From NCBI GenBank assembly GCA_032433595.1, contig JASWJB010000012.1, positions 234,398 through 298,397 on the forward strand: a DNA stretch of 64,000 bases, read 5' to 3'. The notes under the pieces are model-generated. The model saw nothing but the letters and a program-made list of their open reading frames with translations. It was not told the origin of the DNA and did not search any database. The first letter of the stretch is position 1. The number at the start of each line of letters is the position of its first letter. A program made the translations under genes and the position numbers. This DNA is from Conoideocrella luteorostrata. Lineage: Eukaryota > Ascomycota > Sordariomycetes > Hypocreales > Clavicipitaceae. Of the stretch, positions 1 through 64,000 are shown piece by piece.

Positions 1-730
1 ATAACAGACAGCAAGGACGCGCGAACTACAGAATTGAGTCTACCAGAGATTTGTCTCGCAGCCAATATTAATCTTGTTTGCACAAAAATGATCAACAGTG
101 AAAGTGTACAATTGAAGGAGTGAGTGGTCGGAATGTTCGTCATAGCACATGCAAATATGCTCACAAAAGTACTTAGGAAAAAGAGGTAATGAACGATCAC
201 GCAAGTTGCAAACGGGGAAGGCATAGGCAACATTAAACACATCCCACTATAGTGTACACTCCCGCTAGAATAGCAGCAATGAAGCAAAACCCATGGACAA
301 GAAAGGAAACAAGGAGAAAAGCAAGTAACTTTAAATTGGACTCAGGACATATCCCCGTTAGACTAAGATCTTCCAACGCCAGTCGTCATTAGACTTGAGA
401 AAATCGAGTCCATTGTCATAGTGTCAACCAGAGAGCAAAATTTTCGCGTGAAAAACGTCAGATGGCAACGTGCCGATAAGGAAAAATCACCCAACGCCCC
501 CACGTATCTCCTCAGGCCAAGCCGGTCAGAACGGCCGCTGAAAGAACAAAAGAAGAACGTCGAAAAGAGCTCCCCAAAAGTCTGCTCAAGCTTTGGTCAG
601 GCCTTATTCCCAGTCCGTGTCAACAAAGTTGAAATGAGTGGAATGTGCGTCGACTTTTGTTCAAAACTACTATCCACAAGAGTTAGCATACGCTAAGCAG
701 CCAACAACGGATATTCACCGAGCTGTCCCT
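1..730. other. intergenic; possible 3' exon of the RRM gene
   Basis: No convincing coding region. The part nearest the RNA-binding gene (about 672-742) reads on the minus strand as a classical intron: GTGAGT donor, TGCTAAC branch site and TAG acceptor. The downstream part is therefore probably 3' untranslated transcript of that gene. Small open stretches at 421-922 on the plus strand are antisense to it and lack protein-like features. Confidence 0.4.
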
Positions 731-2154
731 TCATGCACTCACCTGAGGAGGCACGGCAGGTCCTGGGGGTCCTGGAGGTCCAGGAGGTCCCTGGGGGCCC
801 GAAGCAGGGCCGCCAAAGTGCTGAGGGCCATAAGGACCAGGTCCGTGGTTGGGCATGCCCATGTAATGAGGAGGAGGGGGTGCAGGGCGATAAGGAGTAC
901 CCACGCCAGAGTTGTTCTGTGATCGGCCCCAGCTCAAACGAACACGGGAGTTGCCGATAGGATATCCCTGCATCTGATTGATAGCCATCTCAGCAGCATG
1001 ACGGTGAACGAACTGAACGAACCCGCAGCCCTTGCCAGGAGGGATCTTGACGTAGGTGATCTCGCCGAAGCCCTGGAAGAACGATCGCAGCTCATCCTCG
1101 GTGACATAGCCGGACAGGCCACCGACAAAAACGGTAGTATTGTTGGGATCAGTGAACTGGTTCATCTGAGTAGCTGGGTTATAGCCGCCATAGGGAAAAC
1201 CACCTTGCATAGCCTGCGGGGCTCCCCACATGGGTTGTTGAGGAACGCCACCCATCATAGGGCCACCAGCGTGGTGTCCATGTGGACCGAATCCGCCTTG
1301 GTTACCGCTGGTAACAAACGGGTGAGTTAGCTCGAGCCAAAGTGAAAAACGTAATACAGGTTTGCAATGCCAAGACGTACCGGTTCTTGGGAGTAGCGGT
1401 AGAGATTCTCATAGGTCTGTTGCCGCAGTAAACACCCTGCATCTCAACCAAAGCTCGCTGTTGATCGTTCTCATCGGAGAAACGAACGAAACCATAGCCT
1501 CTACTCTGACCAGACATGGCGTCTGTCATGATCTTGGCAGACTTGCAGGACGGGAAGCGGGCCTGGAAAAGAGAGACCAAGACGTATTCATTGACCTCGG
1601 GGCCAAGGTCACCAACGAAGATGCTGTACTCGGGGCCGCGGTCATCACTGTCATCAAGACAATGGTCAGTGCTTGTTCTATAGCAAGGGGACAGCAATAC
1701 TCACCGTCGGTCGACAAGTCCGCCGCCAGAAGCCCAGTTAAGCTTGAACTGGCGGGAACTATTGGGGACGGATGTTCCATTAAGTCCCAGTGCCTTGTTG
1801 GCGGCATCGGGGTTGGTAAATTCGACAAAGCAGTAGCCGGCATTGCTAGAAAAATCAGTAACCGTAAAAGTCCTGCAGATTATTCCACCGGTTGCGATGG
1901 ATACGATTGGACCTACCCAGAATTCTTGTCACGGATCACTTTGACGTTGACCGTCTCACCGGAGGCAGACAGAAAAACACCCTTGATGAAATTTTCGTCC
2001 ATCCAAGGTTCAAGCTCGCCCATCCTGTTGCAGTGTTAGAGCCAGATCCGGGACCAGAAGGGTCGCGTGACATCGGGCATTGATGGGACTCTCACCAAAG
2101 AGTAGTTTTAGGTTGGTCCGCGCCGCCGGCGCCGGCAGCAGGGGGAACAGCCAT
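731..2154 (-). CDS. csx1: Csx1/Nam8/Ngr1-type RNA-binding protein with three RRMs
   Basis: Exons (minus): 2154-2096, 2024-1917, 1845-1705, 1647-1381, 1307-731, giving 383 aa. RRM1 begins at TLWMGELEPWMDE, RRM2 has the RNP2-like YSIFVGDLGPEVNEY and RNP1 RGYGFVRF, and RRM3 has TTVFVGGLSGYVTEDEL and GCGFVQFV. A Gly/Pro-rich tail follows (GPQGPPGPPGPPGPAVPP). This is the layout of fungal Csx1/Nam8/TIA-1-like factors that bind U-rich mRNA or intronic sequence; the nuclear splicing or cytoplasmic stability role is inferred from the family. The start at MAVPPAAG is chosen because the transcript upstream has no in-frame ATG; an acceptor lies near 2192. The last codons before the stop are VSA, but GTGAGT there is also a perfect donor. 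If it is spliced, the next codon is TAG and the protein ends three residues earlier. Confidence 0.88.
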
Positions 2155-2740
2155 GTCAGAAGCCTCAGGGGTTCCGTTAGGGAAAGACAGGTTGGTATCT
2201 ATTTCGATTTTGACAAGTTAGAGAACATTGCTTTCAGAGTAATTACATTTCTGCCGAATACCATGATGACTTACCCATAACTAAAGGGTTCCCGAAAATA
2301 TCCTGAGGTAGAAGAAACCTTGAGACAGGTAACTAGAAAGGTCAATATCGCTTGGGTATCACAAATGTTGGCACGGGTAACATACAAGTTACGAAACTGG
2401 AGTAAATAAGAACTACTAGTAGGTTAGGAAAGTTGCCCAAAAACGGGGGGGTTTCAACGAGATCCACCGAATTACATTTAGAATCGAAACTGTAAGAAGT
2501 ATCGTCGGACAATGAAATCGTCAGGTCCTGCACATAGCATTGCGTCAGGGACTATGCATTCTGTTTCATATTCCTGGTTGCCATAGTTGAATACGTACCT
2601 AAAGTTTTACAACAAGGCGTTGAACCTCAAAAGGATACAAATCTGTCGAATCGAAACGGCAGCCGAAAACGAATCGAGAAAAGCGGTATCCAGACCGAGT
2701 GCCGAGACTCCGAAAATAGTCGTAAAGACAAGAAGCTCAA
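2155..2740 (-). promoter_or_regulatory. probable spliced 5' leader of the RRM gene
   Basis: On the minus strand the stretch about 2740-2603 has no ATG and ends in AG|GTACGT, a good donor. An acceptor (AAATAG) lies near 2192, a short distance before the chosen start codon. This suggests an untranslated first exon and a leader intron of roughly 400 nt. Inference from splice signals only. Confidence 0.35.
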
Positions 2741-4160
2741 GACGCCGTCACGCCGTGTAGAAAACTTTGCAAGAGAATGCTTGGAATAATCCGCAAGATA
2801 TCAAAGAAGCGTCAGGGCGACAGAAACAACGTCGAATTGGCGATGGTATTGTCAAAGATATGATGCGGTATGTCCGTAAAAAGAGATCGTGAACAAACGT
2901 TAGTCTTACCGAGGATTCCGAGGGATCGCGGCAAAACACTTGAAACGCTCTCGAAATCAACAGAAACCTATGTTTAGACTGTTAGCATTCTCAGGTCGTG
3001 AGGCTCGATTCCCACATGATGCCGCATGCTCCAAGGTCCTTCAAAGACGTGTCGCAAAAGATGCCGGTTCCTGTCGACAGTATATGACTCAATACACAAT
3101 CCGCGATGCGGCTGACGCATCACTCCATCAATTTTTAAGAAGCTAGGAATGAAACATAGCGTGCGCCGTGATTTGTTGCAGACTCGAATTCAGAGCCACG
3201 CTTGCCTGACTCCCAACGGCTTGCAACTAGTGAATTTGTCACAGTTGCGCCGGAGCAGCATAATTGAATATTCCCCATCAAAAATGACCAACAGAATGAG
3301 TGTGCTCTTGGTTTCATCTGACTGCATGTGTCCACCAGCATTTTCAATGTACCGCACATGTAATAATATTCTGGCAGATATTGAGGCAGAAACTTGACAT
3401 GCGACGACAGTTCTTGCATGACAGTCAGCATTTCACAGCTGTTTGCAAGTTGTCCGCCTTTTAAAAAAAAAAGTGTAGACTCGCCGTCTTGCGCCATTTT
3501 CAATACGTGAGGGCCGCCGTACGCATATTTCGAAATCCACATGCCACCAATAAACCCAGTCCTTCGAGGCAATGTAGGATGGGAAATGGAGTGCCAGGCC
3601 GGCGGGGAATGACCAAGCAGTATATGAAATGCGAATATGAGGTATGATGGAGCAATTCGGTAGTTGTTTGGGTCGTCGATTTCGTCATCGTCAGGAGGGG
3701 TCCAGAATGCGATCGAGAAAGGATGCAAATGCGCGGAGGCGACTTGTCCATCACGACCAGAGAGCAATATCGGCAAGGTGAGCAAAAAAAGGGAACGGAA
3801 TTCCAACTTACTTTTAGGCGCCGGCAAAAACGACCGAAACTCTGAGCCAATGTCCGAAACACGCGCAAAGGAAGAGTCGTGGAAGGTGGTGGAGGAGTGA
3901 GGTGAGGTAAGGAAGAGAAAATCCAAGTCGCGGCAAAGCGGGCACGGAAGAGCAGGCGAGCTTTTTTTTTCTCGACGACGGCGATGGGGCTAGGAACCAG
4001 ACAGCTGTGATAAGTTGGGTGGGTGGGTAATCGCTAGGCGGGTGGTCCTCGCTCCGGAAGTCTTCTCTAGGCTTCTGGCACGACAGCAGGGGGACGTTAG
4101 CTTCACTCTCTCTTTCTCTCTCTGCCTCAGTGCGGGTGGTCAGTTTGTCTGCTTGTGTTT

Positions 4161-4180
4161 GTGTGTGTGTGTGTGTGTGT
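4161..4180. repeat. (GT)10 microsatellite
   Basis: Ten uninterrupted GT dinucleotides inside the gene-poor region. Confidence 0.95.
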
Positions 4181-7100
4181 GCAGCCTAGCTGGTGTGGAT
4201 GGGAGGGGAGACGAGACTGGACACACTGGCCGGGTGGACACTACGCTGGAGCCCACTGACTTCAGGGCCCCGGACTGGCTGGCGCCTGGGCACCTCGTCT
4301 TTTTGGTGCGCCGCCTTAGCTGGGTCGTGCGGGGCTATGGCAGGCAAAATCGCGGGCAGCCATTGGTTGTTGATGAGAGAGTGGGGCTCTGGGAATCGGC
4401 TTCACTGAGGTCCAGGGCTGTGTGCTGCCTTGGATCTCACTGGAGCATACAGGCATGCCGGCAAGCAAGCAAGACACAGACCGCCCGCAACTGGTCGCCC
4501 GCAGGAGAGTGACTCGCAGCAGCGCAGGGAGGCAGGACCTGACTTAGGAGAGTATTGCAGGGCAGAGCGTACCTAATAAAGAGCCGACCTGTCTGAGTGG
4601 CCTCGGATGCACTCGCGAATTGGGCAAACTCCCTCGGCCTGAGATTCGAGCTTTGCCTGGCGATGTCTCGTTAATAATGATGCTGGTCGTGTGCTGATGT
4701 GTTCTGGGACGATGAAACACGCACAAGCACCGTCACACGCACAACGCACACGCACAAAGCTTTGATGGACTCGCAAGGCAACGTGGTCGCCGCCCAACAC
4801 TCTGATATTGCAGTCGGTATTGCGCAGTACGGAGTAGGGCGCACAAAGCAGCTACCCCAGCGGACCGAGTATGCGATATGAGGTCTTCGCCAAGCTACCG
4901 TGAGGCGGGCAACCGGGACGTGTGACGGTCTGCCGGTCTGGTCTGGTCTGGTCGTGCCGTGTATATCGAGCTCTATAGAGTAGAATTTGTCGAAACACAA
5001 ATGTCAAGCGGGACTGGCCAAGGTAATACACAATACAACACAATACAACAACACAATCAAGTGCAACAACGATAGCTGGAAATGCTGTCAAGGCAAAACG
5101 ATGATGTATGGTGACAATGACGGACTATCTGCCCTCGCCTCAAGGTGCTTTTTGTCTGCCACCAGTTCAGACCAGAATCAGACGCTTATACTATTATGTA
5201 TCGCACAGCGTGTGGCAGGCGGGCTCGACCAGGCGCATCCATAGTTAGTCACCGACTGCCAGACAAATAGATGCACCAGAGTGCCAAACGAGGCGACGAG
5301 CTGTGGAACTTTGAATTCGAGCATTGACTGGCAGGCCCAGCGTCCGATGATCCATGCATGGTTGAATGGCGTGCATCTCTTGGAACTGAGCGACCTTTCT
5401 CCTGGAGGTGGGGGTGCGCAAAAGGGGGGTGCGCAACTCGTGAGAAACTAGGCCACGAACTTGGTAAGCTATACCAAACTACGGAGCACGGGACAATGCA
5501 ATACTGTAAAATCTACGGAGTATAGTGCCTAGCGACTGATGTCGGGCTTTCTTCAGACAGACAGTGCGTAAAGATGAGGTCCATCGTCCGCATTTGGTGA
5601 AGGCGAAGCTCCAAAAAGCCTCAACCTAGAGCTGTTTCCGGCGCTGACAACGGCATGCACCGCTTCCAAATTTTACCCAGGTAATCAATCAAGCAGTATG
5701 ACAGCCCTTATGAGCAGTGTGATAGATTTCTGAAGCCAAAAAAACAATGGCTAAATACCGTATGAGAAAGTTGCAGGCGTTACACCGTACTCATGGTTGG
5801 ATTCCGCGTACTCCGCTCCGTACAGTAGTTAGCAGGGAGTAACATATAGAGTACGCGACCCCCGATACATGGAGCCTAGCGTGCTTGAGTCTTGGCCCAA
5901 CAGCGAGTGACTGACCACTGGTAAGGCCTATCTGCTACGCGGTGCTGTATTCCGTACGGAATATATTATTCTATCCAGAGCACGGAGTAGTTAGCTTTTG
6001 TTGAGTGCTTAAGCAGTTATCACGCGGTACGGCCGATAAATATGTCCGGAGCGAATCGCAGAACGACGTCGCCGAACTCTATCCAAGTTATCCTGTGAAT
6101 AAATCTGGAAAAAAAGAGCGGCATCTAGTCTTGCCACGCACGGTCTGAAAAGACCACTCGGCTACTGTGCAATGCAGTGTTCAAGTCGGTCAATATAGTG
6201 TTAAAGTCCATGCTGAGCCGCGCGATGCTGAGAGCAGGCGTGCCACTATCAAGACCAGGAACGCCTTAATGTCCTGCAAGGATCTCAAACAGGGCTGTGC
6301 TGGACTCTGACTGGCTCATCAACTTCTGCATAACTAGCATGGATGGTGGGCAATTGTCACTCCGCTCCTACCTACCCATCTGACACTCACGTTACGATGC
6401 AATGACGATGGGATGCAGCATGCCAGAAAAAAAAACCAATCGCCTGCTTCAAGATATGTTGCAGTGACAAGAGCCCGATGGTACAAATGTTGAAATGGTC
6501 TTCTCCCACAAGTCTCAGGAATACGGATTTGGTGCTACGAGGCCGTTGCACATGTATTGTCTGTACGTAAAACGGTGCCAGCGGGTTGGTGGGTTGAAAG
6601 TCTCACGCAAACGCTCCTGCTTGCCTCCAATGGCCCGCGACTTCCGTTTCCGTGGGCCTTAGGACTGCTAAGTAGCGATAATTCCGTACATGGCAAGAGA
6701 GCCATGTTGGGCCTATGCTACTCCTTTCATATGGCCACGTCCAGTTCAACATTCGCATGCCCTGCCTCCATTCCGTCGCAATCGTTGAACCAGAATTAGT
6801 TGGCCCTTTATGGCTTCGCTCCGTACTAGTAGCATTCGGCGTTGGAAGTGGTGGTAGTGGTCCGCTTCCATAATCATCCGCTAACGGATTAGAGTTCACA
6901 ACATCTTGACACCATTCGGTTTCCCCTCCCCGTCAAATCCTGCCACAGCTTCAATGCTTGTTAGGTTGAGTTTCCGGCTGGTGAATGCAAGTGTGACTCC
7001 GTCCTGGTTAAGACAGGATGATCGGATAGCAAGTCGGCACGACGACCCACGAGCTTGAATGCACCTGCGGCAAACAAATATGCGCAACAAATATGCACTC

Positions 7101-8644
7101 TCCGCGGGTTTTGTTTCACTTACTCATCTCATTCTACATAGCTGACCTTGCTTTTTTTGGACGGTTCTCAAAATTGTCTCGACTTGGCCCCATCCACCCC
7201 CTTTGCCCTTGCATAGGTGTCACGGTGTCTACCCACGCAAGCGTCCTGTCCCTAAAACGACCCGTGGGATTTCCTACCGCATTCCACTGCCTGCGAGCTG
7301 AAGTATTTATCACTATGGTACGTACGCACTCCGAATTAATTTTACCAGTACACTGAACCAAGTGTTTCTGTGAGACTAGCATGTATTCTTCACTCATCCG
7401 TCATGCAGCGAGGATTACAATAAAATCCGCTTTATTAATCGCCAAGAAAAAGATAAAAGGTAGTGAGCGTTTTGATGCATGCCTGCGCGGCTGTATTAAA
7501 TAGACTGATGGCTTGGATGCCAGGGCTGCGGGGAATTTGGAGGAGGTCTATCCACAGATTTATCACTTCCGGAGCCAAACTCCATCTCATAGTCTTGACT
7601 TCAAAAGTTGGCGTAGGGACAGAAACATATCGCAACACAAATTGCGCCGGCTCATGGTCCCCCCCATAATGCCCCCAGTTGCTATTGCAGCTTTCGTAGG
7701 CATCAATTTGCAAATAGCCGAGACCAAAGCACGCCTATACTGGCACCTTTTTGGACGTCAGCAAACTGGTGAGGTCATAGCTGATTGCACAATCTTTGGT
7801 ATCCTGGCTCCTCAAACGGCCCCCAAGGCATCACATTTTGGAGCGAGAATAATAATGGCGACGTAGCCGTTCTATGTCGCATCTACGCCGCCCGCAAGCA
7901 CCGGGTGGCAATTAGTATTATCCTAGACTTATCGCGTGAGCTGTTTTGGATGCAGTGCTACATGCCCTGGCTTGTCTAGCAAGTTTCGGATGCCCTATCT
8001 TCGATTTACGAAAATCCTGATCCAATATCTTTCGACTGCTAATGACAAAATGGCCATTATGATGGTATTACCAACTCCAGGTAAAAGCAAAAGCTGCATG
8101 CGTAGCTTGAAACAATTAGATTGGGTAAAACATGCAAGATGATGCGCTCTGAACTCTCGTTCGAACTCGCTAGTGCAGAGTAGGCTGTATAAAACTGGGC
8201 CAAACCAAGCTATCGTTGGTGGGGGTGGCATATGAGCCTTACGATGCTGTGTTGAGCTTGCCCTGCTTCCCTCGATAAGACAGGTCTGTAGCAAATCATC
8301 AAAAACTCCGGAAACCTGTGCCTCTCTCTTTTGGGGCTTGTCAGCTAATCAGAGATCTGCGACGTGATCGACCAGGATCCCTGCCACGCCCGGGTCATCC
8401 ACAGCTGAAAAGCTAGCTCTACTTTCGGGTCCTCAAGAACTTACCAATACCCATATTTGAATCATGAGGGATTCTAGCCGTATTGTCTAATGCAAGTCGT
8501 GAAACTGCAGCAGTTGTTGAGCCAAGGGAGAGAGGAAAATAACGTAGCAATGCCACGTCGTGAGGTTCAATCATTACACAACAAAGCTGTCGTACAACAA
8601 ACTTGTGAGTAACGCCCAAGGATATGCAGGACATTACGGGGTTG

Positions 8645-8656
8645 CTCCGTACGGAG
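8645..8656. repeat. palindromic CTCCGTACGGAG motif copy
   Basis: Perfect 12-bp palindrome, one of more than twenty scattered copies or half-copies of the TACTCCGTA/TACGGAGTA motif in intergenic DNA of this window. Confidence 0.8.
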
Positions 8657-9600
8657 TACTCTGCACACCATCAACACGCCATCGAGCGAGCTAAAAAGAT
8701 TAGTGGCTCTCAGACGAGGAGGTGTCTTCGACCATCTCATCACGGTACTGCAGCATGCGAAAAGATACTTTTCCCGTAAATCTGATGTCCTTCTTGATGT
8801 GTTTAGGGTCTCGCATGCAAGTAATTCTAGCAATCAGCCGGTGCGTACGGAGGAGTTAGTAGTTATGAGCCTCTCAACGTCCCCCCACAAAGTAATGATG
8901 TGGACCACGTTGGACGAGAGATTGAATTCCAGCTGTCAGCTACCCTATAACGAATCAGTTTCACAACCGCAAATACAGAGGTCAATTACGCCAAAGACGG
9001 GATGACCAGCTCCCAAGTTAGGCCAATAAGACTAGATATTAAATAAAACAAAATGAGCCGCCTTAATACTATAATAGGACATACTATTGGCCGCTTGAAC
9101 CCCGCAAAAGAGACGTGCTGTTTCGTCTGACGAGTGGCTTGAAGATATGCATGGAGAGCTTAAGAAATATTGTCCCACTGTCCAATCAACATCAACCGCA
9201 TCGTGCATCAAGCGCTGCAACCACTCCCGCCAGATAAACACGCTGGCTAAATCTCGTCGACCAAATTCGAGCAGCTCGAGGGTTTCCATATGCTGATTCT
9301 TGATCCTTCTGGTGCATGCAGCCGGTTGGTGGGCAAAAGGGCCAAACAGGTTGACGTCTGCTTAGTCATAATTTTCGTCGATTTTGCGTCAGACCGCTGC
9401 TGGCTGAAACGCCAGTGTCGTCACACCAAAGCTGCCTGGCTACCTAAAGTAACCTTCGAGTGATATATATTGCATTTCGCGTGCTGTTGCTGTTGCGTTG
9501 CTATACACTCTGAGGAGATTCCTTTCGCTACAGAATTTCATTCCTTTTTTTCGGCTCATGATCATTCGATACCTATTGACAGCTTTACCCCGACTTCGCA

Positions 9601-12600
9601 ATGGCTGCGCCTTCTGGTGAGCAGCGCGAACTGCAGCTAGTGGAGAGTGTAGAATTCAAAATTTTGGGCGTTGCAAATAAAGAAGATAAGCTTCATCAGC
9701 TTCTTCAACGATATCTCGCACCGGTAATATTGAAGGCGTCAAGCGATCATGCAGCGGTCAGAGCGAGAGTATGGCGCCCAATTGGACAATGTGCTATGGA
9801 AATAAGAGGAAACATATTGACTGGCTCATAGGTAATCCAGATTCTTGCTAGGCTGAAGACGTTCATCCAGTCTCCACAGTATGTGCTTGAGTTATCTTTG
9901 CCAAGTGGTGAGTCGTTGTGACTGACATTGATACAGGATTGTGTTACCCGTCAAGGCGCTGCTACAACAATACAAGTCCAATGACTCCGCTGTGATTAAA
10001 CAATTAGATTTGTCTTTTATCTTGCATAGCATAGACAGACTAGATGTCGATGATAGACGAGATCTCATTCCCATTGCCCTTGCAGGCTTTGCGCGAGATG
10101 AGGGGCAATCCAGAGCTGCTACAATGTTCAATATCATACTCAGACTCTTACTCGACGTACAGATTCCGCCGAGAGGAAGCACGGACGATGTTGCTTTCCG
10201 ATCTGCTATCGGTCTTACCGATGATGCTGATGCTCAATTCCTTGCTAGAGCACTTGGCATCTTTCTGCGCCTACGAGCACCAGCAGGTGGCCAAACATTG
10301 CCGCAGTCAAACCCAGCTCTTTCCCCCACCGAACTGGGTCTATTTCCATTAGAATCGCCTGAAAATGACAGGATATTCAAGCGCATAACGGAGCTGAAAA
10401 TGAAAGTCATTACATTGCTGGCCAGTGGGGCGTTCACTGATGAGGAGCGCTTTCTCCCAGCCCTCTTTGCGGCTTCAGGATTCGACAACAGGGTGGCATC
10501 AACAGCAGAGGAGATCATTAAACGAAGTACGATTTCTATGGAAGATGAGACCCTTGTCAAACGTCTGTTTCTTGCGCACTCCCAGCTTCCGGCGCCGTAT
10601 CGCACCCGCATTCTGGCAATTTTATCACGGTCAACAGTGGCTACAACCATGTCGGACAACATTATGGACGTTGTAAATCTTGACTTTCTGCCGCAGAGTC
10701 GCATGCAGCCAAGCAGCGCATTAGAGCGGACAAAGCTTCACAAGGCACTATTTCAATTTCTGTCTTGGGTTGCCCAGATAGGTCCGTCGAAGTCCGAGTT
10801 CACCATTGGCGCGCCACTCATTCTGGCCATGCGATCCTATATTGAGGGTCAAGGATGGCCGGTTCCAGAGCAGGCGTCAAATGATGATGTCGCCTTGCGT
10901 AGCAGGGCTTACGAGAACATTGGCATGGTTGCCCGAAGTGCTAACATGGCCATGCAAGAGCGCTTCGATCTCGGCGCCTGGTTGTTTCGTTCCCTCTCAG
11001 AAGACAATTCTGGTGACGCTGTTGTGAACATTGATGGGGCACTTTCCAGCCTAACGGCGGCAATTCCTACCCATGCCGGCGGAGCTAATGCTGACCTGAA
11101 AAAAATGCTTCTCGTCCATATGTCGCGCGCCGATGAACCTCCTGCTGTGCGGAGTACCAGGCATGCCGTTGTGAAGTGGGCGAACCAGTGTCTGCCATTT
11201 TCTGACGTTTTAGGTCGATGGATCGACATCTTGGCCATTGCCGGGAGACAAAATGAGCGAAATGACGTGATCGAACAAGGACAAAAGGGATTAGATCCAT
11301 GGACGTATTTCTCATATACTGACGCAATGCCTCAGTTGCCCGATTGGAAAGACATGACACTGACGTTCTTCGACTCACTTATCCCTCCACAAATTGATCC
11401 ACAACAAAGAGGCGACGGTCATGGCTTAATACTACCAAACAAACCGGTCTTTCAAAACTTTCATGGCTCGCGTATTCCTGCCTTTCCAGTGGCCCTGCGG
11501 TACATTAAGCAGATGATGCTGTTAGAAGCCCTCGATGGTTTTGATATTAAGCCTGATTGGATGCAAACACTCGATGCTCAAATCACCACGGATGTAGATA
11601 CCAGAGACAAGATTCGTGCGCATCTACGGTCTATCGACAATGCGCATATTGTCTTTTACCTCAAAACTTGTCTGAGTGGCGCTTTCGTTGAGGGATCATC
11701 TATAGTGGAAGAGTGTCTGCGCTGCTTCGTTCAGGTTGCTGCTTGGGCTCCCGGCGGCTCAATAGGCTATCTTATCGATGCCAGCACCGATCTATTACCG
11801 CTAATCAAGTCAAATAACAAAGAGATTCGCTCACTGGCTGCCAAGGCCTTTGGGATTCTCGCTGGACACCCAGCAAATGACCCCGACAGCGTTGGGAATT
11901 GGATTATGACCTTGAAGTCCCTGTTTACCAAAGCGGAAACGCTGGTTGGCGCTGATTCGAATGCTGCTGAGGGCGCGTTGCTCGCATTCAGTCATCTCAT
12001 ATCTCGAGCTGTCCACTACGACAGGGAGTTTCCAGCGCAGACAGAATATCCTCTTCAATTTCTGTTGAAAGACGGTGTGCCTTCTTCTCTATACGAGACA
12101 GCATTGGAATCGTTCTCTCAATTGTGGGCGGCTAAACAGGCTATTCCATCAACAGATGGAGAATTTTCGCTGGCAAAAGTTATCAACAAACTGTCTTCGG
12201 ATGCCAAGAAGGCTAATGAAAAAGCGATTGCCGCCTTGGGAAGTCTTGCTACAGGGCTTGAAGAAGCCAGCGTAATGCAAGACAAGGACGGAACATTCTC
12301 AGGTGTTATCGGTGACATACTCAAGCATCTATTCTCCCTTTATGAAATAAAACGTGTTGAGGTACAATTTACTGTGGGAGATGCTATCACAGCCGCTGTT
12401 GCGAGATGGGAATCAAATAGTGTAAAGCTCAAAATGGACGTTGAGGCAAGGAACACAGCATATCTCTCCGGAGCACGGGGAAACCTCGTTGATCAAGTTT
12501 TGAAAAAGCTGCTGCAAGATTGCAAGGCGACAAAGCCATCACTTCTCAAAGCCTCTGGCATTTGGCTGTTTTCCATTGTACAATACGGCTCCCACCTCTC

Positions 12601-15193
12601 TCAAGTACAGAGCCGGCTGCGAGAAGCTCAGGCCGCCTTCATGCGGCTACTAAGTGGAAGAGACGAGCTCGTTCAGGAAACTGCATCTCGTGGCTTGTCT
12701 CTTGTCTACGAGCGAGGCGACGCTGACCTCAAGTCTGCCTTGGTCAAGGATCTTGTGTCGGCTTTCACTGGCAGTGGAACACAGCTGAAAGTTGACGAGG
12801 AGACAGAATTGTTCGAGCCAGGTGCCTTACCCACTGGCGAGGGCAGCTCTGTCACGTCGTACAAGGACATTGTGAGCCTGGCTAATGAAGTTGGGGATCA
12901 ACGGCTGGTGTACAAGTTCATGTCTCTGGCTGCGAATGCGGCAACTTGGTCGACTAGGTCCGCCTTTGGCCGCTTTGGACTAAGCAATATTCTTTCCGAG
13001 TCGGAAGTCGACCCCAAGCTATACCCCAAACTGTATAGATACAGGTTTGACCCTAACGGGAATGTCCAAAAATCCATGGATGATATTTGGAAAGCCTTGG
13101 TGAAGGACTCAAACGCAACAATTGAGGCCCACTTTGATGCCATCATTCAGGATCTTCTCAAGAGTATTCTGGGCAAGGAGTGGCGAGCGAGGGAAGCAAG
13201 CTGCGCCGCCATCTCCGATCTTATTCAAGGCAGACCATTCCCGCAGTATGAGAAATACTATCGAGATATTTGGATACACGCCCTCAAGGTTTTGGACGAT
13301 GTCAAGGGAAGCGTGAGGGAAGCGGCGCTGCGACTCTGCATGGTATTGTCTAACAGCCTTGTTCGCCAACTGGAAGAAGGTAACCATGCGTCTGCTGCGA
13401 AGGCCATGATGCAAGAAGCTGTCCCATTTTTGTTGTCGGAGAAAGGAGTTGAAAGTTCGGTTCAAGATGTGCAGCTATTTGCAACCATTACGATCATGAA
13501 AATCGCCAAGAATGGTGGCAACATCTTGAAACCGTTCATTTCAAGCATAATCTCTCAACTGCTAGGTCTCTTGAGCACAATTGAGCCTGAGCAGATAAAC
13601 TATGCTTATCAACGGGCAGGAGAGGCAAGCCGAGACAAAATCGACAAGATTCGATCGCAAATGGTTAACCAGAGCCCAATTACCGAGGCTATCGAGAACT
13701 GCCTGCGCTTTATCGACGCGGATGTTATGTTGGAGTTTGCTCCAAAGTTTGAAGCCACAATAAAGAGTGCTATTGGAATGCCTACAAAGATAGGATGTAG
13801 TAGGGTTATCACAACACTAGCAACCCGCCACAGCAGCGATATCCAGCCGGTGGCAGGCAAATTGTTGCAAATCTTGGAGAAACAGACGATGGACAGGAAC
13901 GATGAGGTCAGCCAGGCATATGCTAGGGCAGCGGCCTATATGATCAGGGCAGCCCCCGATGCAAGCAAAGTGCGGTTTTGTGTGAAGTTCATCAATATGT
14001 ACTTTCAGGCAGAAGATGAGAGCCGGCGTCAAAAGCTTGCAGATGTTATTGTGGCAGTGGCGAAAGTCTCTCCAGATCATTTCACAGCCCAGGAGACGAT
14101 ACTATTGCCATTTTCATATCTTGGCTCCCATGACACGGATGAGTACACTAGGAAGGTGTTCAAAGAGGTCTGGGACCAGCACGCAGGAAGTAGCCGCACC
14201 GTTACACGATATGTGCTGGAAATTGTTGGTCTTGTGGAACGCTGCCTCGAAACCGCACAGTGGGCAATTCGCCACACTGGTGCATTCACAGTAGCTGCCA
14301 TGGCAGCGGATGTTGCCAAAGCGAGCGATGCTACAGGAGTTATTGATATGGTCAATCTAAGAGCAATCTGGCCCGTGTTTGACAAGGCCCTGGCGCTGAA
14401 AACTTTCGCAGGGAAGGAGAAGCTGCTTGAATCATATCCCAAATTTGTCGAACGAGGCGAGCCTCTTTGGAAGAACGACAGTACGACTTCTGTTCATATG
14501 AAAAAGATTGCCATACGAGAAGCGAAGCGCAATAACGAGGAGTACCGACCGCATGCCTTCCTTTGCCTGTTTAAATTTGCCAAGGCCCGTCCCGATCTCG
14601 ACATGCTGAAAGACATTGCTGCTATCACTACTCCATACCTCGACGAGTTCATGAACGAAGACAAAATGGATGTAGACGCGAAGGAGAACCAAAAAGAAGA
14701 CGTTGTATCAAAGACTGCCAAGACTGCATTCGAAGCCATTGCCAGGGGCTATAGCCGGTCTACAGCAATTGATATCAGAGCTGGGCTTCGGGATGTCGTT
14801 ACCATCTTGAAACCATATCTTGCCAGCGCAAAGTTTGGTATCATCAAGAGAGAAGTTTGGTATGAATGCGTGCATGATATAATGGTGGACGCAACGAAGT
14901 TCACGAATATCATGGACCCATTACCATCCCCACATGATTGCTCAGAAGTGGTATCTTCTTACATGCAGAGTGTAGACATCGACCGAGCCGAGACGGGTAC
15001 GGAGTCTCAACGACTCAAGAGGGTGCAGGCTCTATCTCAGGTGGTGAGTGCAAAAGACAGTGGTGTGTTTGGGGGGGTTAACCTGCCTGAAAGCCTGGAG
15101 GCTGAGGTGAGGGCAGCACTCGATGAAGAGCGGTCAGCGGATGTGCAGAAGGCGTGGAAGGGACTTTTGGAGGCGATGCGACAGGCAAAATAA
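9601..15193 (+). CDS. ecm29: proteasome adaptor/scaffold Ecm29
   Basis: Exons 9601-9768, 9832-9878 and 9937-15193 join to 1823 aa, close to the ~1870 aa of yeast Ecm29. The N-terminal third, starting ELQLVESVEFKILGVANKEDKLHQLL, matches the proteasome-stabiliser domain. The rest is a long run of helical HEAT-like repeats, e.g. EWRAREASCAAISDLIQGRPF and VKGSVREAALRLC. Ecm29 binds the 26S proteasome, tethers core and regulatory particles and checks assembly; cytosolic/nuclear. Two small introns sit close to the start and the remaining 5.26 kb is one exon. The nearby UBX and Dsk2 genes belong to the same broad pathway, though no co-regulation is shown. Long antisense open frames inside it are codon-bias shadows. 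Confidence 0.95.
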
Positions 15194-16436
15194 TGAGAGT
15201 GCCTACGGTAGAGGGCAAGTTCAGGACCGAGATATTAGAATTTACACGGGTGTTCAGATTGCTGGTTGGAACCATGTGATAATTCATGGGATGGCTGTGG
15301 CTTCTTATTAACGAGCAACTATAGAATATCAACTAAGAATAGAAACTGATATGATAAGAAAATCGATGGGGAATGAAGGAAGATGACTCTCGAATTTGTA
15401 ATATTGGTGCGACAATGATCGGCTGCGCCGAACGAAGCGTTTGTGTTACGAGTGCCGAAGACAGTACTTGGTCATTAAAAAACGGCAAAAGGCACACTCC
15501 AATAACCGAATCCAACGAATTCAATGCAGCTGTTCCCAGAGACGCTCCTGTAAAGTAGTTTGCGTGGCTCAATGGCCGGAGTTGGACAAATATTGTCGAA
15601 GCTGACGCTCACCAAACATCGGTAGCCAGCACTCAGGTACCTAACCGGACACTAATAGAAAGCACTGTCAGACGGAGGATGGAGTGATGCAAGCCCTGAG
15701 TGCTAGTGGTACCAATCACGGAGCGCGGTGTTGCGTGTGTCGCTTAGGTGAGTAACGGAGTACAGGGTGCGGAGCAGGTACTGGGTCAGTACGGTGGTTT
15801 GGTGGTACTCCGTGACCTGGTCAAGTTTGTCGTCACGCATTGTCCTGACTGCCAGGCACTGGCCTGGTTGCGTCATGGCAGTCAAGTGCTGCAGCGCACC
15901 TGCAACGCACCTGCGAGCTCCGGCCAGTCACAGACATGCAACCGCCGCCCTAAGATGCCCTGATTCGATGCTCCAGATGCCCGCACTCCTTGGGCATTGC
16001 AGGATAGCAGACACAGTTGCCACTTTGTGTTTACTCCGTCTCATTTTTTCTAGTTCTTTGCTATTTGACGTTTCCCTGTGTTTTCTGTTAAATGTGCGTT
16101 TTGCAATTTCCCTCGATATCATCCGCTCGGCGAACCCAACGACTGGTCATTGACGTAGTGGTGCCCTCTTGTTGCCCTCCCTTCCCCAACAGCTCACCGA
16201 TCGAAAGCTGCCTTTGGATGAGGGGCAGAGAACATTGAGAGCTAATCTGCGCATACCTCTTCAACTTCGGCCCCATTCGCAGACGAACGCCTCGCGAGAA
16301 GCAGCATCCTTGGGACAAAGCCTCCCATCGAATTATTTCTTCGAATTTTTTCTTCAGTTGGTACGAGATCCTCACTTACGACCAACCTCAACGACACGAC
16401 GGGTCAAGAAACTGGCCAAAATCAACAGTGGCAAAG
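15194..16436. other. intergenic, 3' region of ecm29 and promoter of UBX gene
   Basis: No gene seen. Contains motif copies near 15755 and 15805 and a pyrimidine-rich stretch (about 16025-16080) of the kind found before fungal transcription starts. Confidence 0.5.
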
Positions 16437-18156
16437 ATGGATGAGTCCATCTCTAATTTTGTCTCCATCACCGGGGCAACTGCAGAAATCGCGAGCGGGT
16501 TTCTGCAGCTTACCAATGGAGATTTTGAGAGTGCCGTCGGCTTGTATTTCGAAAACCCAGAGCTTGCTTCTGGAGTCGGCGCCGGCATCTCCGACTCTGC
16601 GTCCGGGCTGGCTGATCCTGCACCAACTATTCCCCGCCGACCAAACATTGACCGTCAGAATAACGACGGGGTTATTCAAATAAGTGATGATGAAGACAGT
16701 GACCTTGTGTTTGATGATATTGGTGCGGTTACTGGGCATGGGGGCGAACATGCCGCCGTGCAACATGCAGCCGCTGTAGCCCAAGAAGAGGAAGATGCAG
16801 CCATGGCGAAGCGGCTACAAGAGCAGCTATATCAAGACGGGCAAGGTGGTCCGGGTGCGTTGGAAGATGTGAGGGCGCCGATTGCACGAACGACTGAGAC
16901 TCTTATTGCACCCGACGCGAATTGGGACGGCGGTGCGGACGACGAATCGACCCAAAGATTGCTCGAGCATCTCAGAAATCGAAGGCATCCTCCAGGTAAG
17001 CTGGCAATATATCACGGAGTTGAACTTTCTTGGCGCTTTGTGCTCCTGAGATACGAAAAAAAAAAACATTATGGATAATAACGTTACTAACACACAAGAC
17101 TCTGTAGCTCGCTCTGGCGGTCCATTTGGCCAGCGAATTTGGGGAGACGCGACGACCCCAGCACACACAACGGAGAATAGAAGCCACGCGCGACGATTAG
17201 AAGACCTGTTTCGACCGCCATACGACTTGATGGCTCGCATGTCATGGGACGAGGCGCGGTCGCTCGGCAAAGAGGACAAGAAATGGATCCTGGTTAATCT
17301 CCAGGACATGAACGACTTCAACTGCCAGGCCCTTAATCGAGATATCTGGAAAGATTCTGCAATTCGCAACCTCGTATCCGAGAATTTCATTTTCCTTCAA
17401 TACGACAAAGATTATCCCGATGCCGAAGAATACCTCACATTTTACTTTCCCAGCCAAACACACGAGAACCCAGAAAACTACCCACACGTCTCAATAATTG
17501 ACCCTCGAACGGGTGAACAGGTGAAGGTCTGGAGCGGCAGGCCATTCCCGAGTGTCGTTGACTTTCATGCCGAGCTGGCAGAGTTTCTCGACAGATACAG
17601 CCTCGCTGCTAACAGTAAGAATCCTGTTGCTAAGGCTACTGCACGGAAGCCAGCAGTGGTAGATGTGGACAGAATGACAGAGGAGGAAATGTTAGAGATG
17701 GCTCTCCAGAACAGTATGGCGACAAGCGGCGACAGTAGCCGATCAACGTTGACCCCCAACGTTCACGACCCGGATGCCCTGACAAAATCACCCAGGCCAA
17801 GCGGAAGCGATGCCGAAGACAAGGGCAAAGAACCTGAGAAGGCGCCTGAGCAGAGCGGATTTGCTTTCATTTCGAGTGGAAAGCCTCACACGGAGCCCGA
17901 AAACAATCCTGCAACGACAACCAGAATACAGTTCAAACACGCCACGGGACGTGTGATTCGACGGTTCAGTCTACAAGACCCCGTACGACGTATTTACGAA
18001 TGGCTCAAGTCTGAGCCAATGGAGGGCAAGGATGGCGTGGCATTCGAGCTGAAGAAGATGCCACAAGGCCAAGACCTGATTGAGAATTTGGAAGCCAGCA
18101 TCGAAGAGATTGGCCTGAAGCAAGGGACAGTGATGATTGAATTTATCGAAGACTGA
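16437..18156 (+). CDS. UBA-UAS-UIM-UBX protein, Cdc48/p97 cofactor (Ubx5/UBXN7 type)
   Basis: Exons 16437-16995 and 17108-18156, 535 aa. Order: UBA-like N terminus (ATAEIASGFLQLTNGDFESAV, about 1-45), acidic linker, UAS thioredoxin-like domain (from LFRPPYDLM, about 220-345), a ubiquitin-interacting motif (TEEEMLEMALQNSM) and a C-terminal UBX domain (RIQFKHATGRVIRRF to EFIED). This is the architecture of yeast Ubx5 and human UBXN7, which bridge ubiquitinated substrates or cullin ligases to Cdc48. The start is the ATG at 16437; an upstream GTG is in frame but not needed. The intron has GTAAGC...CTGTAG. Cytosol/nucleus by family. Confidence 0.93.
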
Positions 18157-19166
18157 TGGCTGTCGGGATTGCTGCTTGTGGGAGCAAGAAGCTACGAGGA
18201 AAACCAACCAGCTTCTACGGATATTTGTTCATACTGGTGACTTCTGACAAGGTCCACTCTGCGGTATGTCGCAAGGGCCTGTCAATGTGGTGCTCACGAG
18301 CGCGATTACCTCGAAGCATATGAATCTCTGATTGTATTGTTTTTGGCATGCCATAGAAGTGGATGTGGGTTATATAACTGCCTGCTATTGGCAAAGGCCT
18401 GTTGTTGGAACCGACAGTGCTTAGGCGTTGCTACTGATGAACAATAGTGTGGAATGGAATCCACACAACATTATAGACATGAATATTATACTTGACAACG
18501 ATAGCCGGCAAAGAGTATAGGCACTGGTGTGATGTGACCAAGAAACAATGATGATATGCATTCATGGATGACGCCAGACTTGGTTGTTGTTAGTGCTCGT
18601 GGCCCTTGTAACCTGCTTAGACGATTAGACTACCCTACGTAGATCGTTGGCTTCTCGCCTGGAGGTCAAGTGGCGTTTGCCGCAACGTATGCTCTTTTGA
18701 GACGCGGTGAATAAGTATGGCGTGACACGTACAATTGTCCGAGCTGCGAGGTGATACGAAATCATGGACGGCAACGTTCTATGTTTTCACAGCAATGACC
18801 ACGCAGCTAATCACTGTAATCATGTAGTCCTCTAATGTACATTCCACGTTCTTCGTCGCCTCGTCCATCAGCGGCAACACATCCCAAGAGGCAATTGCAT
18901 GGCAGTTGTGAGATCCGGCGGATTGCTAAATCAACAGCTCTAGCAAATTGATGTCTCTCAGGAATTCGAGCTGGCAGGACTTCAGGCATAATACATCAAA
19001 CAGTTAAGCAGCTTCTCAGCCGATTGTTGTGAGCATGCACTTGTAAATACAATTTTCAGGTTCCTTAAAGCCATATATAAACTACTGTCTATCTTATACC
19101 TTCCATCAGTCGCTCGATTATCCCTCTTTCACTCCCTATTCTTGCTCTACAAATCCCCTAATTAGC
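18157..19166. other. intergenic
   Basis: No gene seen in the first ~900 bp. The end holds a promoter-like array: TATATAAAC at about 19073, then a C/T-rich stretch (19110-19160) directly before a short candidate gene. Confidence 0.45.
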
Positions 19167-19407
19167 ATGGAATTGCTAAAACGACTCATCAGCGGGTATG
19201 AACCATGGCAGACGTGCTAGAAGGCATCGAGCACTAGTAAAGCTGTCAAGGAACATCACATTTCAGGAGGTGATGGGTCAATTCCCTCGACACGGCTTGC
19301 AGTTCAACTCGTTTGCTGCCGGACAAACAGTGGCTGCCAGAGCCATTACCCAAGGTTCACTGTACGGTCATGTCTCGAGTTGTAGGAGACAGACTACTGC
19401 TGCCTAA
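19167..19407 (+). CDS. hypothetical small protein (61 aa), weak
   Basis: A TATA box and pyrimidine-rich tract precede ATG 19167. Exons 19167-19195 and 19251-19407 (intron GTATGA...TCAAG, 55 nt) give a 61-residue product beginning MELLKRLISG. I recognise no family. The promoter-like context is better than the coding evidence; it could equally be a non-coding transcript. Confidence 0.28.
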
Positions 19408-20508
19408 ATAATGCAAACTGACGAATTGAGATGAGTTGCACGGATAACGCAAAACGAAAAAACCCGAGAATTAATGTTGTAATTGCCGTGTCTGCTATCC
19501 GGTACTCGAGGTTACTGTCTCCCCACGAAGATCTTGATTTGACGCTCGCAGTTCACCGTCCAGATATGAACATCTGCGTCCTGGCCTTAGCCAAGCCATG
19601 ACGTGAGGTAGCTGATTATAGTCTTGCGGAAATTCTGTGGGACGAGTTGCGCAACGTAGCGTCGGACAGCATCGTCGGAGGCGAACATATCTGCGATCAA
19701 GTCGGCGTACAGATCGGCATATTGCTTCGGTCGCGGTGGCGGCGGCCCCGGAGATGGACTAGCAACGAACGATTCGACCTCGCGAAACCGCGTCTTCGAG
19801 GCGTGTAAAGTGCTTGTGGCAGGGGAGCTGTGGCCCCGAAGCCGGGACACGATCAGAGCAACAAGGGCCAGTGGAGCCGAGCCATGCCCTCGGATGACGA
19901 AACCAGGAGCCAGGCACGCAAGCCTCCAAGGTGCGGAGTGTCCAGGTCCCGCCATGAATGGTTGGATGGCGGTGGGCGATGGCGATGGCGATGGCGGCCC
20001 CTCGCCCCCTGTGACTGGTCCTGTGTTTCGCCCTGCCCTGAGTCCTCACTTAGTTAGCTGCTCCACTGAAGTCTAAACACGGTCGTCCAATAGCGAGGCC
20101 AGCCCATTTGTTTTGCTCACGACCTGACCTTGCCTTGTCCAGACGGAACCTGGGATGCATATTGTTTTGAATAGCCTCAATCCTTTCTGCATCTTCATCA
20201 TTTGTCCCCTCGATACATTTTTCATCCCCAACACTCCGTGTATTTTCGGCGTTTTAAGCGAATTGCAACTCATCGGGCGAGACTTCGCGCTTCTAGGAAC
20301 AAGGAGGGGTTATCCATTGCTAGCAACACAATTGCACACACAGCTGAGAGCTGCCTTTAAGGAGATAACTCTGTCCAAAGGGAGGGCAGATGGGTGGTTC
20401 AATGCACCAGAGTAACGCTCGGTCATAATTCATCCACCAAAACGAGACTTGACGGTGACAACGACGCTCAACGACTCTATCCGAGTTGCGTCCCACGAGA
20501 TAACAGCC
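19408..20508. other. intergenic around the 122-aa frame; kinase promoter
   Basis: Apart from the minus-strand open frame at 19587-19955 nothing coding is seen. The final 100 bp are the presumed leader of the kinase gene. Confidence 0.4.
19587..19955 (-). CDS. hypothetical protein, 122 aa
   Basis: Single open frame with ATG at 19955. The C-terminal half (FREVESFVASPSPGPPPPRP then KQYADLYADLIADMFASDD) is protein-like, with a proline linker and an amphipathic helix. The N-terminal half is less convincing and may belong to a different exon arrangement. No family recognised. It lies convergent to the small candidate gene and divergent from the kinase. Confidence 0.38.
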   Translation of the reverse strand: MAGPGHSAPWRLACLAPGFVIRGHGSAPLALVALIVSRLRGHSSPATSTLHASKTRFREVESFVASPSPGPPPPRPKQYADLYADLIADMFASDDAVRRYVAQLVPQNFRKTIISYLTSWLG

Positions 20509-22735
20509 ATGACCGAGAGGTACCGCGATGATGAACCCAACGAAGCTTTGGACCCCGAGCTCTTGTATTCCAAGGAATATTGCATTGGTTAGTTCCATCA
20601 CAAGTCTTTGACTACTTGTTGTCATCCTAATCCTGCGAGTAACAGGCGGTGGAAGCTTTGGTAAGGTGTACAAAGGGTGCGTATTGTTGTTCTGTCACGG
20701 TGCTTCTTCTTCAGTTCAACACCGAAGAACGCCCATAGCTTTCCTCATCGGTAAACTGACAGTATTTGGGCAGGGTCGATAAACGGACAGGCCAGGCGGT
20801 GGCCATCAAACTAATTGACATTGAAAACGCCGAAGACGAAGTCGAAGACATTATACAAGAAATAGCCATCCTGTCCGAGTTACAATCTCCCTATGTCACG
20901 AAATACTATGGATCGTATGCAAAAGGTGCTGAGCTATGGATCGTCATGGAATTTTGTGCCGGGGGTAGTTGCGCGGATTTGATGAAGCCAGGACTGATAG
21001 GCGAAGATTACATTGCCATTGTGTTGAGGGAATTGCTGCTTGGGTTGGATTACTTGCACTCGGATAAGAAGCTGCACAGGGATATCAAAGGTGAGTTTTG
21101 GATGTGAGTCCTGGATTAGTTCATGGCGTTAGGTCTAACTAACATCTTGCAGCCGCCAACGTCTTGCTCGGATCTGGCGGACAGGTTAAGCTTGCCGATT
21201 TTGGTGTATCTGGCCAACTTTCAGCAACCATGACCAAGAAAAACACATTCGTTGGAACGCCTTTTTGGATGGCACCAGAGGTTATTAAGCAATCTGGTTA
21301 CGATCACAAAGCCGACATATGGTCCCTTGGCATCACGGCGCTCGAATTGGCCAACGGAGAGCCGCCTTACGCCGAAATTCACCCCATGAAGGTTCTTTTT
21401 CTTATCCCCAAGAATGCTCCACCGCGGCTGGAAGGCAATTTTACCAAAGCCTTCAAAGACTTTGTTGAGCTCTGCTTGCAGCGGGATCCAAAGGAAAGAC
21501 CCACAGCCAGAGATCTTCTGAGACACCCGTTCATAAGAAAAGCGAAAAAGACAACCTACTTAACGGAACTCATTGAGCGTCATAGTCGATGGGCGTTGAC
21601 GCAAAAAGGGGAAGATGAAGAGAACTGGGATGCCCACGAAGGTGCGGCTCCCACTGAGCGTGACAAGGTGGATGAGGACATGTGGGATTTCGGAACAGTC
21701 AGATTGGTGGGCGATCGGGGCGGTCTCGTTCACCGACCGGGACTGAATACCATGGACGAGAGTGCCACTAATGCTCGTTCTTCTCGGCCACTGGAGCCCA
21801 CACGTAATCCTGATGAGAAGAATCGCGACGCAAGCCCAATAAAAACGAAGGACTTTGCTCTGCAGCCGAGCGATACGCTCAAGGCTGCTCATGTCGGCAC
21901 TTCAAGACAATCGAGCCCACAAAGAAAACCAGTGTCGGCGGACGTATCTGGGTCGCCAGCCAAAGTGCCGTTGCCCGCAAGTCCAATGAAAGGGCTTTCG
22001 CGAGAAACGCCCGAAACACCTACGAGCCATCTCTCACAAAGACCACTTCCACCTGCTCCACACTCGCAGTCTCCAGATTACGACCGAGAGCTCCAGTATC
22101 AGCTGCAGCGTGATATGAACATGCTGAATCTGAATATGAGCCCGTCTCCAGTGGCATATTCTCATTCGTCACACTACCAAACAGAAAAGGCTTTACCACC
22201 AGAACAGCGCGGCTCACCCATACGGCAGCAGGGCTCTCGAGTGCCCTCCATGACGATCCCGGAGATACCGCCCTACAGAGGCTCACCAGCCCCAAGAGTG
22301 CCTTCTCAACAAGTAGCATCACAAAGTTCACCAGCAATGAGCAATCCTTCTCGACCCAATTCACACTCACCAGCACAATCTGATGTCTCTATTCCTCCCT
22401 CATCATTTCCATCTCCGGCCCCGGCTAACCCCAACGGCGAACTTGATGCTCTGAACGATGTTATTTTCCCAGCACTGGAAGAAGCCCTCAAAAGGAGGCA
22501 GATGCGGCTGCAACAAGTAAACGCTGCTGCTGCTACGGCGAACCAGCAACGGGCAGAGACTGCACACGATAAAGTGAGGAAGCTGGTATATAAACTTGCA
22601 CATGTATGCAAGGAAATTGATCAGTGTGATAAGGCCGAGCCGGTAGGAATGGGTCGTGACGTGGGCAGCTTTCTTGAGGGATTATTGGAAGAGATTCTCG
22701 TTAGAGTTGAGCCTTTGGATGAAGAAGAAATGTGA
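20509..22735 (+). CDS. germinal-centre Ste20-family protein kinase (MST/Sps1/Kic1 class)
   Basis: Exons 20509-20587, 20646-20676, 20774-21090 and 21153-22735 give 669 aa. The N-terminal kinase domain is complete: Gly loop GGGSFGKV (27-34), VAIK Lys49, Glu66 of helix C, HRDIKAAN (Asp140), DFG (Asp158), activation segment [12 protein letters not shown]. It ends near [10 protein letters not shown] long Ser/Pro-rich linker follows (many SP and TP sites). A C-terminal helical segment ([20 protein letters not shown]) and an acidic end close the protein. This is the layout of fungal MST-1/Sps1-like GCKs, which work in polarity, septation or stress signalling; the exact subgroup is not settled by reading alone. 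The third intron has a clear CTAACTAAC branch site. Confidence 0.93.
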
Positions 22736-23605
22736 CATGTCTGTAAGGGCCTTGGTATATGAAACGGATGGACTGATGTTATGCTTATGAAACATGTGGT
22801 ACATGTGGTGGTGCTTCCCTCAGGCCTGGATGGCAAATAGAATAGGCTGAGATGTGCGGGCGTATATACCGGATATTGGATTTACTACTAAGCTTCATAA
22901 CACAGACGTGACTCTGGAGACGATACGTGCTTAAGCAGCGAATTGGATGTCGGAGCAAAAAGCAAAACGTTATATCTGACCCGGAATCTGCAAGAACGAC
23001 GCAGTGTTGAGAGTCAACTTTTAAATTGGGGCCCGCATTCAAGGGTCCCGCTTCCATCCTAAAAAGGAATAGCACGCGCCGAGATGCGTTGCGGCTCTAA
23101 GCCTCGGAGCACTTCGAATTCCGCACTTTGTCCGAAGCCAGGGCGGGCCAGCCGAGCGACAAGACCAGGTTAGAGCCAGTTGGAGATGCGCGCCGGCGGG
23201 ACGAGAGGAAAAAAAAAAAAGGTGCTCGCCATGAAGCGCCGGCAATGGCCGCTCGGCTCAATTGGAGGAAACGTTGCTGCGCCATTTGGAGTTGCAGATT
23301 AGCTAGCTAGACCCAGAAGGAATCGAACACTGTTGTATGTACCCAGTACTGCGAGGTGAAAGCAACCCGCCCCCGGTTTAGCCTTGCCTTCGCAGTAGCA
23401 AAGACTACCGCGGTGAACCACACACACCTTACCACCACACGTCGACACCGAAGCTGTCTTTTTTTCCTTCTTCCCTTACTTTCATACGCCTTCTCCCTTC
23501 CCTGTGCTCTGTGTCAGTGCCCGTCCTCGAGCGCGATTGTAACCTTGGCGGCCTTGCATTCGCTTGCTCTATTATCTAGGATACTATTTATTACATTCTG
23601 TCACA
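22736..23605. other. intergenic; promoter of idh1
   Basis: No gene. Includes an A-tract (23209-23220) and, from about 23410, the C/T-rich leader of the next gene. Confidence 0.5.
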
Positions 23606-25160
23606 ATGTTATCGCGTGGCTCTGCTAGAACGGCGCAGGTATGTTGGTCCTTTTTTTCCAGGCTGGTGTTTCTTCTTTGTCTGTCTTCATTTGTCTTGGG
23701 CGAGGCGAGGGGATTTGGTGGTGCAGTGTGTGGACAAAAACCCTACAGGTTATTTCTTTTGGGTGGTCCTTACGCCCGGATGACTGCCTCTGAGCGATAT
23801 TTTCGGCTTGGCTTAAGCAATTGGTCAACAGACAAGCGCGGGCTTGGTGTTGCGACGTGCGGGAGATGTGAACTTTGGCTGCTACAAGAGAGTCGTACTG
23901 CAACCACCAGCCCTCTACGCATTGTTAGGTCGCAAAGCATGGCATATGGTACATTATCAGCTAATATTTACGTGTTTTGTAGCTCCTGCGCAGCGCTGCT
24001 GGCCAGCCCCAGTTCGCCCGATCGTTCGCGACCATCCAGTCCGACATCTTCAAGCCCGCCAAGTTCGGCGGCAAATACACCGTCACTCTCATCCCTGGTG
24101 ACGGTATCGGTGCTGAGGTTGCCGAGTCCGTCAAGACCATCTTCAAGGCCGACAATGTCCCCATCGAATGGGAGCAGATCGAGGTTTCCGGTCTCATCAC
24201 TGGCAGCGGCCGCACCGAGGACGCCTTCCGCGATTCCGTCGCCTCCCTCAAGCGCAACAAGCTCGGTCTCAAGGGTATCCTGCACACGCCCATCAGCCGC
24301 TCCGGACACCAGAGCTTCAATGTCGCCATGCGACAGGAGCTTGATATCTACGCCAGCATCAGCTTGATTAAGAACATTCCTGGCTACGAGACCCGCCACA
24401 AGGACGTCGACCTCTGCATCATCCGTGAAAACACTGAGGGTGAGTACTCTGGTCTGGAGCACCAGAGTGTGCCTGGTGTTGTTGAGTCTCTCAAGATTAT
24501 CACCCGCGCCAAGTCTGAGCGCATCGCCAAGTTTGCCTTTTCTTTCGCCCTCGCCAACGGCCGCTCCAAGGTTACCTGCATTCACAAGGCCAACATCATG
24601 AAGCTGGCCGACGGCCTGTTCCGCAGCACTTTCCACAACGTCGCGAAGGAGTATCCGACTCTCGAAGTTAATGACATGATTGTTGATAACGCCTCCATGC
24701 AGGCCGTCTCGCGCCCTCAGCAGTTTGATGTTATGGTCATGCCTAACCTGTACGGTGGCATTCTGTCCAACATTGGTGCTGCCCTTGTCGGTGGCCCTGG
24801 CATTGTTCCCGGCTGCAACATGGGCCGCGACGTAGCCGTGTTTGAGCCCGGCTGCCGACACGTCGGTCTCGACATTAAGGGCAAGGACCAGGCGAACCCT
24901 ACTGCTTTGATTCTGTCCGGCAGCATGCTGCTGCGCCACCTCGGTCTTGATGATCACGCCAATCGTATCAGCAAGGCCATCTACGCGGTGATTGCCGAAG
25001 GGTATGTGACTACGATCCACTCTGTTCTTTCTAACTTGCTCCAAATTTGTGCACTCAGGCTGACAACTGCTATAGTAAGGTCCGCACTCGTGATATGGGC
25101 GGTGAGTCGACGACCCACGAATTCACCCGAGCCATCCTCGACAAGATGGAGACCCTTTAA
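23606..25160 (+). CDS. idh1: isocitrate dehydrogenase [NAD+] subunit 1, mitochondrial
   Basis: Exons 23606-23638, 23983-25001 and 25076-25160 give 378 aa, normal for the family. The first exon codes only MLSRGSARTAQ; with LLRSAAGQPQFARSF it forms a basic mitochondrial presequence. Then come YTVTLIPGDGIGAEV, ENTEGEYSGLEH, NLYGGILSNIGAALVGG and HVGLDIKGKDQANPTA. The replacement of catalytic-subunit residues by the Idh1 pattern points to the regulatory subunit of the octameric TCA-cycle enzyme (isocitrate to 2-oxoglutarate). The 344-nt first intron is unusually long for this window. Strong codon bias (C-ending codons) leaves a 358-codon open frame on the opposite strand, which I regard as a shadow. 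Confidence 0.96.
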
Positions 25161-26145
25161 ATTATATCCATATCTCCTCTGTAGCTCAAAATCGGGCCGC
25201 GGAAGAAACAGAGCCCGACGCCAGACAATTGCGCCGAGGATAGTTTCTTACAGGGATTGAACTGGGGACGAAGATATGTTGGCCGACGCTGTTTAGATAC
25301 CTCAAGATTAGAGTCTGGGCAACGATGAAGAGAACCTGATGACACGGGGCACGGGTGGAGGATTGGTTTTTGGGTAAGCCTGGGCGGCAACGTCCCAAGT
25401 TTGCCGGGAAAGAAGCGCCGGGACACAGATGACACAAATGACGCAAACGTCCGGAGCAATGTATAGCATGGCCTTGCAACCTACAGCAGAACCCTTTTTT
25501 TACTATATTAGTTTTGAATGCATAGAAATCATTTTTCATGTGAGGCCAGCTTCCTTGCTATGACGTGCTGAAGTGGGCATATACGACTGTGGAGATATTT
25601 TCTGTACGAACGACACACTGGGACCCTTTAACAACCCAGTTGTCCTCTACTACACTCTCTATAATGCGATAAAATGGTGTGTGATCTGCGTAGAACCTTG
25701 TAACCGGCATGGTCATGCTTTGGAATCAAATGCAGCATCCATCGCACTTGTGCCGCTTCAAGCATGTCCCCACGGTCTACGGAACCTATCGCCCAACCCC
25801 TCTCGGCCCCTCGGCCGGACGGAGCACCACCACCACTACCACCGCCCACTGTTAAAAAAGCAAAATGCGTCTAATCGTCATTCTGACTGAAGGAAAGGAG
25901 AAACTCATACGTAAGTAGCAACCCCGCACTACTCCGTAGATTGCTCGACTATAAATTAAGTTGCGTTTCCGAGCTTGTTGGAAAGAGCACCCTGATGGTT
26001 CATTTCGACTCGTTTGGAGAAAACATCCCGACGAATCAGAAGCATCTGTTTGAGTTGAACATACCGCTTTTGGAAGCAACCCTGTTTAACCACTTGCACT
26101 GGGCTGGAGCAAACTCGACTGCACGAGAGCAACTGACCAATAATC
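25161..26145. other. intergenic
   Basis: 3' region of idh1 and promoter of the GFA gene. No coding region recognised. A CTACTCCGTAG motif copy lies near 25929. Confidence 0.5.
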
Positions 26146-26878
26146 ATGGCGACCAAGGGCAAGTGTCTCTGCGGCGAGATAGCGTACCAGTACACCGGTG
26201 GGTTTTGCGTTGCGTCGCGCCGTGAAGGGACATTTCAGGACTGATGCTCCGGTGTAGGCGAGCCTGCCGTCACGGCCTTGTGCCACTGCGTGGACTGCCA
26301 GAAGGTATGTGCTCTGTATGGATGCGTGCGTGCCTGCGTTCAAGTATCCTGGCCACACGCAATTTGTGCGACCTCGAGTCCAAAAAAGGGGGGAGAAAAC
26401 GAGTAACTACTCCCTACTCCGTACACGGGCGACTAACAACACTGAGCAGTGGACCGGCGGTGCATTCACCTCGAACGCGGTGGTCCCCCGAACGGCCTTT
26501 GAAGTAACAAAGGGTAAGCGCATGTGCATGTGCATGGCATGATGTCCCCTACTTATTGCTACCACCATCATTATTATTATTGCTCTCTTTTTTTTTTTTT
26601 TGGCCACGTTTTCTAAGTATGCCACAGGCACCCCCAAGGCGTGGGACGCCATCGGCGACTCTGGCAGAGTCAACAAGCACTTCTTCTGCAGCACCTGCGG
26701 CTCCAGCCTGTACACGGCGCTGGAGGTCATGCCCGACGTGTACTGCGTGAAGGCCGGCTCGTTGGAGGGTGGGGCGGCGAGCCTGGGCGACAAGATTGGC
26801 GTGGAGTTTTACACGAAGGACCGGGTTTCGTATCTGAAGGAGGTGCAGGGGGCGAAGCAGGAGCCTGCGTTTGGCTAG
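26146..26878 (+). CDS. GFA (glutathione-dependent formaldehyde-activating)-family zinc protein
   Basis: Four exons: 26146-26197, 26258-26304, 26450-26513, 26628-26878, 137 aa, the usual GFA/CENP-V size. Zinc-binding cysteines are present in order: KCLCGEI (Cys7, Cys9), CHCVDCQK (Cys26, 28, 31) and FFCSTCGSS. The end (DRVSYLKEVQGAKQEPAFG) is typical of fungal members. These proteins bind glutathione or thiol adducts; the true substrate of this one is unknown. Intron 3 carries a poly-T run of about 14 ahead of its acceptor, and intron 2 contains a CTACTCCGTAC motif copy. Intron content is high for so small a gene. Confidence 0.9.
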
Positions 26879-27161
26879 GCGGGCTGTTTGTTGCACGGTT
26901 GATGGAGCGAATGTATGTATGTATGTATGTGTATGCATGGAGTTAGGTGGAAGGTTGCGGCACTGAGGAGTTGGGGGGGAGGGAATCTGGTGACCATGGG
27001 GCCGAGCGTACTTGGAGTTGGATTACCGCGAATATGTGCTGGGTTCAATGGTAGGTAGGTAGGTATTGGGATCGACGAGCATCAATGAAAGTATTTAAGT
27101 GGATTGAGCTTTGTGTCTGCGTCACAACAAACTGTTAGTGTATCGATTTCCCGACGACTGT
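26879..27161. other. convergent intergenic with short tandem repeats
   Basis: Between two convergent genes. Contains (ATGT)-type repeats at about 26911-26931 and (GTAG)-type repeats at about 27051-27065; otherwise nothing seen. Confidence 0.6.
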
Positions 27162-28445
27162 CTACTCTGATCCCTTTAACGCGGCCATGATGCGTCGCAG
27201 TCCCTCTTCTAGATACCCAGTCTCTTGTGTAAATATAATTCTAAACCACCCTGGCTTTTCCGCCGCCATGCCCACTCCGTCCGCCAAAAACACCTTCTTC
27301 TCCAGCAATGCCGCCATGACTGTCTCGTCCAGATGCGCGTCCTCAACTTCGGGATGGTACCTTTTATACGCCGCGCCTAAATCGACCCAGATGAAAAACC
27401 CGGCATTACTTCCAGCCGCGTATTCCACGTCGTTCTCTTTTGCCCATAAAAGAACCTTTTCGTGGTGCTCGGACAGACGTTTCTGGTTCTCTTTGATGTA
27501 GGCCTCGACCCATTCGTCATCTTGGAGCGCATTCGCCGTCACCAGATCAGACAGCGACGAGGTCCATGAAAACTCAAACACCGACAGCAAGGCAGCCTGC
27601 ATGCGCGGGCTGTTCTGCGTGACCATGATGCCCATGCGCAATCCGTTGGCTCCAAAGTCCTTGGACATGCCCCAAAGGACGTGAACCAGGCCGGGGTCAA
27701 TGATGCCCGCTGTGTCGATGGACAGGACGGACTCGAACGCGACGGCCGCCTCGTCTCTATCCACCCTGTTCTCGAAAACAGACAGCGCGTAGATCTCGTC
27801 CGACAGCAGATGAATCTGGTACTTTTGGCACAGCTTCATAAACGCGATCAGCACGTTGCGCGGGTAACATCTCCCGAGGGGATTGTGCGGATGGGCCAGT
27901 ATGACACCGGCAATCCTCTGGCCACGCTTTTCAGCCCCAAGAATGGCCTCTTCGTACTTCTGCACAGCCTCCAGCCCCATGGGATCGAGCTCCCCAAAAG
28001 AAACAGGCACGACCTCGACGCCAGTCCGACGATTCACATCGCCGGGGAAGGCTACATAGTGCGGACGGCCCAGCAACAAGCCGTCGCCGGGGTTGCCAAT
28101 TGCCCACGCAACATTCTGGATGGCCGGTGTCACACCGTTGCTAATGTGAATATGCGATGGCTCCACAGGCGTGGCAGGCTTGAACTGTCTGTTCAGGAAG
28201 CGGGCAGCTGCGCTCTTGAGACTCTTCTGCCCGTCGCCGTACGTGAGAGCGGCGCTGGGAATGGTCAGGTTTTTGCGCATGTGTTCGGTCAGGACGTCGT
28301 GCATGAGCGTGTTTTCGGCAATACCTAGGCTCACGTAGCCGTCTGGGTTTATGTGCGCATCGTATAGATTCGTGACAATGCTCATAAATTGTTCTGTGTC
28401 CGCGGCACTCCGGGACGTTTGAATAGCCTGTGTGGAAAACGCCAT
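27162..28445 (-). CDS. class I/II PLP aminotransferase, ACC-synthase-like
   Basis: Single exon, 427 aa. Fold-type I markers: NGVTPAIQN, AHPHNPLGR (Asn188), SDEIYALSVF (Asp216), the Schiff-base lysine in WGMSKDFGANGLRMG (Lys262) with Arg270, and a C-terminal GWFRIIFT Arg for substrate carboxylate. The N-terminal GYVSLGIAEN is the family hallmark of 1-aminocyclopropane-1-carboxylate synthase-like proteins. In fungi such enzymes are often found in secondary metabolism (the GliI type) as C-S lyases or transaminases; which reaction this one carries out cannot be read. It is intronless, unlike most neighbours, and sits between core genes without other biosynthetic genes. Confidence 0.88.
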   Translation of the reverse strand: MAFSTQAIQTSRSAADTEQFMSIVTNLYDAHINPDGYVSLGIAENTLMHDVLTEHMRKNLTIPSAALTYGDGQKSLKSAAARFLNRQFKPATPVEPSHIHISNGVTPAIQNVAWAIGNPGDGLLLGRPHYVAFPGDVNRRTGVEVVPVSFGELDPMGLEAVQKYEEAILGAEKRGQRIAGVILAHPHNPLGRCYPRNVLIAFMKLCQKYQIHLLSDEIYALSVFENRVDRDEAAVAFESVLSIDTAGIIDPGLVHVLWGMSKDFGANGLRMGIMVTQNSPRMQAALLSVFEFSWTSSLSDLVTANALQDDEWVEAYIKENQKRLSEHHEKVLLWAKENDVEYAAGSNAGFFIWVDLGAAYKRYHPEVEDAHLDETVMAALLEKKVFLADGVGMAAEKPGWFRIIFTQETGYLEEGLRRIMAALKGSE

Positions 28446-29634
28446 AGCGGTTGGATTTTGTACTTCATCTGCAAATGACAGCGACGGGCGAGAAGAAAAT
28501 AGGAAAATCTGGGTACGTTCATATATTCATGAGCTAAGACATATTTCTTTGAACAGAAGTAATCCGCTGTTAAAATCTGATGCGACAACTTCGCGGCAGT
28601 CACGGAGTAAGAGCTAGTTAATACGCCAATTTTACCCCGCCAAAGGATTAATAGTCAAAAGCAGACATAAATGCTCCAGACTCCATACTGCGTAGTGGTA
28701 TCAAAAAGCGGGCCAAGCGTTGTCGAAGAGGCACCCGGTAGGTTCATTCTTGTTGGTGATGCGGATATATTCTTTGTTGTCGACCTGGACACTGCTCTCG
28801 ACCGTATAAGTACTCTGTAATGTGACGATGAGGCGGGACAAGCCGTGTGGTGATGGCGATTAGTCATCAGCGTAAACGTGGCACCCAAGTCCCCGTATGT
28901 TGGCTGCCCGGCGAAATGTGGGAATACGAGTGCTGGCTGGCTAAGATTGAGAGAGAAAGCCGTGGATGACTGTGGAAGGAAGATATGCGAGCAATCGCAG
29001 AGGTACTCGCCAAACATGCCTGGGTGCCGGCGTGCTCCAAGTATCATGTGGGCAACTTGCTGCATTACTTGCATACGGGAATCGATGCAGGCGCAATGCA
29101 AGTGCAAATGCAACTGCAGATGCCAGCTGGTTCATTTACGCGAGGTTTTTCTTCGTTGCCGTCTTACTTTGTTTGTGTCTTCAACCATTGTCTGCAACAA
29201 TCGACTTGACCTGTTTCAGCCATCACAGCAAGGACTAGATCTGGCTTTGTCCCAACGGCGTAGGCGCAGGACCTGTTTGGGTTGCATGCTTCCTCTAATC
29301 ACGAATACAGGTCTGTCGGTGGCCCCCACAACCCACGTTGCTATTGAGCACTGGAATACTCCGTTCAGGTCGGCCCACAACAGGCAAACCATCGCCAATT
29401 ACCAGACATCTATCTGTTAAACCCCGCCACCACACCTTAGACTTTCCGCCCCGGATCACAAGTCGTGTGTCTGCGCTGCCTATCGCACCACGTACCCAAA
29501 GGTAGCTAGTCGGCCGTTTATCTCCTCGAATTTCATTCTCTCGCTTTTCTCGAACCAACACACATCCCGCCGCTCTTCCCACACAGGCGCAAACAGCACG
29601 CGACCGACACGCCTTTCACCATCAGATAGCTACC
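28446..29634. other. divergent promoter region
   Basis: Shared upstream region of the aminotransferase (minus) and dsk2 (plus). No gene seen; several short open frames on both strands lack protein character. A TCACGGAGTAAG motif copy is near 28605. Confidence 0.5.
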
Positions 29635-30980
29635 ATGGCTGACAATACCGAGCCCAGCGGAGATGCGCAAGTCACCTTCAAGGTGAGGATAGCTGAGAAC
29701 CGCATCCACACCATCACAATGGCCGAGTCGGCGCCCGTCTTGGAACTCAAGACCAAGTTGTCTGGGGAGGACTTCGAGAACATCCCCATCGAGAGACAAC
29801 GGCTCATCTACTCAGGTCGGGTAATGAAGAATCAGGAGACGCTGGAATCCTACAAGATCAAGCACAACAATACCATCCACATGGTCAAGAGCGCCGCTAG
29901 CAACCCTACCCAACAGAATTCAGCATCTGGCCCAACGCCCAGAACTGTCCCCCAAGTCCTCTCTGCCGGAACCAATCCCAATGACCCTCTAACCGGCCTG
30001 ACAGGCGCCCGGTTCGCCGGCCACCAGATCAACCTGCCTGGTATGGACATGTTTGGACCCGACGGTGGTGTATGTATTCTTTTACTGTACAGTCACTTTT
30101 AGTCCTGGAACATCCGCTTACCCCGATATTCTAGATGGGCCCGCCTATGGATGAGGAGCGCGTTCAGCGCATGATGTCCGATCCAAATGTCCAGCAGACC
30201 ATGAACGAAGCTTTGGGTAACCCGGACTTCGTCAACATGCTGATAGAGTCCAATCCGATGCTCCGAAATATGCCCAACGCCAGAGAAATCATCACCTCAC
30301 CGTTTATGAGACAGATGATGACGAACCCACAAATGATGAGCCAAGTTATGCGCATGCAGCGTAGCATGCGTGGAGAAGACTCAGAATTCCCAGCCCCGGG
30401 CGCGACTGACACGACACCTGATGCCGCGGCGGCCGGGAGCGGTCCAGGCACTGATAACACCAACCAGCAACAGAACCCCTTCGCAGCGCCTGGTGCTCGC
30501 GGTGCCACGAACATTAGTCAGCTGCTTCAGGCTATGAACGGCATCGGCGCTAACGTGTACGACCGTCCACCAGGCACGAACCCCGAGACTCAAGGATCCC
30601 AAAATACACAGACTGAAGGAACCAGGGGCGCCCAGGATGGTCAAAGTGGGAATGCCGCAGCAAATCCCTTTGCTGCTTTGTTTCCCCAAGGAGGCAATGC
30701 TGACAATGCCGACAATGCCGGCAATGCCTTTGGAATGAACCCGGCCGCGTTGCAGCAGATGATGTACTTGCTTGGAGGAGGAAGGGAAGCAGGGGGAGGT
30801 GTTCCTGGTGTCCCTGCCGCTCCTGCTGACAATAGACCCCCGGAAGAGAGGTACGCAGAGCAGCTTCGTCAACTCAACGACATGGGCTTCTTTGACTTTG
30901 ACAGAAATGTTGCAGCCCTCCGGCGCAGCGGAGGTAGCGTGCAGGGAGCTATCGAGCACCTGCTGAGTACTTCAGACTAG
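29635..30980 (+). CDS. dsk2: Dsk2/ubiquilin, UBL-UBA proteasome shuttle
   Basis: Exons 29635-30069 and 30135-30980, 426 aa. An N-terminal ubiquitin-like domain (VTFKVRIAENRIHTITMAE to NTIHMVKS, about 13-88) is followed by STI1-type Met/Asn/Pro-rich helices (MMSDPNVQQTMNEALGNPDF; MTNPQMMSQVMRMQRSMRG), a low-complexity Gln/Asn/Gly linker, and a C-terminal UBA (YAEQLRQLNDMGFFDFDRNV). The UBL docks on the proteasome and the UBA binds ubiquitin chains, so the protein carries substrates, including ERAD clients from Cdc48. The donor chosen is the GTATGT that keeps the frame; other GTs nearby do not. The internal NADNADNAGNAFG run comes from a short in-frame repeat. Confidence 0.96.
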
Positions 30981-32128
30981 CATTGGTGACTCTGAATATC
31001 ATAGGAAGGACAGTATTTGTCACCGGGGATCGAGTTTCAAGGAATAAACAACTGCGCAAACGTGTACGGTCGGAACTCAACAGTCTGTGAACACCCACCC
31101 CCACTCCGACACCTACGCATTGAAAAGCAGCACCATCTGGCAACATTAATTACGTACGCACAATACATCAGAAACGTATGACTTTAGTAAACAATTAAGC
31201 ATTTTGCAGCTATAACCATTGGTTGTATAAATGTTGGGACATAAATGCTAACATTACTGGAGTGAAGTAATTGTGTTTGCGTATGTGTACTCGTGCCCGA
31301 GCTTAGCACGACAACTTCTATACTCCGTATGTGCTAGATCGCTGGATCTTAACGCTCAAAATCTGTTAATGAACTGTCTTATTTGTTTAACAGCTGGTAA
31401 TTACGGGTATAGGGTGTATAGAATGCAATTCCATGAGAGCCGCTAGATAGTCTTATCAGTGTTGGTGCCACGTATCGGGACGTTCGTTCGTTCGCCCATC
31501 AGCCTGTCTGCGGCGCATTTCACTGCTCTGCCTGACCACGGGCGGCCGGCGTATCTCGATCAAGCACAACCACAGCGCCGCCCTCGGCAAGGTGCCAAAT
31601 CTAGGAGCTAGTGCGCACAATAGCGCTGGGCAAAGCCCTCGGGATGTGCTTAATACGGAGAGTGACGATAAGCAGAGCCAACGTGCTACAATTACTCCGT
31701 ACTCCGTACGGAGTAGTTAGCTGGCTGGCTGGTTAGTTAGTTAGTTACTGGCCAGCCTGCTAGCCCCCCCCGGTGGCCCCTGCTCTTTGTGCTGTGCAAA
31801 GATGGCATTGATCTTCCGCGTGTGACAAATGACCGCATTTGACGTCACGCAGAGGCAGAAGTGACGATGGAAACCAAGCCGCCGTGTCTTTGCTGGTGAA
31901 ATTGCAGAAACCAATTTTATATATAAACGCACATTCCTGCGCTTCATAGAGAGCAAAGACCAAAACAATCATCCAAGTTTGAGCCACCAATCCGCACAAA
32001 ATCACAACAACACAATAGTTTTCATCAACGCTGAACATTAAAAAAAATAAAAACACAAAACAAAACAAATAAATAAATCCGTCGTTCAAAGTCCACATCA
32101 TCGACCTGTAACTTCCAGTCCTCTCATC
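30981..32128. other. intergenic
   Basis: No gene seen. Contains the best palindrome of the recurrent motif (31700-31715), followed by TTAG tandem copies (31733-31745), and an A-rich leader before the next gene. Confidence 0.5.
31700..31715. repeat. TACTCCGTACGGAGTA palindrome
   Basis: Perfect 16-bp palindrome, the longest form of a motif found throughout the intergenic DNA of this window; preceded by a further half copy (TACTCCG). Confidence 0.9.
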
Positions 32129-32491
32129 ATGCTTACCAGAACAGCCGCGCTGCTGCGCACACCAACGCTCCTCATGCGCACTGCACACCCGCGCGCTTTC
32201 CACACAAGCCCCGTCGCGGCCATCGACGAAGCTACCAAGAGGAGCGCCGAAGAGGCCGGCGAGATCATCACGGGCGGGGGAGAAGGCACCAAGGGCCGCA
32301 CGGCTGGTGGCAAAGACCTCCATTCTACGGCGCCAGGCGCGCCGGGCAAGCCCAAGGTGTCAAACTTTAGTACGCCGGGCGAGCCGGGAGAAGATAAGAA
32401 GCTGACGAAGGAGCAGCAGCGGGAGGTTGATGAGCATAACAGGGAGTTTGAGAAGACGCATGGCAGGGTGGAGGGGTCGAAAGGCGGATGA
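32129..32491 (+). CDS. small probable mitochondrial protein (120 aa)
   Basis: Single exon. The N terminus MLTRTAALLRTPTLLMRTAH then PRAFHTSPVAA is a textbook arginine-rich mitochondrial presequence with a likely cleavage near FHTSP. The remainder is hydrophilic and probably disordered (GGGEGTKGRTAGGKD; KLTKEQQREVDEHNREFEKT). Similar short, charged, FHTSP-bearing proteins are common in ascomycetes but have no assigned function. The 182-codon frame on the opposite strand is a shadow. Confidence 0.75.
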   Translation: MLTRTAALLRTPTLLMRTAHPRAFHTSPVAAIDEATKRSAEEAGEIITGGGEGTKGRTAGGKDLHSTAPGAPGKPKVSNFSTPGEPGEDKKLTKEQQREVDEHNREFEKTHGRVEGSKGG

Positions 32492-33267
32492 AGGGCAGTG
32501 ATGTGGGAAACTTTAAAAGGATAGAGACGGAGATGAGGGTCGAAATGGAGGGTATGGGAGTGCGTATGATGATGTACGATGGCGTTGAGGCGAGCTATCC
32601 ACGCGGCGGATGGATGAAGTGACGAAGATGACCAAACGGCCCTCAATGTGGCCGAGACTGATGATTGCGTGGGTTTTCACTTATATTGATAACGGAGCAG
32701 CTGGACTGTTCTTGCGTGTATACTAGTCTCGGGGATCTTTGCAAAGTAAAGTCGCTGGTATCGAAAGCTATATGCATAATACGCATGATATTGTTACAGG
32801 CCAGTTTCGTTCACCCCTTCCAGCACCGCGTCTTTGCTCGCCAGCCAGATTTATCCGCGCGGGACATGTATGCGCTGTTATTCCGTTCCTTGAAGGGCGA
32901 CAAAATTAAGCCGACTTTATGCAATGTAGAGGCCGTGCTTGTATGCTCTGATAAGGCGGCACACGATGGTAAGCATTCAGGACAGTCGTATTCATTCATC
33001 AGTGCTACATTCGACGCGGAGGCCATGAATAGCGTGGAACACCAACATCTGCGAGTTAGTGTCAGTATTAGCGATGGCACAACTAGCGGGCGGGAATGAA
33101 ACGAAAACAAGCAACAGAGCAGAAAGTGACCCACCGAGCTACGCGAATGCCCTCCTCATCCGGTTCCTGGCAGGGCAACATATCGAGTCTCTGCCTCGTC
33201 TCGACCAGCCCCAGCCCGCCAGTCTCTTCATTATCCGACCATTCGTCATACATGTCAACCATAAAAC
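32492..33267. other. 3' region; possible frameshifted tail of svp26
   Basis: Mostly non-coding. On the minus strand 33271-33083 is open in a different frame from the adjacent svp26 exon and reads MSFMVDMYDEWSDNEETGG and onward, which looks protein-like (see findings). Confidence 0.35.
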
Positions 33268-33995
33268 TCATGGGCGTCCCATGCTACTCGAGCCCGCGAT
33301 TTCGCCAATCGTCCTCCGCACATAGTCAACCAGGGCCTTCACCATACCCTGCGGCTTCCCCCTTCCATCAGAGCCACGGACGGGCTCTGTCCCCATCGTT
33401 GGCAGCACGTTGTCACCCGCCGAGAGGCTCACGAACAGCGCAAAGGGCACCAGCCAGACACACAGGCCAAAGTAGGAAGCAATCATGGAGAAGCTCGGCA
33501 CGTCAATCTGGTCGTAGTATGAGGATCGCTGGTACGCGCGCGTCTGGGAATGCGAAAAGTGGCGGAACCATACGTAGTGGTCGACGAGGACCAGAACTAC
33601 CACCGAATTTTGTTAGCCCAAGCCGAGACACACACAAAGCAGCAAGTATTTGCCTGGGGCTGATAAACACCGGATTGTGCAAGTACCGTACCACAAGACA
33701 GTATGAATAGCGGATCAGACAGCTTCACGAACGGAAACCTCCGCATATTCCCCAAGTACACCACATGTGCAAGGACACCTATCAGGGTCGCGGTGAAAGG
33801 GAACCCGTCTATCAGCCAGAGCGCAATCTGGACGCCAATCGTCGTGTATATGAGGCGAGTGAGCAGGCGTTTCGCGATGACGGTGTGCTCCTCTACGAGC
33901 TCGGACAGGTAATATAGTCCGGAGGCGATGGCGAGGGTTAGGAAGCAGAAGCCGACGACGGCTCCTGCGTAGCCGATCAAAGGTAGAATCCACAT
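33268..33995 (-). CDS. svp26: Svp26/Tex261-family ER-Golgi cargo adaptor
   Basis: Exons (minus) 33995-33692 and 33596-33268, 210 aa, four predicted membrane spans. Diagnostic pieces: IGYAGAVVGFCFLTLAIASG then LYYLSELVEEHT, DGFPFTATLIGVLAHVVYLGN, FPFVKLSDPLFILSC, and CVWLVPFALFVSLSAGDNVLP. Svp26 is an integral protein of the early Golgi and ER that loads certain type II membrane proteins, such as mannosyltransferases, into COPII vesicles. The stop at 33268 comes right after SSSMGRP; downstream the neighbouring frame is open for another 60 codons, so the true C terminus is uncertain. Confidence 0.88.
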
Positions 33996-34741
33996 AACTA
34001 TTCCGTATGCCAAGTTATAAAGGGGACTAGAGCGAAAGTGAAAAGGAGAGTTGAGACGAATGAGACGAGTGCTACAGTTGGATTCAAGAATGTCGTGTTC
34101 AAAACATGGCCGCGACGAAAGAAGGGCCCGGGGAGAGAAGGCAGGAGGATCGACCATGAGTACTCCGTACGTGAGCAGAGGACACGTTCAGGGGTGTGTT
34201 CCGAGGCGATGCAGGGCGGGACGCAGCATCTCTCGATTTAATGTCCGCTGGTGTGCTCCGTACTCCGTATAACATTGTAAATACCACATCAACTCCGTTC
34301 CTGTCGTGGTTGGCGGGAAAAGGGTGCGGAAAAGAGAAGGCATACAGAAATATTTCTGCACCTAGCTTTTAGATATTACGAATCCTGCCCAATAAGCCTA
34401 GTGATGGGCTGCAGACCTGTTGCATCGACATTGACCTCTTATCGAAGCTCCATACGAAGTACGTAGTACATCTGCGTAATCTAGAGTACCATGGTCCTCG
34501 TGGTGGCTGGCTCAGTCCACCCACCAATGCAGCCCCCGCCGCCCCCTCCTTATCGATAACGTTGGTGATCCACGAAAAAAAATGTTGGCACTCTTATTGA
34601 TACCTTCACTGATCGCATCGCAACATTGAAGTGGAGCAGAGCTTCTATGATCCGTTTGACCTCTTTTCTCTCCAATTCTACGACCTTAAAAAAAAAACAC
34701 TCACCTACCATTACTGACATACCGTACCACCTCCACCCACC
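33996..34741. other. divergent promoter, svp26 / bud23
   Basis: No gene seen. Motif copies at about 34160 (GTACTCCGTACG) and 34255-34270. A-rich runs and the CCACC context precede the bud23 start. Confidence 0.5.
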
Positions 34742-35652
34742 ATGTCTCGCCCGGAGGACGACCTGTATGCCACCTATCCCCACCACTCGCGGACTTGAAT
34801 CCTCATCCTCCCCACGACTAACACATCTCCAGCGCTGCCGACGTTCACTATGATGACACCGAAGCCCGTAAATACACCACCAGCTCCCGTATCCAAAATA
34901 TCCAAGCCTCCATGACCCGTCGCGCCCTCGAACTCCTCGATTTAAAATCTCCGTCACTCATTCTCGATGTTGGCTGCGGCAGCGGCCTTTCCGGCGAGAT
35001 CCTCTCCGCCGTGGACCCCGAAGACGGCGGCCCTCACACCTGGATTGGCATGGACGTCTCTCCATCAATGCTTGACATTGCACTCCAAAGAGACGTTGAA
35101 GGGGATTTGCTGCTCGCAGACATAGGGCAAGGTGTACCCTTCAGAGCTGGCTCCTTCGACGCCGCCATTAGTATCTCGGCCATCCAGTGGCTCTGCAGTG
35201 CCGAGACCAGCGATACCTCCCCCGCCGGAAGGCTGACGCGATTCTTCAATGGACTCTACGCTTCGCTAAAGAGGGGTGGCCGTGCCGTGTGTCAGTTTTA
35301 TCCGAAGAATGATATCCAGAGAAATATGATCACTCAAGCGGCAGTTAAGGCTGGTTTTGGCGCTGGCATTCTTGAAGATGATCCCGGTACCAAGAATGTT
35401 AAACTTTATCTTGTATTGACGGTTGGTAACGCGGCTGCCTCTGGAGGTGGTGCTGACATTACTGGGGTTGTGGCCGGCTTGGACGACGTCGATATTATGG
35501 ATGCTCGCAAAGGGATTAAGGCAAACAATGGCCCAATCAAGAAGGGCAGCAAAGCGTGGATTATCAAGAAGAAGGAACAGCAAGAGAGAAAAGGAAGGGT
35601 GGTCAAAGCCACCTCCAAGTATACAGGACGGAAACGACGAGTGGCCTTTTAG
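34742..35652 (+). CDS. bud23: 18S rRNA (guanine-N7) methyltransferase Bud23
   Basis: Exons 34742-34764 (codes MSRPEDD plus two bases) and 34833-35652, 280 aa. SAM-binding motif I is ILDVGCGSGLSGEIL (Asp53-Gly59). Next come WIGMDVSPSML, LLADIGQGVPF and AISISAIQWLC. The basic C-terminal tail (AWIIKKKEQQERKGR; KYTGRKRRVAF) is the WBS/Bud23 C-terminal domain. Bud23 with Trm112 methylates a guanine of 18S rRNA in the nucleus and is needed for small-subunit export. The tiny first exon is typical of this gene in filamentous fungi; the intron uses GTATGC...CTCCAG with a CTAAC branch. Confidence 0.95.
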
Positions 35653-35999
35653 GCATGAGATAATGGATATGCTAGACTGGCTGGTGTGGGGGTTTTGAGC
35701 ATGGCGCGGCGTTTTTTTCTTTTATTTTTTTTGGATGGGACAAAATGATTTGGTGATGACGACTTTTCACTAGGTATTGAAAGATCGAAAGATAGATACC
35801 CTTGCACATGTGTTCTGTGCGGACTTGCTCTTCCGCGTGTCGTCACTGTGTATCTGCTGAAACTGCTGCATAATATTCGAACTGAGCGTAAATTATTATT
35901 CTCATTCCTATCTATGGCTGTCTTTCCATCTACACAGGATTCGAAATTCCTAGGCGACTACCTATGACTATTTTTTCATGTCTTTTAGTTTTATCTTTT
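35653..35999. other. convergent 3' region
   Basis: Between bud23 and the lysyl-tRNA synthetase gene; T-rich, nothing coding. Confidence 0.6.
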
Positions 36000-38254
36000 T
36001 TACTCAGGCTTCATGGTAGGGAAAGCAAGGACCTCGCGAATGCTGTAGTTGTCAGTCAAGAACATCATCATGCGGTCAATGCCCATGCCAAAACCTCCGG
36101 TAGGAGGCAGAGCGTGATCAAGAGCCTGGCAGAAAGTCTCATCGGCTATCTGAGCCTCATCGTCGCCCTGAGACTTCTGGCGAGCCTGCTCCTCGAAACG
36201 CAGTCTTTGTTCAGCAGCGACGTTCAACTCAGTGTAGCTTGTGGTTTGTCAGCGAATGATACGTATTGTGCGTTTTCGGAAGTGTTTCACTCACGCGTTG
36301 ACAATCTCCTTCGTGGAAACGAAAACTTCAAATCGCTCGCACAGACCAGGAGTAGTGCGGGAGTCCTTAGCGAGAGGTGACATCATCTTAGGGTGACCTA
36401 TGATGAAAGTAGGGTTGATCTGTTCGCGCATCAGCTTATTTTCACACTCACACCCAGGCATCGAAAACACGTACGCATTGTGACTCGAGATATTCACCAA
36501 CAAGAGCATCCAGCATGCGGGCGTTGGTCAAAGGTGGGCTGCACTCGACACCAGTCTTCGCAAGAATCTTCTTGAAGAACTGGTTGGCCTCGTCGGTGTG
36601 TAGGGTGTCAGCGGGAGGGAACTTTTCGCCAACCGCCTCCTCAAGAGCAGGAATCATCTCAATTCTGCGCCAAGGACCTTCCCAGTTGATATTGATCTCC
36701 TCGCCCTTGATGGTGTGATAGACAGTCTTGTATGAACCGTGAACATGCTTGACCATGCCGCTAACAAGCTCCTCAGTCATGGTCATGAGATCGTACACAT
36801 CAGCATAAGCCATATAGAATTCCAGAGTCGTGAATTCTAATGAATAAGTTAGTCATTCCTGGGCCAAAATCTCGCTTTCATGACGACATACCAGGGTTGT
36901 GAGTGAGATCCATGCTCTCATTTCGGAATTGTCGTCCCATCTCGTACACTCGGTTGAGGCCTCCAACAACGAGCATCTTGAGATACAGCTCAGGGGCAAC
37001 TCGAAGGAACATATCCATGTTGAGATCGTTGTGGTGAGTGACAAAGGGTCTGGCGGTAGCACCACCAGCAATGTGGTTAAGCATAGGAGTCTGGACCGAA
37101 ACGAAGTCACGGTCATCGAACCAACGACGGATATATGAGTCGACCTTGGCACGAGTAATGAAGATTTGTCTTGACTTTTCGTTCATCATGAGATCGAGGT
37201 ATCGCTGACGGAAACGTGTTTCGGGGTTCTTGAAGCCATAGTGGTCGTCGGGGATCTAGATGTTTAATTAGTGGTCAAGTCTGGAGACAATTCAACCAAC
37301 TGAATAAGTAAGTACCTGGTGCAAACAAGGCGACAGCAGAGTAACTTCTATGGCGGCAATGGATAGTTCACCAGAGAAATCACCAGAGCCCTGCTTAGTC
37401 TTAGGGTTAGTACGCGTGGGGAATCCACGAATACCTGTATTCGTTTGTTAGCGCAACGGATCTCAGTTGGACTGCCAATTCTGTCGAGCCATACCAATAA
37501 TGTCACCTCTTCGAAGGTTGACGTGCTGGTCGTCGAAGCTAGGAGCCTTGTCGTCGAGGTTATCGGCCTGGGCGAGGACCTGGAGTCTCACCCCCTACAA
37601 GATGTTAATGATGGGTTGGTCGATGAACAGAAGGTTGCCAATTGGAGACGTACGTCGGAACGAATATCGTAAAAGTAGAGCTTAGAACCAGCCGAGCGGC
37701 GGACGTAGACTCTTCCAGCAAGCTGGATCATTCTCGACTTTTCTGACTCGCCATTCTTAAGATGCTTAAATTCGTCCTCAAACTTGCGAATGTCGTAGTC
37801 AACATGGTACTGTGTGAGCTGGTTAGACCAATTGCCACGCCACGTGTTCTTGCAATTGTGAAAGGGGTACCTTGTGGGGATAAGCCTTGCCCTGTGCGTG
37901 AAGTTCATTGACCGTTCGCGATCGAATTTCGAAGTACTAGATGAATGTCAGATGTCAGTCCGTCGCTGTACTATGTGTTCATGAGAGTAGTGGCAGAATT
38001 TGCGCGATACGCACTTGATTGGGAGTTAACTCCTTCTCGGCAGCCTCAGCGCTCTTGTTGCCGGAATTCTGGGGCTTGGGGTTTGCGGCCGCCTTCTCCT
38101 TCTTAGCGGCCTCCTTCTCGCGTTGCTTTTGGCGCTTCTTGAGTTCAGTCTTGGAGATCATCTCCCCAGTAACTTCGTCCAAGTGAAGCTTGGCGACAGC
38201 AGCCGCGGCGTCGGCCGCGGCAGGTTCGCCAGAGGTGGCTGGATTGTCCGACAT
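36000..38254 (-). CDS. KRS1: cytosolic lysyl-tRNA synthetase (class II)
   Basis: Nine exons (minus): 38254-38015, 37936-37871, 37809-37654, 37594-37495, 37434-37316, 37255-36892, 36836-36475, 36419-36295, 36237-36000, joining to 589 aa. The N-terminal extension is Lys-rich ([20 protein letters not shown]), typical of eukaryotic KRS. The OB-fold anticodon domain includes [20 protein letters not shown]. Class II motif 2 is [20 protein letters not shown] and motif 3 is [14 protein letters not shown]. No mitochondrial presequence precedes the ATG. It charges tRNA-Lys in the cytosol. The last exon ends FPTMKPE. Intron phases vary but every junction is GT...AG. Confidence 0.96.
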
Positions 38255-39380
38255 TGCGGTAGTGGCGATTTCAGTGGGAGTGAAATTGTTTATCGAATGG
38301 TCTGTTTGATTTCTTCAGGGGAGAGAAAGGTTCGTACTGGTCAGAATTTATCTCCCGGTTTGGATAGCGTGGGACGAGTCACAGAAACAGAGTCAGAGCG
38401 ATGGACGGAGGGGCAGAAAAAACAGTCAGCGAGCCAGTCACCCCGCCATGACTGGAAGGAGGGGTCTGGACGGCCTTGCCACATTGTAGACATCTGGCAC
38501 TGGCTGTTAATATGTGCACCAAAGTCTGATTGGCTGGGCTTGGCATGAGCGACCAATGAGGCGGTGGGGCTCTCGTGCGGGCTTCAACGCTGAGGCGCTT
38601 CATAGAACGAACGTAGAAACTCGACCGTAGATAATATATGCGCAAGATTTGACTTGTAAAAAGGTGGCTAAGACTTTGTTTAGGTGGGGCGTGCATCTGT
38701 TCCTTTCAAGCTTTCACAGTCGGTTTCCCCGCACTATTTCGTTCTATCGCATCGCGCTTTTGCTCCTGCGGCTGTTTTACTCTGCACTTGTGCTCGATTG
38801 CCTATTTCGGTGCGTAACTGATTCTTTATAAGCTGACTACCTATGTAGGTAACGGTGAAGAATAATACCTTGAATGCCAAGGCGAAAAGAGCAATAAGTC
38901 CCTTCTCTTTTGCCCTTTCCCTTCCCTTCCTTTGCGTGAGCGTAATTCAGCAAACCTTTTTAATAGCTATTAAGCAAGGCGGACATTCCTGTGCTCCCCC
39001 TTAGAGATTTGCTCATGATCTTCGGTGTGTCCTGCCCATACAACTTGAGAACCTGACGATGAATTGCAAATAGCTATGCTATGCAACGGGATCAATGCTT
39101 GCACATCATAACAACCTCAGAAGAAAATACCGCAAGTTTTAATTCGGTTCTACAACAATGAAATCCGCCCCGGAGCAGCTCGGCGAATTGCAGCGGATCA
39201 CATCATTACTTCGCACGTCGTGCACGTAAAAATGGAACATAGGATCTATTTCGGAACTGACAATTGGCCAGACACTTCCGCTGAAAGCGTACGCCTGTGT
39301 TGGCGGCACTGGTTAAACGGTCGGAACATTTGGCTGCATTGAGTGATGATCCCGATATTGCTGCTCGTTGGTTGTGTCGG
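38255..39380. other. intergenic, boundary between core and accessory DNA
   Basis: Promoter of the synthetase gene, then DNA with no recognisable gene. Base composition becomes more AT-rich from about 38.8 kb onward. Confidence 0.45.
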
Positions 39381-39590
39381 ATATCGCGGTGGCTATCACT
39401 AGGACATACGGTGGCAAATAATGGAAGGCAAGGGAAACAAGAAGAATCGGGAGGCCTCACAGGCAGGAAGGAGAGGTATAAATTGAAGCATTCTGACGGG
39501 TCTGTCGGACGAGAAATTCTGCATCCATCATCGATCATCATCAGCACTATCATCAATTACATGAATTTGACCCCTTCCTTTTGAATCCAA
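39381..39590 (+). repeat. dispersed repeat A, copy 1
   Basis: About 210 bp matching 55475-55690 in the same orientation, from ATCGCGGTGGCTATCACTA through GAGGTATAAATTGAA and CATTCTGACGGGTCTG to GACCCCTTCCT. Similarity is high with scattered substitutions and small indels. The shared GGTATAAATT could be a TATA element. Possibly a solo LTR or a MITE; I see no certain ends. Confidence 0.85.
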
Positions 39591-40565
39591 GAGCACTAGC
39601 ACTGCGGCCCGAGTCTCCCTTCTGCCCTGCTTGCTAGTGCTTGTAGTAGACGGAAAACGTAGATTTAGTTATGTTATAAGCGCTGTTTCTGGCTTTTTTA
39701 TTGTTGCGTCACCTACAGCTATTGTCTTGTTCTGCGCCGGAAGAGTAGTACTTGTGCCACGCCCGGACTTGACACGAGTAGGTGGTGCAGAGATCCGAAA
39801 AGAGCCAAAAATCGCCCCCCTTGACTGGTTCACCACTCCCCGAAACAATTATAAGTGCCACTTCTTACTAAAGTGCTTTTGTGTGCCTAAATATGGAACA
39901 GTGACTCCAATAATCCCCGCGACCGTGAAAAGAATATATAAACCACTAACTGACCACATTGCAGCTCGCGAGACGTATATTACGGGGAATAGTTTTCTTT
40001 GGTCCCCCTTTTACTCGCCTTCTTCCTATAACTTTTAGCGTATGCTACACGCTTTCCGCCTATTTTTAGTACAAGTTGTTAATGTATGCCGAGTATGTTA
40101 TTGATGCCTCTGCATCACTTCTGTGGCCAAAGCTCAAATGCTGCGCAGTAGAACTGACAAGATATCTTGCTCTGGCGTAGCCATTAAATGTGGCATGTGA
40201 TCCACATGTCGATCATCCGACTCATCCATTCATCCATTGCTAAAGTGGACATGCGAGCCTTATGAGTGATCTGATGCCCATTCATGTCTTGTTGTAATGT
40301 GCAGGCGAGTCGCCCTGCACTTGTAACTCAAAAGGTGGACGCATCTGTGCGCGCAGATCTGTGCACCTTACAGAAAGGGGGCAGTTCATGACAATGTGTA
40401 GCACTAGCTAGTATGATTATCATGTGAGCATCTACAGCCCTTACACCCCAGCGAATTTGCCAAGAAAACTATGCCCCTCTTGTCATGGCAAAATTCCTCG
40501 CAAGAATTAATCGGATATGTGAGATTAAACACAGCGTCTGTGTTAGAGATCATAGCTTTTTTTGC
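39591..40565. other. intergenic in accessory island
   Basis: AT-rich. A 135-codon open frame (39631-40038) follows repeat A directly but has no recognisable domain and is doubtful. Nothing else seen. Confidence 0.4.
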
Positions 40566-40760
40566 TAGAGCATTGTACGCATTGACCCTTTGGCAGCGAC
40601 CTTGTGATAAATAAGCTTATATACGCTACAATTAACGCTTTGAAAGGGAGAGATTATGACTTCCTAAATAGAGCATTATGCGCATTGACACCTTTGCACT
40701 GGCCTCGCGATAAATAAGCTTACGTACGCTATAATTAACGCTTAAGAGAAGGGAGATTAT
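40566..40760 (+). repeat. tandem imperfect repeat upstream of a secreted-protein gene
   Basis: Two ~92-bp units, 40566-40657 and 40669-40760, each running TAGAGCATT...CGCATTGAC...GATAAATAAGCTTA...TACGCTA-AATTAACGCTT...GGGAGATTAT (approximate). They differ at roughly one base in seven. The second unit ends about 110 bp before the start codon of the small secreted protein gene, so the pair may be duplicated promoter DNA. Confidence 0.8.
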
Positions 40761-40870
40761 ATATAGCTACGACGTAGACTGTTATGCTTGGAATTATTAT
40801 TCACATTTTTAATATTTACACCTTCATGTAAAAACGAAAAAACCTATACTAAAGCAAGATATTATCTATT

Positions 40871-41191
40871 ATGAAGTACGCTATCTTTTCCGTCCTTGTC
40901 ATTACAGGCTCCCTCACCATCGCGGGTCCGTCTAAACGCACAGCTGCAAACGAACTATCCTACAAGGCCAACAACCCACCCTACAGCCGCATTACAGTTA
41001 AGGAGGGGGATGAGGGGATGGGGATTGAAAAGAGGACTGGAGATTATGGCGGTCGGCCGAGCTGGTGCGACAATTACAGCCCGGGCATGGATGGAGACTT
41101 CATCTGCCCCACCGAATGCCAAGGTTGTTGCCGTAAGAGTTGCAGCAAGAAACCAGGAAAGCCAGGGAAGCCAGATTCTGTCAACAAGTGA
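40871..41191 (+). CDS. small secreted cysteine-rich protein with Kex2-type sites (106 aa)
   Basis: Single exon. Residues 1-18 (MKYAIFSVLVITGSLTIA) form a signal peptide. Dibasic KR pairs at 22-23 (PSKR) and 54-55 (IEKR) are candidate Kex2/KexB sites, leaving a mature piece of about 51 residues beginning TGDYGGRPSWC. All six cysteines lie in that piece (66, 79, 83, 86, 87, 91; spacing C-x12-C-x3-C-x2-CC-x3-C), and it ends in a Lys/Pro/Gly tail (KKPGKPGKPD). I do not recognise the family. The layout fits a processed extracellular effector, antimicrobial or toxin-like peptide. It is flanked upstream by duplicated DNA and downstream by the pseudo-protease gene. Confidence 0.72.
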   Translation: MKYAIFSVLVITGSLTIAGPSKRTAANELSYKANNPPYSRITVKEGDEGMGIEKRTGDYGGRPSWCDNYSPGMDGDFICPTECQGCCRKSCSKKPGKPGKPDSVNK

Positions 41192-41606
41192 GCTCAAGAG
41201 AAATCTACTTGGTCTGGAAAGCAGCTGGGTTGCTAGCACCGTAGCCGACTCATAGGCTCATGATAGCGGAAGCATTTTATAAGGGCTTGGATAAAATTCA
41301 TTTTGCGTTTTGCTACACATGGTACAACGAAGCATCACGACACCAGCTTGGGGGGTGTGTCACAGGCTATATAAAATGCATTATTCACGCTATTAGTGTG
41401 GAGCTTCACCTTTTGCTGAATTTTGTGACATAGAGGATCTCCATGTTTCCCAATACTCAATATCCTACTCTAAAGGAATAGAACTTGAATGCTCCAACCC
41501 TCTGCTAAAGTTATATAACCCGAAGACCCGCGGTACTCCACCCGACAACCAGTCTTTTGCTGAAGTCGCCGCCTTGTAGTATGTCTGCTCCCATTCTCCC
41601 CTCCGT
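41192..41606. other. intergenic with inverted-ended repeat B
   Basis: 3' regions of two convergent genes. The only structure seen is repeat B copy 1 at 41358-41430. Confidence 0.5.
41358..41430 (+). repeat. short inverted-ended repeat B, copy 1 (73 bp)
   Basis: Begins TGTCACA and ends TGTGACA (7-bp inverted ends). The interior GCTATATAAAATGCATTATTC and GTGTGGAGCTTCACC is shared with 59833-59909 and, more weakly, 63077-63151. It contains a perfect TATATAAA. Confidence 0.8.
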
Positions 41607-43120
41607 CTAATTCGTATTCTTAAACCCATTGTTGATTACCGACTTTGGGGTCCTAGTTCTATCCCTGAGTCCGTTTGTGGCCCGCCGCACCGACGTCTTG
41701 GAAATATAATCGCAGAGAGAGAGTGGAGTGGACTTTCCGAGACTTAGGATATAGGCACCTAAGCCGGCAACATGAGCAGCGGCCTGCGCAGTACCAGAAG
41801 CCACCGTAGTACCACCACCTGGAATAGTGCTTAAAATATGATGACCAGGAGCAAGAACATTTACTTTCTCGCCCAAATTAGAAAAATCAGCCAGCGCATC
41901 CGATTGGGTAGTTGCTCCCACAGTACAAGCATAGGGCTCAGACGCCGGGGATGTAACCACACTTCTTCGTTCATCTCCAGCGGCAACGGCAAGAAAGATT
42001 CTACGCCGGACCATGTTTCTAGCGGCGCTGTTGATGGGCCGGTAGTATGAACTGTATACGGGTGTGTATGCAACTACTCCTCTAGGACATTGTGTTCGGC
42101 GAGTAGCCGCATCTCTAACAACAAAGTCCATAGCTTCGATAATTTTAGACCTAAGTTGCATAGATGTTAGCTAGTTTTTCGACTGTTTCGTTCCATATTT
42201 ACAAGGACAATAGGTATTCACTCACGCTGAGGCCCTGCCATACTGATTTACGACCTTAACACCAAAGATACGGGCGTTCTTAGCAACACCAAAGGAGGCA
42301 GATCCAATTATTCCTGCAGCATGAGTACCGTGTCGTCTAAGGTCCCTTGAAGTTCGGTCATCACTGAAGTTTTTAATAAACGTAGCACGGCCGCCAAATT
42401 CCTAGATAAATTTGTTAAAGCCCGTGTAAACTTTCAAAGGGAATGAAAGAGACTTACTGGATGCCTCTCATCGAGCCCCGAGTCCAGCACATAGACACAG
42501 GTTCCTGCTCCGGGTTTCTCAAGATAAATATATGTAGTGTGCCGGGGTTTGCGATGAGATATTCGGGCGAGACCCCAAGGAGCATTCCGCTGCCTCATTA
42601 CCTTCCTACCGCCTATTGCTACGTCAACTTTGAATTGCCGCCTTTGTTGTTTTTGGAGAGTGTTCTTGGCCCTCGGCTCATAGTTCCTTTTAGTTATTGC
42701 TACCTCCTGCTCGGTGTAGACCGGCCGACGAGTTGGGGCCACATTTACAATAGATTCGTCCATGATCTCCACATCCGGGTATATATAGTCCACCTAATTC
42801 CTGGTTAATAATCCGGCTATTTCTTGGCGGTGCGGCTATTGCATCAACCTTACATTGCGCTCAGCGTCAAGTCTTTTTTTTTGGTCTATTGTTAACTTGG
42901 CCACAAAGCCGCGTAACACATCAGAAAAGCGCCCGACGGGTTGAATGCCGATAGAAGAAATAACGCGGTCAATATCAGCCTCGTTATCGCTTTTCATCAC
43001 AACGATATACTTTCCCTCAATGACCTGCTCATCGCGCGGTCCAAGAACTGGAAGGTTTTGTCGCTCGAATATTACGCCAAAGACGAATGGTACAAAGACC
43101 AGTGAGAGTCTTGGCAGCAT
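41607..43120 (-). CDS. subtilisin-like (S8, proteinase K type) protein lacking the catalytic serine
   Basis: Exons (minus) 43120-42854, 42793-42458, 42401-42226, 42150-41607 join cleanly to 440 aa. Order: signal peptide (MLPRLSLVFVPFVFGVIF), I9 propeptide (about 30-95, KYIVVMKSDNEADIDRVI), S8 domain. Catalytic Asp193 (CVYVLDSGLDERHP) and His225 (RRHGTHAAG) are present. The oxyanion-hole Asn is Asp319 (AVAAGDERRS), and the nucleophile position in the normal GTSMAxPH motif is Ala381 (SGTAQAAAH). All introns have good GT...AG ends, so the frame is intact though hydrolysis should be lost. Family knowledge makes it an extracellular protein; binding, decoy or inhibitor-titrating roles are speculation. 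A recent pseudogene is the alternative, but there is no stop or frameshift. Confidence 0.85.
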
Positions 43121-44189
43121 GGAGTCGGGAAATTCACAAAATGTGACAAACAAGCTTTTCTAGAATTGATGATTATTGTGCTTGGATATTTTTCGTGGCG
43201 ATTTAAGCATTTAAGAATTGTTCAGGGGAGACATACCTTCTCGTTAATCACGAGATACATATGTTGGTTGCTGACTGAATGGTAAGTGGCCCATGACACG
43301 GATAGCTATAATAGAAATGCCGACAGGAATAGTAGATTCTTGACCGGGAAGTTACTATTCAACGGTAGGTCCTGTGATCTTGTACATCGTACGACATTTT
43401 TAGTTGAAAATTGCGTGCTATAACTAAATCCGTTCTAGACAGTTGTTTCTATAACTCGGGTTATTATAGCTTGCTTGGTCAATGTTTAGAGAACCACCAG
43501 TCCAAGGAGCGTTCGATGTCACTACTGTGACGAAAACTTCGAAAGTTCGTGACCCGCTTATTTGATAGTAGCTTGTCATTACGAAGATTCTATTCATAAG
43601 CCACGATTAGCAGTTGAACTTCAGGCTTGCATTATGTCACGACTGTTCCAGATGTCAGGCGACTTGCACGTGGGATAGTCGTATTCTAATTATTAAGGCG
43701 TTTCGATTCATCAAAAATATGTACTGTAATAAATTAGCTAATAAAAAAGACTTTCTCTTTAAGTATAGGCAAATATTCTTTCCAAGACCACAAATAAGTG
43801 AGCGTCGATCGATTACTACTCTTCGCTCAGTCCAGTACTAGGATGTCCTCATGAAAGACTAATGACTCTAAATTTCTTCTTAATTTGTGTAGGACTGAAG
43901 ATTTATTTTATTAACCGATTTATGCAGCAGCAGCTATTTGTATAAGCTAGACATTATCCACACAGGTTACTTCGGTACTACTCCGCACCCTCTCCCCCCC
44001 GAATACCCTTTCACCTGCCCGGTCGACATAGCAATACCATAGAGTTCTGCCCACCAACAGTTTCCGTATCCTGATCGCATACTGTCTTCGTCGATGCAAG
44101 TATCTTTAGTGAGCAAGATATGCAAACGCAAAGCATCTTGCAAGAAAGGAAGCTCTTTGAAGCGATTTTGATCCAGTGAGAACAGACAC
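43121..44189. other. AT-rich intergenic
   Basis: No gene recognised between the pseudo-protease promoter and the ribotoxin-like gene. Short open frames (43614-43841 and others) are not protein-like. Confidence 0.45.
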
Positions 44190-44840
44190 TCAGAACGTGA
44201 TCTTGCCAGATGGAGTGTATTTTGAACCACAGAGATTGTACTTAAGAAACCCTTTGTCCTCATGATCAACCATAGTGTTAACAACAACGCCACAGAGCAC
44301 CGGAGCACCTTTACAGCTCACGTATACAACTCGCATGGGTGTATTCGGAACTTTGTCTTCGGAAGAATCATCGTGAAACTTCGATTTGCCCTCCTCGTCG
44401 TCTCCGCTGGATGGGTAGATGGGCCACTGTATTAGTTTGGCACCTAATTTGTCGCAAGTAGGGATACCAAAACGAATTCTTTTATGCTTGTTGTAAAATC
44501 TCTTAGGGAAGTGCTTCCCCGCAGCTCGCCAATTGACGCCAGCTTTTATAGCTTGCTCCAGCGCTACCGTCGTGTTGACTTTGTATTTTCTTTCGTCCTT
44601 GCCATCAATAATAGATCTGCATGACACGACCTAAAAATGTATTAGGTTTCCGTAGCAAACAGCTTTGATTCTAGCGCAATCTTTACTTACGGGAGCGCGG
44701 ACCGGCGGACAAATTTTTGAGAACGGGCATTTCTCAGACATCTGACATCCAAGTCTCAGCGTAGGACTTTCCCAGGCTGTCTGACAGAGAAAGTCCGTAG
44801 GGCATAAAAGATTTGTGACAGAAAAGAGTCCGAAAAACAT
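44190..44840 (-). CDS. ribotoxin-fold (hirsutellin-like) protein with altered active site
   Basis: Exons (minus) 44840-44691 and 44630-44190, 196 aa. From APVVSCRS onward the protein follows the hirsutellin-type fungal ribotoxins, secreted ribonucleases that cleave the sarcin-ricin loop. Conserved pieces include the Cys at 54, TCDK (Cys109), WPIYP, PMRVVY (Arg150, Tyr153) and LCGV (Cys163). By my alignment from memory, the positions of the family's catalytic Asp, His, Glu and second His are Phe91, Lys93, Gln118 and Asn168, so the nuclease should be inactive while fold cysteines and the Arg remain. There is an extra Cys156 and an acidic insert (GDDEEGKSKFHDDSSEDK). The N-terminal 50 residues are not a clean signal peptide, so exon 1 may be modelled wrongly. 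Intron GTAAGT...TTTTAG. Confidence 0.72.
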
Positions 44841-45399
44841 ATTGAATAATTTCGATTTAGGAAAAGCGAAGCAAATGACTTCTAGGAATCTTAACCAGGT
44901 ACTAGATTTACTGAAATATTTCTCGCATAATTGGGGCAGTGCTATCTTTAAAGTCGAGATGAATATTAAACGCCTTTTAAGAATTTCAATTGTGTAAAGA
45001 AATTTGTTCTTATTTATTATAGACTATAGTGCTAGCTAAAGGTAGGCCGGAGAATTATTTGCTTAACTCTATGCTACTTTACTATATTAGAATCTTTATG
45101 CTATAATAATTATTTTATACCCGGCTATTTAGCTAATTACTATTACTATTAACCTAATAGCTATTAAAATATTTTAAATATATCTTCCGTGTCTAACTCA
45201 CACGCCGCTGCACGCTGCTATATAAGTATCTGTAGGTTGTAAGGTAGTACGTAGTAATAATAGACAGTTAGGTAGCGAATATGAATAGAACTCTTGTTAC
45301 TAAGTACTCCTATAATAAACAAGACTTAAACTTGCCCATCTAATTAAGCTCGATTCAAAGTGCGCTATTTAAAGACAACGAGCGGAAATCGGGTAATGT

Positions 45400-45521
45400 T
45401 CGGATCCGGTCTGCGGTATTTATTTTAATTTAGTGTTCTCCTGAATCTGAATACGATCCACGGTGTTCTCCCTTAATCTGAATCTAATCTGCGGTGTTCT
45501 GAATCTGATCCGATCTGCGCC
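45400..45521. repeat. degenerate tandem repeat, unit about 35 bp
   Basis: Three to four decayed copies of a unit containing AATCTGAAT-GATCCG-CTGCGGTGTTCTC (e.g. GGATCCGGTCTGCGG, ACGATCCACGGTGTTCTCCC, CTAATCTGCGGTGTTCTG, TGATCCGATCTGCG). Confidence 0.7.
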
Positions 45522-45796
45522 TTACATAAGTTTATTACTGTAGTATTGTTACGTGCTCGAATTGCAAGCATATTATTATATGTGTTATTAATGTTATTAA
45601 TGTCTAGCCTAGCTATTCCTTATAGAAAAGGTGTCTTGTAGGTTCTACTTGCGGCGTAGCTAATCCACCTATACATCTGATGATTCCTATCGTTACATTA
45701 GTAATTTAAGAAGTTTTCCCCCGCGGTTAAGAAGTGTGTCTCTGTAAGGTGCCTTACTCCGCTGCTTATTATAATTAAATTCCTTTATTAAGGTAC

Positions 45797-45988
45797 TGTT
45801 ACGATGGGCACTGGGTTTACCTACTGCGCCAGGAACAAAAAGATCCAGCAGTGGCGGCGGATGCCGAATACCCCTAGTATCTAGCTATATAAGGCGCCTA
45901 TCGGCTAGAGTCACTAACGAGCCCCTGACAAGTACACGGTAACCTAATAACCCTTAAGTAAGCTATCTGACTATTTAGTCTCACTACA
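45797..45988 (+). mobile_element. probable solo LTR
   Basis: About 190 bp starting TGTTACGATGGGCACTGGG and ending CTCACTACA, i.e. TG...CA ends. It has an internal TATA box (CTATATAAGGCGCC) followed by typical LTR-like U3-R-U5 spacing. No flanking internal domain and no convincing target duplication seen, so this is inferred from structure only. Confidence 0.45.
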
Positions 45989-46562
45989 AGGAAGGTCTCT
46001 ATGAATTACGAAAGGTCGCCGCAAAAGCCTTTCACGGAATTTACGGAGCGTTGCTAGTTGTGTCACATACTAGTACAGGTGTGCGCTTTGGGTCGACATA
46101 ATATATACTATGCCGGCTAATATGGAAGCAGAGTGGATTTCGTCACTTAGATAGCGGATTATTAATTAGGGATAGTTACCTGGTTTCTCAACTCACGAAT
46201 AGGAGAATTCCCGGTGGCCCCGCTGAGACGGCCCGACTGTCTAATATATTCCTAACTCCACAAGTAGTACACTTTCCTATTATATCACACTATACTAGAT
46301 ATTCTACTCTTATGTTTATTATATCACATTTATTTACCTTATAATTTTACTCGTAATAGCGTTCTTTATACCTCTTGGTAGAATTAGTTATACAAGACTC
46401 GATACGACTAGGTATAATTTACATATATACCAATCTTTTTCTCTTCTACTAGGTGGCTCTTATTCTCTTATCCTATAAATTCTTTATTCCGCATGATAGC
46501 TGTCACCTTTTTCACTTGTCGCTAAGAAACAACACCGCCTTAAGCTTCCCTTGACTATTACA

Positions 46563-46944
46563 ATGGTTCAACTAGCTATTCTCGCCGTTCTCTCTGGGGC
46601 TACTCTCTCTATGTTCGCTCTCGCGAGTGACAATTGTGATGAGGACTACCATTACTGTGGGAAAAATCTCCTACAAAAATTCAGTATGCTACTTTTTTGA
46701 CGCACCTAAAATTTAATACTAACCTCGTTTAGAGGACTACGATAGCAAGATAACTTCTGCTCTTAACGTTGCTTCAATGGAGATAGAGGTTGACACAAAA
46801 GGCGATTCCCTCTTCTTTTGTAAAGACGACGGCAATCTTATATGGCAGCAGAGCTGCGACAACGGTTGCATAATTAACAATAAACGCTTGGGAGCTAGCG
46901 ACTACTGTGCCGAATTTAACGACAGCATTTCTGAAGATGAATAA
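46563..46944 (+). CDS. small secreted six-cysteine protein (110 aa)
   Basis: Two exons, 46563-46683 and 46733-46944; each is too short to stand out alone. A signal peptide (MVQLAILAVLSGATLSMFALA, 1-21) precedes a mature protein with six cysteines: 25, 32, 70, 82, 86, 99. The pattern is NCxxxxxYC-GKNLL..., then SLFFCKDDGNLIWQQSC, DNGC and DYC. The spacing (early CG-x-x-LL, a central LFxCxxDGxL, then C-x3-C and a final YC) resembles an expanded small-secreted-protein group of insect- and plant-associated Hypocreales; function unknown. The intron is 49 nt with GTATGC, a CTAACC branch and TTTAG. A TATAAAT box lies about 90 bp upstream. Confidence 0.72.
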
Positions 46945-47309
46945 TGGTATTGTTAGGACAAAACAATCAAGTGGCCCAGGAAGCCCATGCCACGAGTCTG
47001 ATCTACGAGAGAGGGGGGAGGGGTGGAAACGTCCTGAAATTAGATAATAGAATCAATCATTCTAACAAAAATTGAGAATATTAAGCCTTTTTGCCTTTCC
47101 AGTGATTTAGTTGTAGAATTATAGTGTTTTCACACTCAGCTCTTTTGAATTTGGTCCTATCACGCTCTCATAGGCATAAGACTACGCCAAATCTCTAATG
47201 ATCAAGGGCAAAAGTGTCGCACCTATTCTTGCCTCCGCAGGCAGCAAATTGTATACTCAGCTCATTCTACACGTCTCTATTGTAGTTGCGCACTCTTGAA
47301 TGGTAGAGG
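46945..47309. other. intergenic
   Basis: 3' region of the secreted-protein gene; AT-rich; no coding region seen. Confidence 0.5.
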
Positions 47310-47655
47310 AACTCATGTAAAATAATTCCGAATCTCACTGTGTCGCAAACTATCCAGTTCCTCCCAGATGACGATGCGCCGAAGAAACTTAGCACCGAGT
47401 ACAATATTAAACTTCTGCCCCGACGTAGAACCATTAGTCCACAGTAGGATTCTTCATTCGTAACAAGAAGGGGTTGATTTTTGATAAGTCGGTGGCATTG
47501 TACGCTAGGTAGGGTTGTCCTCGGTTTATTTCGGGCTCAATGATTATGGCCCAATGGTAAGCCTCATAGCCAAAAGTCTGCCAGGTGTTTGCCCAAGGGA
47601 AGTGATCTCGGTGTTGCAAGTCCACGGCAACTAGTTGTGTCATAGTCGCTGCCAA
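47310..47655 (-). pseudogene. decayed copy of a fungal YHWxIIIxP-type hypothetical protein
   Basis: The open part 47655-47434 starts MAATMTQLVAVDLQHRDHF and contains GYEAYHWAIIIEPE and AYNATDLSKINPF. This recalls a family of small fungal proteins with an AYHWALIIGP-like motif; function unknown. After NPTVD there is a stop, yet the same frame continues protein-like (WFYVGAEV) to another stop. The adjacent frame then gives LGAKFLRRIVIWEEL. Stops plus a frame change indicate decay. Confidence 0.5.
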
Positions 47656-49427
47656 GGTTCTGAAACCAACTCAGGCCTTTGTTGGCAATCGTGTGGTGTT
47701 CAGCAATTTTAACCCCTACCCGAAATAAAGCGAAGAGAGATCAAAGTACTAAGAGACAACAGCAGGAATTATCGGCGTCGCTATCTGCAATCATGAGGCT
47801 ATTTGTCAGTGAGCAAAACGTAACTCGCGAGCCATTCTTGGGTAGCACAAAATTAGTGTGGTTTGCTTCATTTCGAACCTAACCCCTGGACAACCTCTTG
47901 GACAGGCATATAACATCAATCGCTCCGCAACCACTAGACCGCTGTTTCGATAAACAATGATTGGATTCGACCTGGATGTAATGCGTACACAAGCTATAAA
48001 TCATCTCGTGCTGTGGAAATTTAAGCGCCCACGCTCAGAGATGGACTGCAAGATATACCGAACTCACCTGATACTATTTTGCCAAGTACTTGAAGTACGT
48101 ATCTCGTAACCTATCTGCACTACTGTTGGCTGAGGCATGGTTTAGGATGTACCACACATAACCCTCGAATCCAATATATGACGCTTTAGAGGCCTTTCTT
48201 GAGCCATTGAGATCTTTAATCATCATCACAAGCGAATTACATAGAAGTCCCGAAAGAATAGAACAAAATAGTAGATGATAGATTTATACAGAGCCTAATG
48301 CCCATTCTACCATAAGCTCCGTCTCAAAGCAAGGCAGAGCAAAATCGAGGTACTCCTTACATTCGTCGCTCGAAAAGGAATCACAGTACCCTTAAGTGAG
48401 CTTCTAGTATGCCGAATGAAATCCTGCGAGCGTCCAACCAATAACAGCGCTAATGCAACTCGGCCCTCGCGATGATATTTCTTGTGGCCAGGTCTGCATG
48501 GGTAAAGTGAGTCTAATGTCGAGCCGTGTGCACTATAGCGACTCCCTTATCAAGGCATTCTGCCATGGCTTTCATCTGCAAAGACCCTCACACTGATGAA
48601 TAAAACTCATCATGGCTTATAGAGCCTTAGAACTAAGTTCTGATGCGGCAACTATACGTGGTATGCTAAAGAGTTGACGAAACTACACTTTGGGGTGCGG
48701 GTTGGAGCTGACGGAAGCCAGTTATATGCTTTTCAATATCCGCAGAAATAGGATTGCCGTGGTTTGTTGACAGGCCGCCCGAGACGGAATCCAGATTATT
48801 GCTGAGGACATACGCTATTGTGAGTTGCACAGGGTTGTGCAATGATCTAGATCATCGGCTTCAAATGCAATATATTCAATAATAGTCGGGTCTATCTAAG
48901 AAGAGAAAAACAAGTCAAGATATGATGCCTACGATACCCGTATAAATAGGATGGCCGAAAGGTGACCACGTGACGATATCCGTGCTCTTGTTGTGTGCTT
49001 GGCGGCGAGATTCCAACAGCTATCTCGACGCAGATGAAGTTTATTTTTCACGTATAAGTTGAGTAGAGCTTATGCACCGGCATTATTATGCTCGAGGCGA
49101 CGTATCACACGGCCTCCTCCTGGGGGATGAAAGAGAGGCGTCACATTGTCCTTTGATAATGCGGCGACAGCTTACTCTTTGCACAGAGGGACCATGGGGA
49201 TGGGAGTTGATGCGGCTGACCCATGCTTTAGAAGTAGCGGTCGCGACTGTTACGATTAAGCTTAGTTATGGATGCTATCACACCAAGCTTTACGCCTATA
49301 GCCGCACTCATTGCATATAGCCTACATATAGGATAATTGCAGAGCCTTTTGGGTGACAAAAGCAGCCCAGAATCTAGAAAACACACTGTTGAGACCCGGT
49401 CTGTAGCTACAGCAGATCCTTATGTTT
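47656..49427. other. AT-rich region with coding-like fragments on the minus strand
   Basis: No intact gene. On the minus strand between about 48960 and 48060 several open pieces in different frames look like protein: IDPTIIEYIAFEADDLDHC, MKAMAECLDKGVAIVHTARH, GHKKYHREGRVALALLLVG, DECKEYLDFALPCFETELMV and SYIGFEGYVWYILNHASA. They could be exons of an unrecognised gene or a pseudogene; I cannot join them into one frame. Confidence 0.35.
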
Positions 49428-51569
49428 TCAAGCATGTTCAGCCGAGTAGTTTGGAAGACCAAGGTTGACAGTGTCCCAATATGACCAGTCTATATCTGCA
49501 AAATTGAAGTTGAGCAGGTCGCCTGTTCCCGGCTGGTTTTCTGTAAATTCGGACTCGGTAGGTTTGATACTTCCGGAAACCCCAATCACTTCTTCAGCCA
49601 TATTGAGTTTGTCCCTAAATCGTGAGATGTCGTCTTCCAGTTTAGCAACAAAAGCAGGCTTTCTCATAGACCCAAGTTCTGGCTTGCGCTCGCACACGTT
49701 CCAAGTGACTATCAACAAATCCGCCGCACTTAGCCTTCTCTTATCTTCTGAGAAGTCCGTTAGGAACGCGACCATAGCATACAGATCGTCAAGCAAAGTC
49801 CAGGCTGCTTTGATTTTGTTGCTGTCTCTCAGCTGCGGCATATCTAGAAGGAGCGCAATGACTTGGTCGAAGTTAGATAGGATGTATAGATACCCATAGA
49901 TACTAGAATAACTCACAAGCATGCCAACCGAAACTGGTCTCTGCTAGCCAATGAAAAGGCCGCAACATAGGCTGAGAGTAAGTCGTAATAGTGTAACCCA
50001 GCGCTTGCATGCACATGCTGAAATACTTATCGTGAAATTTGTTGTCAAGCTGGTCCGAGACTAGTCTCATTTCATGCATACCCCGCAATCGCAACACACA
50101 GACGACTGCTCTCGCTGAGATCTGAAGAAGAAGGTCAAGAGGTTTGATCGGGTCACAGTATTGTAGGAAATTGGTCTGAAGTCCTGCTTCAAGGTCATCA
50201 ACCATCATGGTGGTCAGAGGACCCAGCAAGGATCGGTCAACCGGACTTCGTTGATTAAGGCGTTTCTGACGAAAATTCCGTTGTTGGTCGATCATCCAGT
50301 AGGTAAATAGAGTGTACGAAATACCTGTCAGCCCAGTGCGTTCTTTAGGCGTTGTTTTTGAGGAGAGTGTGATATCGCAATCGTCGATATTTAGAGGTAG
50401 CTTCGCATCCCAATCTGCCGTGAATGTTAAAGGCGTTACGCCATTCTTGATCGCTAGGATCAAATCAAGATGCTGGACCTGCCACCATAGGCGGCGGCGG
50501 TCCTCTGTTTCAATTGGAGAGAGACCCATTAATTCGCCGTCTCGATGAATACCCAGTAGCTCTGCGCTTCGGGAGATAAGACCCATCAGCGACCAAAGGC
50601 TTTGGTTCGTCACTACGTCGATACTAGCTTTCTTTTGAGACGTATCTTAGCACAGAGTTCCAGTGAAAAAAACATGGACAGTTGAAGAGCTTACCGTGTA
50701 AACACACAGGGCTTTGAGGGTTAAGATGTCGTCAATAGCCAACATGATAATACGTGCGAATGAATCTTCGCAGTGTTGTCGATACTGCGACAACAGTGAT
50801 GATTTTGATTCGCTAAAGTCTCTTGCGCACTCATTGTCGGATAAAGTAACAACTCCAAAGAAGCAGCTGGATAGAGCCAGGGCATGCTCTCCAAGGCTCA
50901 AGTTTTCCCAAAGATTTGAATCAACCAAAGCGGATTGCAATCGTTCGAGTGTCCATTCAAATGAGATCTTCATTATCGGCTCTACTCGCTGCATGAATAC
51001 AGTCCACAGCTTGGTAGCACCGTCGACCGAAACAGGGCATTTTCTCGAGGAAAGTGAGGATTGTACATCTTGTCTCCACGGCGATCCTTGAAAAGCATGC
51101 GGTAGATGCTTGCCCGGGCGAAGTGTCGACCCTAGCGGGCTATTGTCGTTTAGTTTAGCAGCACCTCCGTGGGCGCGGGTGATGTTGATCCATGTTTGCC
51201 AGCCTTGTCTACCCTGAGGTCAGCGGTGCGCATTGAATTCGTAGGTACAAATGCTAACGCCTAGAGATGCACATACGATTCTAAATATATGGAGCGGCCT
51301 TCTTCCTGCAGCATTGCTGGTGTCTCTATTGTACTCTCGGTCGTCTCTCGGCATACAGCATTATCGGGGGATTTTCTCGCCCGACCCGACAAAGGGTCTC
51401 CACCAAGCGCTCTAATTGTTTCTTCAAGCTGTTTAATGCGCTCTGTGGGCGAAACCTCTGGGTATACACAATGGTCATGCTTCCGCCGTTTGCAATTCGA
51501 GCAAGTTGGGTCAGCTCGGTCGCACCTCACCTTGCGCTTCGCGCACGGTTCACATGCCTGGGCTTTCAT
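49428..51569 (-). CDS. Zn2Cys6 transcription factor with fungal-specific TF domain
   Basis: Exons (minus) 51569-51277, 51208-50695, 50631-49917, 49861-49428 give 651 aa. The N-terminal zinc binuclear cluster is CEPCAKRKVRC...CSNCKRRKHDHC (Cys6, 9, 16, 23, 26, 34). A coiled-coil-like linker follows (RIKQLEETIRALGG). The middle-homology/fungal TF domain contains SAELLGIHRDGE and EDRRRLWWQVQHLDL. The C-terminal acidic end (FNFADIDWSYWD) may be an activation segment. Exon 2 uses the acceptor GGGTAG, the only one that keeps the frame. It is divergent from an MFS exporter with a 398-bp shared promoter, so it is a natural candidate to control that gene. Confidence 0.88.
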
Positions 51570-51967
51570 CTCTCCGGAATTAACATAAGCCCGTATATAG
51601 TCGTGGAAACGAGCTTCTCCAAGCTTGTCGTGGATCGTGCGTCATGTCAGCATGAGAGAAGGCATCCCTCGGGGACCGAGCGAGATCTTGTTGCGTCCCT
51701 TAGCGTGGGACTAGTATTTCGGTGTCGGGGCCGAGTCCGAAGTGGATCCTCTCTCGCACTTTCACGCCTCTCCATGTTCTTTGGTACGTCATGGAATGAG
51801 ATAGACATATCGAATCCTTTATATCTCACAAGTGCTCTTTGTCCTTTTTTTTTCTCAATATGATTTCTTCCACAATCTGTTGATTATTGGAAGAAACTGC
51901 CTCTTAGCACCCACCCATCGCCGATTATCGAAACCACTTTGTCGCGCTACCAAGGACTCTTCTCAAC
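51570..51967. promoter_or_regulatory. shared divergent promoter, Zn2Cys6 factor / MFS transporter
   Basis: 398 bp between two start codons. Contains several CGG/CCG triplets (e.g. CTCCGGAATTAA near 51571, TCGGTGTCGGGGCCGAGTCCG near 51718), the half-sites usually bound by Zn2Cys6 dimers. Specific binding is inference. Confidence 0.4.
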
Positions 51968-53756
51968 ATGAATGAAGAAAACGACCCAAGCCGCTGCTCG
52001 GCTCTTAAAAAGTCCAATTATATCAACAGAGAGGGAAAAAAGTTGGATAGGAAAGATAATACTAAGTCAGGTGGTCCTGATCTTGAAAAAACGGAGAGGA
52101 ACAATGAAACGTCGTACCCGCCAATGCGAAAAGTATATTCTACCATGATTGCCATCTATTCTACGTTTTTCCTCGTTGCATTGGTAATACCACCATCATT
52201 TCCCAACAATACAATAACAATTTGCTCATACTGAAGTCTAGGATCGTACTATTATTGGCACAGCAATACCATCAATATCCGCCCAGTTCAACAGCTTCGG
52301 AGACATCGCCTGGTACGAGTCCGCTTTTCTACTACCTCTTTGCGTGCTCCAACTCTCTTTTGGCCTAGTTTTCAAGTACTACTCAACGAAGTGGGTTCTC
52401 TTCACACTCACAGCAGTATTCGAAATCGGTTCCATTGTCTGTGCAGCAGCTCCAACCTCACATGCCTTGATTGTGGGACGAGCCATTACTGGAATTGGGG
52501 GTGCGGGCATTGGTCCTGGCGCCTACCTTATGATCACCTTGCTCATGCCTCTACAAGACCGTCCCAAATTCCTTGGATCTTTGGGTGCCATGTTCGGCAT
52601 ATCGTCCATCCTTGGGCCCATTCTTGGAGGCTATCTTACCTCCATTACTTGGCGATGGTGCTTTTGGATAAACGTGCCCATCGGAGGTGTTGGTCTTGTC
52701 CTTCTCCTCATACTCGCACCAAATTTACCCCCTCCCACAAAGCCGGCTGGATCATGGAGACAGCGAGTTTCAGACCTCGACCCGGTCGGGTTCCTCCTGA
52801 TTGGTCCATCAATCAGCTGTCTTCTTTTCGCGCTTGATTATGGCAAGCAAGACTTAAACTGGTCAGGCAGTCGTGTCATCACCCTCTTCGTTGTCTTCGG
52901 TGTTCTCTTGTTGATATTCACCGCATATCAGATCCGGCTTAAGGAGAAAGCAACGCTTCCTCCAAGCATACTCAGCAAAAGAACCGTGCTAGTGGCATGC
53001 TTGATAAGCTTTTGCATTGGATCGTTACTAGTGATATACGCTTTTTACCTACCAATTTGGTTCCAAGTTGTGCAAGGCAAAACACCTCAAAGCTCAGGCC
53101 TTTCGTTACTGCCACTGCTACTGAGTAACGTTATTTCCGTGGTTGCCGGCGGTGTACTTGTGAGCAAGGTCGGATATTTCACACCTTTTTCTATTGTTGG
53201 TGGCGTTATACTAGTTTGCGGCGCAGCTTTGATCACCACATGGACAGCTGACATTAATGAAGGGAAATGGATTGGTTACCAGGTGAGACTTTAATCTAAC
53301 TTCGGCTGTATTGTTCTAATCCGTGTTCAGATCCTTACCGGCGTAGGGCTGGGCCTGTGTCTGCAGCAACCGGCCATTGCAGTCCAGACGGTGCTGTCAG
53401 AAAGCCAGATTGCAATTGGGACTTCAGTGTTGAACTTTGTGGTTTTTCTCGGAGGTACAATCTTCGTGACAGTGTCACAAACTTTGTTTGAAAGCAAATT
53501 GGTACAGAAACTGACCAACATTGCTCCCAAACTCGACCCATCTAAGTTTGCGAGCAGTGGCGCTTCAAGTTTCAGGGACTTCATTGATCCTGACAGACTC
53601 GATGAAGCGTTAGCAGCCTACAACGATTCGATGAAGACGATCTGGTACCTTGGCTTAGGTATGGCTGTTGTTGCGCTGCTTGCATCATTTGGGTTAGGAT
53701 GGAAGAGTGTGAAAACTGGAAAGACTTCGACCCAAAAAGATGACAGCGCATCATGA
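51968..53756 (+). CDS. MFS multidrug/toxin efflux transporter, DHA2 (14-TM) type
   Basis: Exons 51968-52183, 52242-53282 and 53331-53756, 560 aa. A charged N terminus precedes TM1 (TMIAIYSTFFLVAL). Family motifs: the TM1-2 loop DRTIIGTAIPSISAQF, GRAITGIGGAGIGPGAYLM, the efflux motif C-like ILGPILGGYLTSITWRWCFW and WINVPIG. About fourteen hydrophobic segments follow; the last (IWYLGLGMAVVALLASFGLG) is near the C terminus. This subfamily exports drugs and fungal metabolites by proton antiport at the plasma membrane. The divergent Zn2Cys6 gene suggests joint control. No biosynthetic core gene lies nearby, so its substrate is unknown. Confidence 0.93.
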
Positions 53757-55474
53757 AAGGCGCTGGGAAAACCATCTTGTTAGTGTGCGAAGATTTGTTA
53801 CTCATTGCTGGTCCATAGCCCTTTAATTACAGTCGCATCGCTTAAAACTCCCCTAAGGTCGAGCATAAGTAAGTGAAATGAATATACGAACAGAAAATTA
53901 TATGTGTACTCTCGAAAAAGACTCGGCATACCTAATTGGGTTCCCCAATGAGGTAGCTGACTCCTACGCCACGCTCAGCCTCTACCACAACACATACCCT
54001 GTAAAGTGCTTGAATATTGACCCCGGGCATCGTGTTATCATTAGCGTTCAACCTAAACCTTCTCGACGTCTTGACTCTCTACCTAAGTACCGTGGGTGCT
54101 GCTGCTTCAGACACAATGTCAGAGCTCAAGAGCCAGATACTGTCCCCAAATGGCCGATGACTAGTTGGTGCGCACCGCCAGGCAGTTGCATGAATGACGG
54201 TTCCTTACGGAGTGCTCCGTATGTGCATTCCAGCTACTACAGCCCCATTATGCGGCAGCGTTCCAAAGAGCAGCGTTGGGCCTCCTGTGTCACAATCCTC
54301 CAAACCGATGTACAACAATGTAACCACTGTGTCTGCCTGTCTCGCTCATTTAATAATCCCCGAGCTGAGGCGGTGCCGAGCGCACCAGGTAACCAACTCA
54401 CTTTTGGCTTTTCTACTGCTGAAGGCCATATCCCTTCTACCACAACGACTCACTGGCTACTCCATAGTTGGTACACATTAGATTTAAATGCGCAAATCTC
54501 GCGGCGGCGCGTAGCATGGCCCGGCGGGATATATAACCCAATCCGGCAAGGACATTATTTGTCGAAAAGTGGGTTAGAGCGATGCCGTCGATCTGCAGAG
54601 TGTGTGTTCGAAATTGCAGATAATGTACGGAGTACGGAGCATGGATCGAGTAGTGTAATTACCCCACTGCGGCAGGGGGGTACTGGCACTGATACTGCGC
54701 ATGCTCTACGGAGTACGGAGTATGCTCTTTATAACTCGGGAACCTGTTGAGATATCTAGCACGGTGATGGCCGCTAGTGAAAATAAGTACCTTCAACCCC
54801 GGAGTTTTAATTAGACGCAATCCTTCTAAGCTACAAATGCTGGACACTAATAAGTTTGGCTTATGAAGATATTACAACGTGTGACGGCTCATATTTGCTG
54901 CGGTTTGGTTCGGGAGCGTCACCGTCACAGCACAGGACGAAGCAAATGACCGTACCTGGAATGCATTAAGATGATACACAGCACATGTTCAATCTCAGCG
55001 TCATCCAGAGAAAACAGTAAGTCGAGGGAGAGCTGCATGGAAGCGACGGGAGGGGGAGGAAGTTGGCCCCAGCTTCGTTCTTCGGGCGCGCGTACTTGCA
55101 ACCGGCATCCAAGTATCAACCCATCATTTGTACCCAACCACAGCTCCGCAACACCTGAAGTATTTCTGTTGGGCAGCCGCAGATCACCATACACGGGTCC
55201 TTGGCGTCCCGAGAGAGCCTTTCCATCACGAACAACAGCGTTTTCAAGGCGGAATCCGAGTGCTCTGCTTCAAGGTGGTCCAAGTGCTCTCAGGAACGGC
55301 TGGTCGGCGCCGCCCCAAGAGAGAATAACTGCGTTGTTGACCGTGCTCTTCGCATAATTCCACCCAGAGCCGTTTGCTGCTTCGTTTGGTACATTACACA
55401 GCATCCGTCGAGCCAGATCCTGCCATCTCGAGCGGCGGCGAGCCACCAAAAACTGTTGGATATCGCGGGGGTAC
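53757..55474. other. intergenic rich in TACGGAGTA motif; doubtful frames
   Basis: A 290-codon plus-strand frame (53878-54750) lacks protein character and includes tandem TACGGAGTACGGAG motif copies (54626-54639, 54707-54722). On the minus strand 55194-54925 is open and somewhat protein-like but has no start context. I call neither a gene. Confidence 0.4.
54707..54722. repeat. tandem TACGGAGTACGGAGTA motif
   Basis: Two head-to-tail copies sharing TA; a similar tandem lies 80 bp upstream at 54626. Confidence 0.85.
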
Positions 55475-55690
55475 ATCGCGGTGGCTATCACTAGGGCTTA
55501 CGGTGGCAAATAATGGAAGACGACGGAAACGAGAGGGATCGGGAGGCCTCAAAGGCAGGAAGAAGAGGTATAAATTGAAACATTCTGACGGGTCTGGAGG
55601 AGGAGGAGAAATTCTGCATCTTTCATCTTTCATCATCATCAGCACTATCATCAATTTACATGAATTCGACCCCTTCCTACTAAATCCAAC
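55475..55690 (+). repeat. dispersed repeat A, copy 2
   Basis: Same orientation and same extent as the copy at 39381-39590, with a short purine insertion (GGAGGAGGAGG) and scattered substitutions. The two copies enclose the accessory island. Confidence 0.85.
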
Positions 55691-55810
55691 ATAAACAGGC
55701 AAGCCGCGAAGTGTATCACATAGCTGCAAAGTGAACATTTTACTAATTAATACGATTATGACTCCTTTAGAGTTGCTCCCGTACAATGTAATTATTAAAC
55801 ACGTGTTCCG

Positions 55811-58725
55811 TTAGAGTCTCCATATTCGTCCATTAGATTCCGCGCGATTCATTTCCAGACGGGCCAGAAATTGTCGCACAGCTTCAACATCTTCACCGCC
55901 GGGCAAGGAAATCGCCCAACAATTTTCACACATTGCAATGATAGATTGGGCCTCGCCACTTCGCTCCAGATCCGATTGGTCTTGGACGCAGTAACAGTCA
56001 CCAGTTCTTAGAACCACATTACCGTCGATAGAACCTAGAAGGGGCGCCCTTTCTGGGTAGCTCTCGTCATCCAGCGTTGGTTTGGTTCCGTAAATGACTC
56101 TGCGGCCTTTGTTAAGGGCAACCCGCAAAGCTGCTGCAATCATCGTGGCGAAATCCCGACGGCTTTGGTAAGCCCATCGAGTTTTTGGGAAGTCGTCAAG
56201 CGGCTTTATTGCTTCTCTGACCTTGAAAGCGCCCTGAACAATAAAAACGCAGGATGGAGCTAAAGTTCACCGTCAGCAAAATCTCCCGTGTCTGAGGCTC
56301 CAATCCATCACATAATGATGATAGCTTACCGTGTATTTCAATCCACTGACCAGCCCCAAGCCGATGGATAGATATACTCTCTTCTGGGAATGCGGTGCGG
56401 ATGCTGTGTCCTGTATTTACACCCCCAAGCAGCGCGTCGGCTGCTCTCAGTACGTCATCATCTGATGTTCTAGACGGTGAGGACTGCGGTAGATTTGACC
56501 ATGCACTGAGTGCGTGACTTAATTCCGGATAGCACGAAATTTCGTCTTCTCCCCTTTCCGCCTCAGAAAACTGTGGCCAGAAGCAGGAGATGCCGCCGCG
56601 AGATAAATCAAGCACTAGTCCGCTGTCGGGTTGGAAGCCTGCGAAACTCAGCGGCTGTGGTCTGACTTCTGAGGAGTATTGCTGGACCTTTCTCTTGATG
56701 AGTTGTCCCACACAGGTCTCACAACGATGGGCATTGCTGAAATCCAACACTACCTGGTTGGTGGCTTTCTTCAACGCAACTTCGAGCTGGTGCTCTAGTG
56801 AAGGGATAGTAGCGAAAACTGTATAATTTCAACGTTAGTGTCTATAGTGGTGGAATGTGGTCAAAAGCATACATAGATTCCCGGATACAGAGATGACGTC
56901 TGTTGGGGAGCTGTCTGCCCAGCAGCCATCATGCAAGGACAGCGATGTTACGCTTGACGCCTTTCTGCCCGAAGCTCGCGGCGGCGAATTAACGTCTCGG
57001 TCAGTATGTATGACCTGGTTTTCTTTCGCCATGGCAATCACCAGCGCGAATAGGCTTTTATTCTTTCTGCTAGCGTGTTGATAGATGGTGACACTCAACG
57101 CTCTCTACTCATAGAATTCATCAGTACGTTTTCGTAGATGTGCGCTATTTTTGATACATACCGAATCATACAACTCCCAGCCAAGGTGCTGTAGAATTGC
57201 CAGACCAAGGCCGATGAGAAATCCTGGTAGAAAGCCGATGACGGTGCATGCAAGGACGGTGCCCAGAACAACCGTCCACTCCGACCACAGGAGCTCCAGG
57301 GCTGAGGTCCACAGCGCCTCTATCAGAAGATCTAAACCAAGAAATAGTACTAGAGTGGACGCAACAATGGTCGGAACGTATGTTAGTAAGTGAGTTGAAT
57401 AAAAGAAAAGCACAACGGTAAAGCCGGTGGCCACCAATGCCTCAGGCCTGCCTCCGTTGGCAAAGGTAAATAGCCGCGAGTTCGCCAAAACAACAAGATT
57501 AGGGAGCGATCCAACGGCTCCTGAAAAAATATTAGACAAACCATGCCCGACTAGTTCCCAGTCCATGTTGTACGCGGGCTCATTGAGCATGACGCCCATG
57601 GCAGGGATGAAAATTGGCAAGTTCAGAACCCCAATGATGAGTAGCAGTAAGATGTTCTGAGTGGCAGCGACCATTGCCCCCCATTCAATCAGGTTCAAGT
57701 CGAAAAGTTTCCAATAGTTCCATAATGCACTTTGGCCATCCGAATCGCCCGGTGAAGCCTGCACGGTAAAGAGCCATCCTGTCGCAGCCAGTGTTTCCAT
57801 TCCGGGACCGTTGGCGTAGCCCTTGGCTGCGACGGTAATCCAGAAGACGGCAGCGATGGAAATAACGTACGTGGGCACATACATGGCATGGTCAGTAAGG
57901 CCCCTAGTCAGCTTGCTAAACTTTTCGGAGCGCATTGAGACGCAAAGCAGCACCGTGGGGACCACCGATGCCACTAACAAAGGTGCGTGCTGGGCTGTGA
58001 ACAAGACATTTTTCGTCGACGGCAGAGTAATCTCAGAGGAGACGGGAGGGAGAGTCAATTCAAGACCCAGCATAAAGAGCGAAAGCCCAATTGCACCTGG
58101 CAGATTGCAAAAGGTGTGTTAGCAGCACCCTGATTCTCTTGGGGGAGGGATTTAAGGGTTTTCTCACCAATCGTGCCGTTCAACACTGTGCTCGGGATAT
58201 ACTCGACCTTTCCCAACGTCAACAGCTTTTCTGGAAAATCTCGGTTCATATACACACCATCCAACCCATGCGCAGAAGGCCGAGGGCCAGGAAGCAGAAT
58301 CCAATTAAGAAACTGGTAATTGCATATGCTGCCAGCACCGTCGGCAAGAGTTTTGGGCTGTCCGCACCTAGCCTGCCCTGGATATCCGTGGCTATTCCGC
58401 GCACAAAAGGCAACACTTCAATCAGCATGCTCCCTAGGGCTCCCGGAAATAGCGAGCCTCCCAACGTCATCACGAGCTGCGACATAATCGTGCTCATAAT
58501 ATAGATGGACATGGCCTGCACTTGCAAATTGGCAAACGCTGGGCTCTGCTGAGCTGACGGGAACACCAAAAGCCCGGTCGATGCGGCATCGAGCGCGTTC
58601 AGCAGAACAGCCAAGATGACGGACGGCAAGCCTCTCGAGAGTCTTGATGGCACATTTTGCACCACGTCCCTCCACCGACAGCCAGCCATTGTCTCGAAGA
58701 CTTGGCGTTTTTGTCGTTCAAACAT
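55811..58725 (-). CDS. SulP-family anion transporter with STAS and cNMP-binding-like domains
   Basis: Exons (minus) 58725-58258, 58207-58168 (40 nt), 58096-57162, 57104-56873, 56818-56330, 56259-55811, joining to 870 aa. The SulP membrane domain spans about 1-490 (LPSVILAVLLNALDAASTG; VPTIVASTLVLFLGLDLL). A hydrophilic linker is followed by a STAS-like domain (FFATIPSLEHQLEVALKKAT, NQVVLDFSNAH) and a C-terminal region resembling a cyclic-nucleotide-binding fold (HRLGAGQWIEIHGAPSCVFI). This is the layout of yeast YGR125W-type vacuolar SLC26 relatives; the substrate is probably sulfate or another anion. An in-frame ATG 40 codons upstream exists; the start at MFERQKRQV is preferred. Key splice sites are all GT...AG, with the 50-nt intron 1 inferred from frame. 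Confidence 0.85.
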
Positions 58726-59529
58726 TGTCACCGTACGGATGATAGCAATTGGCAAACCAAAATGCTGTGAAAAGAAGCAAAATAGAGGAGAAGTTGTGTC
58801 GATTGCGTCAACGCGCGGGAAAAAACACCTGACCGATGGATGCATGGGTTACTCCGTACATTAGTGGTTATCCAACCCTGTCATATCTCACAAATCGGGC
58901 ACAACCCTCTCCGCCATTTGACTCTTCAAGTATAGCGCGGTAGTACTTCGGGCTTGGATAGCGGAGGAAGCACAAAATGAGTGAAATACAATTGACAGTC
59001 CACCGCTCCGTAGCTTCAATGGCATTGTCTTCCGCGGGTAAACAAGGGAGTCTGTGCTGAGAAAGAGGCGATAAATGCTAGTAGTTTAGGCTGCACAATG
59101 AGACGTTGATGCAGGCATGTCTTAAGAAGATAACAATGTAATTCTCAGCTAATTTCAAATTGTGCGCGACGCAATCGAGGGCCCCAATGCTCACAACCTA
59201 GTTATGAAACGGGCAACTCCACACATCCATGATTGCTATTAACTCAACAACAGCTGCTCCCAATCCAGCCCAGCCGAGTCTGAGGGTCTTAGGTGTGATA
59301 AATTGACAAATTTTCCGTCCTCAGCTTAGTTGGACTAGCTACATAGAATCAGGTTGATTCGTCATAGACGGAAACTAAAGATAATGAAGTGAATTTCTCC
59401 ACACTATTACTGTCTTGTGCTTCAAGAATTCTGGTCGAATACTCCCAGCCCCTTCCTGCTGAAATGCTCTCCAAGCGTCATAGCCTCTCACCGAATGCAG
59501 TTTCTCCAATACATCGGCCCGCACTCTTT

Positions 59530-59780
59530 CTACCAATGAATGAGATTTTGGGCAGGTGTGGGCGGCTCGAGTGGAACACATTCCTCCAACTTGACACTGC
59601 CGTCCGCAAGCCGCAGTGTTCTGCTGTTCAGTCACTGCTGGTACGCTAGCCCCTCTCGCCCTTTGCCACGTAAATCTCCTGATTGACATGGTAGAACCTA
59701 CTTGCAGCCGACGTTTGAGTTGAACTTCTCGATGATCGTGGTGCCGGCCGGGAAGAGGGGATCCCGTACCCCGCTCCGTC
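59530..59780 (-). pseudogene. 5'-truncated gene fragment (3' exons of an unrecognised gene)
   Basis: On the minus strand a frame reading VRDPLFPAGTTIIEKFNSNV reaches a GTAGGT donor. A plausible 79-nt intron ends in GAACAG and the next exon reads RTLRLADGSVKLEECVPLEP to NLIHW and a stop. Upstream the frame is closed and repeat B begins within 60 bp. No family recognised. It may be the tail of a gene broken by the repeat. Confidence 0.35.
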
Positions 59781-59832
59781 ATGCATAACAGAGGGTGTGT
59801 TGACCGCATTATGAACCATTACTCGATTTTCA

Positions 59833-59909
59833 GCTGTCACAGACTATATAAAATGCATGATTCATACTATTGGTGTGGAGCTTCATCTCTTGCCGGGTTT
59901 TGTGACAGC
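59833..59909 (+). repeat. short inverted-ended repeat B, copy 2 (77 bp)
   Basis: Perfect 9-bp inverted ends GCTGTCACA / TGTGACAGC enclose ACTATATAAAATGCATGATTC and GTGTGGAGCTTCATC, shared with the copy at 41358-41430. Confidence 0.85.
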
Positions 59910-60617
59910 AGCCGGTACCCGCCCCATGCAACGGCAACAAATTTTTGTTCCACATTCTCCATTGCCTCTTTGCCAGTACCTGTCATGCTAATCAATACGT
60001 TAGGTGGCAATTCAAAGCGTATAGTCGGGAGAAAATGTATCGTCTCGATAAGAATTTCCAATTCCATTTTGCAATGCCTTGTTTTGCAATGCCATGTTTT
60101 ATTAGACTAGATGGCCTCGTTGACAGCAACCAGCCTTCTCGCGGAATATTAATATGCGGGATTCCGAGTACGTAATTTGTTCAACTCTAACCCGGCCTAG
60201 CGCCAGAAGAATATGTTGCGGGTACACACCTCCCGAGGCCGCGAACCATAAAACAACGGCACGGGAAACAACACAACAAGGCCCACAATGAACTGCGGCC
60301 CCCCGTGACCCTGATTCGTCAGACAATTTCGCCATTATTGGATGGCAAATGCAGAATCCAATGAGTATGGCCATGTAATACAGCTGAATAGTCGTATCAC
60401 AGTCCGCTTATGCCGGTTAATACGTTGGAAACATGGCATCAATTTGCATGCCGAAAGCCGGCGAGCTGCTGATGCAAGAGACAGGTCATGTGGCTTGAAT
60501 TTTGGAGAAGTGGTGAGTGGCAGGCCTATTTATACGGGCTATGTATCTCGTGAGCAAGCAGACGTTTCATTACACGAACAAAAAAAAAAGGAGAGAGACA
60601 GAGAAACAGACACAAAC

Positions 60618-61966
60618 ATGGCTGCCAAGTCCGTTCACGTAGAGCTTCGAAACTTCAGATCCAGCATTCCGCCGGAGATTCTTTCCAAATGGGAGAGTCC
60701 CACCGGCTGGAGATGTCTCGTGTGAGTATCACTAGATGATTTCTGAACGCTTAGCTTGTTTTCCTGAAACTAATTGACGTGCGAATATGTTAGGAAGTTG
60801 TTCAAAGATTGGGCAATGATAGTTGCGGGTCATCAGCTCTTCATACGGCAGCCTTCGTGGGCAACGCTGGTGGTGGCCTTGCTTCTGATGTCTTGGGGTC
60901 AGCGTGGTCTCTCTACCCTGGCTCACGATAGCATTCACATGAACTTGTTCAAGAACAAGGTGAGATGACATGAAATTTCCTGAGATTATCATCAAGCAGC
61001 TTTATGCTAACCAGTGGAGGTGACTAGAAACTGAATTATTATGTTGCAAATCTTGCCTTAGCTCCCCCGGCCATGAGCACAGCCAAGCAGCAGCGGTCCG
61101 CTCACAACGCTCATCACTGGTACCTTGGCACAGCTGAAGATCCCGACCACGGGGACGGAAATGAGACCAGCTTGCGGCATTATCGGGTATGTTGAAGTTA
61201 TTCTTCGAGACTTTACTGAACATTAGAAAGTGCTAAAAATGAAACTACAGAACGGCGTTTACGAGCACCAGTCTATTTGGTCGCTCTGCATGTACGACAT
61301 GATGGACTTCAAGCTTTTCAGACAGCATGTCGTGGGAGGCTTCATGGAAGCACCTCTCTTTCTCACAGCATGGTGGGCAGTGGTTTCCACAATCACCATG
61401 TATCTGCAGCCGTCAAGTCCCATGTGGAAACCGAACGGCTTCACCTCATACGTGAGCACATTTGTTGTGCTCTTCCAACTCTCACGATGTACCTTTACGT
61501 ACGCGTTTTACGTCCTGCGGGAGATCATCGACCACTCAGGTCTCCCTCAGAACAGCATCCTCGCGGTATGAACCACTCAAATTCACCCAACTCTCACTCC
61601 CGTACATAAAAGAAATGTACAGAAGGGGCATAGTGGCTCACAAAGTTCCGACAGTTCACGCGCTCTAGCCCGGCCAACAATTGGTTCCAACGATTCCTGC
61701 AGCCCCACGACGACAACTACCACCTGCTACACCATCTGCTGCCTAGAGTTCCGATGAGCAAGCTCCGCGAGGCTGATCAATGGCTGATGGCTAACAGTGA
61801 CGAGTATGCTGAGGCAAACCGTAAGCTTTGCATCCGATTTCTCCCTGGGCGGAGGTGCATATTGACAAATTTGGCAGATTATGACACATATTTTGACGGG
61901 AAAGACGCTTTGTTCCGGCAGGTATTACATATGCAGGATGGCAAAAAGCAAGCTATGGTGGAGTAG
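60618..61966 (+). CDS. membrane fatty-acid desaturase/hydroxylase-like enzyme
   Basis: Six exons, 60618-60721, 60794-60959, 61028-61186, 61251-61565, 61655-61820, 61878-61966, 332 aa. The three di-iron histidine boxes are present: HDSIH (79-83), HNAHH (116-120, in SAHNAHHWYLG) and HDDNYHLLHH (266-275). Hydrophobic spans include WATLVVALLLMSW and FLTAWWAVVSTITMYL. Family chemistry is O2-dependent desaturation or hydroxylation of an acyl chain in the ER membrane. At 332 residues it is short, with no fused cytochrome b5, and it lacks the look of the housekeeping delta-9 enzyme; a role in modified or secondary lipids is possible but unproven. Intron density is high (five introns). Confidence 0.87.
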
Positions 61967-64000
61967 ATCAGTCTGTCTGCTTTGGTACTGAGGAGTGGCT
62001 GCCGCACCAGTCTTAAAACGTTTCCGATCACACCCTCCCGTGTTCAAAGGCGGGGAGGCTTGCTGCTAGTGGAACGAGCTAGTTCAAGGAGCTGCCTGAG
62101 GAGAGCTTTTGCAGTTGGTGTAAAGGGATAGAGAGGGTTTCAACAGGAAAAGCCAGAAATGCATGGCACGTAGATTCAACATCGTCGAGATTATCACAAA
62201 AGTCATAAAATTGCACAACTTCTATCGTAGAGATGTCATGGGATAGACAAGCAAATATAATTGCTGCTCAAGAAAGCCAGGATTTGACATATGACCTTAG
62301 ACATCAGCCCTAAATTTATCCTCTCACATTTCTATTCTATTCAAATTGCTCTGAGCCTGTCGGAAAGCTAAAGCTGAGAACTGCAAGGTAATTCCGGCTG
62401 ACGCTAATCCGACTGATGTCGGACCCCCAAGTCCCCTCCAACACTTCGCTGAAAGGGAAAAAAAGTTTTCTTCCGGTGCGGGGAAGAGGGTCAGTCGCGT
62501 ATGCCATCGAATGTACGGAGTATAACCAGTGTTGTTCGTCACCTTTCAGCTCCCACGACGGATTGCACTAAGACCAAGTGAGCAACACTTGCAGGTCCCT
62601 AGTTTTAGTCGGAGGGCTGGAACATGAAGGTACAGGTCTGTACGGAGTAGCTCTCTGTACATTGCATGGACAGCCCCGCTTTGTGTGAGGAGTAGCGAGC
62701 CACAATTACCTGATACTATGGGACAGCAGAGACACGCATAGACACGGCACCAGTTAAGTCTAGTGTCACCCGTCATTTATTTCGGCTTCTTTTGGGACGG
62801 CCCGTGACTGGCCCGTTCCGCGAGCCATGGGCTGAGCGCAGCTTGTGAAGGCATCACCCTCCTTGGCTTTCCGAGCCCTCTGACACCTGCTTTCAGGTCT
62901 ACATGACTATTATATCCCCAGACACTGCATCAGTTACCATTGTGTATTTTGAAGGCGACGGCACTGCCGTATTGGCCATTGCATCTCAAATGGTCAATCC
63001 CCGCGGTGGTACTCAATCTTGGTTGCGGAGAAATTTGCCCCGCTCACCGCAGATCGGCAGACATCCCAGCCTTTCGGTCACTGACTATTTAAAAATGCAT
63101 TATTCACGGTCCGTACTAATGCGGAATTTTACCTCTTTGCAGAATTTGGTGGCGCTCCTTCTAAATGCCCCTCGGCAAATATCCGAAGGAGTGAAGCTGT
63201 GCGCCACATTCTGCACCGTTCACGATATGCCCACTACTTGGCCAGCGGAAGGGACCGTAACATCAGCACCACCGTGGCCAAATGAAACGGCTCCGGAGCC
63301 ATTGCTTAAATCAATCACGAACATGACGGATCTAGAACAGGTAGGACACGGATTGCGTGATTTCGTTTGAGCGACCGGACCGGCTCTCGTGCTCCCCGAA
63401 GCGGTTCAGCTACGCCACGGTCTTGTGGGTGGATGAAATTAGGAAAAACGACAGGGGGCCGTTCAGCTCCGAGCCGAACTGTGCACCAAATGTACAATAT
63501 TATCACCTGGAGTAGCAGCAGAGCTGCTGGATCTGTCCTTCGACAGCATTAGCGCGTCCTTTGGTGTGCTGTCCCTCCTGGTCTTCGATTGGCCTGACCA
63601 TGCATGTTCTTCAGGCTGATGCACTTTTGGCCAGACCCGAGTCTCGGGTCGCTGGGTAACATTTGTCCAACGGTGTTAGTTACTCCAACGCCCTTTCATG
63701 CGTCATGCCAAACTAAAGGCATAACGTGCTACCAACACGCATAATGGAGCTTTGTTGTCCAATCAACAGGTTGACGGTAGTTTCATTAGCCACATGTCCA
63801 GAGAATCCTGCCTTATTTGGACCCATTCTAGGCACGCCTTGTGGAAGGGCTTCGAGTTTACCCGTCTGTCGAGACTTGAATTGGGGGGGCCAACCTGTTG
63901 CGGGGATTGTGGTCTTGTAGCCCGAGCGCCCCCGCAGCTGGAATGGATGGCCGTCCTGACAATATGAGCTAGGAAGTAATTTGTGCCAGGAATGTTTTTT
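61967..64000. other. intergenic to window end
   Basis: No convincing gene. Holds repeat B copy 3 (63077-63151) and motif copies at 62514 and 62640. A 155-codon plus frame at 62903-63370 runs through the repeat and is doubtful. Confidence 0.45.
63077..63151 (+). repeat. repeat B, copy 3 (diverged)
   Basis: GTCACTGACTATTTAAAAATGCATTATTCAC, then a region with GCGGAATTTTACCTCTTTGC, aligns with the other two copies, but the right inverted end (TTTGGTGGC) is eroded. Confidence 0.6.

Follow-up and report, generated by a model that had tools for sequence, protein, structure and literature searches.

A hirsutellin-like protein without the catalytic triad in Conoideocrella luteorostrata and its predicted role as a non-cutting RNA binder

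Ribotoxins are known as cutters of a single bond in rRNA, and a gene that keeps the outline of a ribotoxin while the residues that cut are replaced raises the question of what its product does. Such a gene lies in the window, by which we mean the whole stretch of 64,000 nucleotides analyzed here. The boundaries given for it in a sequence-only reading of this DNA (44190..44840) were correct, and we add that it is a spliced gene of the minus strand. Exon 1 (44691..44840, minus strand) encodes 50 amino acids that form a Cys-rich N-terminal segment with C13, C19, C32, C38, and C44. It is followed by a 60-bp GT-AG intron (44631..44690, minus strand; GTAAGT...TTTTTAG) in phase 0, directly before the xVxC motif that opens the domain, and by exon 2 (44190..44630, minus strand), which encodes the hirsutellin-like domain of 146 amino acids and a TGA stop. 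Spliced together, exons 1 and 2 give a protein of 196 amino acids, the numbering of which is used throughout. An in-frame stop is located 18 nucleotides 5' of the first ATG, and the interval contains no AG; a coding exon spliced just ahead of this ATG is therefore unlikely.

When exon 2 was compared with the PDB (phmmer), hirsutellin A (2kaa) was matched with an E value of 2.6e-16 over query residues 1-132 and was the sole match below E = 0.001; the other PDB row, reelin (E = 0.013), was taken as chance. Exon 2 also scored 26.3 bits against the Ribonuclease family PF00545, above the curated cut-off of 24. The profile search against ribotoxins that had been recommended earlier has thus been run, and the E value of the hirsutellin A match means that the hirsutellin-type resemblance noticed over about 120 residues is not a matter of chance. 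It had also been claimed that the disulfide cysteines and the RVVY segment are retained. This holds, as the four disulfide cysteines of hirsutellin A align with C54, C109, C163, and C184 of the window protein, where the bonds themselves are predicted, and the RVVY strand aligns together with its Arg. A structure model of exon 2 alone was discarded at a pLDDT of 35. Judged by these alignments, the window protein is a relative of hirsutellin by descent. In terms of function, it should not be classed with the ribotoxins, because the His-Glu-His triad is absent from its aligned sequence.

The catalytic triad of hirsutellin A consists of His42, Glu66, and His113 (PMC4553468). In pairwise and multiple alignments alike, these columns are occupied in the window protein by Lys93 (44502..44504), Gln118 (44427..44429), and Asn168 (44277..44279), and the active-site Arg95 is retained as Arg150 (44331..44333; all on the minus strand). 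The sequence-only reading had placed these residues and Phe91 correctly in the 196-amino-acid numbering, and had held that all the catalytic residues except Arg are replaced. The loss of the three triad positions and the retention of Arg150 stand, but Phe91 (44508..44510, minus strand), which aligns with Asp40 of hirsutellin A, is not scored as a loss here. According to the accessible part of the hirsutellin study, Asp40 is important in hirsutellin, is new to the superfamily, and corresponds in position to Tyr48 of alpha-sarcin (PMC4553468). Because Asp40 is specific to hirsutellin, and because two RNases of the same genome, L007 and L011, keep the triad with Phe in this column, the presence of Phe91 was not counted. 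We regard the window protein as a relative of the ribotoxins without a catalytic triad, an assignment well supported by the alignments.

Loss of the triad does not by itself settle the loss of activity. The accessible text of the same study states that no triad residue of hirsutellin A is strictly essential for ribosome cleavage (PMC4553468), so that some residual cleavage by the window protein is conceivable. It could also be proposed that the protein is still a ribonuclease in which other residues carry out the acid-base catalysis, for example His90, which lies beside the pocket in sequence, three residues before Lys93. The tolerance of hirsutellin A, to some extent, to triad changes (PMC4553468) is in line with such a proposal. 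However, the His90 column holds Asn, Gly, and Gly in the three paralogues described below and no shared replacement is seen, and we consider catalysis by substitute residues improbable.

The assembly from which the window comes (46.4 Mb, 620 contigs) contains three further open hirsutellin-like relatives, with identities of 52% (L002), 35% (L003), and 35% (L004). All three match hirsutellin A, with E values of 5.7e-20, 9.5e-40, and 3.8e-12, respectively; against PF00545, L002 (19.4) and L003 (23.2) score below the cut-off of 24, and L004 is unmatched. Their triad columns read R/S/H, S/Q/Y, and Y/R/Y, respectively, on which pairwise and multiple alignments agree. Across the four open paralogues, the window gene included, 16 of 16 disulfide cysteines are conserved, compared with one of 12 triad residues (Fisher p = 5.6e-7). 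All four have an intron at one position, in phase 0 and before xVxC (the introns of L002, L003, and L004 were read by eye from GT and AG), and exon 2 starts with VVSC in the window gene and L004, YVTC in L002, and FVTC in L003. The copy nearest to hirsutellin A is L003 (G000 C228:44577-44984), which is 56% identical to it and has a signal peptide, classical by hydropathy, both of the tryptophans associated with entry, and none of the triad residues. L003 is perhaps more telling than the window gene as the first gene to test.

A search with the hirsutellin row returned five loci, namely the four open ones, which lack the full triad, and one on C154 that is broken (L036, G000 C154:18700-21000, about 1015-1293). 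The broken copy has three internal stops, and its separate pieces show, by eye, His at both His columns; it was excluded from the counts of 12 triad residues and 16 cysteines. No open triad-bearing hirsutellin was found by this search in the assembly, which may be incomplete. The PF00545 family search of the genome gave nine matches, grouped as the window gene and six other genes, a number that is a lower bound, the family search not having listed L002-L004; in all six of the other genes, the motifs where the triad is expected carry, by eye, His, Glu, and His. One of the triad-bearing RNases, L007, was mis-set at the His42 column (K) in one alignment, its FPH motif aligning in another, and it enters no count. 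A weak match on C202 (L021, E = 0.0024) shows no ribotoxin pattern in its frames, was judged by eye to be chance, and was left out of the family count. Using L002 as the query against a protein database gave five candidates, none at E <= 0.001, an outcome that we attribute to the collection or its word seeding and that says nothing about rarity. Among the papers listed, judged by their titles and the beginnings of their abstracts in a library outside which lie most subscription journals and all bioRxiv preprints, there is no report of natural triad-less hirsutellin relatives.

It might be supposed that these genes belong to a family in decay, and both the AT-rich surroundings of the window gene, whose 2-kb bin (44001-46000) has the lowest GC content in the window, 40%, and the broken fifth copy on C154 are in keeping with that. 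However, the four frames are open, the place of the intron and the cysteines are conserved, and the pN/pS ratio of exon 2 is below 1 in six of six pairs (0.42 for the window gene and L002 and 0.50-0.57 for the other five). For exon 1, the ratio is 0.25 for the window gene and L002, 0.50 for the window gene and L004, and 0.69 for L002 and L004; with synonymous sites near saturation, all these values are rough. Ratios below 1 speak against decay, which we consider very improbable. As far as patterns of substitution can reveal it, these comparisons show constraint at the protein level on the disulfide cysteines and on the reading frame but not on the triad.

In a seven-row tree built without the catalytic columns, the window gene groups with L002 (98/97) and then with L004 (98/97). 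On this tree, a single clade of the four paralogues that excludes hirsutellin A was weakly rejected (AU p = 0.024, for a clade chosen after an earlier tree had been seen), and a clade of L003 and hirsutellin A was not rejected (AU p = 0.097). The weak rejection of the single clade favors two or more losses of the triad over one, and we tentatively suggest that two or more independent losses occurred. The seven-row trees have few rows and a distant outgroup, and the terminal branches of hirsutellin A and L003 in them are of length zero. A five-row tree places L003 with hirsutellin A (98/97) and the window gene with L002 (90/87), with the long branch of L004 flagged.

The window protein also departs from hirsutellin A at its N terminus. 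Its exon 1 is homologous to that of L002 (71% over 45 amino acids), which was the sole match besides the window itself in an exon-1 search; exon 1 of L004 was matched by alignment, L003 has no counterpart, and no Pfam family was matched by exon 1. This Cys-rich exon replaces the signal peptide in the window gene, in L002, and less clearly in L004. The peak hydropathy over 10 residues at the N terminus is 1.58 in the window protein and 1.24-1.58 across these three paralogues, compared with peaks of 1.97-2.80 in five precursors, L003 among them, that were taken from the genome as controls; by hydropathy, the only measure applied, L003 alone of the four has a clear signal peptide. An AG intervenes between the in-frame stop and the ATG of L002, and an upstream exon is therefore possible in that gene. 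The gained cysteine pointed out earlier is C156 (44313..44315, minus strand), which is common to L002 and L004 and absent from L003 and hirsutellin A, and since exon 1 adds five more, the window protein has 10 cysteines in total.

Changing Trp71 and Trp78 of hirsutellin cost cytotoxicity, according to the accessible part of PMC4553468. Both tryptophans are present in L002, L003, and L004. The window protein has Ser in both columns, within its acidic loop, and the only tryptophans of its exon 2 are Trp84 and Trp119. With regard to the site of action, the window copy has neither a clear signal peptide nor the entry tryptophans, and L003 has both features.

These observations bear on the proposal that window-type paralogues are leaderless intracellular antidotes, which would stay in the fungus and shield its ribosomes from its own former ribotoxin or from those of competitors. 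The available text of PMC5331450 asks how producers protect their own ribosomes, and the absence of a clear signal peptide from the window protein, L002, and L004, with in-frame stops 18, 24, and 30 nucleotides upstream, fits an intracellular role, as does the absence of both entry tryptophans from the window copy. However, the ten cysteines, among which those of the disulfides are conserved, fit an oxidizing compartment, and loop 3 is acidic. Self-immunity, which the sequence-only reading had put forward as a possible role beside that of a decoy and ribosome binding without cleavage, is also weakened because the search of the assembly, which may be incomplete, found no open triad-bearing hirsutellin among its five loci. 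A ribosome-inactivating protein of the fungus itself would be another reason for immunity, and the PF00161 search of the genome gave a single match, which with E = 0.51 did not reach the cut-off. We consider an antidote of this kind unlikely.

Two stretches of unusual charge are found in exon 2. Along the former active site runs a basic segment (residues 82-109; 44454..44537, minus strand) with eight K/R and no D/E, a net charge of +8 compared with +1 for the aligned stretch of hirsutellin (three K/R and two D/E). The numbers of K/R and D/E in this segment are 10/0 in L002, 6/0 in L004, 6/2 in L003, and 9/3 in L007, and the contrast is not unique to dead copies, as the triad-bearing L007 has a net charge of +6 and the triad-less L003 only +4. 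The composition of the segment fits RNA binding, so far as charge can indicate it. The acidic loop reported earlier was also found, with eight D/E and three K/R in residues 123-148 (44337..44414, minus strand; net -5), where hirsutellin has two D/E and four K/R. Since the Lys-rich part of ribotoxin loop 3 may touch the target loop, as the available part of PMC5331450 puts it, an acidic loop 3 argues against docking of the window protein at the target loop in the manner of a ribotoxin.

The same features could be explained if the fold had been kept as a neofunctionalized scaffold, in which the target of the Cys-rich N terminus, the acidic loop, and the basic segment is a protein or a glycan, with no role at the ribosome. 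Comparison of the window gene with L002 shows tighter constraint on exon 1 than on exon 2 (pN/pS of 0.25 compared with 0.42), and L003 has no counterpart of exon 1. The loop thought to recognize the ribosome (PMC5331450, accessible part) has changed its charge, and the entry tryptophans are missing. Nevertheless, nucleic acid binding is the better account of the basic segment, and no search pointed to a target, exon 1 having yielded no Pfam family. We consider a scaffold of this type rather unlikely.

The surroundings of the gene were also inspected. A subtilase gene (41610-43153, minus strand) with at least four exons, in which PF00082 was matched in two of the four pieces scanned, lies 1,037 bp beyond the stop of the window gene. 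Its DSG and HGTH motifs are kept, and the motif of the catalytic Ser, which is GTSMA in active subtilases, reads GTAQA, so this neighbor is likely an inactive protease. The sequence-only reading had drawn attention to a non-catalytic protease close by; the distance and the altered motif agree with that, but no functional link with the window gene was found. On the other side, about 1.7 kb upstream, starts a gene for a small Cys-rich protein (46563-46944, plus strand) of two exons with a hydrophobic N terminus, effector-like and secreted-looking, neither piece of which matches Pfam. HET and Fungal_trans domains occur in the surroundings and, like the intron, point to fungal DNA. A dispersed 202-bp repeat (48819-49020) also has copies near L003 and L004; it has at least 41 matches in the genome including itself, of which 40 reach 90% identity and one has 77%, a lower bound since 40 of 633 candidates were scored. 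A divergent pair of a Fungal_trans regulator and an MFS transporter is found near the window gene (49431-53756) and near L002 (L023). We do not claim that the window gene and L002 arose by duplication of a block that includes this pair, since the transporter in the window has its best match over the full length on C43, together with a matching regulator; no ribotoxin match is listed for C43 in the genome searches.

Considering that the triad has been lost while the frame and the cysteines stay constrained, we suggest that the window gene encodes a hirsutellin-like protein with Lys-Gln-Asn in the triad columns that would bind RNA, probably the ribosomal target loop, without cutting it, and that belongs to a small family of likely pseudoenzymes. 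We assign this reading a probability of roughly 45%. The protein would hold RNA or the ribosome, and Lys in the column of His42, inside a segment with eight K/R and no acidic residue, may favor the grip on RNA. A site so occupied could be closed to another agent acting there, such as a ribosome-inactivating enzyme of a host or competitor, by analogy with the RALPH effectors of Blumeria. In an extended form of this prediction, the triad-bearing hirsutellin was broken and the triad-less set was kept as ribosome shields, with L003 exported and entering the host and the leaderless Cys-rich branch, including the window protein, guarding from within; this scenario is speculative and, as a whole, fairly unlikely. 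The window protein could also be a toxin that kills without rRNA cleavage, as reported for a form of alpha-sarcin that had lost its catalytic activity and was produced in the cytoplasm (PMC2670844). However, the alpha-sarcin result was obtained by direct cytoplasmic expression, according to the accessible part of that report (PMC2670844), and the window copy has no entry tryptophans; we consider a toxin of this kind highly improbable.

If disulfide cysteines and open frames are kept and the cutting residues are dropped, perhaps repeatedly, this suggests that holding the target is itself useful. If true, the hypothesis put forward for RALPH effectors could be tested in a second family, and natural triad-less ribotoxins would be a means to ask how producers and hosts protect their ribosomes. 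Should the shield reading be true and the fungus be related to the hirsutellin producers, as its sequence suggests, it would represent a second lineage, besides the powdery mildews, to have turned ribosome-cutters into guards.

Among known systems, the window protein can be compared with four. It shares with hirsutellin A (2kaa) the sequence of the whole domain, the four disulfide cysteines, the active-site Arg, and the RVVY strand. It differs in that its triad is replaced, a Cys-rich exon 1 takes the place of a clear signal peptide, Cys156, the basic segment, and the acidic loop are additional, and the entry tryptophans are absent. With the RNase T1/U2/F1 family it has PF00545 in common, but in the six other PF00545 genes listed for the genome the triad motifs are, by eye, intact, and the best matches of these other RNases, RNase Po1/T1 for L012 and RNase U2 for L007, are not hirsutellin. 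Ageritin, a ribotoxin-like protein of a mushroom, also carries a peptide at its N terminus that fits no known consensus for targeting, and it stays inside the hyphae, in vacuoles, as described in the available part of PMC7582721. In contrast to the window protein, it is an active rRNA cutter, and it is likened here by description and not by sequence.

RALPH genes share an intron after the signal peptide. The Blumeria RALPH effectors, such as CSEP0064/BEC1054, have been proposed to occupy host ribosomes without cutting them and thereby to keep ribosome-inactivating proteins from acting, and they resemble the window family, whose fold is predicted from sequence, in being relatives of the RNase fold with no catalytic residues and several paralogues (PMC6464244, accessible part). 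However, RALPHs are RNase T1-like, have shorter loops and only two conserved cysteines, and, so far as the available text of the study concerned covers this, were found nowhere outside Blumeria (PMC8715435). The window family is of the hirsutellin type, with four disulfide cysteines, and does not fit the two-cysteine RNase T1 profile (PMC8715435). In RALPHs, the signal peptide is followed by Y(x)xC, for which the paralogues here have VVSC (window gene and L004), YVTC (L002), and FVTC (L003), with a clear signal peptide only in L003. We therefore compare the two families by analogy: the window protein may be RALPH-like in its working at most, and not in descent.
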